The notes beneath the pieces were generated by a model that saw nothing but the letters and a program-made list of their open reading frames with translations, did not search any database and was not told the origin of the DNA. Shown here piece after piece: positions 1-49,246 of a stretch of DNA of 49,246 nt (position 1 is the stretch's first letter; the number at the start of each line of letters is the position of its first letter). This DNA comes from a virus. The position numbers and the translations under genes were made by a program. Location of the stretch: positions 1-49,246 of the IMG/VR virus record IMGVR_UViG_3300028920_000009. The stretch is one strand, 5' to 3'.

Positions 1-127
1 AGAGACGTGCCCACTCGATCAGCACCTGGCTCGCATCCACGTAGTCGGTGAGCGTCGTGCGCCGGCTCGCGGCCCATTTATCGTTATCATGCGGTACAAG
101 CGTGCCCGTCAGTCGCACACGTGCCAC
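1..127. repeat. Terminal direct repeat, left copy
   Basis: These bases are identical to 49120-49246, so the contig overlaps itself end to end. The length of 127 is a common assembler k-mer value, which fits a circular contig rather than a biological terminal repeat. The same 127 bases also occur at 47436-47562 because they lie in the conserved part of a multi-copy gene family, so a false join through the repeat is not excluded. Confidence 0.85.
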
Positions 128-310
128 GTTGCACCCCGGTGCATACCGCAATGCGTCGATAGCCCGCCCTGAGCCATGCAGCCCGTTCTTGCACGGCACC
201 ACCGGGCCGTCGTGCTTGATCGTCTCGCCCCGACTGGGCAGAGCACGCCCGTCGCGCAGTTTGTCGCTGGCCCAGTGCCAGCCTATTACCTGTTTGCGTT
301 TGGTTGTCAT
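1..310 (-). CDS. Ala-rich heptad-repeat protein, copy A (N-terminal part; continues at 49246)
   Basis: This is the N-terminal part of a gene cut by the window edge. It begins with MTTKRKQ at 310 behind AGGAGG and shares the conserved N-terminal domain of its three paralogues (GWHW, LRDGR, GLHGS, DALRYAPG). The pattern resembles the phage family catalogued as DUF7666, of unknown function; this family assignment is from memory. If the contig is circular, the reading frame continues from 49246 down to 48602 and gives a protein of about 275 aa, the same size as copies C and D. It follows a 36-codon membrane peptide gene whose last codons carry its ribosome binding site. Confidence 0.75.
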   Translation of the reverse strand, partial: MTTKRKQVIGWHWASDKLRDGRALPSRGETIKHDGPVVPCKNGLHGSGRAIDALRYAPGCNVARVRLTGTLVPHDNDKWAASRRTTLTDYVDASQVLIEWARL

Positions 311-311
311 C

Positions 312-422
312 TCAGTACCTCCTGATAGCGGCCACACCCACCCAGCACAACGCCACGCAGGCCAACAGCCGGCACACGTACACTACTGCTTCAAGCGCTT
401 CTGCGTTCAAGTAGATTGGCAT
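312..422 (-). CDS. Small single-span membrane peptide (36 aa)
   Basis: A 36-codon gene starting with ATG at 422, five bases after AAGGAG. The peptide starts MPIYLNAEALEAV and has one hydrophobic segment (about residues 13-32, rich in V, L, C and A) with a short basic end (IRRY). Its start lies inside the end of the upstream gene (407-604), and its last codons contain the AGGAGG of the next gene, so the three genes are probably translationally coupled. I do not recognise a family. A holin-like or inner-membrane accessory role is only a guess from size and topology. Confidence 0.6.
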   Translation of the reverse strand: MPIYLNAEALEAVVYVCRLLACVALCWVGVAAIRRY

Positions 423-604
423 GCTTGCTCCTTCGCTTTTCTCCTTGCCTTCGCCCGCCGAACAGCTGCGCTCCTACGGGCCAGCGCACGTGCACGTGTC
501 GTTCCGATTACACGTTTTTGGCCGCCTTTACGGCCCCAATACCGCGCGGCGGCGCGGCATACATCGCAATCGGGTATCGTGTTCCCGCATATCGGGCAGA
601 TCAT
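407..604 (-). CDS. Small zinc-ribbon, Arg/Lys-rich protein (65 aa)
   Basis: The ATG at 604 overlaps the TGA of the preceding gene (ATGA), with AAAAGGGG just upstream. The 65-aa product begins MICPICGNTIPDCDVC, giving two CxxC pairs that should bind one zinc ion, followed by a strongly basic Ala/Arg/Lys tail (residues 24-60). Such proteins usually bind nucleic acid or act as adaptors, but no specific function can be assigned. The basic tail is compatible with DNA or RNA binding. Confidence 0.7.
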   Translation of the reverse strand: MICPICGNTIPDCDVCRAAARYWGRKGGQKRVIGTTRARALARRSAAVRRAKARRKAKEQACQST

Positions 605-1011
605 GATTTCCCCTTTTCGCGTTTGTTCAATTTCTGCCATCCGTCTATTGCGGCGGCTTTTGTTGGTGCCACTATATGCTGCCCACAGGAACAGGTCAAA
701 AAGTATGCCTTTTCCTGTTTGTCTGCGTTTGGGGTCCAGGAGAAATGTGGTTGACCGCCACAAAAAACGCATAGGGGTAGATTTGCTAACTCGTGTGCCG
801 TGGCGTCATACAGCGTATCCGCAATGTCCTGCAGCGCGCGGATCCAGTCGCGTAACGTCCGTAGACACATGTGCGGTAGGTCGAGGAATTCCGCACGATT
901 GCGATGGTCGGTCGTCGTTGTTGCTGGCGCCGAAATGCAAACATCAACTGTGCCGGGTCGTTGTTTTCCAACAAATAGGCCGCTTTCGGTTTCGATGGTG
1001 TGGTGCTTCAC
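601..1011 (-). CDS. Phage protein with Lar-like zinc motif (136 aa)
   Basis: I chose the GTG at 1011 because it follows AAAGGAGG at good spacing. The C-terminal third has CVFCGG, then a CSC pair about 25 residues later, and ends with a W-x3-N motif. This layout is seen in small restriction-alleviation (Lar-like) zinc proteins of phages, where CPFCGG and a W-N pair are typical. The N-terminal half is a helical region without a recognised domain. If the relation to Lar is real it would modulate host restriction. The similarity is limited to the zinc motif, so this is tentative. It overlaps the next gene by 4 bp. Confidence 0.65.
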   Translation of the reverse strand: MKHHTIETESGLFVGKQRPGTVDVCISAPATTTTDHRNRAEFLDLPHMCLRTLRDWIRALQDIADTLYDATAHELANLPLCVFCGGQPHFSWTPNADKQEKAYFLTCSCGQHIVAPTKAAAIDGWQKLNKREKGKS

Positions 1012-1035
1012 GATTTTCCTCCTTTGTGCGCTGGT

Positions 1036-1770
1036 TTACACATTGCCTTTCCTCCCTAGCGTCAGTCTTTCCCGCAGCATCCGCTCCAGGAGCCCGTTCT
1101 GCCATGCCCTTTCCTTGGCGTACATGGCGGCCCCGGCGGCCCCGGCGGCCCTAGCGTACCTGGCGGCGGCCCTGGCGGCCCTGGCGGCCCTGGCGTCCCA
1201 GGCGGCGGCCCTGGCGTCCATGGCGTTCCAGGCGGCGTCCCCGGCGTTCCAGGCGGCGTCCCCGGCGGCCATGGCGGCGTCCCTGGCGTCCCTGGCGGCG
1301 TCCCCGGCGGCCCTGGCGGCGTACCTGGCGTTCCTGGCGGCGGCTGCAATCTCGTCGAGTGTTGCCGCGTCGTTGACGGACTCAACCGTGGCTGCGACCT
1401 CATCCATACCAACGGCACGGCACGCGGTAGCGACGTGCACACGTAACGCCCGCAGCGCACAGAGACGTGCCCACTCGATCAGCACCTGGCTCGCATCCAC
1501 GTAGTCGGTGAGCGTCGTGCGCTGGCTCGCGGCCCATTTGTTGTTATTGTGCGGTACAAGCGTGTCCGTCAGTCGCACGCGCGCCACGTTGCACCCCGGT
1601 GCATACCGCAATGCGTCGATAGCCCGCCCTGAGCCGTGCAGCCCCTGTTTGCATGGCACCACCGGCCCGTCGTGCTTGATCGTCTCGCCCCGACTGGGCA
1701 GAGCACGCCCGTCGCGCAGTTTGTCGCTGGCCCAGTGCCAGCCTGTTACCTGTTTGCGTTTGGTTGTCAT
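1036..1770 (-). CDS. Ala-rich heptad-repeat protein, copy B (244 aa)
   Basis: Starts MTTKRKQVTGWHWA behind AGAGAGGTACTGAG and shares its first 130 or so residues closely with copies A, C and D (GLHGS, DALRYAPG, TLTDYVDASQVLIEW). The second half is an Ala-rich array with a seven-residue period (for example AARDARD, AAWNAGD), predicted to be long alpha helix. A short C-terminal domain follows (WQNGLLERMLRERL) that is also shared. The N-terminal domain resembles DUF7666 of phages, function unknown. It differs from the others in array length and in several N-terminal residues, so it is a diverged duplicate rather than an assembly copy. Confidence 0.8.
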   Translation of the reverse strand: MTTKRKQVTGWHWASDKLRDGRALPSRGETIKHDGPVVPCKQGLHGSGRAIDALRYAPGCNVARVRLTDTLVPHNNNKWAASQRTTLTDYVDASQVLIEWARLCALRALRVHVATACRAVGMDEVAATVESVNDAATLDEIAAAARNARYAARAAGDAARDARDAAMAAGDAAWNAGDAAWNAMDARAAAWDARAARAARAAARYARAAGAAGAAMYAKERAWQNGLLERMLRERLTLGRKGNV

Positions 1771-1799
1771 CTCAGTACCTCTCTTTTCTCCTCTCGCTC

Positions 1800-1872
1800 T
1801 TCCGGGCTTGCCACCGGCCGGCCGGAATGACCGGGCCGCATTACACCCCGCCGGAGCGGGGCGACTCTGCGT
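1800..1872 (-). repeat. Structured intergenic element, copy 1
   Basis: Read on the minus strand it has ACGCAGA, a GC hairpin (CCCCGC, loop TCCG, GCGGGG), the invariant TGTAATGCGGC, a second short hairpin and then CCGGTGGCAAGCCCGGAA. Two related copies lie at 2546-2616 and 2965-3041. The stems differ in sequence but stay paired, while the linkers are conserved. The ATG in TGTAATGCGGC opens a 24-codon frame whose TGA overlaps the ATG of the gene at 1770. Confidence 0.65.
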
Positions 1873-1916
1873 TAGTCTTTGTCTGCGAACACGAAATCCG
1901 CCCTCCCGCGCGTGCG

Positions 1917-2213
1917 TTATCGGTGCTCAAGGACCAACTCGCACATGCCGCTCCCTGGTCCGGTCATGACCATGTGGGCGCCGTACATGTCCGGCTCGCC
2001 GGATATCCGGTCCAGCCGACGCAGGTACTGCCGTCGCAGGTTACGACGGGTCGGCAGCACGTCGACGTTGTAATCCCGACAGAGATACCGGTTGCCGCGG
2101 CAGTTGTCCCACTCGGGATCATCCATCGCGGATCCCCACCGATCGAACCACCGATCGAGCTCGGTCAGGTTGTCGTCATCAGTTTGCAACATCATTGTTC
2201 GGTCAATGTTCAT
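1917..2213 (-). CDS. Hypothetical protein (98 aa)
   Basis: ATG at 2213 follows a GGAGGGGGG purine run. The product is polar, with an acidic N-terminal half (LQTDDDNLTELDRW) and an Arg-rich middle (TRRNLRRQYLRRLDR). I do not recognise a family. It sits between genes that carry the repeated structured leader, but its own upstream gap (28 bp) has no such leader. Probably an accessory early protein. Confidence 0.6.
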   Translation of the reverse strand: MNIDRTMMLQTDDDNLTELDRWFDRWGSAMDDPEWDNCRGNRYLCRDYNVDVLPTRRNLRRQYLRRLDRISGEPDMYGAHMVMTGPGSGMCELVLEHR

Positions 2214-2240
2214 CGTTCTGTCCCCCCTCCGTGCCCGTTT

Positions 2241-2528
2241 TTAGCAAGCGTAACCATCGCCGCGCATCAGAACCTTTCCCGTGATTCGTTCGATGCCGAC
2301 CGTTTCCGCCTCGGCACCGTGGAAGAATTCAACCGTCCGCAGAACCGCACCAACTATCTGATGCGGGACGGCTGCGGCCCACGGACGCTTCCAGTCTTCC
2401 TCATCGAAGATTGCATCCGCGATCTTTCGGAGGTCCGCGATTGTTTCGCCCTGCTCCGTTACGACGGTGCCGGCCTCATACTCCGCGATGGACCGGCGTT
2501 CGTGCTCGATCATTTGTTCGTCCGTCAT
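2241..2528 (-). CDS. Conserved phage hypothetical protein (95 aa)
   Basis: The ATG at 2528 follows GGAGGGACGGACG, the same initiation context as the two genes upstream. The sequence has an acidic N-terminus and a core (DLRKIADAIF, WAAAVPHQIVGAV, VEFFHGA) that I recall from unannotated phage proteins, without a known function. An in-frame upstream ATG within the structured leader could add 19 residues, and the conserved leader makes that alternative worth testing. Confidence 0.65.
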   Translation of the reverse strand: MTDEQMIEHERRSIAEYEAGTVVTEQGETIADLRKIADAIFDEEDWKRPWAAAVPHQIVGAVLRTVEFFHGAEAETVGIERITGKVLMRGDGYAC

Positions 2529-2545
2529 CGTCCGTCCCTCCGTTT

Positions 2546-2616
2546 TTCCGGGCTGCCAACCGGCCGGCACCATGCCGGGCCGCATTACAGGGCCGGGTAG
2601 GCCCTGTGGTCTGCGT
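2546..2616 (-). repeat. Structured intergenic element, copy 2
   Basis: Minus-strand order is ACGCAGA, hairpin CAGGGCC/GGCCCTG, TGTAATGCGGC, hairpin CCGGCA/TGCCGG, then CCGGTTGGCAGCCCGGAA. Compared with copies 1 and 3 both sides of each stem have changed together. The internal ATG is in frame with the gene at 2528. Confidence 0.65.
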
Positions 2617-2619
2617 CTA

Positions 2620-2943
2620 CTAGTAGATAACCCGCCCGTACCGAACCCGTCGCAGCGGTTGGGTTTGCCGCGCTGCCCGGAACAGCCACCGGCCCAGGTC
2701 CCGACCGTCAGGCAGAGTAATGTGATCTGCGTCATGGTATCTAGACGTGAGCTGCGCGCGGACCGTATCCTCGTCCGGCACCGGGCCATCCTCGCGCTGG
2801 ACACCCAACAGGTCGAGCGATGCCATCGCGTCGCGAAAATCAAAGTCATCACAGATTCCGGCCCGACCGCCCGACACGAGACATCCATTGATCATACTCG
2901 ACCACTCGATTCTCAGCACATCGTCTACCAGTTTCATTCTCAT
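2620..2943 (-). CDS. Hypothetical protein (107 aa)
   Basis: ATG at 2943 follows GGGAGGGACGGACG. The protein starts MRMKLVDDVLRIEW and contains HDADHITLPDGRDLGRWL. No family recognised. An in-frame ATG at 3006 inside the structured element would add a 21-residue Pro/Arg-rich leader. I prefer 2943 because of its strong ribosome binding site. Confidence 0.6.
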   Translation of the reverse strand: MRMKLVDDVLRIEWSSMINGCLVSGGRAGICDDFDFRDAMASLDLLGVQREDGPVPDEDTVRAQLTSRYHDADHITLPDGRDLGRWLFRAARQTQPLRRVRYGRVIY

Positions 2944-2964
2944 CGTCCGTCCCTCCCTCCGTGC

Positions 2965-3041
2965 TTCCGGGCTTGCCACCGGTCCCGCACCGTGCGGGAG
3001 CCGCATTACACCCCGACCTGCCGGCCAGGGCGGCTCTGCGT
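2965..3041 (-). repeat. Structured intergenic element, copy 3
   Basis: Lies between the stop of the gene at 3041 and the start at 2943. Minus-strand order is ACGCAGA, stem CCTG/CAGG inside GAGCCGC/GCGGCTC, TGTAATGCGGC, stem CCCGC/GCGGG, then CCGGTGGCAAGCCCGGAA. The conserved parts match copies 1 and 2 almost base for base. Confidence 0.65.
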
Positions 3042-3616
3042 TAGTCGGTCAACTCGCGGCGTTTGGCCATCGCCACCTGTGCATCCTCGATGCTCCCACC
3101 CGTTGCCAAGATTTCCATCGCCTGGCGGCCGGCCGCGCCCTTGCCCGTGTTGTCGGCCCAGTGCGTTGACTCCGCCTGCCGACGCGCGCGGAGGTACAGT
3201 GCCGCACGCGGATACTGCGCGGCGAGTTGCCGTGCGTTCGCGGCAAGACTCTCGTCGATCGGCTGCGGGGGTCGCGCGCCGTCGTTGTGCTCGTCGTCCA
3301 TCATCCGGTGCATGCCGGACTGGTATCTATCACGCTCATCCTCGGCCGCGTCCTGCGCCGCCTCGAGTTTACCGAGCCCCGGCAGGCTGCGCACCCTGAG
3401 GTCAGCCGCGTCCGCCTCGGCCTGGCGCAACTCCGCGATCTGCGCGGCCAGGTCCGGACGGGTGTCGGCCAACAGAACGATCCGTTTGCCGTCGTGCGTG
3501 CTGTCGGGGTACTCCAGCCGCAGACCGTCGCGACCCTGCACCTCGATCACCACGCCGCTCACAGTCCGTCCTCGCAGCCATGTCGCCGGGTCTGTGTCAG
3601 ACACCTGATAGTTCAT
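3041..3616 (-). CDS. Hypothetical helical protein, first gene of the minus accessory operon (191 aa)
   Basis: Starts MNYQVSDTD at 3616 after GGGAGGGACGTACG. The N-terminal 50 residues look beta-rich (GVVIEVQGRDGLRLEY). The middle is a charged helix (residues 60-115, IAELRQAEADAADLR), probably coiled coil. The C-terminal part is helical and Ala/Arg-rich. Function unknown. It is the first gene behind the leftward promoter at 3747-3775 and the terminator-like leader at 3631-3700, so its expression, and possibly that of the operon, may be set by attenuation. Confidence 0.65.
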   Translation of the reverse strand: MNYQVSDTDPATWLRGRTVSGVVIEVQGRDGLRLEYPDSTHDGKRIVLLADTRPDLAAQIAELRQAEADAADLRVRSLPGLGKLEAAQDAAEDERDRYQSGMHRMMDDEHNDGARPPQPIDESLAANARQLAAQYPRAALYLRARRQAESTHWADNTGKGAAGRQAMEILATGGSIEDAQVAMAKRRELTD

Positions 3617-3630
3617 CGTACGTCCCTCCC

Positions 3631-3700
3631 AAAAAAAGGCCCCGTCACCGGATGATGATGAGAGACCACATTGATGTGTCTGCTCGCCGGATCGGGGGCC
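3631..3700 (-). terminator. Leader terminator / attenuator before the gene at 3616
   Basis: Read on the minus strand, GGCCCCCG at 3693-3700 pairs with CGGGGCC at 3638-3644 and CCGG pairs with CCGG inside it. A small inner hairpin (AGACACA with TGTGGTCT) lies in the loop, and seven U follow. The U run ends directly at the GGGAGGG ribosome binding site of the first gene. An intrinsic terminator between promoter and first gene suggests regulated read-through. Confidence 0.6.
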
Positions 3701-3746
3701 ACGATCTGCTGTCGTCGTTGTATGGTAGTCTCTCATCATCGCCGAT

Positions 3747-3775
3747 AGTATATGCGTACCTGCTACGCGTGTCAA
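3747..3775 (-). promoter_or_regulatory. Leftward sigma70-type promoter
   Basis: On the minus strand TTGACA (3775-3770), a 17-base spacer and TATACT (3752-3747). The start of transcription would be near 3740, leaving a leader of about 125 bases before the gene at 3616. It stands back to back with the rightward promoter at 3861. Confidence 0.8.
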
Positions 3776-3860
3776 CCACAAAATGCAAGCGGTTCGCCCC
3801 GCAAACACGGGCCTCTGCGCTCGCGACATCGTCGCAGGCTGTATAAAGATCAAATAATTC

Positions 3861-3889
3861 TTGACAACGGCTAACGGTCAGCCTACACT
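3861..3889 (+). promoter_or_regulatory. Rightward sigma70-type promoter
   Basis: TTGACA at 3861, 17-base spacer, TACACT at 3884. Transcription would start near 3896-3898, essentially at an ATG (3898) that has no ribosome binding site. The first convincing gene downstream is at 4526, so this promoter makes either a long leader, a small RNA or a leaderless message. Confidence 0.75.
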
Positions 3890-4057
3890 CCCGCGCAATG
3901 GACCGATCAACGGACACGTACGCGCAGAGACTCGCCAACTCGCCCAGCTCGCCCAATCACGCAACGACCAATGCTGCTCTCGCGCGCACGCGCGCGCGTT
4001 CTATCATCCGATCTCGACCGGGTCCGCGAACAGGCCCGCAGACGCCGGCTCAAGCGC

Positions 4058-4090
4058 CTTTTGTCAAAACGAGCCACCTTTTTGACAAAG
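4058..4090. repeat. Inverted repeat with TTGTCAAAA / TTTTGACAA arms
   Basis: CTTTTGTCAAAA at 4058-4069 and TTTTTGACAAAG at 4079-4090 form a nine-base-pair core stem with a loop of about ten bases. The AT-rich arms look more like a protein-binding operator than a terminator, since no U run follows. Confidence 0.5.
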
Positions 4091-4240
4091 GTTGGGGGAA
4101 TAGGGTAAGCCGACGGCCAAATGCGTCACGAATGTGGTCAAAGCATGTCATTCTGCCTCGGATCCGATGCCGGCTGCGGGCCAGGGCAAAGTACTATACA
4201 CCCGGTCGGCTGGTGGCAATAACGGAACCCGTGCGCCGTG

Positions 4241-4297
4241 CGCCGGTGCGCCATGTGCATATTCCCCAATGATAGCAGCGCGAACTGCGCACCGGCG
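4241..4297. repeat. Perfect 11-bp inverted repeat
   Basis: CGCCGGTGCGC at 4241-4251 and its exact complement GCGCACCGGCG at 4287-4297, separated by 35 bases. It may be a hairpin or a looped binding site in the control region. Confidence 0.55.
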
Positions 4298-4311
4298 AAG
4301 CGGACCGGGAG

Positions 4312-4330
4312 TTAACATATTACATGTTAA
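4312..4330. promoter_or_regulatory. Palindromic dyad TTAACAT-N5-ATGTTAA
   Basis: A perfect seven-base dyad around ATTAC. Size and symmetry are typical of operators for dimeric helix-turn-helix regulators. No such regulator is encoded nearby, so a host factor or one of the small unknown genes would have to bind it. Confidence 0.5.
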
Positions 4331-4525
4331 GCGACGTAGATGCGCGGCGACGGTGCGAGAGAGAGCGGCGGCCGGCTGCGCAAGGGGTGGGGGTGGGGGT
4401 GCGGGTGTGCCGGTTCGCCCGCCCCGGCCGGGGGATATGTATGTATACCTCCCCGTGTGGGACAGACTTGGTTGTACGCATGAATTGGTGTTGCTGGGTG
4501 CGGGCCTGCTCAATGAGGATCAGCC

Positions 4526-4780
4526 ATGAAAAGAAAATTAACTATTAAATTCGTGATGTTTGCGTTGTTTCTGGTATTTGCGGCATGCTGGATCTGGTCT
4601 GTCTGGGACGCTACAATAGATGAGCTAAGGTCCGCTGAGTTTTCGTTGGGCGTTGGCTGGGGGAGCATGGCGGCCGCCGAAGCCTTGAATCGGGGCGAAT
4701 ATGACGTGACGGTGGGCGATCTGGAGAAGAGGGCGCGAGAGTTGCGTGAAGGCGCGAAAAGAGAGAGAACTCGGCCTTGA
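4526..4780 (+). CDS. Small membrane protein (84 aa)
   Basis: ATG at 4526 follows GAGGATCAGCC. The protein has a positive N-terminus (MKRKLTIK), one membrane span (residues 9-27, FVMFALFLVFAACWIWSVW) and a polar, charged C-terminal domain ending in a basic helix. Topology would be N-in, C-out. Unknown function. It is the first gene of the rightward late region, upstream of a second small membrane protein and the tRNA. Confidence 0.65.
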   Translation: MKRKLTIKFVMFALFLVFAACWIWSVWDATIDELRSAEFSLGVGWGSMAAAEALNRGEYDVTVGDLEKRARELREGAKRERTRP

Positions 4781-4791
4781 AGGGGGTTCGC

Positions 4792-4827
4792 GTTCAGTTC
4801 ACCCCTAAGAGGGGGTGAACACTGAAC
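4792..4827. repeat. Inverted repeat GTTCAG-TTCACCCC / GGGGTGAAC-CTGAAC
   Basis: The arms pair over at least 13 bases around a TAAGA loop. No U run follows, so it is probably a binding site or structured spacer. Its half-site TGAAC is the same word that is repeated in tandem at 4872-4907. Confidence 0.55.
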
Positions 4828-4871
4828 ACTCACAAATCCCCCCTGTCAAGGCGTGTTCAGTGAACAGCAAA

Positions 4872-4907
4872 TGAACAGGGTGAACAGGGTGAACAGGGTG
4901 AACAGGC
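4872..4907 (+). repeat. Four tandem 9-mers TGAACAGGG
   Basis: Four consecutive nine-base units (the last ends GGC). Further TGAAC/GTTCA words lie at 4792-4870. Iterons of this kind are typical of replication origins or multimeric repressor sites. They lie between two small membrane-protein genes. Confidence 0.7.
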
Positions 4908-4920
4908 GTGAAGGCGCGAA

Positions 4921-5082
4921 ATGATATACACGCTGGTACTTATGGTGATATTGGTGTGTCCGTGGGGTTGGTGGACGTGGTTAGGGGTTGCGCTGGAGTT
5001 GGCGGTGATGGGGATACAGTTTTTGTGGAGAACGCTCGATTATCGTTTGCGAGAGATGGAGATGTGGTATGAGCGATTGTGA
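4921..5082 (+). CDS. Small two-span membrane protein (53 aa)
   Basis: A 53-codon frame starting at ATG 4921 behind a weak GAAGG and ending TGA just before the tRNA. The sequence is strongly hydrophobic and Trp-rich (MIYTLVLMVILVCPWGWWTW, then LGVALELAVMGIQFLW), with a charged end (RTLDYRLREMEMWYERL). This fits two short membrane spans with a hairpin topology. Such small proteins can be holins or pinholins, but this is inference from topology only. Confidence 0.6.
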   Translation: MIYTLVLMVILVCPWGWWTWLGVALELAVMGIQFLWRTLDYRLREMEMWYERL

Positions 5083-5083
5083 T

Positions 5084-5155
5084 TGCGGGGTAGCAGGACG
5101 GTACCTGTGCCAGGTTCATACCCTGGAGATCCGGGTTCAACTCCCGGCCCCGCGA
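5084..5155 (+). tRNA. tRNA-Met (anticodon CAT)
   Basis: A 72-base cloverleaf: acceptor arm TGCGGGG with CCCCGCG, D-stem GCAG/CTGT, anticodon stem CCAGG/CCTGG around TTCATAC, a short variable arm AGAT, T-stem CCGGG/CCCGG around TTCAACT, and discriminator A. CCA is not encoded. The C11-G24 pair and the lack of three G-C pairs in the anticodon stem point to an elongator rather than initiator tRNA. A CAT anticodon could also be a tRNA-Ile if the C is modified to lysidine. Position 1-72 is a U-G pair. Confidence 0.9.
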
Positions 5156-5306
5156 TTTTGTTGAGGTTTAACATCTGGCCGCAGACGGGCTGGTGACGGC
5201 GGCGGTAGCGGCAAACACGGCAAACGCCCGTTAGGGCAGCATAGCGTAAAGCGATACCGGGTTCACCTATCGCTGCGGCCGGATGTTCTGGGGCGGGGGC
5301 GCCGAC

Positions 5307-5738
5307 ATGACTTTTGAGCAACTGGACAGAAAGGTAATGGCATATTTTGCCACGCAGGGGCAAGAACCGGAGGAAGCGGCAATGGACGACGTGATTAAAA
5401 TAAAGTGGTGGCCACCTGGGCAAGGCAATGCGTTGGACCTTGAGTGCAACTTGGCCAAAAAGAATCTTGCAGATTTAGTTGCTAAATACGACACGCCAGA
5501 AGGCAGCGCCACGGTTGAGGTGTCGTTGACGCTGTTTCGGGAACTGTACGAAAAAAGGCAAAAACAAAAAGAGTTTGCCGAGACATTCTTGGACGTTTAC
5601 CTACTGCTGACCTTTCGGCACGGCAATGATTGGCGGTATTGGCCAAAAGAGAAGATTGTGCGCGTGATAGACGAGATGTTGGCCGAAAATCCAGGGGAAC
5701 AGGTTGGGAAGTGGTTATACGGGAAGCGGGCAAAATGA
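5307..5738 (+). CDS. Hypothetical protein upstream of terminase (143 aa)
   Basis: I chose ATG 5307 (MTFEQLDRKVMAYF), which follows a G-rich run. An earlier in-frame ATG at 5283 adds eight Gly-rich residues and has no ribosome binding site. The protein is helical and charged in the second half (RELYEKRQKQKEFAETF). It overlaps the next gene by ATGA. Position suggests a role in packaging or a cofactor of the terminase, but I see no motif. About 120 bases between the tRNA and this gene show no feature. Confidence 0.65.
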   Translation: MTFEQLDRKVMAYFATQGQEPEEAAMDDVIKIKWWPPGQGNALDLECNLAKKNLADLVAKYDTPEGSATVEVSLTLFRELYEKRQKQKEFAETFLDVYLLLTFRHGNDWRYWPKEKIVRVIDEMLAENPGEQVGKWLYGKRAK

Positions 5739-6307
5739 GCGAAAAAGTGCCGGAAAAGAAGCCAAAGACAACTTCGGTAACGCGCAAGCGCCCACCTCGT
5801 GACGACAACGACTACCCGATACGCGTGGTCTGGAATGCGATCGGCGACAAGATCACGAATCATGAGGCGCGAATTATCACGATGTCGATGTACATGTCCA
5901 ACACCACGCTGGCGAAAGAGCTTGGCGTGCGGCTTTCGTACATTGAGCATGTGATTGCAAAGGCCAAGAAATTTGTGCCGGACCTGCGTGATTTGCGGCG
6001 CAAGATGGTGGCGAACGACGCGCGGCGCAAACAGTTACTTGCGCTGCAAAGGTACGATCCCGACTTGATCCCGGACAAGCAACACCACCAGATACCTCGG
6101 AACATCCAGATTCTTGACGAGATTGCCCGCGAAAACGAGGAAAAGCTTGGCACGAAGGCCGGATCAGCGGACGAGATTGAAGAAACGCTGGTAATTTTTC
6201 GGAAGAAATATCGCACAAATGAGGGTGATGCGGATCCAGTAAGTGCGGCACGGGACGTGAGTTCGGAGATTATCGATGTGTCCGGAGACGAAAACGAGCC
6301 CGAATGA
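5735..6307 (+). CDS. terS: Putative terminase small subunit (190 aa)
   Basis: The ATG at 5735 overlaps the previous stop. After a basic N-terminus (EKKPKTTSVTRKRPPR) there is a helix-turn-helix-like segment (about residues 50-75: SNTTLAKELGVRLSYIEHVI) resembling the DNA-binding domain of small terminases, and an acidic C-terminal tail. In phages of this type the small subunit recognises the packaging site and hands DNA to the large subunit. The call rests on HTH plus position directly before the large subunit, with a 32-bp overlap. Confidence 0.6.
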   Translation: MSEKVPEKKPKTTSVTRKRPPRDDNDYPIRVVWNAIGDKITNHEARIITMSMYMSNTTLAKELGVRLSYIEHVIAKAKKFVPDLRDLRRKMVANDARRKQLLALQRYDPDLIPDKQHHQIPRNIQILDEIARENEEKLGTKAGSADEIEETLVIFRKKYRTNEGDADPVSAARDVSSEIIDVSGDENEPE

Positions 6308-8069
6308 AACCGACGTTGTTCAGTTGCGGATAGGCAGGGAACTTTTTACCTGGCCGCAATCGGATTTGGACAACGACGCGGTACTGGCGCGACAGGTAGC
6401 GAGCACCGCCAAGGCATTAAAGAGCAACCCGCTACAGTTTTTTGCGCCGCATGGCGAGGCCAAGATAGCGGAGGACGGCGGTTTCCAGTTGGTTTCTGCG
6501 GTGGACTACCTGAACGACGACACGCACAGCGTTTGCATGAACAAGGCCCCGAACAGGACAGGCAAAACGTGCATGAACGTGGTGAAGGGGGCGCTCCGCA
6601 TCTGTCGGTGCAACCCGAAATGGCTGATATTCAGGGAACATGGCGTCAAGTGTCCCGACTGGGATGGCCCGAAAACACTGCTGGTGATGGGTTATGACCA
6701 AGGTTTTTTGATCCGTGTGCTCTGGCCGGAGCTGCAAAAGTGGCTGCCGGACTATGAACTTGGCGCATTCCGCAGCCCGCAGAATGGCGGAACCCGTCAT
6801 CCGTCCTGGTCGGCGCACCCGATGATCACGTTGGCAAAGAGCAAGAGCACGATTATTTTCCTGAACTACGACCAGAGCGCGTCTGTCGGTGCCGGCGTGT
6901 TGGCGCATTATGTGATCCCTGATGAGCAGATGCCGCTGAGTTTTTTCAACGAAATAGACGAACGCGGGCGCACGATTGGAGGGATCAAGTGGTATTTTGG
7001 GTACACACCGCACAAGGTAGATGGGCGCCCTGACAGTGGTGCAGATTCGTTCTTGGAAGACATGTGGTCTGGTCGCGATACGCGAGGACACAGTGTGTTG
7101 CGTATGCGGTGTTCGATTGACGAGGTACCGGATTACATCTACTCGAGAGAGCAAAAACAGGCTGCGTACAGGAAGTGGGTGGAAGGACCGGAAAAGACTG
7201 GTGATACAGCAGCTAAGCGCGAAGGGTTGGCCCGATACTACGGCATTGCGCAGCAACCCGCAGACCTGTTCTACCCTGAGTTCAACCGGCTGTATCACGT
7301 GATACACGTTTCGTGGGAGGATCTGCGGGATCGTCCCGGCCGGCACTTCCGTTACATGGACTACGGGCATAGCGCGCCGACTGTATGCCTATTTTGCTGG
7401 ATGAGCAACTTTGGTGATGTGGTGATATATGACGAGTATTACGTCAAGGGCAAGGACGCCTACGACCACGCAGCGGCGATCATAGAGCGTAGCGGCAACT
7501 CGCGGCGTAAGGGTGATGTGGTTGGCCCGCGTGGTCACGCTGTCAACGTCACGACCTACGAGGAGGTATCTGACCGGCAACGGTACGAACGGACGGTACT
7601 GGACCACCATTGCTTTGAGCAACCGAGTGGGGGCGGCATTACGGTAGCGCAGTGGTTCAGAATGGGCGGGTTGCCGGTCATAACGAGCACGACGGCTGAT
7701 ATTATCCCGCGCAGCGCGAATTTGCGGATGCTGTTTAGGATCAACCAGGACAGGGAACACTTCGCCACGAAAGAGTTGGGGGCACCGCGGCTTTACATCA
7801 GCGACAGATGTGAATGGAGCGTGCACGAACTGCTGAACTGTCGCAGGGCCATCCGCAAGCATGGCGAGGACCAACACAACCCGAAAGAGACGCGCCAGGA
7901 GAAAAACGATCACGCGATAGATGCGATGGAGTACATGGCCTGTGACGTGGTCCGTATGGTCACGATAACGCCAAGGCACATGAAAATTAGCGACAAGAGC
8001 GCACGCAGAGCGCAAAAAAGGAGAAGTGGCCATGAAGGGATCGCGCAAGTGGGCAGAGGACGTGCATAG
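6276..8069 (+). CDS. terL: Terminase large subunit (597 aa)
   Basis: The packaging motor. It uses ATP to push DNA into the procapsid and cuts the concatemer. Residues 93-98 (NRTGKT) form the Walker A loop, and the stretch YVIPDEQMP is a plausible Walker B with its catalytic Glu. The C-terminal nuclease domain carries YMDYGHSAPT (first acidic residue), DEYYVKG and the late NDHAIDAMEYM motif, as in RNase H-like terminase nucleases. The length is usual for the family. ATG 6276 has GGAG seven bases upstream and lies inside the small-subunit gene, so the two are translationally coupled. Confidence 0.9.
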   Translation: MCPETKTSPNETDVVQLRIGRELFTWPQSDLDNDAVLARQVASTAKALKSNPLQFFAPHGEAKIAEDGGFQLVSAVDYLNDDTHSVCMNKAPNRTGKTCMNVVKGALRICRCNPKWLIFREHGVKCPDWDGPKTLLVMGYDQGFLIRVLWPELQKWLPDYELGAFRSPQNGGTRHPSWSAHPMITLAKSKSTIIFLNYDQSASVGAGVLAHYVIPDEQMPLSFFNEIDERGRTIGGIKWYFGYTPHKVDGRPDSGADSFLEDMWSGRDTRGHSVLRMRCSIDEVPDYIYSREQKQAAYRKWVEGPEKTGDTAAKREGLARYYGIAQQPADLFYPEFNRLYHVIHVSWEDLRDRPGRHFRYMDYGHSAPTVCLFCWMSNFGDVVIYDEYYVKGKDAYDHAAAIIERSGNSRRKGDVVGPRGHAVNVTTYEEVSDRQRYERTVLDHHCFEQPSGGGITVAQWFRMGGLPVITSTTADIIPRSANLRMLFRINQDREHFATKELGAPRLYISDRCEWSVHELLNCRRAIRKHGEDQHNPKETRQEKNDHAIDAMEYMACDVVRMVTITPRHMKISDKSARRAQKRRSGHEGIAQVGRGRA

Positions 8070-8358
8070 CATGTGGCTGGGGCCGTTCACTGAATGGGAC
8101 GACCTGCAACCAGAACAGCGTGAATCGCTGGTCGATTGGCTACATACACCGCCGGCCAGAACGTTCTTTTTGCTGTTCGCCGCTCAAGTGCGCAAGGTGG
8201 CGCTGCGGTCCGTGGACCAGGTGCAGATAGCATTGCGGAACGGTGAAGAAGGGAACGCTGGGTTGATCAGCGGTGAGCAGAGCGGCTGGCGTAGAGCGTT
8301 TATGTGGGCAAACGGGGTGAAAGCAGGCAAGCCGGGGAAGGAGTTGACCAATGGGTAA
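8032..8358 (+). CDS. Conserved phage hypothetical protein (108 aa)
   Basis: ATG 8032 follows AAGGAG at eight bases; a GTG at 8026 is less likely. The product is small and helical (WDDLQPEQRESLVDWL, VRKVALRSVDQVQIAL). It overlaps the end of the terminase gene by 38 bp and the next gene by 8 bp. No domain recognised. A small head- or packaging-associated protein is the likeliest guess from location. Confidence 0.6.
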   Translation: MKGSRKWAEDVHSMWLGPFTEWDDLQPEQRESLVDWLHTPPARTFFLLFAAQVRKVALRSVDQVQIALRNGEEGNAGLISGEQSGWRRAFMWANGVKAGKPGKELTNG

Positions 8359-9229
8359 AGTCTCAGTAGTCGGGTTCAAGCCGATAAAGGGCTGGGTACA
8401 CGTACATCGTGAGCCACCACAGATCAAGGATGACGGCATATTTATACCCGAAATAGCCCAATTTGCTGGGTTTATTGCCGAAGTCTTGGGTAAGGGCGGC
8501 GAGGTCGATGATGATCGGTACGATTACGGCGACAAGATCGTTGTCCGCCCGAACGAGACGTTTCTGCCGTTCCACGACTCGTTGATGGCGGTTACCCGTG
8601 CCCGGACGATCATGGCCAAGCTGGCCGGAATCGCGGGCATGGAGGAGATTCATCCGCTGAACGGGTACGTGCTGGTAAGTCCTGACGCGAAGATTGAGTC
8701 TATCGGTGATGTGAATTTGCCTGACAAGGCCCAGAAAATGCGGTTTACGGGGGTTGTGACGAGGATATCAACAGAGTTGATCGAACATGACGAGAACAAA
8801 ATCGAAGTTGGCTCTAGGCTGGTGTACAACCCATTCAAGGCGTTTCCATGCATTGAGGCTGGGCATGAGATGCACCTGATTAACGATGCTATGGCGGTAG
8901 AGGAGGGTGAAAACGTGCGACCGATTGGGCAAATTATACTCGTTGAGGTAGACAAGCCAGAGCAAAAGCTGATTGTGTTGCCTGGCCAGAAGGGGTTAGC
9001 GTTGCCGAGCGCGCCTAATGTGGTGTTGCCAGAACAGAGTGTACGGCCGCAGCCGACGGGAATTGTCAGGGGTATCGGGAATGAGGTCAAAACGACCGAA
9101 CTGGCTGTAGGCGATACAGTGTTGCTGCGCCAGACGAGTACTGGTTCGGCCAACCCCGGTACGCAGTACGACCCAGACAACGAATACCTGCGGCTGGTCC
9201 ACGAGAATGACGTGATTGGGAAGTTCTGA
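8351..9229 (+). CDS. Triple GroES-like (Cpn10) domain protein (292 aa)
   Basis: The protein reads as three successive co-chaperonin-like beta-barrel units at about residues 1-95, 96-188 and 189-292. Each has the P-x-G-x-V/I opening (KPIKGWVHV, HPLNGYVLV, RPIGQIILV), an LP or IP turn where GroES has its mobile-loop IVLP (GIFIP, VNLP, VVLP), a G-V/I-V glycine turn (GFIAEVLGKGG, GVVTRI, GIVRGIGNEV), a GD/GS step (YGDKIVV, VGSRLVY, VGDTVLL) and a closing V-x-x-x-D-I-like end. GroES caps GroEL. Phage versions such as T4 gp31 adapt it for capsid folding. Fusion of three domains is unusual. No GroEL gene is present, so it would work with the host chaperonin. Confidence 0.65.
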   Translation: MGKVSVVGFKPIKGWVHVHREPPQIKDDGIFIPEIAQFAGFIAEVLGKGGEVDDDRYDYGDKIVVRPNETFLPFHDSLMAVTRARTIMAKLAGIAGMEEIHPLNGYVLVSPDAKIESIGDVNLPDKAQKMRFTGVVTRISTELIEHDENKIEVGSRLVYNPFKAFPCIEAGHEMHLINDAMAVEEGENVRPIGQIILVEVDKPEQKLIVLPGQKGLALPSAPNVVLPEQSVRPQPTGIVRGIGNEVKTTELAVGDTVLLRQTSTGSANPGTQYDPDNEYLRLVHENDVIGKF

Positions 9230-9840
9230 TGAAAGACATAATCCTGTTCGGGGTGCCATTCGGGCGAGAGAGTTGCACGCAGATGTTCGCGCTGGCATGT
9301 TGCGAGACGATCTGGCCGATGCCGCACGTGAAGTGCTGGACGACCGGATGGGCGACCACCGGGGCGTGTAACCGGATGGCCCACGAAGCGCTTACAAATG
9401 AGTTCAAGTGGACGCTGATAGCGGCAAATGACGTGGGATGGGAACCGATGGCCATTCAAAAGCTGATGCGGCACGACAAGGATATTGTTGGTGGGTGGGG
9501 ATTGGGGCGTATGCACCCACACGTTAGCCACACAGCAGATGCGTTTGATCCGAAAACAGGGCTATTTCGCAGGGCTCCCGTACGAGAGCACGGTTTGCAG
9601 AAGGTGGCTGCGTTCGGGGGTGGACTCTGGCTGATCAAGACTGAAGTGTTCAAGCGGATACCATATCCGTGGTTCGAATGGACGGAATTGCCGATAGGCG
9701 TATGGACCAGGACCGAAGACTATGCGTTTTCGCACAAGGCGCAGGCATACGGGTTCGACATCTACGTGGACTGGGATGTGAACGTTCCGCACTTGGCGAC
9801 CGGCTACTACACAAAAGGCAAGAGGGTGTATATGCGATAG
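9229..9840 (+). CDS. Glycosyltransferase-like protein (203 aa)
   Basis: Starts in the TGATG overlap with the previous gene. It fits the short GT-A fold glycosyltransferases found in many phages: residues LIAANDVGWEP occupy the place of the DxD nucleotide-sugar site. They are followed by a KLMRHDKDIVGG helix, the GGGLWLIKTEVFKRI strand-helix, a WTRTEDYAFSHKAQ motif with the acidic pair, and a VDWDVNVPHL end with a metal-binding type His. Substrate is unknown. It could modify DNA, capsid or host surface glycans. The canonical DxD is replaced by ND. Confidence 0.65.
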   Translation: MKDIILFGVPFGRESCTQMFALACCETIWPMPHVKCWTTGWATTGACNRMAHEALTNEFKWTLIAANDVGWEPMAIQKLMRHDKDIVGGWGLGRMHPHVSHTADAFDPKTGLFRRAPVREHGLQKVAAFGGGLWLIKTEVFKRIPYPWFEWTELPIGVWTRTEDYAFSHKAQAYGFDIYVDWDVNVPHLATGYYTKGKRVYMR

Positions 9841-9862
9841 ACATGAACGGGGAGAAGGACAG

Positions 9863-10162
9863 ATGAAAAGACGTTCGTTCCTGAAGATGCTGGCATGCGC
9901 GCCGTTTGCAGCAAAAGCGGCGGAGGAGGTCAATCCGGCCAAGCTGCTCTGCCGGCCAGAGGATGATCACGTTGCGCGTTTTGCGCGGCATGACAAGGCC
10001 TATAAGGCCTTGATGGGCGAGCCAATGGGTCGCCGCACCAGTGCAAGTGAGTTCTTGTACACATGGGCACGCAACGACGACTCCATAGAAGCCCAACAGG
10101 AGCGGATGAGGTTGCGGTCCATGGGGTATGAGCACATACTCAGCCACAAGGACCATGCATAG
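9863..10162 (+). CDS. Small protein with twin-arginine-like leader (99 aa), mosaic of neighbouring genes
   Basis: The N-terminus MKRRSFLKMLACAPFAAKA matches a twin-arginine (Tat) signal, with RRSFLK and a possible AKA cleavage site. Residues 52-66 (GEPMGRRTSASEF) resemble a portal segment (GEAMGARTSASEY). Residues 66-88 (YTWARNDDSIEAQQERM) are nearly identical to the gene at 13328 (76 bases with four differences). The gene therefore looks stitched together from pieces of the portal and the 13328 gene behind an export-like leader. A good ribosome binding site (GGAGAAGG) is present. Function unknown. Confidence 0.6.
   Translation: MKRRSFLKMLACAPFAAKAAEEVNPAKLLCRPEDDHVARFARHDKAYKALMGEPMGRRTSASEFLYTWARNDDSIEAQQERMRLRSMGYEHILSHKDHA
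10057..10132 (+). repeat. 76-bp near-identical repeat, copy 1 (other copy 13438-13513)
   Basis: Four base differences from 13438-13513, all within the frame encoding YTWARNDDSIEA. The copies are 3.4 kb apart and in the same orientation. Confidence 0.85.
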
Positions 10163-10194
10163 AATGTGCAGGGTACGCCCAAGGAATGCACATT

Positions 10195-10392
10195 ATGCTT
10201 GACAAATGCATGACAGAAAGTGTAAAAGGTACACTGCCGGACGTAGAATCTACGTTGGCTCGTGTTCGCCGTAACCTTTTGACGGTTTTGGAAGAATCGG
10301 GATACGGCAAGGTAGAGGTGATTGTGCACCAGGGAAGGATTGCTTTTGTGCACATCACTATGCGGCAGAAGATATCTGACACAACCGAATAA
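10195..10392 (+). CDS. DUF2292-like small protein (65 aa)
   Basis: I chose ATG 10195, nine bases after AAGGA, over the ATG at 10186. The C-terminal half (YGKVEVIVHQGRIAFVHI) matches the pattern of the small DUF2292/YezD family (YGSVEI-x-VxxGRVVQIE). That family is common next to phage head genes and of unknown function. The gene is closed by the terminator at 10416-10455. Confidence 0.6.
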   Translation: MLDKCMTESVKGTLPDVESTLARVRRNLLTVLEESGYGKVEVIVHQGRIAFVHITMRQKISDTTE

Positions 10393-10415
10393 GACGCTCT
10401 GAGCGAGCAACGCAA

Positions 10416-10455
10416 GGGCACTTGGTTTTCGACAACCGAGTGCTCTTTTTTTTTT
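10416..10455 (+). terminator. Intrinsic terminator before the portal gene
   Basis: GGCACTTGGTT pairs with AACCGAGTGCT around TTCGAC, followed by ten T. It stops transcription after the 10195 gene, so portal and capsid genes need read-through or a separate promoter. I see no clear consensus promoter in the 15 bases before the portal start. Confidence 0.9.
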
Positions 10456-10469
10456 GCCGGGGGATTATC

Positions 10470-12569
10470 ATGGCAGATCGGTTCAGTTTCGACCTCGCCA
10501 ATCTGAAAAAGACCAAGGGGCGAACTCCAAACCTTGCGCACCACAAAAAGATTCGGGAGTTTGTTGCCAAGCATTGCGAGTGGCAGTTCAAGGACATCCA
10601 GCATCGCGGCGACCTGAAAAACATTTGGGACACCAGCGACAAGATGTTCCGGTGCAAGCCGTTTGACAAGGACTATGAGTCACGCGCCGATACGGCGACC
10701 TGCGACTATGCGGTCGCCGTTCATCAGCTCAAAGCAATCACATTCAAGACGATCTTGGAGCACCTGAACGATTACCGGTACATCGCCGCTGGTTTGCCGA
10801 CCGACGAGGATCGCGTGCGTTACGAGCTTCAGGCCGATGCGTTCACAGCAATGCTTCACATGTCGTTAAAACAGAAAGCTTCCCGTCAAGCGTTATCAAA
10901 AACAGCACATCAGTTCTGGAAAGACGGGAACTGTATTGCTGGCGTCGAGTGGATATCGAAGCGGTACGACATTAACACGTGGGACGGTAACGTGATGGAA
11001 CCGAGCCTAGAGTATGTCGGCCCAGTGTTGAGAGCTATCAACCGGCAGGAAGTATGGCTTGATTCGGACATTGAAGATCTTGACGAGCAGGATGCCTTTT
11101 TCATTCGCGATCCTATTTCTTGGACCGAGCTAATCACGAACCCAGACTTCGTGTTGCCTGAAAAACATACTCGCCAAGCGATGGCGTTATTCTTGAGCGA
11201 CAAGGCGAGCCAGTACCGCGCGGCGCGCACACAGGCACAAGAGAACGCAGGGGTTGATGGCGACACATACATGCCGGAACCGGCGACATACAATCGCTGG
11301 GTTGGCTGGTGTATGTTGCCAATCCAGTACGAGAACGGACGCGGCACCTGGGACGAAAACGGCGCTACTTTTCGGCACCGAATACAACTGCTTGGCGATC
11401 CCGGCAAGACGGCACACTGCATGCTTATCGAGCCCAACCCGTTTCCGCTTGGCGTACCGTTCATGGCGGGACACGAGGTTGAAGACGATATCGGGTTTGA
11501 CCACCAGTCGAGAGCAGAACGAGTAAAGACGTACTACGAGCAGATCTGCATTGCGCAGGACCAATTGATCGAGACGCGCGAGAAAAACAACCGACGACCG
11601 GTTGTCTACGACCCGTATTCTATCCCGGCTTTCGAGGATTATGAATTTGGGGCTAGTCAGTCGATTCCGGCTAAAGGCAGTCCAAAGGACGCATTTCTTG
11701 AGATGCAGATCTCTGACATGACCGGGAGCAACCTTCTGCACATCGAACATTGCGAGCGCAAGCTAAAGGAAATGATGCACGCCACTCGCGCGGTGCTGGG
11801 CGAGGCGATGGGTGCGCGCACCAGTGCGTCGGAATACATGGGTGCACGCGCTGCGGCTACGGCCCCGATTTACGAAGCAATTGCACGGTTCGAGGATGCC
11901 ATCATTATTGGATACATGGAAAAGTTTCGTGCCTACGTGCAACGGTTCATGAAGGCCGAAGATCTTGTACAGATTCTGGGTCCAGAAGGCAGGCTGATCA
12001 GCTTGGAAGACGCCGAGGAAGCGTTGACCCGCAGGTACGGCATCATGGCGGAAGGCGTGGCTAAGTTTTCAACCGAAATGGAAGAGTTTCAGAAAACGCT
12101 GCAGTTCTACCAAGTCACGCAGAACGATCCAAACCTACAGCCCGGCAGTACCCTGGAAGAATTGGCGCTGTCGTTGCGCAAGAATCCCAAACGCTTTCTG
12201 CGCGTGCCGTCGAGGCGTGAGGCCACCAAGGCTGCGCTGCTGGAGAACCAAGTCATTTTGCAGGATGGCAAGTGGGATGAGGTTGAGGAGACCGACAACC
12301 ACGACGTTCATCTTGATGTGCACACGCGAGGTCTGTTCGACGCAGAACAGACCGGCGCGACCCAGAACGTGCCGCTGATGCAGCAGCATATCAACAAGCA
12401 CAACCAATTCAAAACACAAGCAGTTTCCGGTGCGTTGGCTCCGCAATTACCTCAGTCAAGCGGGCTTCCTGAGGCTGCGGAGTCAACGCCTGGAGAACAA
12501 TCTGGACGTGAACTGTCGGCGGAACAAGGCAATGTACAAGGTGGTGCCAACATTCCGTTGTCCGCGTGA
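10470..12569 (+). CDS. Portal protein (699 aa)
   Basis: The dodecameric ring at the capsid vertex through which DNA enters and leaves. Start is ATG 10470 after GGGGGA. The size, and the succession of an N-terminal mixed domain, a central helical stem (GEAMGARTSASEYMGARAA, then a long helix with IARFEDAIIIGYMEKFRAYVQRFM) and a polar C-terminal tail, fit large podovirus-type portal or head-tail connector proteins. It follows terminase and precedes a scaffold-like and capsid gene, as expected. The assignment is from context and overall pattern. Confidence 0.75.
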   Translation: MADRFSFDLANLKKTKGRTPNLAHHKKIREFVAKHCEWQFKDIQHRGDLKNIWDTSDKMFRCKPFDKDYESRADTATCDYAVAVHQLKAITFKTILEHLNDYRYIAAGLPTDEDRVRYELQADAFTAMLHMSLKQKASRQALSKTAHQFWKDGNCIAGVEWISKRYDINTWDGNVMEPSLEYVGPVLRAINRQEVWLDSDIEDLDEQDAFFIRDPISWTELITNPDFVLPEKHTRQAMALFLSDKASQYRAARTQAQENAGVDGDTYMPEPATYNRWVGWCMLPIQYENGRGTWDENGATFRHRIQLLGDPGKTAHCMLIEPNPFPLGVPFMAGHEVEDDIGFDHQSRAERVKTYYEQICIAQDQLIETREKNNRRPVVYDPYSIPAFEDYEFGASQSIPAKGSPKDAFLEMQISDMTGSNLLHIEHCERKLKEMMHATRAVLGEAMGARTSASEYMGARAAATAPIYEAIARFEDAIIIGYMEKFRAYVQRFMKAEDLVQILGPEGRLISLEDAEEALTRRYGIMAEGVAKFSTEMEEFQKTLQFYQVTQNDPNLQPGSTLEELALSLRKNPKRFLRVPSRREATKAALLENQVILQDGKWDEVEETDNHDVHLDVHTRGLFDAEQTGATQNVPLMQQHINKHNQFKTQAVSGALAPQLPQSSGLPEAAESTPGEQSGRELSAEQGNVQGGANIPLSA

Positions 12570-12603
12570 AGCCCGCAACTAAAAGCCCGCGGGAGTAGAG
12601 CAA

Positions 12604-13338
12604 ATGACCGAGCCCGTAATTGAGGCCCCAAAGAAGGACGGTGAGCCGCAGGACCAAGAACCCACTGGTTCTGCTGCCAAAGTTGCCAAGCTGGAACAGC
12701 AGTTAGCCGAAGCCAAGACTCGCGCAGAAAAGGAGTTGAAGGACACCCATCGCAAGATGCATGAGGCGACGCAAGAGGCAGCACGGCTAAAAAGGGAACT
12801 GGACCAACGACAACAGGCAGAGACATGGGAAGATTGGGAAACCGGCATTACGAAGGAATTCGAAGAAGATGCTTCGAGTGCTGTTGTCAAAGGTTTCCGC
12901 AGTCTCGCCGCTCAACAGCAAGCCCAGATGGCAACGCTGGAGCAAAAGATCGAAAAAATGGGCGAGCGCTTGCACCGCAAGGTGTTGGAGGCTGATCCCG
13001 AAAAGGCGAAAGCCGTTGCCCTGCTTAGTGAGATCGACAGTGCCCAGACGCCAGAGGAGAGGATAGAACTTATTAGCCGATGGGAAGCGAACGTGAGGGA
13101 GCAAAGCACGCGAGCGCGTGAGCAGGAAGACTTGACCAACACGGCACCCGCCAACACGCAGCACAGGGTGCAAGAACCGACGCTGGCCGAAAAACTCGCG
13201 AAGGATGATCAAGTTGCCGACCATGCCAAGCGATCTGGTATGTCGGTAGAGGAGATAGCGCAGTGGTCGCAGATGACGAACGCCTCCCCCGAGGTCGAGG
13301 CGAACTTGCTTGGAAAGGAAGTCCCCAATGACGGATAG
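12604..13338 (+). CDS. Putative scaffolding protein (244 aa)
   Basis: Highly charged and almost entirely helical, with coiled-coil stretches (residues 24-65, KLEQQLAEAKTRAEKEL, and 105-150, MATLEQKIEKMGERL). It is rich in Glu, Gln and Lys and lies between portal and capsid. This fits an assembly scaffold that directs procapsid formation and is later removed. The C-terminus (LAEKLAKDDQVADHAKRSGM) looks folded and could be the capsid-binding end. Confidence 0.7.
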   Translation: MTEPVIEAPKKDGEPQDQEPTGSAAKVAKLEQQLAEAKTRAEKELKDTHRKMHEATQEAARLKRELDQRQQAETWEDWETGITKEFEEDASSAVVKGFRSLAAQQQAQMATLEQKIEKMGERLHRKVLEADPEKAKAVALLSEIDSAQTPEERIELISRWEANVREQSTRAREQEDLTNTAPANTQHRVQEPTLAEKLAKDDQVADHAKRSGMSVEEIAQWSQMTNASPEVEANLLGKEVPNDG

Positions 13339-13798
13339 AACATCACAATCTACGAAAATAGACCCGAGACAGTTCGCGCAAACCGAAAACAGAGAGCCCG
13401 ATCATTGGCTTGTGATGAACAAGGATCCTGATTTCGCGTACACATGGGCACGCAACGACGACTCCATAGAGGCCCGACAGGAGCGGATGAAGTTGCGGTT
13501 CATGGGGTATGAGGAGGCCCTGGGCGATGAAGTCGCCGCCTGGGGTGAAGACACGACAGACGGGAAGCCCACAATGCTGAATGACGGCGACAGGATTCTC
13601 TTGAAATGCCCGATCGAAAGAGTCCGTCAACGAAAAGCAAAGCAAATGCGCAGGTTCCTCCCGCCCGTAGAGGAAGCGCGTGCTCAGGCCGCTAAGATTG
13701 ACGCCGAAGCCCGTGAAGGCGAGCCCAAAGCAAGTGGCGTGGGCAAGTTAGTAGAGAGCATCACGACTGAAGAAAAGATCGTCCAGCGCAGAGGATAG
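13328..13798 (+). CDS. Head-region hypothetical protein (156 aa)
   Basis: ATG 13328 follows GGAAGTCCCC and overlaps the scaffold-like gene by 11 bp. Residues 35-60 (FAYTWARNDDSIEARQERM) are duplicated in the small gene at 9863. The rest is charged and helical (RQRKAKQMRRFLPPVEEARAQAA). Position between scaffold and the decoration-like gene suggests a minor head protein, but I do not recognise it. Confidence 0.6.
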   Translation: MTDRTSQSTKIDPRQFAQTENREPDHWLVMNKDPDFAYTWARNDDSIEARQERMKLRFMGYEEALGDEVAAWGEDTTDGKPTMLNDGDRILLKCPIERVRQRKAKQMRRFLPPVEEARAQAAKIDAEAREGEPKASGVGKLVESITTEEKIVQRRG

Positions 13799-13824
13799 CT
13801 GGACACAAACAACGAGGTAAAGCA

Positions 13825-14310
13825 ATGGCTACAATTCCGATTCAGAGTCTTGCCCCTCGGGATCAGCAACCGTGCAAGTATATCGCCGCAGGCGAGGAAT
13901 CAGGCCAGACCTACAAGGAAGGCGCGCCCCTTGTCTACGACGCTACGAGCCAAGAAGGTGAAGAGTGGGCTGGCGGGACCGACGCCACCGCTATCACCGG
14001 CATTGCTGCGCGGAACGCAAGTGAGACCGCTGGCACAAAGTGTCCGTACTATGAAGCGAAACCCGACACGATTTTTGTCGGGACGTTCATGAACGGCACT
14101 TCGAATCTGGAGCTGGCAGCGTCTCACTATGATACCGAGTATTCTCTGCTCAAGCAGAGTTCGGGCATGTGGACAATCGATCAGTCCGACACCTCCACAA
14201 AACTGGTTCATGTCATTGGGCCGGCGAGTGGTTCGGAAGTCGGAGACACAAACGCACGAGTCGAGTTCAGATTCCTGACAGGGAAGATGGCTGACGTTCC
14301 TGCGTCGTAA
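13825..14310 (+). CDS. Putative head decoration protein (161 aa)
   Basis: A beta-rich protein without charged helices (VGTFMNGTSNLELAASHYD, TKLVHVIGPASGSEVGD). It ends with a beta strand (ARVEFRFLT) and lies directly before the major capsid gene, the usual place of decoration or cement proteins that stabilise the expanded shell. No sequence family recognised. Confidence 0.5.
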   Translation: MATIPIQSLAPRDQQPCKYIAAGEESGQTYKEGAPLVYDATSQEGEEWAGGTDATAITGIAARNASETAGTKCPYYEAKPDTIFVGTFMNGTSNLELAASHYDTEYSLLKQSSGMWTIDQSDTSTKLVHVIGPASGSEVGDTNARVEFRFLTGKMADVPAS

Positions 14311-14325
14311 CAGAGGAGACGGAAA

Positions 14326-15237
14326 ATGGCTAGACTTACAGGAAACTTTCCGTACGCCTTGGATGCGCGGGTGAACAAGTACTTCTTCCAGAATCTTGCC
14401 GCCTGGCCGAAAGAGTACCCGGCATGGTGCATGGTACAATCTTCGACCGATCCTGACGTGCGGATGAGCGCCGCATCGGAGCTTCCGATGCCTGGTGCTG
14501 TCGGTGAAAACGAAACCTTTCCCGAGACTCGTTTCGTGGAAGGACCGCTGCAGACGATCAACTGGACGAAGTATGGCTTCAGGTTGATTGCGTCTGAGGA
14601 GTTGATTGACGATAACCTGTTTGGCCTGCTGGACAAAGCTGCGGCTGCGTGCGGCAGGGCGCTGGCGCATCGTCTAGAAACTCAGGGTGCATATGATCTC
14701 GTGAATTCCTTTACCGGCACATGGCTGACGGTGAATGGATCTGCCGAGTATTTGTGCCAGGAGAACCATGCTGCATGGACCAACTCCGGCGGGAACACGC
14801 AGTCGAACATGCCTTCGACAGATGTGACGCTTGGCGTCGATAGCCTTTGGGCCGCAGTGAACAACTTCGCGGGCCTTGAGGACAACGCTGGCAATCCCGC
14901 CATGGAGATTGCCGATGAGCTGATCATCGAAGCGACGAACAAGCGTACTGCGGTTGAGGTTCTGCGGAGCGACAAGGTCGCTTACAAATCCACCAACACA
15001 ATGAATGCGATTCGCGATGAAGGCCTGACCTATAAGATCGGGCATTACCTCACGAGCACAACTGCGTGGTGGGTTCGCTCGAGGCGCAAACCGGTGTATT
15101 TCTACTTCCGGTGGCAGCCGAGAGTGCAGGTTGAGAACACCATCTCAACGCAAAGCAGGGCGTGGCAGATTTCCTGCCGTATTGGGCATGCGGCGTACGA
15201 TTGGCGTCCCCTCTACGGCACGGATGGTGCTGCCTAA
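14326..15237 (+). CDS. Major capsid protein, HK97 fold (303 aa)
   Basis: The shell subunit. The N-terminus (NFPYALDARVNKYFFQNL) begins a short helix. The middle has ETRFVEGPLQTINWTKYGFRLIASEELIDDN, a typical E-loop/spine transition, and the end (AWQISCRIGHAAYDWRPLYG) resembles Mu gpT-like major head subunits. Length, position after scaffold and decoration, and its own downstream hairpin support the call. Confidence 0.75.
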   Translation: MARLTGNFPYALDARVNKYFFQNLAAWPKEYPAWCMVQSSTDPDVRMSAASELPMPGAVGENETFPETRFVEGPLQTINWTKYGFRLIASEELIDDNLFGLLDKAAAACGRALAHRLETQGAYDLVNSFTGTWLTVNGSAEYLCQENHAAWTNSGGNTQSNMPSTDVTLGVDSLWAAVNNFAGLEDNAGNPAMEIADELIIEATNKRTAVEVLRSDKVAYKSTNTMNAIRDEGLTYKIGHYLTSTTAWWVRSRRKPVYFYFRWQPRVQVENTISTQSRAWQISCRIGHAAYDWRPLYGTDGAA

Positions 15238-15255
15238 CCATACAACACTTCTGAC

Positions 15256-15283
15256 GGGGCCGGCGGCTTAGGCCGCTGGCCCC
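15256..15283 (+). terminator. Strong hairpin after the capsid gene
   Basis: GGGGCCGGCGGC and GCCGCTGGCCCC pair over 12 bases around a TTAG loop. There is no U run, so it may be a weak terminator or an mRNA-stabilising hairpin that protects the capsid message. Confidence 0.6.
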
Positions 15284-15310
15284 CGACGAAGCCTAAACAG
15301 GAGACAGACA

Positions 15311-17305
15311 ATGGCAAAAAGAAAAGCGAATGATGTCAAGGAACAGCCTGCTGCTGAGGCGTCGGAGCCGAAGAGTGTGCTCACCCTTGAGGGACTCAAG
15401 CAGGATCTTGATCAGGCTTGGGGATTGCTTCGCAAGGTAGCGAGGATCATGGAGATCAACCAGGGATGGAACATCGACAAGGACGGCAAAGTCGGGCGCG
15501 GTATGATTGCGGTCAGCGCATGCATTGTTGTGCTAGCGATCACGTTTATGTTCGGTAGCTGGGCGGCGGAGCACAAGGATGCTGAGTGGGCATTAGATGG
15601 CGACCTCGTGTGGTATGAGCATTCCACGGGTACGTTGACCGTTTCTAACCTCACGGCAACGGGCGCGGCCACGCTGCCGAGCGCGACGATTACGACGATC
15701 ACGGGCGATAATGGCGAAACGTGGGTCAACAGCACAGATTCGGAGATCATGGAAACCTGGGACGATGATGCAGTAACGCTTGGTTCCAAGATTCACCGGT
15801 CACTGAATGCGCATGGCAGTATCTCGGCAAACGATGTGATGCAAGATCTGTGGCAGGCTGACAATGATAGCGACGAGATCATCACATATGCCGGGTGGCA
15901 GTACAAAATCATCGACGAAACCACGAACACGGAAGATGGTGCAATGATCGCCACGGTCCAGGTGAATGGTACCTTGACGACTATGCTGACCGTTGATGCG
16001 TCTGGCGTCACCATTGGCCATGCGACGGACACGACTCTGTCGCGGGCGAGCGCTGGTGATATCAACGTCGAAGGCAACATCGTTTACCGAGCCGGTGGCA
16101 CCGACGTTCCCGTAACGGATGGCGGCACGGGCGTGGGGACGTTCACCGACGGAGGCGTGTTGCTTGGCAGCGGTACCAATGCCGTGACGGCCATGGACGC
16201 TTTGGCTGACGGCTCGATTATCGTCGGTGATGGGACCACGGACCCTGTGGCGTTGGCTGCGTTTCTGAGCTCGACGGGCGCGCTGAAAGTTGAGTATGGC
16301 GGGTTGGAAACGACCACCATCACCGATCATTGCGTAATTGTTGGGTCCGGGAATGATGCGGCGACCGTGTTGACGGCGGGTGCCGACAACGAGGTGCTCC
16401 GTGGATCAACGGGCGCGGATCCGGCGTTTGGTGCGCTGGTTGATGCGGACATTCCCGATACGCACACGCACACGGCTGCGTCCATCGACAACACCGAGAT
16501 TGACGTGTCCGGTAATCTGACATCCAAGGGGACGCCCGGTACAGATTTTTGGGCCGGTTGTCCGCTCGTTGCGGAGCCAGACAAATACTGCGTGTTCGTC
16601 GAGGACTACGTGCAAGCCGGGTACGAGGCTAACGATACGGACAACTGTTCCCGGTACACGGAAACAGCCGATCTTGGTTTGTATCTCTGCTCGGTAGTTG
16701 ACAGCGACACGGATAACGGCGAGGCCATCGTGGTCGAGGACGGCGCCGGCACGACCGGCGGGGCTGTGTCAATCACGCCGAACGACGTTGCGACCGACCT
16801 CGTGAGCATCCAAATGAACGGCGAACCGTTCCAGATGTCGGCTGGCAAGAAATTCTGGTTCTGGACCAAGTTCGCGATTGAGGATGTGGACCAGGACATT
16901 GTTGTTGTCGGCTTGTCGGATTCCGATACGGATCTGAGTTCGCTGGGCAACGATCATGCCGCGTTCATTCTGGACGGTGACGGGAACCTTGATTTCTCGG
17001 TCGACCAGGACGGAACGGCGACGAAAGTCGACACTGGTTTCGATGCCGTAGATGCGGGTGGGACGCTGACAACCAATTGGTTCTGCGCAGCGTTTTACTT
17101 CGACGGGGCATCGGACATCTATGTGTTTACCAGTGACACGATGGGCTCCTCGACCCTGACGCTTGCCACGAACCTCACGGACAACGGGACTACGTTGGTA
17201 TTCCCGGACGACGAGGAGATGACCTATGGCAAGTGCATCAAGGCCGAGGATGCAGGCGCCGACAAGTTGTACATGCTGAAGACGAAAATCGTGCAGGAGT
17301 TGTAA
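15311..17305 (+). CDS. Membrane-anchored fibre-like virion protein (664 aa)
   Basis: Residues 1-60 are charged and helical. Residues 64-84 (MIAVSACIVVLAITFMFGSWA) form a membrane span or buried anchor. Then come beta-rich repeats of phage-fibre type (LTVSNLTATGAATLPSATI, VTDGGTGVGTFTDGG, THTHTAASI) and a C-terminal jelly-roll-like or lectin-like domain (residues 430-660). A tail-fibre-like protein with an internal transmembrane segment, placed right after the capsid gene, is odd. It could be a capsid fibre or a protein displayed on the host membrane. Confidence 0.6.
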   Translation: MAKRKANDVKEQPAAEASEPKSVLTLEGLKQDLDQAWGLLRKVARIMEINQGWNIDKDGKVGRGMIAVSACIVVLAITFMFGSWAAEHKDAEWALDGDLVWYEHSTGTLTVSNLTATGAATLPSATITTITGDNGETWVNSTDSEIMETWDDDAVTLGSKIHRSLNAHGSISANDVMQDLWQADNDSDEIITYAGWQYKIIDETTNTEDGAMIATVQVNGTLTTMLTVDASGVTIGHATDTTLSRASAGDINVEGNIVYRAGGTDVPVTDGGTGVGTFTDGGVLLGSGTNAVTAMDALADGSIIVGDGTTDPVALAAFLSSTGALKVEYGGLETTTITDHCVIVGSGNDAATVLTAGADNEVLRGSTGADPAFGALVDADIPDTHTHTAASIDNTEIDVSGNLTSKGTPGTDFWAGCPLVAEPDKYCVFVEDYVQAGYEANDTDNCSRYTETADLGLYLCSVVDSDTDNGEAIVVEDGAGTTGGAVSITPNDVATDLVSIQMNGEPFQMSAGKKFWFWTKFAIEDVDQDIVVVGLSDSDTDLSSLGNDHAAFILDGDGNLDFSVDQDGTATKVDTGFDAVDAGGTLTTNWFCAAFYFDGASDIYVFTSDTMGSSTLTLATNLTDNGTTLVFPDDEEMTYGKCIKAEDAGADKLYMLKTKIVQEL

Positions 17306-17310
17306 AAACG

Positions 17311-17538
17311 ATGCAACGATGGCGTCCACTGGAATTGCTGTTTGCTGCGGGTTTGATTGTTCTGACAATCATCACATTGACCGTAGGTTATGTGCGCGGC
17401 AACAACAGTCCTTACGTCAGGCATATTGTTGATGCGTGCCGACGTGCGGATGCCGTGCGCAAGAGAACTTCACAGGCCAACGGGAGGGGCATTAAGTTGT
17501 CCCTCCCTACTGGCCGAAAGGAAAGGCAGAATGCGTAA
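17311..17538 (+). CDS. Small membrane protein (75 aa)
   Basis: ATG 17311 follows AGGAG at 11 bases. One membrane span near the N-terminus (LELLFAAGLIVLTIITLTVGYV) and a basic cytoplasm-like tail. It overlaps the following gene by 8 bp. A spanin- or holin-type role is possible, but nothing specific can be said. Confidence 0.6.
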   Translation: MQRWRPLELLFAAGLIVLTIITLTVGYVRGNNSPYVRHIVDACRRADAVRKRTSQANGRGIKLSLPTGRKERQNA

Positions 17539-17953
17539 ATATTTACTCGCGATGCTTGCCTTTGGCATGCTCATTTGTACGGCGGGCGACTATACCGTTC
17601 AAAAGGTTGTGTTCCCGGCCGTGGCAGTTGTTGGCGGCACGGCAAGCATTCGAACGAATCTGACTGTACATGGTGAAGTTGACCGTGTGACGATTGACCA
17701 AACGGCAAATCTCACAAACGACTTGACCCTGACAACGAGCGAAACGCCCGCTGAAAGCATCCTTGTGGAAACGGATATCGGCGGCGACGTGATTCGCCGG
17801 CCGACTGCTGTGACGCACGCTGCTGCGGATGGAAGCGCGCAAACCGATTACGTGCCGTTCGTGCTCTGCGACGAGGAGATTATCTGTACGATCAGCAACA
17901 GCGTGGCCAATACCACAAATACTGTCACGGTCACGATCTGGATTAAGAACTAA
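17531..17953 (+). CDS. Exported beta-rich protein (140 aa)
   Basis: Starts MRKYLLAMLAFGMLICTAG, a typical Sec signal peptide (positive start, hydrophobic core, small residues at the end). The mature part is beta-rich and Thr/Asn-rich (TASIRTNLTVHGEVDRVTI, ISNSVANTTNTVTVTIW). It resembles a decoration or fibre-associated protein but carries an export signal. Confidence 0.6.
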   Translation: MRKYLLAMLAFGMLICTAGDYTVQKVVFPAVAVVGGTASIRTNLTVHGEVDRVTIDQTANLTNDLTLTTSETPAESILVETDIGGDVIRRPTAVTHAAADGSAQTDYVPFVLCDEEIICTISNSVANTTNTVTVTIWIKN

Positions 17954-17969
17954 CGGGGGAGATTTCCGG

Positions 17970-18620
17970 GTGACTTCTGATCCGATCCTTAGAGACATGC
18001 TGCGGGACTTTGATGCCAAGCAGCAGAATGAGCGGTTTGTGAACGATTTCTGGCGTTCTGTCACGAATGCGCAGCGTCAGTTATGTCAATGGCGCGGTTG
18101 GGGTTTCTTGATGGAAATCAACGCAGAGGCAACGTTGACGGCGGATACGCGCTACGTGGCTTTGGCAAGCGACTTCGGGCGGTTAATCAACGACCATTGC
18201 GTACGTGACACGACCAACGGCAATTACCTTGAACGCATCACGATGCGGCAAGCCGAGGACGAGTACTACGAGGATGGCAGCAGCACGGGCGAAGTGGATA
18301 AATTCTGGATTGTTAACCAGACGATGTACTTTACGCCGATCCCCGACTCTGCCGATACCGTGAAATACTCGTACTTCAAAAAGCCGTCAGCAGTTACGGC
18401 AAATTCGAACACGCTGCTTGTCCCGGAGGACTACCAGGAGTTGCTCACCCTCATGACTAAGGATCGTCTCATCAAGCTTGGCCATGCGCCAATCATGGAT
18501 GTGGTCGTCACGAAGGACGACATCCAAGAATTGCGCTATGAAGCCATGCAGGACGACATTGCCCGGTATCGCGAGATCCGCGCAAACCTGAAGAGACGGA
18601 CCCGCAAAATGAGGTACTGA
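17970..18620 (+). CDS. Putative head-tail adaptor protein (216 aa)
   Basis: Starts at GTG 17970 behind GGGGGAG. Helical and polar, with LRDMLRDFDAKQQNERFVND at the start and a VPEDYQELLTLMTKDRLIKL segment near residue 155. Size, helical character and position before the nozzle-like gene match the adaptor or DNA-stabilisation proteins that close the portal of podoviruses. Sequence identity to a known family was not established. Confidence 0.55.
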   Translation: MTSDPILRDMLRDFDAKQQNERFVNDFWRSVTNAQRQLCQWRGWGFLMEINAEATLTADTRYVALASDFGRLINDHCVRDTTNGNYLERITMRQAEDEYYEDGSSTGEVDKFWIVNQTMYFTPIPDSADTVKYSYFKKPSAVTANSNTLLVPEDYQELLTLMTKDRLIKLGHAPIMDVVVTKDDIQELRYEAMQDDIARYREIRANLKRRTRKMRY

Positions 18621-18624
18621 GCCA

Positions 18625-19761
18625 ATGGCAAAGACTCGACGCGTGGAAGGCCAGAGAGGCTATCAGTGGATCTCTTTGGCCAGCAAGTTCCCGCCTACCC
18701 TCGTCCGCAACCGGGCTCCAGACATGCTTGAAGATGGCGAGACGTATGATGCATACGGTCTCAACATCACTCGAGAAGGGCAACTGTGGGCCGGTTCACT
18801 ACCGACTACGGCGAAGTCGCGTCCTACCTGGCTTGTCGATGACCCCACCAACGACAACACGCCCTTTGGCCTCACCATAGCCGATTACGATTGGTACTAC
18901 ATTTACAATCGTTTATGGGCTATCGGCGATGCGTCACACCGCGGCCAGAATGTTTACTATTTTGCCTACCAATATCGGGATGACTTGTTCACGCAGGGAT
19001 TCAGTCGTCTGACAGCAACACAAGGGTGGGGCAACGTCATTGGCCTTTTGCCGTTCAGCGGCAACATTGCCATCGTCAAGGCCAACAGCACTTTGGTGAT
19101 CCCGAATGCCATGAATCCGCGTGGCAACTTTGAATTAGGACCGCTCTTCCAAGGGTTTGGCGCTTCGGGGATGAATGATGTTACCGTGCACGAGGGTGTT
19201 TTGTACTGCGCCAACACGAACGGTGTGTTTTCGTTTGATGGTCGGAACCTGCGAGAATTGACAGCGGATATTAACTACGACCTGGACAATTTTACAGACG
19301 CAGATTTGGACGGCACGAACAACAGCGGCATCATTATCGACAAGAACACATTGCGCTTGGTCGCAGACGATGGGACCAAAAAATATGTGGTTGATTTGAG
19401 CGGTGAAAGGCCGCGGCTGTTCGACTACAGCACGAGCGGGTTCAGGTGGCGCAGCAAGACATTGGTGTCCGAGAGTTTGGAACCTATCGCCATCCGCAAG
19501 TTTGGTCTATATCTCGCGCATAGCGACACGAACAAGGGCACGTTTTCGTATCAGGTCAAACTAGAAACCGAGTGGCAAAAAGAAGAGGATCAAGTCGTGC
19601 CGTACACGACAGACAACACGACCCGCGTGGATTTCGACATCCCAACGGCAACGGCATGCCGGCGCTGGGCCATGCGGATCACGGCGTTGTCCAGTAATCT
19701 CAGGATCAACGAAGTGCAGGTGTTCGGCAAAACCTACGGCATAAGAGGTTACAGTGAGTAA
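18625..19761 (+). CDS. Putative tail nozzle / hub protein (378 aa)
   Basis: A beta-rich protein with repeated blade-like units (GLLPFSGNIAIVKANSTLVI, HEGVLYCANTNGVFSFDGRNL), suggesting a beta-propeller as in podovirus tail nozzles. It follows the adaptor. The final part (RWAMRITALSSNLRINEVQVFG) is also beta sandwich-like. It should form the lower tail through which DNA exits. Confidence 0.6.
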   Translation: MAKTRRVEGQRGYQWISLASKFPPTLVRNRAPDMLEDGETYDAYGLNITREGQLWAGSLPTTAKSRPTWLVDDPTNDNTPFGLTIADYDWYYIYNRLWAIGDASHRGQNVYYFAYQYRDDLFTQGFSRLTATQGWGNVIGLLPFSGNIAIVKANSTLVIPNAMNPRGNFELGPLFQGFGASGMNDVTVHEGVLYCANTNGVFSFDGRNLRELTADINYDLDNFTDADLDGTNNSGIIIDKNTLRLVADDGTKKYVVDLSGERPRLFDYSTSGFRWRSKTLVSESLEPIAIRKFGLYLAHSDTNKGTFSYQVKLETEWQKEEDQVVPYTTDNTTRVDFDIPTATACRRWAMRITALSSNLRINEVQVFGKTYGIRGYSE

Positions 19762-21151
19762 CACGAACTATTGGGTAACGACGACCGCAGAAGGTGCGGC
19801 GCGGCGCCGGGACTACGGTGGCCCGCCGGCTTACACTGAGCAAACTCTGGTGCGGTATTGGCCGAACATTGATCGAACAGAGGCATCGACGTTGCTGGCC
19901 GCCTTGTGGAGCGTGACCAATGGCATTGTGACAAACCCGAAAGCGGATGGTTCTTCATACAATGGCGTGTACCGCGTTACCAATGTAGCGTCCGAAGAAC
20001 AGCCCGACGGCGGCGTGACGTTGGTGCAGACGTTGAAGCTGGGGTATCAAACGGATACTGATAATGCCGATGCTCTGTTGCGTAGTTTTGAAGGGCCGCC
20101 GCAGCTTACTGAACCAACGCTTATTCGTTATTGGCGTAATGTGCCGCGAACGAACAGCAACGCTTCGTTGGACGTTCAAACGCTTGTGGAAACATTGTGG
20201 GCGGTTGATTCATATGATGCCCCACAGGCCGATGGCAAGGCGTATACAGGCACCTTCCGCAATGCAAGGGTATGGGTTGAGGAACAGAGCGACGGATTTG
20301 TTCGCATCGTTCAAGAACTCAAAAAGGGCTGGGTGAAAAGCGAAGAGTCACTTCCTACCGCCATTGATGTAGAGCGCATCAAAGAACTGATCACAGCGTT
20401 TGGTATGGACAACGAGTCGTGGGAAGAGACGACCATCAAACGCTATCGCGGCATAGATCCAGACTATGCCGAAACGCTGGCTGATACCGCCGTTTCGTTG
20501 GAAATGACCCGTGATAACGACGACGAATCCGGCAACATCAAAACGGAGATTGTGCGTGACAAGGACGGTAGTTGCTCCATCTACGTTGTCAACAAAGTGC
20601 GGGATTGGCAAAATCCGACAAGCAACGATCTGTACGACATTGAGATGCTTGATGCTACTTCTAGCCGGCCGATGCTGCAAAAGGTGTTGGTATGGGACAA
20701 GCTTGCGCATGATGCGGCAGAAGATATTCTGAAAGATGGCCAGATAAGCAGCTATGTGAAGTCTAGCGATGTTTCTGGCTGGACCCTGTTTCGCTTACAT
20801 CGGACCAGCAATGGGGCAGAAGATGGAACGTTCCGTGTCAAAGCATACTACGGCATTTGGGGGTATTCCGGGGCAGGCGGGCAAGACGACTGGGAACTCA
20901 CAGGATTGCAGCGTATTTACCCTGAGAAGCAACACGAGAACAATAATGCCGACCATTATCGATGGCGGTTGATCACAGAAACATTCAACTTGCTTTTGAC
21001 TTCCAATGGATCCAATGCGGTAAGCGCCACTACAGGCAGTAAATGCGGAGGGTGGATTCGGCACGTTGGCAATGGACACTGGCTTATCAAGGAAGTCACG
21101 GCTATTTCGGTAGGCTCATGGAATTCCACTGCGTATGACCCAGGTGCGTGA
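19754..21151 (+). CDS. Tail-associated protein with two tandem domains (465 aa)
   Basis: GTG 19754 overlaps the previous gene. Residues 30-95 and 115-190 are two copies of one domain (RYWPNIDRTEA, RYWRNVPRTNS; ADGSSYNGVYRV, ADGKAYTGTFRN; EEQPDGGVTLVQTL, EEQSDGFVRIVQEL). The remainder is beta-rich. A third related RYRGIDPDYA start near residue 235 hints at a further unit. Probably a tail or baseplate-like component; no family recognised. Confidence 0.6.
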   Translation: MSNTNYWVTTTAEGAARRRDYGGPPAYTEQTLVRYWPNIDRTEASTLLAALWSVTNGIVTNPKADGSSYNGVYRVTNVASEEQPDGGVTLVQTLKLGYQTDTDNADALLRSFEGPPQLTEPTLIRYWRNVPRTNSNASLDVQTLVETLWAVDSYDAPQADGKAYTGTFRNARVWVEEQSDGFVRIVQELKKGWVKSEESLPTAIDVERIKELITAFGMDNESWEETTIKRYRGIDPDYAETLADTAVSLEMTRDNDDESGNIKTEIVRDKDGSCSIYVVNKVRDWQNPTSNDLYDIEMLDATSSRPMLQKVLVWDKLAHDAAEDILKDGQISSYVKSSDVSGWTLFRLHRTSNGAEDGTFRVKAYYGIWGYSGAGGQDDWELTGLQRIYPEKQHENNNADHYRWRLITETFNLLLTSNGSNAVSATTGSKCGGWIRHVGNGHWLIKEVTAISVGSWNSTAYDPGA

Positions 21152-21153
21152 TT

Positions 21154-21750
21154 ATGCCCGAAAAAGAGACACAAGACAACGCTGCCCCGCAGCAATACGC
21201 GACAACCAAGGCGTTGCGCGACCTTGCCAAGCGGCAGGCCAAACAGGCGGCGGACTTGGAAGAGTTTATGGCGCATGTTCAGGCAATATCTGGAGATGCG
21301 AACATAAGCACATTTGATGATGATCCGATTCGACATATTGTGGTTGGCTCGCATCTTGGATATTCGCGGGATGGCGACACCGTAAATATCTGGATTGAAG
21401 AAGCCCCGTATGACGGCGATTTTGCTCTGTACCTTGCCAGCGCATCCGAAGTGGGGTGCAAGGCGGGGCGTGTGTTTTTTCCTGGGACAGGTTGGGTAGA
21501 TGTCGCCGAAGATACAGGGACAAGTGTCGACGACGAGACAGAGGACAACTACATTTACTATGACTTCACAAGTGCGAGCGGACCGGCGACGATTAGTTCG
21601 CGCAAGACTAGCGATGGCTATCCGCCGTGGGCGTACGGGCACATACACCTGATGCTTGGCATCGCATATACAGACAACACAAATCTTGTTTACGTGAAGC
21701 AACTTTACACAGCCGGTCCATGGTATCCGCCTGGGGGTGTCGTTGCGTGA
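21154..21750 (+). CDS. Tail-region hypothetical protein (198 aa)
   Basis: ATG 21154 is preferred; GTG 21148 is the alternative. A helical N-terminus (TTKALRDLAKRQAKQAADLEE) followed by a beta-rich domain with several aromatic residues. A short helical N-terminus plus beta domain is common in fibre adaptor proteins, but this is inference. Confidence 0.55.
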   Translation: MPEKETQDNAAPQQYATTKALRDLAKRQAKQAADLEEFMAHVQAISGDANISTFDDDPIRHIVVGSHLGYSRDGDTVNIWIEEAPYDGDFALYLASASEVGCKAGRVFFPGTGWVDVAEDTGTSVDDETEDNYIYYDFTSASGPATISSRKTSDGYPPWAYGHIHLMLGIAYTDNTNLVYVKQLYTAGPWYPPGGVVA

Positions 21751-22940
21751 GGAAATGGATAGTATTGGTGGGAATCCTAATGGCTAGCAAAGCACCATGT
21801 GAGGTGACAAGCTGGACCAGCGGTGGCATGGTCTGGGCAGAAGGAACCAATACGGCGTTTCAGACTAATGGCGTGGTTTCGTGGCGCTACCTGGAGGCAA
21901 TCCGTCAGGCCGTGTACGAAAGACTTGTTGCCGCTAATCAGTTGCGTGTTCTAGATGACACGAATTGGCCAAGCTACAACCTTGCTCACAGTTATGTTTT
22001 GACGAATGCCATCACAAACTTTTGGGCTCCAGGCCACATGGTCATTTCGGATCCGAACGAGACAATCACTGCCAATTGGTACAACGTAATCGACGACATC
22101 ATAGGGCGGCCCGATGACGTTGCGACCACGAACACAGACTACACGATTATTCCGAACTACGTGAACCATGTGGATGGACCTTTTGACGCGACCAACGACA
22201 TTATAATGTGGACGTGGACCGGTTGTTTGGCGCAAGCAAGTTTGTGGACGGGCACGAATGGCGCGACATCGTACACCAATTGGATTCGATTGCCAGCCAG
22301 AATTACCCAAGGCACCAACGTGTACGGTGATCGAATGACTTTCGACGTTAACTGGTGGGAATGGTACCTCGACAAGTATAAAGTCTTGAATCTTTGCCGA
22401 TGGACGCCCGAAACGATGTCGCGACATGGTACCAATTATTACGTTGGTGAATCTGAAAGCAATGCATTGTGGTCTACGGCCAAATCCGCGGCTGAAGGCG
22501 ACTATAGCCTACAGGGTTCTGGGCTTGGTCATTTACAAGCGTATACAGTTGGCAAGAAATACTCGACGACAAATTTGTACAGCGCAAAGCTTTACCGTCA
22601 GGTGATTGATGTACGTGTATCTGGCATCGCGACTGATGATGCTTGTGATGTTGAACTGTGGCTGGCTATTGACGGTTCGCCCAGCATAGATGTGTTTGAT
22701 CCGCAAGACGACTTTGTTGGTAACGAGCAGGAACTTGTGCTGTGGCACACGGTGTCGGGAAGCCAGACATCGTTTGTTCGTTATATCTTGCCGCCGACTG
22801 AAACCGCACCGCCCAATTGGTGCGACGAACCAACAAACGGACAAACCATCGTAAAGGGGTATGATGAAGTTGACGGTGGGGCCGGGTACAAAGATACCCA
22901 AGTCATTTTGAAGTGGGATTTTGACTATAAAGACTGGTAA
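21747..22940 (+). CDS. Exported tail-region protein (397 aa)
   Basis: I place the start at GTG 21747, overlapping the previous stop (GTGA). It gives a signal peptide VRKWIVLVGILMASKAPCEV and has a G-rich ribosome binding site. The mature part is Trp/Asn/Thr-rich (TNAITNFWAPGHMVISDPNE, YVNHVDGPFDATNDIIMW) and beta-rich, with a C-terminal sandwich (GGAGYKDTQVILKWDFDY). I do not recognise a family. It may be an adhesin or a receptor-binding protein. Confidence 0.6.
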   Translation: MRKWIVLVGILMASKAPCEVTSWTSGGMVWAEGTNTAFQTNGVVSWRYLEAIRQAVYERLVAANQLRVLDDTNWPSYNLAHSYVLTNAITNFWAPGHMVISDPNETITANWYNVIDDIIGRPDDVATTNTDYTIIPNYVNHVDGPFDATNDIIMWTWTGCLAQASLWTGTNGATSYTNWIRLPARITQGTNVYGDRMTFDVNWWEWYLDKYKVLNLCRWTPETMSRHGTNYYVGESESNALWSTAKSAAEGDYSLQGSGLGHLQAYTVGKKYSTTNLYSAKLYRQVIDVRVSGIATDDACDVELWLAIDGSPSIDVFDPQDDFVGNEQELVLWHTVSGSQTSFVRYILPPTETAPPNWCDEPTNGQTIVKGYDEVDGGAGYKDTQVILKWDFDYKDW

Positions 22941-22955
22941 CGAGGGAGAGATGCC

Positions 22956-24083
22956 ATGCCTTTGACCGATGACCTGCGATTAACGCCACGTGCTCTGAGT
23001 GTGAAGCGACCGGCGATGCCGGCCCCAGTGACGATTGGCCAACCGATGTATCCGTCTGATGCGGCAAGTGCCGGCACGCCTATAGGCGACGCCTATGCTG
23101 CGCAAGCCCAACGGTTCTATCAGGGACGCATGGGGATGCCGCCGAGTCCGTACGGCAGTTTTGGCGCGCCTACGGGCACCCCGCCTATTCCGTTGCGGGT
23201 CGCGCCCGCGGGCACCCCGCCCATTCCGTTGCCGGGCATGCCTGGTGCAGATCGTGCAGGATTCCCGCTGATGCCGCCTGCGCCGCCGCGCCTCGAGGAT
23301 CCCGGCGCTCTGGCGCAACGTGCCATGGAAGACTATAGCCGTACGCACCTCGTGCGTGGTGCCGAGCGTAGGCGCATTGGCAAGCAGGCGCAGGAGAGCG
23401 CAGCACGGCGTAACCAGTTGCGGCAGGCTGAGTTTGCTAGGCAGCAAAGAGAGTACGAAACGCAACGGGCTATAGCCGAAAAGCGTGCGACACAGGAACG
23501 CGACTTGACGGCGCGCAAAGAGATTGCGCAAATTGGCGCGACTGGTCGGGCAGATGTTGCAGAGGCCCAGGCAAAGGCTCGCCAAGCTGCATCTGATGAC
23601 GCATATGCGCGGCAACAGAAGCGCGATCAGGATCTTGGGCTGGTTGTCGGTAGCGACGAGTGGAAGAAACGGCACGACAAAGATTACGAAATGCAGCAGA
23701 AGGCACTGGACATGGAGTACGGCAAAAAGGCCGGACTGCAAGAGAAGAAACAGGTTGAAGCCCGCAAATGGAAAATTTGGGAGGTCGAGACAGAGTTTCG
23801 TAGGCGGGCGCTTGCCGATGCGTTCCGCAACACAGCGCTGTGGGCGACGATGAGTGACAAGGAAAAGAAGGAACTTATGACGATGCCCACGCCACCAACG
23901 TTTGATGCTGTGTCGAATGAAGCAACGGAAGAAGTTAGTGGAGACTTGCCGCCGCCGTTCCAACCCAGCATGCCACACCCTCTGGCATCCACAGAGAAAC
24001 CGCCAATGGAAGGTGCTGTGAAGGCCCCTGATGGCAAGTGGTACGTGCAGAAGGACGGCAAGTGGAATTTGGTTAATCTGTAA
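22956..24083 (+). CDS. Internal virion or scaffold-like protein with Pro-rich head and coiled coil (375 aa)
   Basis: The first 120 residues are Pro/Gly/Ala-rich with a repeat (GTPPIPLRVAPAGTPPIPLP). Residues 125-260 are a long charged helix (QESAARRNQLRQAEFARQQR, AEAQAKARQAASDDAYARQQ). The end has APDGKWYVQKDGKWNLV, a Trp motif. Such architecture is found in ejected internal proteins. It is followed with a TAATG overlap by the 1440-aa protein, so they probably act together. Confidence 0.55.
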   Translation: MPLTDDLRLTPRALSVKRPAMPAPVTIGQPMYPSDAASAGTPIGDAYAAQAQRFYQGRMGMPPSPYGSFGAPTGTPPIPLRVAPAGTPPIPLPGMPGADRAGFPLMPPAPPRLEDPGALAQRAMEDYSRTHLVRGAERRRIGKQAQESAARRNQLRQAEFARQQREYETQRAIAEKRATQERDLTARKEIAQIGATGRADVAEAQAKARQAASDDAYARQQKRDQDLGLVVGSDEWKKRHDKDYEMQQKALDMEYGKKAGLQEKKQVEARKWKIWEVETEFRRRALADAFRNTALWATMSDKEKKELMTMPTPPTFDAVSNEATEEVSGDLPPPFQPSMPHPLASTEKPPMEGAVKAPDGKWYVQKDGKWNLVNL

Positions 24084-27000
24084 TGCCTACACTGACTCCA
24101 GTTGATTTTGATCCGTTTGCGAAGAAGGAACAGGCCGCTGGTCCTAAGCTGACCCCTGTGGACTATGATCCTTTTGCCGCAAAGGTACAGCCCAAGGCGA
24201 GAGGTCCGCAGTTGACGCCAGTTGAGTACGATCCATTTAAGGCACAGCCTGCCCCGCAACCAGCACCTACGCCAGAACCCCAGCGCCCAGGCCTGTTCGA
24301 ATCCTTGGAAGCAGCCATTACTGATCCCACCCTGGCCAAGCAGCCTGCCTTTGATCCAGATGCGTTCCTGGCGGAAACCACTGGCCCTGATCTACCCGCT
24401 GTTGAACCACGTGGTCAGCTTGGTGCCGTGCGTAGTCGGGAGTCGCAGGTCTATAAGGATCTAATGGCCTTGCCGAATGAACATGGTTATCAACCGACGC
24501 CTGAAGAAATATCCATGGTATATGAACACGCCGTACAGCGTGGTGAAAAACGCCCACAAAACGAGTGGTGGGAGCAGATACGCCCTAAGACGCCACGCGA
24601 GGAACGCATGGCACTGCTGAAGAACATAGCCAAGCCGGGGTTCACGAGTACGATTGGTGCAGTTGCTGCACGGGCTGCGCGTGGTGTGGCTGAGTTGCTG
24701 GGTATTCCCCATGCTACGGCTAGACAAACCCAAGAGGCTATTGAACTGGGCAGGCAGTTACGGGTGGCCGACCACATGGCCAAAGGTGATTTCAAAACAG
24801 CAGCCAAGGAGACGCTGGCAACCACCGTACTGGACAGTGCCGCCAACCTGTGGATGATCCGCCAGCTTACCGGCATGCTTCCTGGTGCGGCCACCAGCAC
24901 AGGTGTTGGGTGGAAAGGTGGGGCTATTAAGACTATTCAACATGCCATGCGCGTTGCCGCTGTGCGAGCCGCCACTATTCCAGGATCTGCGCCAGATCGC
25001 GTCAAGGCGGCAGGTTGGGGATTCCTGTACATGGCTACCCCTGTGCTGTCGTCCTACGCACCGAGTAACCTGACGGCGGTTGGTGCGGACATCCTTCTGA
25101 ACTCTGGCGTGAGCGCGATCAAGGGTGAGCACCTACGGGCTATTGAGGATGCACAAGCGCAGGCCAAGCGGGACGGGAAAGAGAATGAGGCTTGGAAATA
25201 TGCAGTGATCAAGCTGGCCCCGATTGTAGGGTCCGACGTTGCGTACAGCTTGTTCACTCGTAGTGCGCGCGCGGGTAATGATCCGGCCCTGCTGCACCGC
25301 CAGATGCGGAAAGAGTTTGGTGCAGAGTTCGGTAGTGCCAAGGATATGATTGCTGAGATTGAGGCCACCCGCACACAAGCTCGCACCGAGCTAGCACCAG
25401 CCCGGGCAGCGGCTACAACCATTCCCAGCGAGGTTGGCAAGACGACTGCTGCACATGAGGCTGTGTCTGCCATGGTCGCGGGTGCGCCAAGGGAAGAGGC
25501 GGTACGTCTTGGACAAAAACGTATGCCAGCGCGACCTGAAGACCTTGCTGCCCAGGAAGCCACTCAGGCTACTGAGGCAACACGTGAGCGTGCTACTGGA
25601 TTGGAAACGGAGGCTTACGCCAGGGCAGAGACGCCTATCGAGCCTGGGCCTGTAAGTGAGGTGCCACGTGCCGAAGAAGTTGCACCGGAAGTTAGCCGCC
25701 CAAGCCCGAGCGAAGGGGTACAGCGGGAAGCGGCACAAGAAGTACGTGTACGGGACACTGCGGAAGCTGAAACAACGGCGGAAACGCAGCTGAGGGGATC
25801 GACCATTGGCGTGTTGGCCAGCACCATAGAGGACCAACTGGCAACCAATGCCGACAAGTACGGAACTGTACAAGCCAGGACCGGCAACCAGAACAAGGCT
25901 ATCCATGCGTTGGAACGATATGTTGGTGCTCCCGATGAGGCGATTAAGCGCCTGAAACTGGCGGTAACGCATGGACGTACTGATAGTTCTAGGGATTTCT
26001 CTCGTGCTGAAGCCGCAACGTACCTGTCGGTCCTGAGGCGGCATAGGAACAGGGTGAAGTCAGCCAGGGAGATGCCGGTACTCACGCGCCTGCAGGCCGA
26101 GTTCGGGCAACCGGGCGGGGAGGCGGACCCGGTGTTGCGTGGGTTCGATATAGCGCTTGACGAGGAGAAGTCACGCCGACAGGTGGCACCCGAAGACGTC
26201 AAGCCGGGAGAGTTCTTGGACGTGGACCGTAGCCTTTACGATGCCGAGGAACGCTCTGATGTGCCCGTGGGCCAACAGCATGCGCGTATCACACGTATTG
26301 ACAGGGACATCAAGTACGAGGTGGCCGAGGAGGTTCGCGGCTTGTTCGATGCGGCTGGGGTACGCCCCAAGGACATTGTGAACAACCCCGAGGCAGAGGC
26401 GCGTATCTTCAATTACCTGACGCGTGACGAGCGTGCTGCGAACATGACCGACCAAGAGGTGCGGTTGGCTGACGGTATCAGGGATATCTTCCGTAGGTAT
26501 GAACCGTTGGTGAAGCGTATCCGCCATGAACGGTGGATGCGCACGGGTGAGCTTTCGCCTGATGCCACCGAGAAGATGATGCAGGAAGGGCAGCGTATTC
26601 GTGATGAGGAAGGGCCAGCCGCCTATGATGCATGGTTGGATGCAGCACCGTTTGGTGTACGGGAACTGTACGCACCTACGCGGCATAGGGCCAATGAGCC
26701 TATCCGGCATGTTCTGCAACGTATGTTCGGCAGAGGCCAGACCAAGGTTCGTGAGGCTGAGGATGTATCGTATGACCCTGAGAATCCACTGATTGGTTCG
26801 CTGTACCGCTACATGCTCAAGAGCGAACGGATCATGCGGATGGAACCCGAACTGAAAGACCTGGAGAGCCTGTTCAAAGAGTCTGGCATGCAGCCCGGGT
26901 TGATGGGGCGATACTTTGACAACATGTATGGCACACGGGAACCGCTGAGCAAGGTGCAGAAGGTGGCTATGGGCGGCATGCGGCAGTTCTTCAGGGTCAA

Positions 27001-28405
27001 AATTCCGCAGTTGTTGCTGAAGTGGGGCATTCGCAACAGACTACAGAGCACAGCCTTTACATTGCCGAAAGTGTTCTCTCCGTTTGACCGTATATTTTGG
27101 CGCAATCTGCCTAAGATGTATAGCGCATGGACAGAAGCAGGTGGCACAAAGGCGATGTTGCAGCGCGTGTTGCCTGACCCGAAACTGCGGGATTATTATG
27201 CGCGGTATGTGTCCTCGCTGGATGCTGCCAGAACACATTTCTTCATGCAAGAATTCTCTGACTTTGACCCCATTCGTGGGTTGAACGGCATGCTGGACAC
27301 GATCTCTAAAGCGTATGGGTGGACCGACACGTGCAACCGATTGGAAACTTTTCTCTATGGGTATTCGTCATCCCAAGATGCGTTGTCGCGCTATCAGGCT
27401 AATCCAACGAAACGCAACTGGAAACGCTTTCTTGGCGTTACTGGTGCACGGTTTGCACCGCTGACAGAACAGCAGCAGATAGCGCGGCTGGTGGATGCGG
27501 GCAACCTTCAGGAAGCTAGCTTTATTGCCGCCAAACGCTTGGCAGACTCTACGCAGTTCCGGTACCCACGTAGCGAGCGTGGGTTGCTGTTCCAGAAGGT
27601 TGGATCGCCGGGGCATGTTGCTGTTCCCATTGCGACGTTCTGGAAGGGTACATTGCAGAACCTATGGAAAGATGGGTTACAACCAGTGATGCGAGGGTTA
27701 AAGGCCGAGGCGATGCATCGTGGTACGCCGTGGACGCTTAATCGCGCCATGGGCGGTGCTGCCCATTTGTTGGGTTGGTATGGGGCATCCTTGGCGGTAA
27801 ACCAAGTCATGGAAGAAGTGTACGGCATTGATGAAGGCACCTATGGCTTAGGGATTCTACGGTATACGCCGGGTGGGCCAGTGATTGAGGCTTGGCGTAG
27901 AGCTTCAACGGCTGTGTGGGGTGCTATGACGGGAGAAAAGGGCAAGCTCAACAAGCTCATTTCTGTCGCAGACGACCTTGGGCGGGGTTTCCTGCCGTTT
28001 TACCATGTGATCACAAGGTGGTGGGAGTCTGCCTCTGGACGTGATCGCGTTGGCCCCCTGAAGGAAATGAAGCGCGTTGCGGATGATTGGTTGGCCAAAC
28101 AGGCTGGCGAACTGCCGCCACGCGATAAGCGCAGGTGGGTAGAGCGTACTGGCTTGGAAATGGTTCAGCGTGTTTTTCTGGATGGTGCATGGAACAGCCG
28201 CAAGGACGATGTGGCCGATGCGTACTATAAGGCACTCACCGAGGAGAACCCCGAGAAACGCGAACACCGCTGGAGTCAGCTTGAAGAGGAATTACGCAAG
28301 TATCCCGTATCCACAGCCCGTAAGGATATCCCGAGAACGGCAGAGAATATCGAGGCACTGGTGCCTGGAATAAACAGAGACATTGGCGACCCGTCAAGGA
28401 GATAG
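24083..28405 (+). CDS. Very large internal virion / ejection protein (1440 aa)
   Basis: The N-terminus has three copies of LTP-V-D/E-Y/F-DPF (residues 4-12, 23-31, 44-52) followed by a Pro-rich linker, a likely binding tag. The middle has hydrophobic and amphipathic helices (VAARAARGVAELLGI, LWMIRQLTGMLPGAATSTGV), a long Ala/Glu-rich stretch (residues 430-600), and the C-terminal 500 residues hold Arg/Lys-rich helical domains with a possible membrane segment (LNRAMGGAAHLLGWYGASLAV). Size and amphipathic character fit the large podovirus proteins that are ejected to form a channel through the host envelope. No enzymatic motif recognised. Confidence 0.6.
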   Translation: MPTLTPVDFDPFAKKEQAAGPKLTPVDYDPFAAKVQPKARGPQLTPVEYDPFKAQPAPQPAPTPEPQRPGLFESLEAAITDPTLAKQPAFDPDAFLAETTGPDLPAVEPRGQLGAVRSRESQVYKDLMALPNEHGYQPTPEEISMVYEHAVQRGEKRPQNEWWEQIRPKTPREERMALLKNIAKPGFTSTIGAVAARAARGVAELLGIPHATARQTQEAIELGRQLRVADHMAKGDFKTAAKETLATTVLDSAANLWMIRQLTGMLPGAATSTGVGWKGGAIKTIQHAMRVAAVRAATIPGSAPDRVKAAGWGFLYMATPVLSSYAPSNLTAVGADILLNSGVSAIKGEHLRAIEDAQAQAKRDGKENEAWKYAVIKLAPIVGSDVAYSLFTRSARAGNDPALLHRQMRKEFGAEFGSAKDMIAEIEATRTQARTELAPARAAATTIPSEVGKTTAAHEAVSAMVAGAPREEAVRLGQKRMPARPEDLAAQEATQATEATRERATGLETEAYARAETPIEPGPVSEVPRAEEVAPEVSRPSPSEGVQREAAQEVRVRDTAEAETTAETQLRGSTIGVLASTIEDQLATNADKYGTVQARTGNQNKAIHALERYVGAPDEAIKRLKLAVTHGRTDSSRDFSRAEAATYLSVLRRHRNRVKSAREMPVLTRLQAEFGQPGGEADPVLRGFDIALDEEKSRRQVAPEDVKPGEFLDVDRSLYDAEERSDVPVGQQHARITRIDRDIKYEVAEEVRGLFDAAGVRPKDIVNNPEAEARIFNYLTRDERAANMTDQEVRLADGIRDIFRRYEPLVKRIRHERWMRTGELSPDATEKMMQEGQRIRDEEGPAAYDAWLDAAPFGVRELYAPTRHRANEPIRHVLQRMFGRGQTKVREAEDVSYDPENPLIGSLYRYMLKSERIMRMEPELKDLESLFKESGMQPGLMGRYFDNMYGTREPLSKVQKVAMGGMRQFFRVKIPQLLLKWGIRNRLQSTAFTLPKVFSPFDRIFWRNLPKMYSAWTEAGGTKAMLQRVLPDPKLRDYYARYVSSLDAARTHFFMQEFSDFDPIRGLNGMLDTISKAYGWTDTCNRLETFLYGYSSSQDALSRYQANPTKRNWKRFLGVTGARFAPLTEQQQIARLVDAGNLQEASFIAAKRLADSTQFRYPRSERGLLFQKVGSPGHVAVPIATFWKGTLQNLWKDGLQPVMRGLKAEAMHRGTPWTLNRAMGGAAHLLGWYGASLAVNQVMEEVYGIDEGTYGLGILRYTPGGPVIEAWRRASTAVWGAMTGEKGKLNKLISVADDLGRGFLPFYHVITRWWESASGRDRVGPLKEMKRVADDWLAKQAGELPPRDKRRWVERTGLEMVQRVFLDGAWNSRKDDVADAYYKALTEENPEKREHRWSQLEEELRKYPVSTARKDIPRTAENIEALVPGINRDIGDPSRR

Positions 28406-28410
28406 CGCAA

Positions 28411-30960
28411 ATGAGACGCCTACTGATACTAACCGTCTGCCTGCTGGCTGGGCTGGCGTATGGGTGGATTCCGCAGACCAACACGACGACCTATCTGACC
28501 ACAGAGGCTGACGGGGACTGGGACCAGTTCAGGTTCACCATAGTCAACGACAACGATCAGGTGTTTGTGTTTGGTGGTGACGCTGACGTGACTGGGTACG
28601 GGATCTATCTGAGATTTTCTGATGGGCCCAGCACAGAAGATACCGCGTACCTTACGTTGGACACCAACAGCGCGATCACGATCAGCACCACGAATATCAC
28701 GTGTTCGATGGTCAGCACGAACGTACCGCCTCCGCGCGCGTACTTTGTGGAACTACTCGCATACACGGGCACAGGCAACACGACCAAGTACCGAACGCTC
28801 GCGCAGGGCAAGGTAAACACCGTGTGGTCTGCCTTGGCGCAAACCAACACATGGGCGCAAGGTGCGTTGCCTACCTATATGAGTAGTAGCTATTTCACGC
28901 AAGACGGTGGATTCCTTGTCGGGATGGGATCCGGCACATATCAAGAAGAAACCGGTACGGTTGCCAGGGCCAGCATTGGGGCGGCCGCGGCGACCGACGT
29001 AACGGCGCTACAGACGGCGACCAATGCGATGACAGGTCGTATCGGCGACAACGAAACGGCAACGAATGCCATCACCGTGCGCGTAACGGCAAACGAGACC
29101 GCAACAAACGCACTTACCACTCGTGTCGGGACGCTTGAGACAAATACGAATACGCTGGACACCGCTATTGACACGTTGGAAACGGCAACAAACGCGATTA
29201 CGGTTAGGGTGGGGGCACTGGAGACAAACACTAACACTTTGGATTCGGCAGTGACTGACCTGGAGACGGCGACGAACGCGATCACCGACAGGGTGACGGC
29301 CAACGAGACGGCTACGAACGCGCTTACAGACAGAGTGACGGATAACGAGACCGCGACCAATGCGATCACCGACCGGGTGAGCGATTTGGAAACAGCGACA
29401 AACGCAAACGCGCAACTGACGATTGATGATGTCTTGGCCAACGGCGGCACCACAGGTCGGGACATGATCCGCACGAACGGCAGCCAGACCATCTGGACCG
29501 GCATCGTCAACAGCAGCGGCAAGCAGCTCGGCTGGGCAGGTATGACCGACAACGGCAACATGGCCACAAATTGGATATCGGTGTACAACAGTGATTCCGG
29601 CGATTATATCAACTGGCATTTCTGGACGGAGGTACCTGGCGGGATCGACGTTGACTATTTCTACCTGGGTTCCTATGACGCCAAGAGGGGAATCATCCCC
29701 GCCGTGAGCAACGACCTATGGCTCGGATCCGATGATTATCCGTTCGCGGGTGCTTATATCGAGGACGGGTCGGGGATCAAAGACATTGCGACGCTGAACA
29801 CGGCGACGAACGCAATTGCGATACGGGTCGGAACACTTGAGACAAACACGAACAGTTTGGATACGGCTATTGGAACGTTGGAGACAGCGACGAACGCGAT
29901 CACTGCCAGGGTGACGGCCAACGAGACAGCGACGAACGCGATCACCGATCGGGTGGTAACACTTGAGGCGTTTGACCTGGATGATGTACTCGCCAACGGC
30001 GGCACCACAGGCCGCGACATGATCCGCACGAACGGCAGCCAGACCATCTGGACCGGCATCGTCAACAGCAGCGGCAAGCAGCTCGGCTGGGCATGTATGA
30101 CCGACAACGGCAACATGGCCACAAATTGGATATCGGTGTACAACAGTGATTCCGGCGATTATATCAACTGGCATTTCTGGACGGAGGTACCTGGCGGGAT
30201 CGACGTTGACTATTTCTACCTGGGTTCCTATGACGCCAAGAGGGGAATCATCCCCGCCGTGAGCAACGACCTATGGCTCGGATCCGATGATTATCCGTTC
30301 GCGGGTGCTTATATCGAGGACGGGTCGGGGATCAAAGACATTGCGACGCTGAACACGGCGACGAATGCGATCACTGACCGTGTGACGGCTAACGAGACGG
30401 CGACGAATGCCATCACCGACCGGGTCGACGCCCTGGAATCCAACACAAACACACTTGATACTGCGGTGACCGATCTACAGACCGCAACCAATGCGTTGGA
30501 TTCCGGGAAGCAGGATGTTGACGCCGACCTGACTGCGCTTGCTGTGTATGACGGCTGTGGGAATGCGTTCACAAATTTTGGGTCTATCCAGGTCAATGGC
30601 AATATCAGCGGTGAACTACCTATCACTCTCGATACGGACAACACCGTGACGTTGGTGGCAGAGGATTGTCGTGGCAAGCTGCGTATCAACAATGATGACG
30701 ATGCCATTGACTACACGTTGCCGACGGCCGAAGCGGGGTTGGTTGTTTCTTTTGGCAATCATCTCTACGCGCAGATAATTACGGTGGATGCGGCGGCGGG
30801 GGATATCATCATCCTTAACGATGGGACTGCACTAGACGCAGCCGATGCTGCCGATTCGTCTGGTGCTGCTGACGACAAGGGGACGTTTATTGCGGTTGAT
30901 GATACATATTGGATAATTTGGGGCGAACAAAACGAATGGGTCGACGGAGACGCGGACTAA
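28411..30960 (+). CDS. Signal-bearing trimeric-fibre-like protein with duplicated domain (849 aa)
   Basis: Starts with a Sec-type signal (MRRLLILTVCLLAGLAYG). A beta-rich head follows. Residues 190-335 hold a coiled coil of repeated ATNAITDRV, TANETATNAL and LETNTNTLDTAI units, typical of trimeric fibres. Residues 339-467 and 524-652 are near-identical copies of one beta domain (129 residues), separated by more coiled coil. The end is a beta-helix-like cap (GELPITLDTDNTVTLVAED). The duplicated DNA is 29425-29810 and 29980-30365. A receptor-binding fibre with an export signal is unusual. The signal may be a membrane-targeting device or an artefact of start choice. Confidence 0.65.
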   Translation: MRRLLILTVCLLAGLAYGWIPQTNTTTYLTTEADGDWDQFRFTIVNDNDQVFVFGGDADVTGYGIYLRFSDGPSTEDTAYLTLDTNSAITISTTNITCSMVSTNVPPPRAYFVELLAYTGTGNTTKYRTLAQGKVNTVWSALAQTNTWAQGALPTYMSSSYFTQDGGFLVGMGSGTYQEETGTVARASIGAAAATDVTALQTATNAMTGRIGDNETATNAITVRVTANETATNALTTRVGTLETNTNTLDTAIDTLETATNAITVRVGALETNTNTLDSAVTDLETATNAITDRVTANETATNALTDRVTDNETATNAITDRVSDLETATNANAQLTIDDVLANGGTTGRDMIRTNGSQTIWTGIVNSSGKQLGWAGMTDNGNMATNWISVYNSDSGDYINWHFWTEVPGGIDVDYFYLGSYDAKRGIIPAVSNDLWLGSDDYPFAGAYIEDGSGIKDIATLNTATNAIAIRVGTLETNTNSLDTAIGTLETATNAITARVTANETATNAITDRVVTLEAFDLDDVLANGGTTGRDMIRTNGSQTIWTGIVNSSGKQLGWACMTDNGNMATNWISVYNSDSGDYINWHFWTEVPGGIDVDYFYLGSYDAKRGIIPAVSNDLWLGSDDYPFAGAYIEDGSGIKDIATLNTATNAITDRVTANETATNAITDRVDALESNTNTLDTAVTDLQTATNALDSGKQDVDADLTALAVYDGCGNAFTNFGSIQVNGNISGELPITLDTDNTVTLVAEDCRGKLRINNDDDAIDYTLPTAEAGLVVSFGNHLYAQIITVDAAAGDIIILNDGTALDAADAADSSGAADDKGTFIAVDDTYWIIWGEQNEWVDGDAD
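29425..29810 (+). repeat. 386-bp duplication in fibre gene, copy 1 (copy 2 at 29980-30365)
   Basis: The two copies differ at about six positions I can see and lie 555 bp apart (a multiple of three). They encode the same 129-residue domain twice. Most differences are near the 5-prime end, and one is Gly to Cys. Confidence 0.9.
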
Positions 30961-32411
30961 TGCGTTGGCTATTATTGTTTATGTTGTTGCCGTATGCTTG
31001 TTTTGGTATAGCCGGATCGGGCCTTGTCCATTGGCATACCGGCCCCGGCATTGCCGACGCAACCCCCTACCCGCCCGCGACCAACAACCTGATCGGGGAC
31101 TGGGCGTTTGACGACTTGGCGGGCTACACGCGTAACTACGGCACCTCTGGGGACAACAAGGGGAAGCTGGAGGACACCACCAAGGTCGAGTGGGCGACAA
31201 ACGCACCTGCCGGTTGGCCTGCCGGATCAATGTATTTCAACCAAGTGGATCACAACACAGCGGTGCTAACCGAAAACACACTTAGCATAACTGGAGCACC
31301 AGCCATTTCGGGTATGCAGTGGATATGGGCCTACGAGGGTTACCCCACGTGGGCGTACGAAATGAATACTGGGGGAGGCCAGCGGTTTCAGCTCCAGGTT
31401 GTTCCACCGGACAAGTTCCGGTTGGCGATTGGAGGCAGTTACTCTCAGTGGGCAACAACTGCGAGCACTGGTCAATGGGTCCATGTAGCATGGTCTCTGG
31501 CTGCGGGTGATGCCGTCTCTAATGCCAACTTTTGGGTGGACGGTGACCTTAAGCCACTCAATGCTGCTACATCCGGGGCAAACACGCTGAACCTGCTAAA
31601 TTCCAAAATATACATGGGCAACAACTACAGTATGGGCACATCCGGGCCGCATTCTTGGCTCAAAGACCAGTGGTTCGCGACCAATGTTGTATGGACGCAC
31701 GCGCAAGTCACCAACTACTACAGGAGCCAGGTCGCTCCACCCACGACCGGTAGCGTTGTGATCTGGCCGTGCACAAACCACGTTTATATGTTCTCGCAGG
31801 ACGACTCCACCGCAGGCAACGACATCGACATCAACCTCTACACCTCCCACGAGCCAACATGGGACTCCGATGCAGGCTGGGACGGCAGCTATGACTTCGA
31901 CGGCACATCCGACTTTATGTGGTTCACCAATGACCTACCCACAAACTTCCCCTGGTCCGTTGCAGGCTGGTTCCGCGCAGAAGGAAGCAGCTTCAACGGC
32001 ACAATGTTTAGCCTGTCGGATGAGGGCGAAGCCAATGTTTACTACTGCCTTTCATGGGACGCGACAAAAAAGATCGAGTTGTTGCTCAACAACGGTGCAT
32101 CAGCCTACAACGTCGACGGGAGCAGCACGCTCCAAACCAACACGTGGTACCACGGTGCGCTCGTCGCACTCAACTCGACCAACTGGACCGTCTACGTCAA
32201 CGGAGCTGTGGAGCTCACATCCTACAGCAACCACACATGGGCCGCTGGCGTGGATCGCGGCGGGTTTGGCGCAGTCGTGCGCGGCACAGAATTTGACTGG
32301 TTCAGCGGCAAGCTCGATGAGTGGCAGCTCTACGAAAACATCGCGCTCTCCCAATCGCAAATCACCAACGATCTTTTCGAGGCGGCCAAGACCAACTTCC
32401 CTGGGTACTGA
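30960..32411 (+). CDS. Exported protein with two LamG-like domains (483 aa)
   Basis: The TAATG overlap couples it to the fibre gene. Signal-like start MRWLLLFMLLPYACFGIAG. Two concanavalin A/LamG-like units at about 40-260 and 265-480, each with the LamG pattern (GDWAFDD, WVHVAWSL, FWVDGDLKPL; YDFDGTSDFMWF, NWTVYVNGAVEL, FSGKLDEWQLY). LamG domains bind glycans and are frequent in phage receptor-binding and capsid fibres. It probably recognises host surface polysaccharide. Confidence 0.65.
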   Translation: MRWLLLFMLLPYACFGIAGSGLVHWHTGPGIADATPYPPATNNLIGDWAFDDLAGYTRNYGTSGDNKGKLEDTTKVEWATNAPAGWPAGSMYFNQVDHNTAVLTENTLSITGAPAISGMQWIWAYEGYPTWAYEMNTGGGQRFQLQVVPPDKFRLAIGGSYSQWATTASTGQWVHVAWSLAAGDAVSNANFWVDGDLKPLNAATSGANTLNLLNSKIYMGNNYSMGTSGPHSWLKDQWFATNVVWTHAQVTNYYRSQVAPPTTGSVVIWPCTNHVYMFSQDDSTAGNDIDINLYTSHEPTWDSDAGWDGSYDFDGTSDFMWFTNDLPTNFPWSVAGWFRAEGSSFNGTMFSLSDEGEANVYYCLSWDATKKIELLLNNGASAYNVDGSSTLQTNTWYHGALVALNSTNWTVYVNGAVELTSYSNHTWAAGVDRGGFGAVVRGTEFDWFSGKLDEWQLYENIALSQSQITNDLFEAAKTNFPGY

Positions 32412-32412
32412 C

Positions 32413-32907
32413 ATGCAAAGACTGATGACAATCTGTTTCGTGATGTTGCTCGCGACATCCGCACTTGGCGGATGGCCTGACTACAAGTACACGATCATCG
32501 CCGCGAAACATACTGAGCTGACGCAGGCCAAAGCCGAGGCGTTGGCCGCGAAGATCCTCGCGCTTGGTACCAAGCATCCCGACCACATCCAGGACCGCGA
32601 TGCCGTCATCCAGCGAATCATCGACAGTGCCGTCCGCTGCACACACACGCCGACCGGGGACAAGTGGGATGTGTTGTTTTACTCGACCCGCCACCTGTTC
32701 GGCTCGATCATTGGCTCACGTGCTGCACGGCGCGGAGAGGTCAACGGGCAAACGATCCCGAAAGAAACGCTGCTCGCATACAAGTCGCAACTCGAAGCAG
32801 CCGTGGCAAACCTGAGCGTAACGCTGGACATCCCATCGCTGACTATCCAGTGGTACGCAAGCCCCGCGGCAGCACTGACAAAGAACAACATGACGGTGGA
32901 CCTATGA
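32413..32907 (+). CDS. Exported hypothetical protein (164 aa)
   Basis: Begins MQRLMTICFVMLLATSALGGWP, a signal peptide with a possible A-x-G cleavage site. The mature part is helical (TQAKAEALAAKILAL, DRDAVIQRIIDSAVR, YKSQLEAAVANLSVTL). No lysozyme or amidase motif is visible. Position between the LamG protein and a lipoprotein is compatible with a lysis or envelope role. Confidence 0.55.
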   Translation: MQRLMTICFVMLLATSALGGWPDYKYTIIAAKHTELTQAKAEALAAKILALGTKHPDHIQDRDAVIQRIIDSAVRCTHTPTGDKWDVLFYSTRHLFGSIIGSRAARRGEVNGQTIPKETLLAYKSQLEAAVANLSVTLDIPSLTIQWYASPAAALTKNNMTVDL

Positions 32908-33428
32908 GAACAAACCTGTTGATAACGATGGCCGGACTGGTACTGCTAGGCATTGCGGTGATGTGGTTGATGTCCGGGTGCGAGCACATTCCCCTCAAGT
33001 GGATCCAAGAACATTTTCCCGGCGACGGCGCGGGGCAGGCGGTTGACGCTACAACCAGCGACACGACTCCTCCGCTGGTGCCCGAGCAACCCTCGGCACC
33101 GGTACCACAGCCTGACCCCGCGCCCGAACCGCCACCGGTCCCGGAACCGGATCCGGTCAGCGTACCCGGTGGACCGGTACCCGACTACCTGCGCTTGGAT
33201 ATTCGCGGCAACATCATCCGATCAAAGTGGGCTGGATGGAACGAGGTGACAGGCGTTGTTTTGTACGTGGACCGAATCGCCATGCTTCAGGACTTTGTGT
33301 TCGAGCACTGTGAGAAAGTCGGCCCCGGCCGGTGGCGGTTCCAAACGCCGATGACAAAGTCGATGTACCTGGGCTGGCGGTATTGCGGCAGGCGGGAGGC
33401 GCGGTCATTAGCACCGTACGTCAACTAG
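32904..33428 (+). CDS. Putative lipoprotein with Pro-rich spacer (174 aa)
   Basis: ATG 32904 overlaps the previous TGA. Residues 1-25 are a hydrophobic signal ending in LMSGCEH, a plausible lipobox (S-G-C). A Pro/Glu/Asp-rich spacer (residues 55-95, PQPDPAPEPPPVPEPDP) leads to a C-terminal beta-rich domain of about 75 residues with GWRYCGRRE. The long Pro linker, lipid anchor and place near lysis genes fit an outer-membrane spanin-like or surface protein, though the C-terminal domain is larger than in o-spanins. Confidence 0.6.
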   Translation: MRTNLLITMAGLVLLGIAVMWLMSGCEHIPLKWIQEHFPGDGAGQAVDATTSDTTPPLVPEQPSAPVPQPDPAPEPPPVPEPDPVSVPGGPVPDYLRLDIRGNIIRSKWAGWNEVTGVVLYVDRIAMLQDFVFEHCEKVGPGRWRFQTPMTKSMYLGWRYCGRREARSLAPYVN

Positions 33429-33493
33429 TGGATGCCATCTGTGGATCGTTTTTTTCTTGTGCTGGTCGGTCGCGAGGAAATTGTGGATAGGCA

Positions 33494-34003
33494 ATGAACA
33501 TCGGTAAATGGTTTCGGCGATGGTTTGGCGAGCGGCCCACGTGGACCGAGACGATGCGGCGCGGTGTGTCGGTTCCTGCAATGCGCGAGGCGATTCTCGA
33601 CTATGCGCCGGCAGCCGGATGGGAAGCGCAGTGTGCCAGGTTCCAAGAGTTGATGATGGATGCGTGCCGGGAAAAGGGGTGGGACTGTCATTGGGTCAAC
33701 TTATACTATATGCGCAAGGTCCGGCTGTGGGACGATTGGTGGCAGCGCAAACCGCACAGCGAGCAGATCGGGCACGGCATCGTCATCGGAGAGATTGCCG
33801 GCCACTGGTGGGCGGCGGGACCAAGATTTTACTTCGACGAGGATCACACGAGCCGCAGCGAGTTGCTGAAGGCCGTATGCTGGATGCTCTCGCAGCGGGA
33901 CAATCGACACTACGACACGCAAGAGAACATTATCGCGGCCAAACATCGCGCGGACGAGCTGCGAATTTTGCTCGAGCATAAAAAGGGGCGGGGCAATGGG
34001 TGA
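33494..34003 (+). CDS. Late hypothetical protein (169 aa), possible lysis gene
   Basis: The ATG at 33494 has no strong Shine-Dalgarno (GAGGAAATTGTGGATAGGCA upstream). The protein is Trp-rich and basic at the start (MNIGKWFRRWFGERP), with a C-terminal helix (HRADELRILLEHKK). I see no known endolysin catalytic motif, yet it sits where an endolysin would be expected, before the holin-like gene. The region HWVNLYYMRKVRLWDDWW may bind membranes. Confidence 0.5.
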   Translation: MNIGKWFRRWFGERPTWTETMRRGVSVPAMREAILDYAPAAGWEAQCARFQELMMDACREKGWDCHWVNLYYMRKVRLWDDWWQRKPHSEQIGHGIVIGEIAGHWWAAGPRFYFDEDHTSRSELLKAVCWMLSQRDNRHYDTQENIIAAKHRADELRILLEHKKGRGNG

Positions 34004-34280
34004 CATCGACGAGGTCAGTGCTGCAATCGGTGGGATGAAACAAGCGCTGGAGGACCAGACGATTGCGTTCGGCCAGATGCGCGACACAGTCACCGTGCTG
34101 GGAGAAAAGGTCGACGGGTTGCACGCGGGTGGTTGCGCGAAGTTGGTTGTGGTCGAGGGGCGCTTGAGCTCGCTTGAGGCGCGGCCGCGCAGAATCCTCG
34201 CGTGGTTCGTCGGCGTTGGCGGTTTTTTGGGGTCGATGGGGGTAATCCAGTGGATTCGCGAGACACTGACACGGAAGTGA
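33996..34280 (+). CDS. Holin-like membrane protein (94 aa)
   Basis: Overlaps the previous gene by 8 bp. Residues 1-63 are a helical, coiled-coil-like region (SAAIGGMKQALEDQTIAFGQ, TVLGEKVDGLHAG). The C-terminal quarter has one membrane span (ILAWFVGVGGFLGSMGVIQWI) with a positive end (RETLTRK). This is a common layout for phage holin or holin-like accessory proteins (N-terminal soluble, C-terminal membrane). Function inferred from topology. Confidence 0.6.
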   Translation: MGDIDEVSAAIGGMKQALEDQTIAFGQMRDTVTVLGEKVDGLHAGGCAKLVVVEGRLSSLEARPRRILAWFVGVGGFLGSMGVIQWIRETLTRK

Positions 34281-34444
34281 TGCGCAGGCTGGAGCACACC
34301 ATCGATGTGTTGCTGGATGTGACGCTCAACCTCGCGCAGCGGCTACAGGGGCTGGAGCGCGGATCAACTCGACTACCGCATAAGGCGCCCGAACCGCACT
34401 GCGTTACGGAATTAAGGGGGCTGCGAGATGAACAAGGTCGGTAG
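34280..34444 (+). CDS. Small helical protein in lysis block (54 aa)
   Basis: Begins in a TGATG overlap with the holin-like gene. The 54-residue product has a helix with leucine repeats (RRLEHTIDVLLDVTLNLAQRLQGLE) and no other motif. The frame overlaps the next gene by 17 bp. Reading-frame continuity and overlap support it as real; function unknown. Confidence 0.5.
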   Translation: MRRLEHTIDVLLDVTLNLAQRLQGLERGSTRLPHKAPEPHCVTELRGLRDEQGR

Positions 34445-34685
34445 ATACTTTTGGAATATCGCGCTGACGCTGGACCAAACGCTGAACACGTTTTGCGGTG
34501 GTGATCCGGACGAAACGGTATCGAGTCGCTACGGGAAACTGCTGCGCAAGAACAGCGGGCGGTTCCCTCGCTGGCAGATCTGGCGACGATTCATCGTGTG
34601 GGGTATCACGCGTTGGGATCCAGATCACTTTGTCACGACCATCGAAGACGACGAGGGTGACGACGCGGTGTACTCTGACCGCTAG
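34428..34685 (+). CDS. Conserved phage lysis-region protein (85 aa)
   Basis: ATG 34428 follows an AAGGGGG run. The pattern (IALTLDQTLNTFCGGDPDETVSSRYGKLL) matches a small protein that I recall from many phages beside lysis genes (LxxDQLxNxLxGGxPDETLSSR). Its function is not known to me. It ends at 34685, where its TAG overlaps the stop codon of the opposing gene. Confidence 0.7.
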   Translation: MNKVGRYFWNIALTLDQTLNTFCGGDPDETVSSRYGKLLRKNSGRFPRWQIWRRFIVWGITRWDPDHFVTTIEDDEGDDAVYSDR

Positions 34686-35434
34686 TCCGCCTTAGGGCTG
34701 TGCTTGCGGCGCACGATGTACCTCTTGCCGCCGTGGATGTGTTCCCAAATACCTGCTGCTGTCATACCTATGCGCATGTGCCATGTCACCGTCGTAGCGT
34801 ATGTCCCATCGGCAGTCATACACACATACCCCTCATCACTCTCAGGATCAAACTTCCTCCATTCCCAAATAAGCTCCCAACCATCCGGCAGTTTCGGTGG
34901 TGGGTCGGGTATGAGAGTGAGCAGAGACGCATGATGTTTGCATTCTTCTGGTCCGCAAGGAGACCACAGCCGTTTGTGGATTGACGCTGGGTCATCGGAA
35001 AGTCTGATTTGCCAAACTTTCGGACTATCCTTGATGACCACATAATCCCCCACCCTCAGACGTGGCTCTTTCTCGTCGGGTTGACACTTGAGTAGATGCC
35101 TAATGTAGTTACACAACTCTTCGCAATATCCTGATGAGAGAAACGGATAATTGCTTGGTACTCCGAGTTTCGCGAGCGTCGTCTTGTAGCCATAACATAC
35201 CCACTCCTTTGATGGTGACTCATCTTCCTCCATCACCTGGACCTTGCGAAGCTGCCGACGCGATATCCACACGTTGTCACACCCGACAGGGTAGTTCGAG
35301 TTGTTCGACTCCATGAGTTGCACCTGTACACCATCGTTTGCCGTCGATAGACCGACTACTAGCGCCCTAAGAGGCAACGCGAAGCGATAGCGGTCATAGA
35401 CAATTACGGTTTGTCCCTTCTTTGGGTTCTTCAT
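34682..35434 (-). CDS. Hypothetical protein, last gene of replication operon (250 aa)
   Basis: ATG 35434 follows CCAGGAGAG. The first 80 residues look like a small beta domain (GQTVIVYDRYRFALPLRALV). The rest has GDYVVIKDSPKVWQIRL and Trp-rich beta strands (WELIWEWRKFD), with several Cys. No known family. It converges with the late operon: both stop codons share bases 34683-34684, with no terminator in between. Confidence 0.6.
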   Translation of the reverse strand: MKNPKKGQTVIVYDRYRFALPLRALVVGLSTANDGVQVQLMESNNSNYPVGCDNVWISRRQLRKVQVMEEDESPSKEWVCYGYKTTLAKLGVPSNYPFLSSGYCEELCNYIRHLLKCQPDEKEPRLRVGDYVVIKDSPKVWQIRLSDDPASIHKRLWSPCGPEECKHHASLLTLIPDPPPKLPDGWELIWEWRKFDPESDEGYVCMTADGTYATTVTWHMRIGMTAAGIWEHIHGGKRYIVRRKHSPKAD

Positions 35435-35458
35435 CGTCTGCTCTCCTGGTTTCCGCGA

Positions 35459-35524
35459 TCAAATGCGACGGCCCTTGGTAAGAATAATATCTTCACCCTG
35501 AGTATATGGTTGGCCACAAGGCAT
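35459..35524 (-). CDS. Truncated copy of a small zinc-finger-like gene (21 aa)
   Basis: Encodes MPCGQPYTQGEDIILTKGRRI. The first 16 residues are identical to the start of the gene at 36437 and lie in the 135-bp repeat. The sequence diverges right after the repeat and ends soon. It is probably a duplicated fragment rather than a working gene. Confidence 0.4.
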   Translation of the reverse strand: MPCGQPYTQGEDIILTKGRRI

Positions 35525-35609
35525 CACCCCCTCCCTCGACATTGGAATGCCGCGTCCATTTGGACTTGTCGCATCATCTTCCCATCATCTCCTCGCCGCA
35601 CGCGCAGAC
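35475..35609 (-). repeat. 135-bp direct repeat, copy 1 (copy 2 at 36388-36522)
   Basis: I see no difference between the two copies, which are 913 bp apart. Each contains, on the minus strand, a 17-codon frame and the start of a zinc-finger-like gene. This copy is followed by a short stop and looks like the product of duplication. Confidence 0.9.
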
Positions 35610-35635
35610 GGCTCCTTCCCGCGTTGAGTTGATCG

Positions 35636-35794
35636 CTATAGGTATGCGTCAACAGATTTTTTGGGCATCGTGTAGGAGATACCCGTTGGACGCTTCTCAC
35701 ACTCGTCGGCCTCTTTCTTGGTACGGTGCTTGGTCGAACATGCCCAAGGATATTTGTTGCACCGCCACCACTTCTCTTGTACCTTCTTGCTCAC
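35636..35794 (-). CDS. Small Cys/Lys-rich protein (52 aa)
   Basis: GTG 35794 overlaps the upstream TGA (GTGA) behind GGGAGG. Contains KWWRCNKYPWACSTKHRTKK with two Cys and many charged residues, and a further Cys-Glu-Lys (ECEKRP). Possibly zinc binding with DNA. No family recognised. Confidence 0.55.
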   Translation of the reverse strand: MSKKVQEKWWRCNKYPWACSTKHRTKKEADECEKRPTGISYTMPKKSVDAYL

Positions 35795-35976
35795 GTCACC
35801 ACCTCCCACCCCAGTCTCTTGCATGCCCGTTTGATCGCACGGAGGGCTCCGGCCTTGGTTTTGTATTTTATCGGGGTATCAAGTATCCATCTATTTGCTA
35901 AGACGTTTTCGGCTGCTTCCCCAAACCACAGTCCAAAGGCCTTTGCTGCACGTACCTCCACTTTTATCTTTCTCAT
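35791..35976 (-). CDS. Small basic protein (61 aa)
   Basis: ATG 35976 overlaps the upstream stop by ATGA. Sequence MRKIKVEVRAAKAFGLWFGE followed by a basic helix (KTKAGALRAIKRACKRLGWE). No family recognised; nucleic-acid binding is suggested by the charge. Confidence 0.55.
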   Translation of the reverse strand: MRKIKVEVRAAKAFGLWFGEAAENVLANRWILDTPIKYKTKAGALRAIKRACKRLGWEVVT

Positions 35977-36293
35977 CGCTCGTTCCTTTCCTCGTTCGTC
36001 GCACGTCCTTCCAACACGTCAACCATGTGCTCTAGTTGTTTGGGATGATACCGCCAATACCAGACACTAGGGCATGCCTGTTCGATCCATGGGATATTTT
36101 TCACGAGCACATCACCAATGCGCTTTGATATCCGATCAACGCGACGAAAGCCACCACGTCGAAACTGGTTCCCATCTCCATCGGTTACAAGGTGCCTTTC
36201 GTAAAATCATCTATCATAGAAGCCTACTGCCCAATGGTCTTGCGGATCGCCGTCACGATACTTTGTTGCGAGAACATAGTCACCGTGTTTCAT
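35973..36293 (-). pseudogene. Phage protein interrupted by an in-frame TGA (106 codons)
   Basis: ATG 36293 follows AGGAGG. The frame encodes MKHGDYVLATKYRDGDPQDH-WAVGFYDR, then TGA at 36207-36209, then continues without a stop (FYERHLVTDGDGNQFRRGGF) to 35973. Both halves match one known phage protein pattern (GDYVLAxxYxDGDPxDxWAVGF, then VxDxxGNQFRxxGFRRVxRI), so the TGA splits one domain. It is a nonsense mutation, a sequencing error or a read-through codon. The final stop overlaps the next start (ATGA), as expected for an intact gene of this operon. Confidence 0.75.
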
Positions 36294-36437
36294 TTCCTGC
36301 CTCCTCGCTGCGATTGGGCGGTATGCGTGTTTATCTCGGCAGGATGCGCAACGCCGTTCCCCCTGCCGCGACCAATAGTAAGGCCGATTGGTAAGAATAA
36401 TATCTTCACCCTGAGTATATGGTTGGCCACAAGGCAT
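36207..36437 (-). CDS. Zinc-finger-like module fused in frame to the interrupted gene
   Basis: ATG 36437 overlaps the TGA of the mini-gene before it. It encodes MPCGQPYTQGEDIILTNRPY, with a CRDKHAYRPIAARRQE end, matching the small phage zinc-finger pattern CxxGHxx-N-x-R-x-C-x-x-C. Without a stop it runs in frame into the MKHGDY gene, so the two may be read as one protein up to the TGA at 36207. The first 16 codons lie in the 135-bp repeat. Confidence 0.5.
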   Translation of the reverse strand: MPCGQPYTQGEDIILTNRPYYWSRQGERRCASCRDKHAYRPIAARRQEMKHGDYVLATKYRDGDPQDHWAVGFYDR

Positions 36438-36522
36438 CACCCCCTCCCTCGACATTGGAATGCCGCGTCCATTTGGACTTGTCGCATCATCTTCCCATCA
36501 TCTCCTCGCCGCACGCGCAGAC
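36388..36522 (-). repeat. 135-bp direct repeat, copy 2
   Basis: Same sequence as 35475-35609. Here it carries the end of the 27-aa peptide gene, the 17-codon mini-gene and the start of the zinc-finger-like gene, so the repeat is a mobile or duplicated piece of operon DNA. Confidence 0.9.
36437..36490 (-). CDS. 17-codon mini-gene, possible leader peptide
   Basis: Encodes MMRQVQMDAAFQCRGRG. Its ATG overlaps the TGA of the upstream peptide gene (ATGA), and its TGA overlaps the next ATG (TGATG). A purine-rich GAGGAG stands 11 bases before it. It is present in both repeat copies. Possibly only a device for translational coupling. Confidence 0.35.
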   Translation of the reverse strand: MMRQVQMDAAFQCRGRG

Positions 36523-36570
36523 AAAAATCGTCACCACGAGCAGCACCAGCAGTTGCAGCAGCGGTATCAT
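36487..36570 (-). CDS. Tiny lipoprotein-like membrane peptide (27 aa)
   Basis: ATG 36570 follows AGGAGG. MIPLLQLLVLLVVTIFVCAC is a hydrophobic segment with a C-x-C that could be a lipobox-like end, followed by GEEMMGR. An earlier in-frame ATG at 36645, also with AAGGAG, would add 25 basic residues. Function unknown, perhaps a membrane accessory peptide. Confidence 0.5.
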   Translation of the reverse strand: MIPLLQLLVLLVVTIFVCACGEEMMGR

Positions 36571-36589
36571 GGATCTACCTCCTGATAAT

Positions 36590-36689
36590 AATAAGGGAGG
36601 CGGGCGCGAGCGTCTGGAGCGCAACCACCAATCCGCTCTTGTCATCTGACTCCTTGGCTCCTTTAATTATCAGATTCCCGCCTCCCTTT
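36590..36689. repeat. Inverted repeat with AAGGGAGGCGGG arms
   Basis: AAGGGAGGCGGG near 36590 and CCCGCCTCCCTT near 36677-36688 are exact complements, flanked by TGATAATA and TAATTATCA. The 36571-36716 gap between two minus genes may fold into a long hairpin, possibly attenuating or protecting the downstream transcript. Confidence 0.5.
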
Positions 36690-36716
36690 CATCTCTGTCT
36701 AATCGACTGTTGGCAA

Positions 36717-36980
36717 TCAATGGCATTTGCACAGTCCGCCGTTGTACGCATACGGCCCCTTGAGTCCTGGTGGGTCGTCGCTGTTGTAGTGTTCACCGGG
36801 TATGCCGTACCAGCCCTCGCCGTCTCCGCAGCAGTCGCACACCGTCACGTCGGGATATTCGTCCGAATGCGATGCGAGCCACGCAAGAATCTTATCCGTG
36901 TCCAGTTCTGCGACCGCATCGGGCAAGTGTTCGATGTTCAGGAATCCGCTACCCTCGCAGCGTGTGCATGTTGTTGCCAT
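36717..36980 (-). CDS. DnaJ-type zinc-finger-like protein (87 aa)
   Basis: Starts MATTCTRCEGSGFLNIEH at 36980. CTRCEGSG near the start and CDCCGDGEGW near the middle are a CxxCxGxG pair like the zinc centres of DnaJ. It lacks a J domain. Small zinc proteins of this type are common in phage replication operons. An adaptor or DNA-binding function is a guess. Confidence 0.65.
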   Translation of the reverse strand: MATTCTRCEGSGFLNIEHLPDAVAELDTDKILAWLASHSDEYPDVTVCDCCGDGEGWYGIPGEHYNSDDPPGLKGPYAYNGGLCKCH

Positions 36981-36982
36981 GT

Positions 36983-37219
36983 CTACCTCCTCTTTGCGTC
37001 CTCGTCGGCCGCTGCCTCACGCCGCAGATCAAACTCTGTGACGTGATCCGCGATGTTGATCGTTTGCAGCGGCCGACGTGTCCAGTCCCGCACGGCGCTG
37101 ACCGCCGTTTCGTCGCCGCACTGGCTGCACACGTCGATCCGATATGTGCAGTTTTGATCTGGTCGTGTGTAGCCCAGCCGGTGCGCGCACGTTGTGCAGA
37201 TTGGTTCGTCTGGTTTCAT
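36983..37219 (-). CDS. Small double-CxxC zinc protein (78 aa)
   Basis: ATGA overlap with the upstream gene. Two pairs, CTTCAHR and CSQCGDE, separated by about 23 residues, should form a zinc ribbon. The C-terminus is charged (HVTEFDLRREAAADEDAKRR). No family recognised; nucleic-acid binding is likely. Confidence 0.6.
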   Translation of the reverse strand: MKPDEPICTTCAHRLGYTRPDQNCTYRIDVCSQCGDETAVSAVRDWTRRPLQTINIADHVTEFDLRREAAADEDAKRR

Positions 37220-37488
37220 GATTTGTCCCGATAGGCGTCGCGGCGGTAGGGTTCCGACGTTTCGTCCGTGCCAAGCAACCACGCGTCTAGGACCGGCTTG
37301 ACGGCATCCAGCGCTTGCTTGGCGTTGATGTATGCCGACACCGCCGCTGCCGGCAGCCCGTCTCGCACGTATGATGCTGCCATCCCCACGCGCGTGTGCG
37401 CCAGTCGCAGCTTGTCCTCAGCGCGTCGCTGCGGGGTATTCTCTCCGACGCTTGCCAGCGCACGCTGCATCCGTTCGGTTACTGCCAT
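37216..37488 (-). CDS. Hypothetical protein (90 aa)
   Basis: ATG 37488 follows GGAGGAG. Helical throughout (MAVTERMQRALASVGEN, LPAAAVSAYINAKQAL). Function unknown. It lies directly behind the primase-helicase gene and overlaps the next gene by 4 bp. Confidence 0.6.
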   Translation of the reverse strand: MAVTERMQRALASVGENTPQRRAEDKLRLAHTRVGMAASYVRDGLPAAAVSAYINAKQALDAVKPVLDAWLLGTDETSEPYRRDAYRDKS

Positions 37489-37501
37489 AATTCTCCTCCG
37501 G

Positions 37502-39883
37502 TCAGTGTGTCTCAATTGCATTGTTCGCGTTCTTCGAAAATACAATGACATCGTCACCGGCTCGGTACTTGTCGTGGTTCCACATCAAGCCGCGATGCCC
37601 GCGCCGGGTCGGCCATTTTTCGATGTCACTCGAGAGTTCGGGCAGCATGCCCCCCTTGATCATGTTGCGGACTTTGTGCATTGCGTTTCGGTTGAGCCGC
37701 CCACCGATTCCGGGGACCGCATCTCCAGCCCACTGCGTGACCACGTTCGACCGGATCCAGAAACAACGGTCGTCGGGGTCATAGCCAAACTCGCGAATCT
37801 GTGTTGTGAAATACTCGCGGATCTGTTCTGCTTCGTCGAGTTCGCCGTCGGCTGACATCTTGCGAGCTTGGTTCAGCTTGAAAACCGACGTGTAGATTTC
37901 GGGCGTTTGCAGTACCGGCACCATGACCTCGCGTTCCCACGTCCGAAAGCGGGTGACGGGCGGCAGGTCGAACTGCGGGCCACGTTCCAAGATGCCAACG
38001 ATGTCCGCGATGATCTGGAGTCGATGCGCCCGTATGAACGACACGACTTGCAGCTCCCACTCCTTAGTCGTGTCGGGTTGATCGAGCTGCAAGATGAACG
38101 CGCGGCTGGCGATGTCGCGCCCGACGGTTGCGCTGTTGCTCGTGATCACGTAGGTAAGATCGTTCGGCCGCGTTTCCTCTGTACGCCCGAACGGGGCAAG
38201 GCCGGTCACGCTGCCCTGCGTTGCGAGGGTCGACAGCGACGGGCTGTTGAAGTAGCCGGTGACGTTGTCCAAACACATGATCCGTTTCTTGCGCCCGGAT
38301 TTGGTGAGTAGGCGCCGGATGACGCGATCCATTTGGATCTCGTTATTAACCTCCTTGCTGTTGACCCATATTGGCTCGCCGCAGTCGGCGTCGTCACCAC
38401 CGTACAGATACGCAACCATCTCGACCAGCTTGGTCTTGCCAACGCCCTGGCCGCGCGGCGAGTCGATGATCCAGAGCGGGCGGTCAACCTTGTAGCGGTA
38501 GTACAGTGGTGCGGCGACAAACAACTCGATCAAGCTGCGGTCCTCTGGTTTGTGCGGCGCGAAGAAATCGCAAAATTCGTAGAACATGCGAGCGTCCGCG
38601 GTCGGCGCTGGTAGATTGTTGTGCGTGTAGTACACATCGGTACGCGACGGCCAGCTCGGCACGCCGCTGATCAACTGGTATTGCTGTGCGTTTGAGAAGA
38701 TGCCGTAGTACAGTTCTTGTTTCGAGACCGCACCCTCAAGCCTGTCTTTCCAAAGCAGCGGGTGCCCGGACTTCTCGGCGATCCATCCAGACAGGGCCTG
38801 CGCGGCCTCGATGAATCGGATCTGCCCCGTCTTGCGGTCATGGTCAAACAGGTTGCGCCCGACCCGGCGAGGGAATCCCCAAAACCGGCGAAACACGTCA
38901 TCCATGATATCGACGATCTGACGTGGCGAAGAAAACTCTTTGACCTTGCCGGTCGATGTTTCTTCGGTCTGCGTCGTGTAGTTCGAAAGCGGCACAAGGT
39001 TCGCGCGCTTGGCGACCGACGTGTCGGCATCGTCGGTGTTGATCTGTTCTGGCTGCGGTGTGACTATCTGTGCGTCGCGTGCCAGGGCCAGGAACTGGGC
39101 CTTGGTCCCGCCCGCATCGATCCAGTCGGACACGTCACCCTTCGGCGGCAGGTCGGGCAGCGTGAGGATTTTGACCCGCATGGCAACCGGCAGGATGTGC
39201 TGCGCGACGTTTTGAGCGTGTGCCGTGCCGGCGTCGTCGTTGTCCGGCACGATCACGACCGACTTTCCGGCAAAGCGTTGGTTGTACTCGTCGCGCCAGT
39301 TGCCTTCGCCCATCGCGTTTGTAGTCGCGGGCACACCGAGCGCGATCAGGTTGTCCGCGTCTTTCTCGCCGCCGACCACGGCAACACTGCTGCTATCGCG
39401 CCACACGTCCATGCGGTATAACACCGGATCGATGTCGTCCAGGTTCCAGATCCAATGGTCCGGTTTCGTCGGGTCCGGTCGCCGCTGCGCGAATCCCTTC
39501 GGCTCGAACCGCACTGTCTGGTGCCGCAGCGTGCCGTCCAGGTCGGTGTAGTCGTACACCTTCGCAATGCGCCGCGCCTCGCTGGCTTTGATCCTCGGAC
39601 TCAGGCCGTAATACCGGCCCAGGTGTTCCTGAGCGCGCCAGATGTCGCCGCCGAACTGCGCGTTCGCGGCGAGGTCGAGGATGCTGCCGCTTTTCTTTTC
39701 GACGTGGTCGCGGTAGCCCTGCTTGCGGACGCTGAACGATTCGGAGTCGGCCCCGGGTCGCCAGGGGCAATTGAAACGGGTCCACCCTTTCGAATGCCCG
39801 GCCTCGGTCATGTGCAGTTCGGACTTGCAGTATTCGACGCAGTCAGCTGTTGCCTTGATTTCGTTCCAGTCGTAGATCTGCAT
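37502..39883 (-). CDS. TOPRIM primase-helicase (793 aa)
   Basis: The replication initiator. Residues 170-220 carry a TOPRIM domain (GGEKDADNL with the catalytic Glu, VVIVPDNDDAG with the D-x-D pair). A helicase-like ATPase lies at about 465-700, with Walker A RGQGVGKTKL (about 477-486), a Walker B-like RIMCLDNVTG and the NDLTYVITSNS sensor segment. The N-terminal region (FNCPWRPGADSESF) resembles the CHC2 zinc region but keeps only one Cys, so the zinc finger looks degenerate. It should synthesise primers and unwind DNA for host polymerase. No DNA polymerase gene is visible. Confidence 0.8.
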   Translation of the reverse strand: MQIYDWNEIKATADCVEYCKSELHMTEAGHSKGWTRFNCPWRPGADSESFSVRKQGYRDHVEKKSGSILDLAANAQFGGDIWRAQEHLGRYYGLSPRIKASEARRIAKVYDYTDLDGTLRHQTVRFEPKGFAQRRPDPTKPDHWIWNLDDIDPVLYRMDVWRDSSSVAVVGGEKDADNLIALGVPATTNAMGEGNWRDEYNQRFAGKSVVIVPDNDDAGTAHAQNVAQHILPVAMRVKILTLPDLPPKGDVSDWIDAGGTKAQFLALARDAQIVTPQPEQINTDDADTSVAKRANLVPLSNYTTQTEETSTGKVKEFSSPRQIVDIMDDVFRRFWGFPRRVGRNLFDHDRKTGQIRFIEAAQALSGWIAEKSGHPLLWKDRLEGAVSKQELYYGIFSNAQQYQLISGVPSWPSRTDVYYTHNNLPAPTADARMFYEFCDFFAPHKPEDRSLIELFVAAPLYYRYKVDRPLWIIDSPRGQGVGKTKLVEMVAYLYGGDDADCGEPIWVNSKEVNNEIQMDRVIRRLLTKSGRKKRIMCLDNVTGYFNSPSLSTLATQGSVTGLAPFGRTEETRPNDLTYVITSNSATVGRDIASRAFILQLDQPDTTKEWELQVVSFIRAHRLQIIADIVGILERGPQFDLPPVTRFRTWEREVMVPVLQTPEIYTSVFKLNQARKMSADGELDEAEQIREYFTTQIREFGYDPDDRCFWIRSNVVTQWAGDAVPGIGGRLNRNAMHKVRNMIKGGMLPELSSDIEKWPTRRGHRGLMWNHDKYRAGDDVIVFSKNANNAIETH

Positions 39884-39886
39884 ACA

Positions 39887-40330
39887 TCAATTCCTTATTT
39901 TGAGAAATTGCCGGAGCTTTGTGCTCCAGTTACGGTCGTTTAAGCCGACCAATAGATCCGCGAACCCATACATCACGTCCCACTCGCCCTTTGGGAATTC
40001 GCCGAGAATCACAAGACGTTTCCCTTGGCCGACTGCATACCCCGCTTCTAGGTGTGCGCTGCGTCCACACGGCAGCACCATAATGACCGTATCAGCCCAG
40101 TCCAACCACTTCTTGTCCTCCGCGAACGCTTTCCGACATTGCGGCGTTTTCATCATGTCGAACTGGTCGATGTTCTCTGCATTGTCTATATCCCGAAACG
40201 AGAATACGAATCGGCCTGTATCCTCGCGACAGAAACAGTCAACTTCGTTACCCCAAATTTCCAATGTAACCGCAAAGGGCGGTAGTATGTCGGCGTTTTT
40301 CCAACTTGATGCAATGTAGATCCGGCTCAT
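39887..40330 (-). CDS. Nucleoside 2-deoxyribosyltransferase-like protein (147 aa)
   Basis: Overlaps the preceding gene by ATGA. The core pattern (RIYIASSWKNADIL at the start, WADTVIMVLPCGRSAHLEAGYAVGQGKRLVILGE) is that of phage nucleoside deoxyribosyltransferase-like proteins, where S-A-H-x-E-x-G holds the catalytic Glu. They move deoxyribose between bases and help salvage or make modified nucleotides. The enzyme may feed replication or DNA modification. Assignment from motif. Confidence 0.65.
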   Translation of the reverse strand: MSRIYIASSWKNADILPPFAVTLEIWGNEVDCFCREDTGRFVFSFRDIDNAENIDQFDMMKTPQCRKAFAEDKKWLDWADTVIMVLPCGRSAHLEAGYAVGQGKRLVILGEFPKGEWDVMYGFADLLVGLNDRNWSTKLRQFLKIRN

Positions 40331-41502
40331 AGGTCTGCGCCTCCTCTCTGCTTCGCCAGCACCTGCAACACCGTTGTCTTGTGAGACAGAATCTCCAGCC
40401 CTTTCCGCATAGCGCCGAACTCGCCGAGCACGCAGACGCCTTCCTGCGCGCGCGTGATGGCCGTGTAGATCAGCTCGCGCGTCAGCATGTGGCTGTGCCG
40501 ATAGTGGCAAAGGAAGATCACCCGGCGGAACTGCGAACCCTGGCTCTTGTGCACGCTCAGGCAATACGCGTGGATCAGGTGCTTTCTTTTATCGGCGTCA
40601 ATCTCGATGGGCTCGCCCGGCCGCCGGTCCAGCTCGACCTGCAAATATCTGTCTCGCATGCCGGAACCGATCACCGTGCCGATGTCGCCGTTCCAATAGT
40701 CGGCCTGCGCGAAGTTCTGCGTGTTCATCACCCTGTCCCCGCCCGACCACGTCTCGCCCTTCAGCGACGGGTTGACAATCGCCTTGACCGCGCGGTTGAT
40801 CGCGTGGATGCCACCGTCGTTTTTCTCGGGGTCGCCGTATTGCGGTGCGAGGATCACGTCGTGCGTGAAGTCCATCAGGCCGTCGCGGGTCCACTGCTCG
40901 ATGAGTGCTTGGCTCTTGTGGATGTTTTTCGTTTCGCGCACGGTCCACGATTCGCCGCCGCCGCGAAACGACTGGCGCGGGATGTCGCCATCGCGGATCA
41001 TCTGTGATGCTTTGTGGATCGCGCCGCTCGCGCGGTAGCAGGTCGTGAGCGTCCATGTCTGGTCGGGGCAGAGCGTGATCAGATCATGGAACGGCTGACC
41101 CTTCCCGACCGGCGGGAGCTGCGCGCGGTCGCCGACAAGGATCAGCTGCGGCGGCTTGTACTCAAGCAGCCGGGCCATCAGCCACGAGTCGACCATGCTG
41201 GCCTCGTCGATGATCACCGGGCCCCGCAGATTGTCGGCGTGCCGGCGCATGAAAATCGAACCGTTCCAGCCAAGCTCGCGGTGGATCGTGTGCGCTTGGT
41301 AGCCGGTCGCCTCTTTGAGCCGGGCCGCCGCCTTGCCGGTCGGTGCCATCAGGATCGGCTCGTGACCGTATTTGATGAGGTAGCGCGTCAGCTCGGCGAT
41401 GAGGGTCGTCTTGCCGGTGCCCGCGCCGCCGGTGATGATGCTGAGCCCGAGCGCCGCGGCGCCTTCGACGGCCGACTGTTGGGATTCGTCAAGGGAGATC
41501 AC
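40327..41502 (-). CDS. RecD2-type helicase, ATPase half (391 aa)
   Basis: I start it at GTG 41502 in a GTGA overlap. The product holds SF1B helicase motifs: GGAGTGKTT (Walker A), VIIDEASMVD (Walker B), LVGDRAQLPPVG, TTCYRASGAIH, LSVHKSQGSQFRRVIF and YTAITRAQEGV. These belong to the C-terminal part of RecD2 helicases, whose N-terminal part is the gene at 41723. It moves 5-prime to 3-prime and probably helps recombination-linked replication. A separate 81-aa gene lies between the halves. Confidence 0.85.
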   Translation of the reverse strand: MISLDESQQSAVEGAAALGLSIITGGAGTGKTTLIAELTRYLIKYGHEPILMAPTGKAAARLKEATGYQAHTIHRELGWNGSIFMRRHADNLRGPVIIDEASMVDSWLMARLLEYKPPQLILVGDRAQLPPVGKGQPFHDLITLCPDQTWTLTTCYRASGAIHKASQMIRDGDIPRQSFRGGGESWTVRETKNIHKSQALIEQWTRDGLMDFTHDVILAPQYGDPEKNDGGIHAINRAVKAIVNPSLKGETWSGGDRVMNTQNFAQADYWNGDIGTVIGSGMRDRYLQVELDRRPGEPIEIDADKRKHLIHAYCLSVHKSQGSQFRRVIFLCHYRHSHMLTRELIYTAITRAQEGVCVLGEFGAMRKGLEILSHKTTVLQVLAKQRGGADL

Positions 41503-41744
41503 TCCACAATCCTTTCGGTTGGTTGCCATCCGTGTTCGCGTGCGCGTTGTGGGGCAAGGAACCATCGATCTAATGCGGATTCAGCTTCTGCATAGGTGGA
41601 AAAATTGACGGGGTTTCCGGTACAGAAATACCAGAGCGCACAATCCCACCACGACCACCAAAGGAATCGCCTCTGCTTGGCAACTCGAAATCGTTGACCA
41701 TTAAACTCGATTCGATATCTACTTACAGCGCGATCATCTTCCAT
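41499..41744 (-). CDS. Trp-rich protein inserted between RecD2 halves (81 aa)
   Basis: ATG 41744 lies 22 bases inside the end of the upstream gene, behind GAGGTGAAG. It encodes 81 residues, Trp-rich (FLWWSWWDCALWYFC) with a basic start and a charged end. It stands in the place of the linker between the N- and C-terminal parts of RecD2, overlaps both, and has no RecD2 similarity. It could be a subunit or an unrelated gene that split the helicase. Confidence 0.55.
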   Translation of the reverse strand: MEDDRAVSRYRIEFNGQRFRVAKQRRFLWWSWWDCALWYFCTGNPVNFSTYAEAESALDRWFLAPQRAREHGWQPTERIVE

Positions 41745-42548
41745 ATCTTCACCTCGTCCTCGTAGTCATCGATCAGCGCGACGTGTTCGTGATCGACCTC
41801 GACAATCCATTTACAGATCATCAGCGTTTTGCACCGCTCGCGAAAACGTTCGCGATCCAGCGGCACGAGTCGACTCAATTCGCCGAACAGATCCTCGCGC
41901 GGGATTGCCGTTCCGTGCGACCGGCTCCGCTCGCGCATGATGTAGAGGATCGCGGCATCCACGCGGCGCGGGTCGTCGTCCTTGATCCCGAGCGAACCGC
42001 GAATCCGAGAGTCAACAACCGCGAATCCGTAGTGCGGCAGCTCGGTCAGGCAATACGGATCTTGCGTCACGCGGGCCTGCGTCGCGAGCCCGAACTTCTC
42101 GAACGCAACCTGCGCCATCCGCATCGTGCAGCCGTGTCCCATCAGCCAAGCGATAGTGTTTGAGCGTTCCTGTTGGTCGTCGATCCGGCGCAGCGTGTCC
42201 TGCCATGCGAACTTTGCTGTGGCCGTGATTCCAGGGATGTCCAGTTCGCGCACGTCGCGCCAGTCTGCGCCGTACTTTTCCCAGATCCGCACAAACGCGG
42301 CCGGGCCGAGCCCGCTGGTGATCGCGCAGGCATACTCCAGCATGTTTTTGGAATCGGTCGGCATGTCCATCGAGCAAGACGCGAAGCAAAATTCCCGCGC
42401 ACCGTTGAACCTGCTCAACTTGTATTCGCCGGTCATTTTGATCTGGTCGTGTTCGCGCGGTTCCCACGGCACGACGCCCTTGCAGCAGCCCTTGTCGGTC
42501 TTCAGGATCGTCCACTGCGAATCGGGTTTGCGGTAGTACCAGACCTGA

Positions 42549-44349
<1,801 letters not shown>

Positions 44350-44351
44350 GA

Positions 44352-45316
<965 letters not shown>

Positions 45317-45320
<4 letters not shown>

Positions 45321-46228
45321 TTCGTCTCCGCTTTCTTCGCCGGCACGGCACCGGCCTGCTCTGCGGTTTTCGCCACAATCTCTGCCATGATTTCCTTGCG
45401 GTGATAGTAGGTGATTTTCGGGCTCTTGAGCTTGAGCGCCCTTTCGAGCTGTTCCAACGAAAATTCCGACCATGCCTTGCCGGCAAACTTGCCAGCCGGC
45501 ATCACCGTGTAGTCAATATCCGGATCCCGCGGCGGCTCCAGCTTTTCCTGCGTTGGCGGGATCAACTCGCCCGTCACGGGCTCGTCGGGGGCCGGATCCG
45601 GTTCCGGTGTCCTTGCCGCTATGCTCGGTTCGACCTCGACGTGTACCGTGCGAGCGGTGGCCGCGCGCTCCTCGAAGTCCTGCACAACCTCGGGCGGATA
45701 CATGCCGGCGCTGACCTCCGGCGCGACGACATTCACGCCGTCCGAGATTGCCCTGACCCAGAGCATCTGCTTCCGTTTGTGCTCGGTGCCCCAGTTCCTC
45801 TTAAGCGTCTTCCTGTCCTTCGCGTACACGTAGGGTTGTTTCTGTGCCTCGAGCCACGTCAGCTCCGACAAATATTTGTTACCGCCGAACGACATCTCAA
45901 TCGCCGCGCGATCCGGAGACCGCTCAATGATCTTGTACGAGCCTCCCAGCTCGCGCAGCCGGGCGAGCATCGCATGAGACTGCATCGTCGGCGTGCCGTC
46001 AATCAAGTGGTACGTCTGCCGAAACGCCAGCGGGTCGATCCCTCGCATCTGGCACGTCATCGCGACGACGAGGCCCTGGCCGGGCTCGCGGCACCCGAAC
46101 ATGCCGCTCGTTTCGAACAGCTTGCCGACCTGCGCAAGCTCGCTGATCGACCCGACCGGCATCGGCGCGCACGGCTCCCGTCGCGCGATGGCCACATCAC
46201 TACCGCCCTTCTGTTCATCCTTCTTCAT
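45317..46228 (-). CDS. recT: RecT-family single-strand annealing recombinase (303 aa)
   Basis: ATG 46228 follows AAGGAGG. The core pattern (KLFETSGMFGCREPGQGLVV, MRGIDPLAFRQTYHLIDGTP, MQSHAMLARLRELGG, WGTEHKRKQMLWVRAISDGV, EVSAGMYPPEVV) fits RecT-like annealing proteins. It should load on single-stranded DNA and pair strands in recombination-dependent replication. The Pro-rich linker and a C-terminal DNA-binding-like part (GKFAGKAWSEFSLEQLERAL) follow. First gene of the leftward operon. Confidence 0.75.
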
Positions 46229-46248
46229 GCTTTCCTCCTTAAGAGAGA

Positions 46249-46322
46249 GCCCCGCAGCCGACCGTTGACGACGACAAGACACGCCCGCGTGAGGTGTGTG
46301 CTGTGCTGGGTCGGTGCGGGGC
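46249..46322 (-). promoter_or_regulatory. Long leader hairpin before recT
   Basis: On the minus strand GCCCCGCACCGACC (46322-46309) pairs with GGTCGGCTGCGGGGC (46263-46249) across about 45 bases. It ends ten bases before the AAGGAGG of recT. There is no U run, so it could be a structural leader that controls translation or RNA stability. Confidence 0.5.
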
Positions 46323-46369
46323 AATACATGCTGCGTTGGTTGTGAGCACGTCTGTCATCGTCGTCGGGT

Positions 46370-46398
46370 ACCATACCCAATTCGCCCGGTCGTGTCAA
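46370..46398 (-). promoter_or_regulatory. Leftward sigma70-type promoter for the replication operon
   Basis: On the minus strand TTGACA (46398-46393), 17 bases, TATGGT (46375-46370). It would start transcription near 46363 and leave a leader of about 135 bases before recT. Upstream lie two CCCGAAAA words, possible activator or repressor sites. Confidence 0.75.
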
Positions 46399-46659
46399 CC
46401 CCTTTTTCGGGTTTGTTTTCGGGAGCCGATTTCGCCCGAAACCGACCTACTACATCTTGTGCCGCGAAACGGATAGCGTCTGTACCATATCTTGTGATCG
46501 TGCGCTATTTCGCCACGGAGCAAAGTTGCGTTCTCTGCCCGGGTGCGTTGCCTGTTTTCGCGCACCCAGTCAGCCAGCGCAACTTTCGGCGCTGGCGAAA
46601 AACAAACGCACCCGGCCAACCGGCACAACTTTCGCGCCGCAAACAGCCAAATCACCCAG

Positions 46660-46779
46660 CGTCACCCACGTCACCCACCGTTTCCCTATATACAGGATCT
46701 CTCGTACAACACCCGTTCCGGTGTCTGTTTTTGCACGACAGGCCTCTAATAAAGAGGACGGTGGGTGACGTGGGTGACG
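46660..46779. repeat. Inverted iteron cluster with 21-bp perfect arms
   Basis: CGTCACCCACGTCACCCACCG at 46660-46680 and its exact complement at 46759-46779 frame an 80-base spacer. Each side has three tandem TGGGTGACG-like units (the third extends to 46790). Between them is a small hairpin (ACACC/GGTGT) and CCTCT/AGAGG. Symmetric iterons around an AT-richer segment are typical of origins or regulator sites. Confidence 0.7.
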
Positions 46780-46825
46780 GTGGGTGACATCTTCGAAAAC
46801 CCCTGTAAACATTGGCTTTTCTGAC

Positions 46826-46844
46826 TACTAAACCAAGTTTAGTA
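46826..46844. promoter_or_regulatory. Palindromic dyad TACTAAAC-CAA-GTTTAGTA
   Basis: A perfect eight-base palindrome with a three-base centre. Size and AT content suggest an operator for a dimeric regulator, or a short stem-loop at the end of the accessory operon. Confidence 0.6.
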
Positions 46845-46962
46845 CCCAAGTGTCCGCAATCCAATACATTTGACCCGTTTTTTGTGCACCGAAAATCGTG
46901 GTGTTTTTTGCGCATGGTTTTTGGGACTCGGACCTGCGGTCGTTTGTTGTCCGCTCGGCCTG

Positions 46963-47745
46963 TCAATGGTTGCGCATGAGCTCCCGCAGCATCCGCTCCA
47001 GGAGTCTGTTCTGGTGTTGTTTTTCGACGTACCATGCGTCCCTGGCGGCGTCCCCGACGTTCCCGGCGGCGGCCCTGGCGTCCCTGGCGGCGGCCCTGGC
47101 GTTCCAGGCGGCGACCCTGGCGTTCCTGGCGGCGTCCCCGACGTTCCAGGCGGCGTCCCTGGCGTCCCTGGCGGCGTCCCATGCGCCCCAGGCGGCGTTC
47201 CTGGCGTACCTGGCGGCGTCCTCGGCGGCGTACCTGGCGGCGGCACCGGCGCCCCAGGCGGCGTTCCTGGCGTACCTGGCGGCGTCCTCGGCGGCGGCCC
47301 CGGCGTTCCTGGCGGCGGCTGTAATCTCGTCGGGTGTTGCCGCGTCGTTGACGGACTCAACCGTGGCTGCGACCTCATCCATGCCAACGGCACGGCACGC
47401 GGTAGCGACGTGCACACGTAACGCCCGCAGCGCACAGAGACGTGCCCACTCGATCAGCACCTGGCTCGCATCCACGTAGTCGGTGAGCGTCGTGCGCCGG
47501 CTCGCGGCCCATTTATCGTTATCATGCGGTACAAGCGTGCCCGTCAGTCGCACACGTGCCACATTGCTGCCCGGTGCATCCCGCAATGCGTCGATAGCCC
47601 GCTCTGAGCCATGCAGCCCCTGTTTGCATGGTACCACCGGGCCGTCGTGCTTGATCGTCTCGCCCCGACTGGGCAGAGCACGCCCGTCGCGCAACGTATC
47701 GCCGGCCCAGTGCCAGCACGTGACCTGTTTGCGTTTGGTTGTCAT
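46963..47745 (-). CDS. Ala-rich heptad-repeat protein, copy C (260 aa)
   Basis: Starts MTTKRKQVTCWHWAGDTLRD behind AGGAGATACTGAC. Conserved N-terminal domain as in copies A, B and D (GLHGSERAIDALRDAPG). The central array (AAARYARNAAWGAG, AAWNVGD, AARNARV) has a seven-residue period with many small deletions relative to D. The end is VEKQHQNRLLERMLRELMRNH. Last gene of the accessory operon. Function unknown; the family resembles DUF7666. Confidence 0.8.
   Translation of the reverse strand: MTTKRKQVTCWHWAGDTLRDGRALPSRGETIKHDGPVVPCKQGLHGSERAIDALRDAPGSNVARVRLTGTLVPHDNDKWAASRRTTLTDYVDASQVLIEWARLCALRALRVHVATACRAVGMDEVAATVESVNDAATPDEITAAARNAGAAAEDAARYARNAAWGAGAAARYAAEDAARYARNAAWGAWDAARDARDAAWNVGDAARNARVAAWNARAAARDARAAAGNVGDAARDAWYVEKQHQNRLLERMLRELMRNH
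47436..47562. repeat. Third copy of the 127-bp terminal repeat
   Basis: Identical to 1-127 and 49120-49246. It shows that the repeat is part of the gene-family conserved region and that the ends could be joined wrongly. Confidence 0.9.
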
Positions 47746-47762
47746 GTCAGTATCTCCTGTGC

Positions 47763-48584
47763 CTATCCGTTCGCTCTAAGCCGTTCCCGCAGCATCCGCT
47801 CCAGGAGCCCGTTCTGCCATGCCTTTTCCTTGGCGTACATGGCGGCCCCGGCGACCCCGGTGGCCCCGGCGTCCCTGGCGGCCCTGGCGGCCCTGGCGTC
47901 CCCGGCGGCGACCCTGGCGTTCCTGGCGGCGACCCTGGCGTTCCTGGCGGCGTCCCCGACGTTCCAGGCGGCGTCCCCGACGTTCCAGGCGGCGTCCCCG
48001 ACGTTCCAGGCGGCGTCCCCGGCGTCCATGGCGGCGTTCCCGGCGGCCATGGCGGCGTACCTGGCGTCCATGGCGGCGTCCCCGACGTTCCAGGCGGCGT
48101 TCCTGGCGGCGTCCCCGACGTTCCTGGCGGCGGCCATGGCGGCGTTCCTGGCGGCGGCTGTAATCTCGTCGAGTGTTGCCGCGTCGTTGACGGACTCGGC
48201 CTTGGCTGCGACCTCATCCATACCAACGGCACGGCACGCGGTAGCGACGTGCACACGTAACGCCCGCAGCGCACAGAGACGTGCCCACTCGATCAGCACC
48301 TGGCTCGCATCCACGTAGTCGGTGAGCATCGTGCGCTGGCTCGCGGCCCATTTATCGTTATCATGCGGTACAAGCGTGCCCGTCAGTCGCACGCGCGCTA
48401 CATTGCTGCCCGGTGCATATTCAAGCGCGTCAACTACCTGCTCTGAGCCGTGCAGCCCGTTCTTGCACGGCACCACCGGCCCGTCGTGCTTGATCGTCTC
48501 GCCCCGACTGGGCAGAGCACGCCCGTCGCGCAACGTATCGCCGGCCCAGTGCCAGCACGTGACCTGTTTGCGTTTGGTTGTCAT
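47763..48584 (-). CDS. Ala-rich heptad-repeat protein, copy D (273 aa)
   Basis: Starts MTTKRKQVTCWHWAGDTLRD at 48584. N-terminal domain as in C but with HGSEQVVDALEYAPG. The array contains three identical 21-base units encoding GDAAWNV near 47955-48016, and the end is WQNGLLERMLRERLRANG. Only 17 bases separate it from the neighbouring paralogues, so A, D and C form one tandem unit. Confidence 0.8.
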   Translation of the reverse strand: MTTKRKQVTCWHWAGDTLRDGRALPSRGETIKHDGPVVPCKNGLHGSEQVVDALEYAPGSNVARVRLTGTLVPHDNDKWAASQRTMLTDYVDASQVLIEWARLCALRALRVHVATACRAVGMDEVAAKAESVNDAATLDEITAAARNAAMAAARNVGDAARNAAWNVGDAAMDARYAAMAAGNAAMDAGDAAWNVGDAAWNVGDAAWNVGDAARNARVAARNARVAAGDARAARAARDAGATGVAGAAMYAKEKAWQNGLLERMLRERLRANG

Positions 48585-48601
48585 GTCAGTATCTCCTGTG
48601 C

Positions 48602-49246
48602 CTATCCGTTCGCTCTAAGCCGTTCCCGCAGCATCCGCTCCAGGAGCCCGTTCTGCCATGCCTTTTCCTTGGCGTACATGGCGGCCCCGGCGACCCCGGT
48701 GGCCCCGGCGTCCCTGGCGGCGGCCCTGGCGTTCCAGGCGGCGACCCTGGCGTTCCTGGCGGCGTCCCCGACGTTCCAGGCGGCGTCCCCGACGTTCCAG
48801 GCGGCGTCCCCGACGTTCCCGGCGGCGTCCCTGGCGTCCCTGGCGGCGTCCCATGCGCCCCAGGCGGCGTTCCTGGCGTTCCTGGCGGCGTCCCCGACGT
48901 TCCAGGCGGCGTTCCTGGCGGCGTCCCCGACGTTCCTGGCGGCGGCCATGGCGGCGTCCCCGACGTTCCTGGCGGCGGCCATGGCGGCGTTCCTGGCGGC
49001 GGCTGTAATCTCGTCGAGTGTTGCCGCGTCGTTGACGGACTCAACCGTGGCTGCGACCTCATCCATGCCAACGGCACGGCACGCGGTAGCGACGTGCACA
49101 CGTAACGCCCGCAGCGCACAGAGACGTGCCCACTCGATCAGCACCTGGCTCGCATCCACGTAGTCGGTGAGCGTCGTGCGCCGGCTCGCGGCCCATTTAT
49201 CGTTATCATGCGGTACAAGCGTGCCCGTCAGTCGCACACGTGCCAC
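48602..49246 (-). CDS. Ala-rich heptad-repeat protein, copy A (C-terminal part; continues at base 128)
   Basis: Open at the window edge. On a circle it continues to 310 and gives 275 residues. It carries the conserved YVDASQVLIEWARLCALRAL segment, a heptad array (AARNVGD, AAWNVGD) and the same C-terminal end as D (WQNGLLERMLRERLRANG). The N-terminal part matches B while the C-terminal part matches D, so either recombination or a false join made this chimera. Confidence 0.7.
   Translation of the reverse strand: MARVRLTGTLVPHDNDKWAASRRTTLTDYVDASQVLIEWARLCALRALRVHVATACRAVGMDEVAATVESVNDAATLDEITAAARNAAMAAARNVGDAAMAAARNVGDAARNAAWNVGDAARNARNAAWGAWDAARDARDAAGNVGDAAWNVGDAAWNVGDAARNARVAAWNARAAARDAGATGVAGAAMYAKEKAWQNGLLERMLRERLRANG
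49120..49246. repeat. Terminal direct repeat, right copy
   Basis: Identical to 1-127; see the left copy. Confidence 0.85.

Follow-up and report, generated by a model that had tools for sequence, protein, structure and literature searches.

The sequence analysed here, hereafter the window, is the whole of IMG/VR record IMGVR_UViG_3300028920_000009, 49,246 bases that are typed as linear and are possibly incomplete. On its plus strand lies a gene for the terminase large subunit (TerL, 6276-8069), which is supported by a PHROG terminase match and by a Terminase_6C match with an E-value of 0.0014 that is under the family cut-off. It is followed by a small open reading frame (8026-8358, plus strand), by a gene for a protein of 292 amino acids (8351-9229, plus strand) that is the subject of this report, and by the portal gene (10464/10470-12569, plus strand). 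The 292-amino acid reading frame starts with ATG and has a Shine-Dalgarno sequence 7 nt upstream (AAGGAG, 8338-8343, plus strand; anti-SD duplex -8.3 kcal/mol). The portal reading frame has no direct family match in Pfam or PHROGs and is assigned by its position and by homology, being 50% identical to the product of L003:8025-10145 on the contig of a related virus. The major capsid protein is encoded further along the plus strand, at 14326-15237 (Phage_capsid_4 E=3.6e-8; PHROG major head E=1.1e-10). The position between terminase and portal, as read in the initial annotation, is thus confirmed. The reading frame next to our gene, at 9229-9840, matches phrog_1574 (E=5e-12; function unknown in PHROGs) and gives a weak hint of an Anp1 glycosyltransferase; a similar gene occupies the same place in L003.

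As a whole, the 292-amino acid protein matches the Pfam Cpn10 family (PF00166) in two stretches with E=1.5e-16 and 60.6 bits, against a cut-off of 21.1, and a PHROGs search returns the co-chaperonin GroES (phrog_3188, E=7e-12). The initial annotation had proposed three consecutive GroES-like units in this one gene and a Cpn10 profile search by thirds as a means of checking them. Scanned singly, the middle (E=2.4e-7) and last (E=1e-7) thirds are each above the cut-off alone, but the first third has no match to PF00166, so that by this measure more evidence was needed for domain 1. That evidence is carried by relatives, since PF00166 matches domain 1 directly in two-domain homologues (G002:8269-8511, 29 bits; G010:6335-6574, 27 bits). 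Comparison by hhalign with 15 GroES sequences gives E=2e-12 for domain 1 (using a profile of 11 sequences), 1.7e-15 for domain 2 and 9e-8 for domain 3, with scores of 65.7, 73.8 and 44.7, respectively, against maxima of 22.3, 17.1 and 18.7 in shuffled controls (columns permuted, 100 for each domain profile).

Domain 1 comprises residues 1-96 (8351-8638, plus strand; profile against GroES), with the loop motif GIFIP at residues 29-33, and domain 2 residues 97-183 (8639-8899, plus strand; PF00166 and profile), with the loop motif VNLP at residues 121-124. Domain 3 comprises residues 189-292 (8915-9226, plus strand; PF00166 E=3e-7 on this stretch alone) and is identical in extent to a predicted stand-alone product of 104 amino acids. 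The units were first put at some 95 residues each; they are about 85-105 amino acids long, and domain 3 is the longest because of its longer mobile loop. With profiles, the L003 homologue, fold prediction and synteny in agreement, the reading frame almost certainly encodes three Cpn10/GroES domains fused head to tail.

No significant match to the three-domain protein came from direct tblastn against phages (E up to 10) and plasmids (E up to 1), or from a direct scan of the virus collection; relatives were found via the terminase and portal rather than via the GroES protein. The portal led to L003, which shares 50% identity with the window in both portal and terminase and has, in the same place (L003:5947-6828), a three-domain homologue of 293 amino acids that is 41% identical over its full length. 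Terminase alignments led to 13 more contigs, in which a reading frame of 175-190 amino acids soon after the terminase has two domains. PF00166 matches both domains in 8 of the 13, among them L007 and L010, and the two-domain reading frame of L016 has two PF00166 stretches (1.3e-17 overall); in the remainder Pfam recognises one domain and the alignment spans both. L015 passes weakly (21.9 bits). As L013/L014, L016/L017 and L018-L020 are near-copies, the contigs represent about nine distinct two-domain phages. Terminase relatives 42-50% identical to TerL of the window have the tandem GroES as neighbour gene, and the order of terminase, small open reading frame (81-87 amino acids, present in most), tandem GroES and portal is constant wherever a contig reaches; the cultured phages CRP-345 and ctEqG8, whose terminases are distant, have no Cpn10. 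The presence of the L003 homologue in the same place on another virus contig, together with the 13 two-domain contigs, argues that the three-domain gene is no artefact. The two-domain versions in nine relatives, and apparently in gp096 of Cellulophaga phage phi18:3, also overturn the earlier statement that phage co-chaperonins are single-domain.

In a tree of 29 domains, built on short sequences with long branches, all first domains form one clade (support 99/100), all second domains another (95/88), and the two third domains, those of the window and L003 being the only ones in the set, make up a further clade outside both. The two-domain form consequently looks ancestral, and the third domain looks like a C-terminal addition made in the lineage that led to the window and L003. 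Neither its kinship with domain 1 (p=0.375) nor that with domain 2 of the window and L003 (p=0.159) is rejected by AU tests, and these are compatible both with a duplication and with the fusion of a formerly separate gene as the origin of domain 3.

AlphaFold2, given an alignment of 11 sequences, predicts three successive all-beta domains (beta-barrels) with a pLDDT of 70.6 and a pTM of 0.60, a moderate confidence that is lowest in the loops of domains 2 and 3. The structure prediction of the whole protein that had been suggested as a check thus yields three Cpn10-type barrels. From the two three-domain sequences alone the pLDDT was 32.5, rising to 70.6 with the eleven rows. Bacterial GroES rows, tried as a way of deepening the domain 3 alignment, were dropped when MAFFT divided them between domains 1 and 2. 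Against solved structures, Foldseek placed the Cpn20/Cpn23 chains of 7ekq, which have two domains, at the top (E=2e-5). Cpn10 proteins and T4 gp31 (1g31) came next, so that the top matches are all Cpn10-type. The best match in BFVD, A0A516L046 (304 amino acids; TM 0.53/0.51, E=7e-10, 13% identity), extends over the whole length and is possibly another triple; the next matches are proteins of 183-200 amino acids, including the 'Chaperonin cpn10' of Cellulophaga phage phi18:3. The rmsd values of these superpositions are large, and the relative placement of the domains is not to be trusted.

Group I chaperonins are closed by lids of GroES-type domains, and the gene probably encodes a phage co-chaperonin, judging from its sequence and modelled fold. 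None of the 15 records examined, all possibly partial, contains a Cpn60/GroEL, and host GroEL is therefore the presumed partner. During infection the phage protein would replace or supplement host GroES on host GroEL and help to fold abundant phage structural proteins, of which the capsid protein would be the likeliest client. T4 has such a lid of its own, gp31, which it uses for capsid folding (PMC6318259).

Three does not divide seven, and a three-domain chain faces a symmetry mismatch like that of two-domain Cpn20. The border between domains 2 and 3 bears on how this might be met. Here the window reads GAGGAGGGTGAAAAC GTG, with an internal Shine-Dalgarno sequence AGGAGG (8901-8906, plus strand) before an in-frame GTG (8915-8917, plus strand), and L003 reads CAGGAGGGCAAA ATG (ATG 6502). 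Each of the two codons is in frame and marks the beginning of domain 3, and the products predicted from them, of 104 amino acids in the window and 108 in L003, each match Pfam Cpn10 and amount to a complete single GroES domain. With anti-SD duplexes of -12.5 kcal/mol in the window and -10.8 in L003, these sites are the strongest in their respective genes, above that of the first start. For comparison, among 686 internal in-frame ATG or GTG codons taken from the phages' other genes, 0.15% reach -10.8 or better and none reaches -12.5, and the window site is tied first among 1615 candidate starts on the plus strand between 5.6 and 33.4 kb. For the two-domain genes, the duplexes at genuine starts range mostly from -8.4 to -12.0, and those genes have no Shine-Dalgarno sequence of such strength at the domain boundary. 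The sequence thus suggests that domain 3 would also be made as a single-domain subunit, and we regard a working internal ribosome-binding site with its predicted single-domain product as moderately probable. Two limits apply to these figures. When the EEG/QEG peptides are recoded at random with synonymous codons, an equally strong Shine-Dalgarno sequence results in 24% of trials for the window and 42% for L003; codon choice alone therefore shows no selection for the site beyond the peptide. The two genes are also homologous, so that their internal sites are not independent.

The same observations leave room for a three-domain lid whose internal start is non-functional, in which two chains would form a six-domain ring with one GroEL subunit uncapped or with host GroES as the seventh domain. 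Such a lid would accord with the engineered GroES concatamers of six and eight domains, with which GroEL is functional (Guo et al. 2015, summarised in PMC5780408), and the Shine-Dalgarno sequence would be a product of chance, arising readily from the EEG/QEG peptide, or a relic left by fusion of a once-separate single-domain gene. However, the internal site is the best in both genes despite their identity of 41%, and its strength is like that of genuine starts, and we consider this explanation doubtful. An altered lid symmetry had been considered possible in the initial annotation; the six-domain dimer suggested there has a precedent in the engineered concatamers, but the sequence points instead to an internal single-domain start, and the proposed trimer of nine domains finds no support. 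The reading that we favour, in which a phage lid for host GroEL is joined by an internal single-domain product with which it co-assembles, is moderately probable on the strength of the sequence features described. Full-length and single-domain chains could then combine as two triples and one single, giving seven domains on the GroEL ring. This arrangement has a partial parallel in the chloroplast, where Cpn20 mixes with Cpn10, probably as three Cpn20 and one Cpn10 (PMC4242682). By this analogy a 3+3+1 ring on the seven-fold GroEL is put forward tentatively.

The loops and roof of the three domains are relevant both to binding and to the shape of the chamber. A mobile loop with a hydrophobic tripeptide before P or T is recognisable as IFIP in domain 1 and as IVLP, LALP and VVLP in domain 3, and as a weak VNLP in domain 2. 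GroES binds GroEL by such a hydrophobic tripeptide. The loops of the phage protein would be expected to dock on the GroEL apical domains, as contact of GroES with GroEL is made via the mobile loop (PMC4242682). The domain 1 loop has I-x-[IVL]-P in 11 of 11 members, with I30 and P33 invariant. Domain 3 has a long mobile loop (8972-9031, plus strand): about 35 residues separate strand 195-200 from strand 236-242, and residues 203-230 among them have a pLDDT <50 in the AlphaFold2 model; three motifs are kept in both three-domain proteins (IVLP, LALP, and VVLP or IALP). In GroES and gp31 this loop has 16 and 22 residues, respectively (PMC6318259). The domain 2 motif is variable, VNLP in the window and ILLP in L003, and across the relatives it ranges from the canonical GGIILPD (L016:3957-4499) to the decayed GLFLADK (L007) and GVYLVNA (L009), which suggests that the domains of one chain specialise. 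All three domains are without the residues of the GroES roof beta-hairpin, with gaps of 9 in domain 1 and 7 in domain 3 and gaps in the domain 2 profile too. As gp31 also has no roof, the roof is no requirement of the Cpn10 family, and its absence here may give a larger or open chamber; in gp31 this absence is regarded as creating space for the large T4 capsid protein (PMC6318259). Taking unequal domains and loop together, one gene with two nested products might supply a complete asymmetric 3+3+1 lid in which the unequal domains and the triple-motif loop set the partner for each GroEL subunit, a proposal slightly more speculative than the ring itself.

That the protein serves instead in the structure or assembly of the virion, reusing the barrel with no chaperonin contact, would fit the location of its gene between terminase and portal across the whole group and the decay of the domain 2 motif in several members, but the retention of the domain 1 motif in 11 members and of several motifs in domain 3 would be unexpected in a virion barrel and makes this improbable. 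We consider it very improbable that the protein serves as a cap for a different ring of seven-fold symmetry, for instance that of host ClpP, thereby blocking proteolysis rather than aiding folding. In the best fold match, 7ekq, CPN11/20/23 do indeed cap a ClpP complex of the chloroplast (PMC8889267, which cites a preprint for inhibition of ClpP), but that match reflects the tandem arrangement of Cpn10 folds common to both, and lids of GroEL or mitochondrial Hsp60 make up most of the remaining top PDB matches.

A phage lid for host GroEL may be compared with several known systems. Chloroplast and apicoplast Cpn20 (the 7ekq chains; PfCpn20) share with the window protein the head-to-tail Cpn10 domains and the seven-fold mismatch, but have two domains where the window and L003 proteins have three, belong to a eukaryotic organelle and are weakly similar in sequence (phmmer E=0.001). 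T4 gp31 is likewise a phage-coded lid without roof loops and with an extended mobile loop (22 residues, against about 35 in domain 3), but it has one domain instead of three, forms a homoheptamer and showed no sequence similarity detectable here. The gp31 gene is not known to lie between terminase and portal. In the cultured Cellulophaga phage phi18:3 (NC_021794, L106), gp096 (41458-42060; 200 amino acids, annotated as co-chaperonin GroES) is encoded just before the terminase and portal. The second half of gp096 has a Pfam match (E=8.5e-8). The first half has none and is GroES-like by eye, so that gp096 appears to consist of two GroES-like halves; it differs from the window protein in this number and is too distant for tblastn. 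The same phage has a separate single-domain GroES, gp080 (84 amino acids; NC_021794 31108-31362), a pairing of tandem and single that recalls chloroplast Cpn20 and Cpn10. The single-domain phage GroES proteins (phrog_3188), found in HTVC023P-type pelagiphages, of which GroES is a core gene (PMC9599517), and in others, are also of the Cpn10 family but have one domain per chain.

GroES domains, tandem GroES and phage lids are thus each already known, and what appears to be new is the natural triple and its predicted nested single-domain start; a limited literature search, in which absence is no proof, found no published natural three-domain GroES, tandem phage GroES or nested single-domain start. 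The family would offer natural lids of one, two and three domains with which to probe how a seven-fold chaperonin tolerates other symmetries, a question for which chloroplast Cpn20 and engineered concatamers have so far been the material. Should the internal start be functional, a single gene would provide a genetic solution to the symmetry mismatch, comparable to 4A/4B of phage T7, which are nested proteins.

A comparison with defence systems gave no match. Elsewhere in the window, the minus strand carries a replication block with primase and RecD-like helicase matches. The RecD-like helicase/exonuclease V is spread over two adjacent minus-strand reading frames (40327-42586), with 41723-42586 covering positions 76-300 of the phrog_4412 profile and 40327-41565 covering positions 322-723; the split may be natural, or may stem from an insertion or from an error in the sequence. 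The right end (47036-49246) consists of tandem copies of a unit of 839-845 bp, in which a stretch of 274 nt occurs three times at 95-98% identity. Since the third copy extends up to the record's end, the sequence may have been truncated or collapsed at this point. These units contain collagen-like Gly-X-Pro repeats of the GGC-GTC-CCT type (47036-47319, 47841-48158 and 48680-49003), and a further collagen-like Gly-X-Pro array lies near the left end, at 1125-1342.
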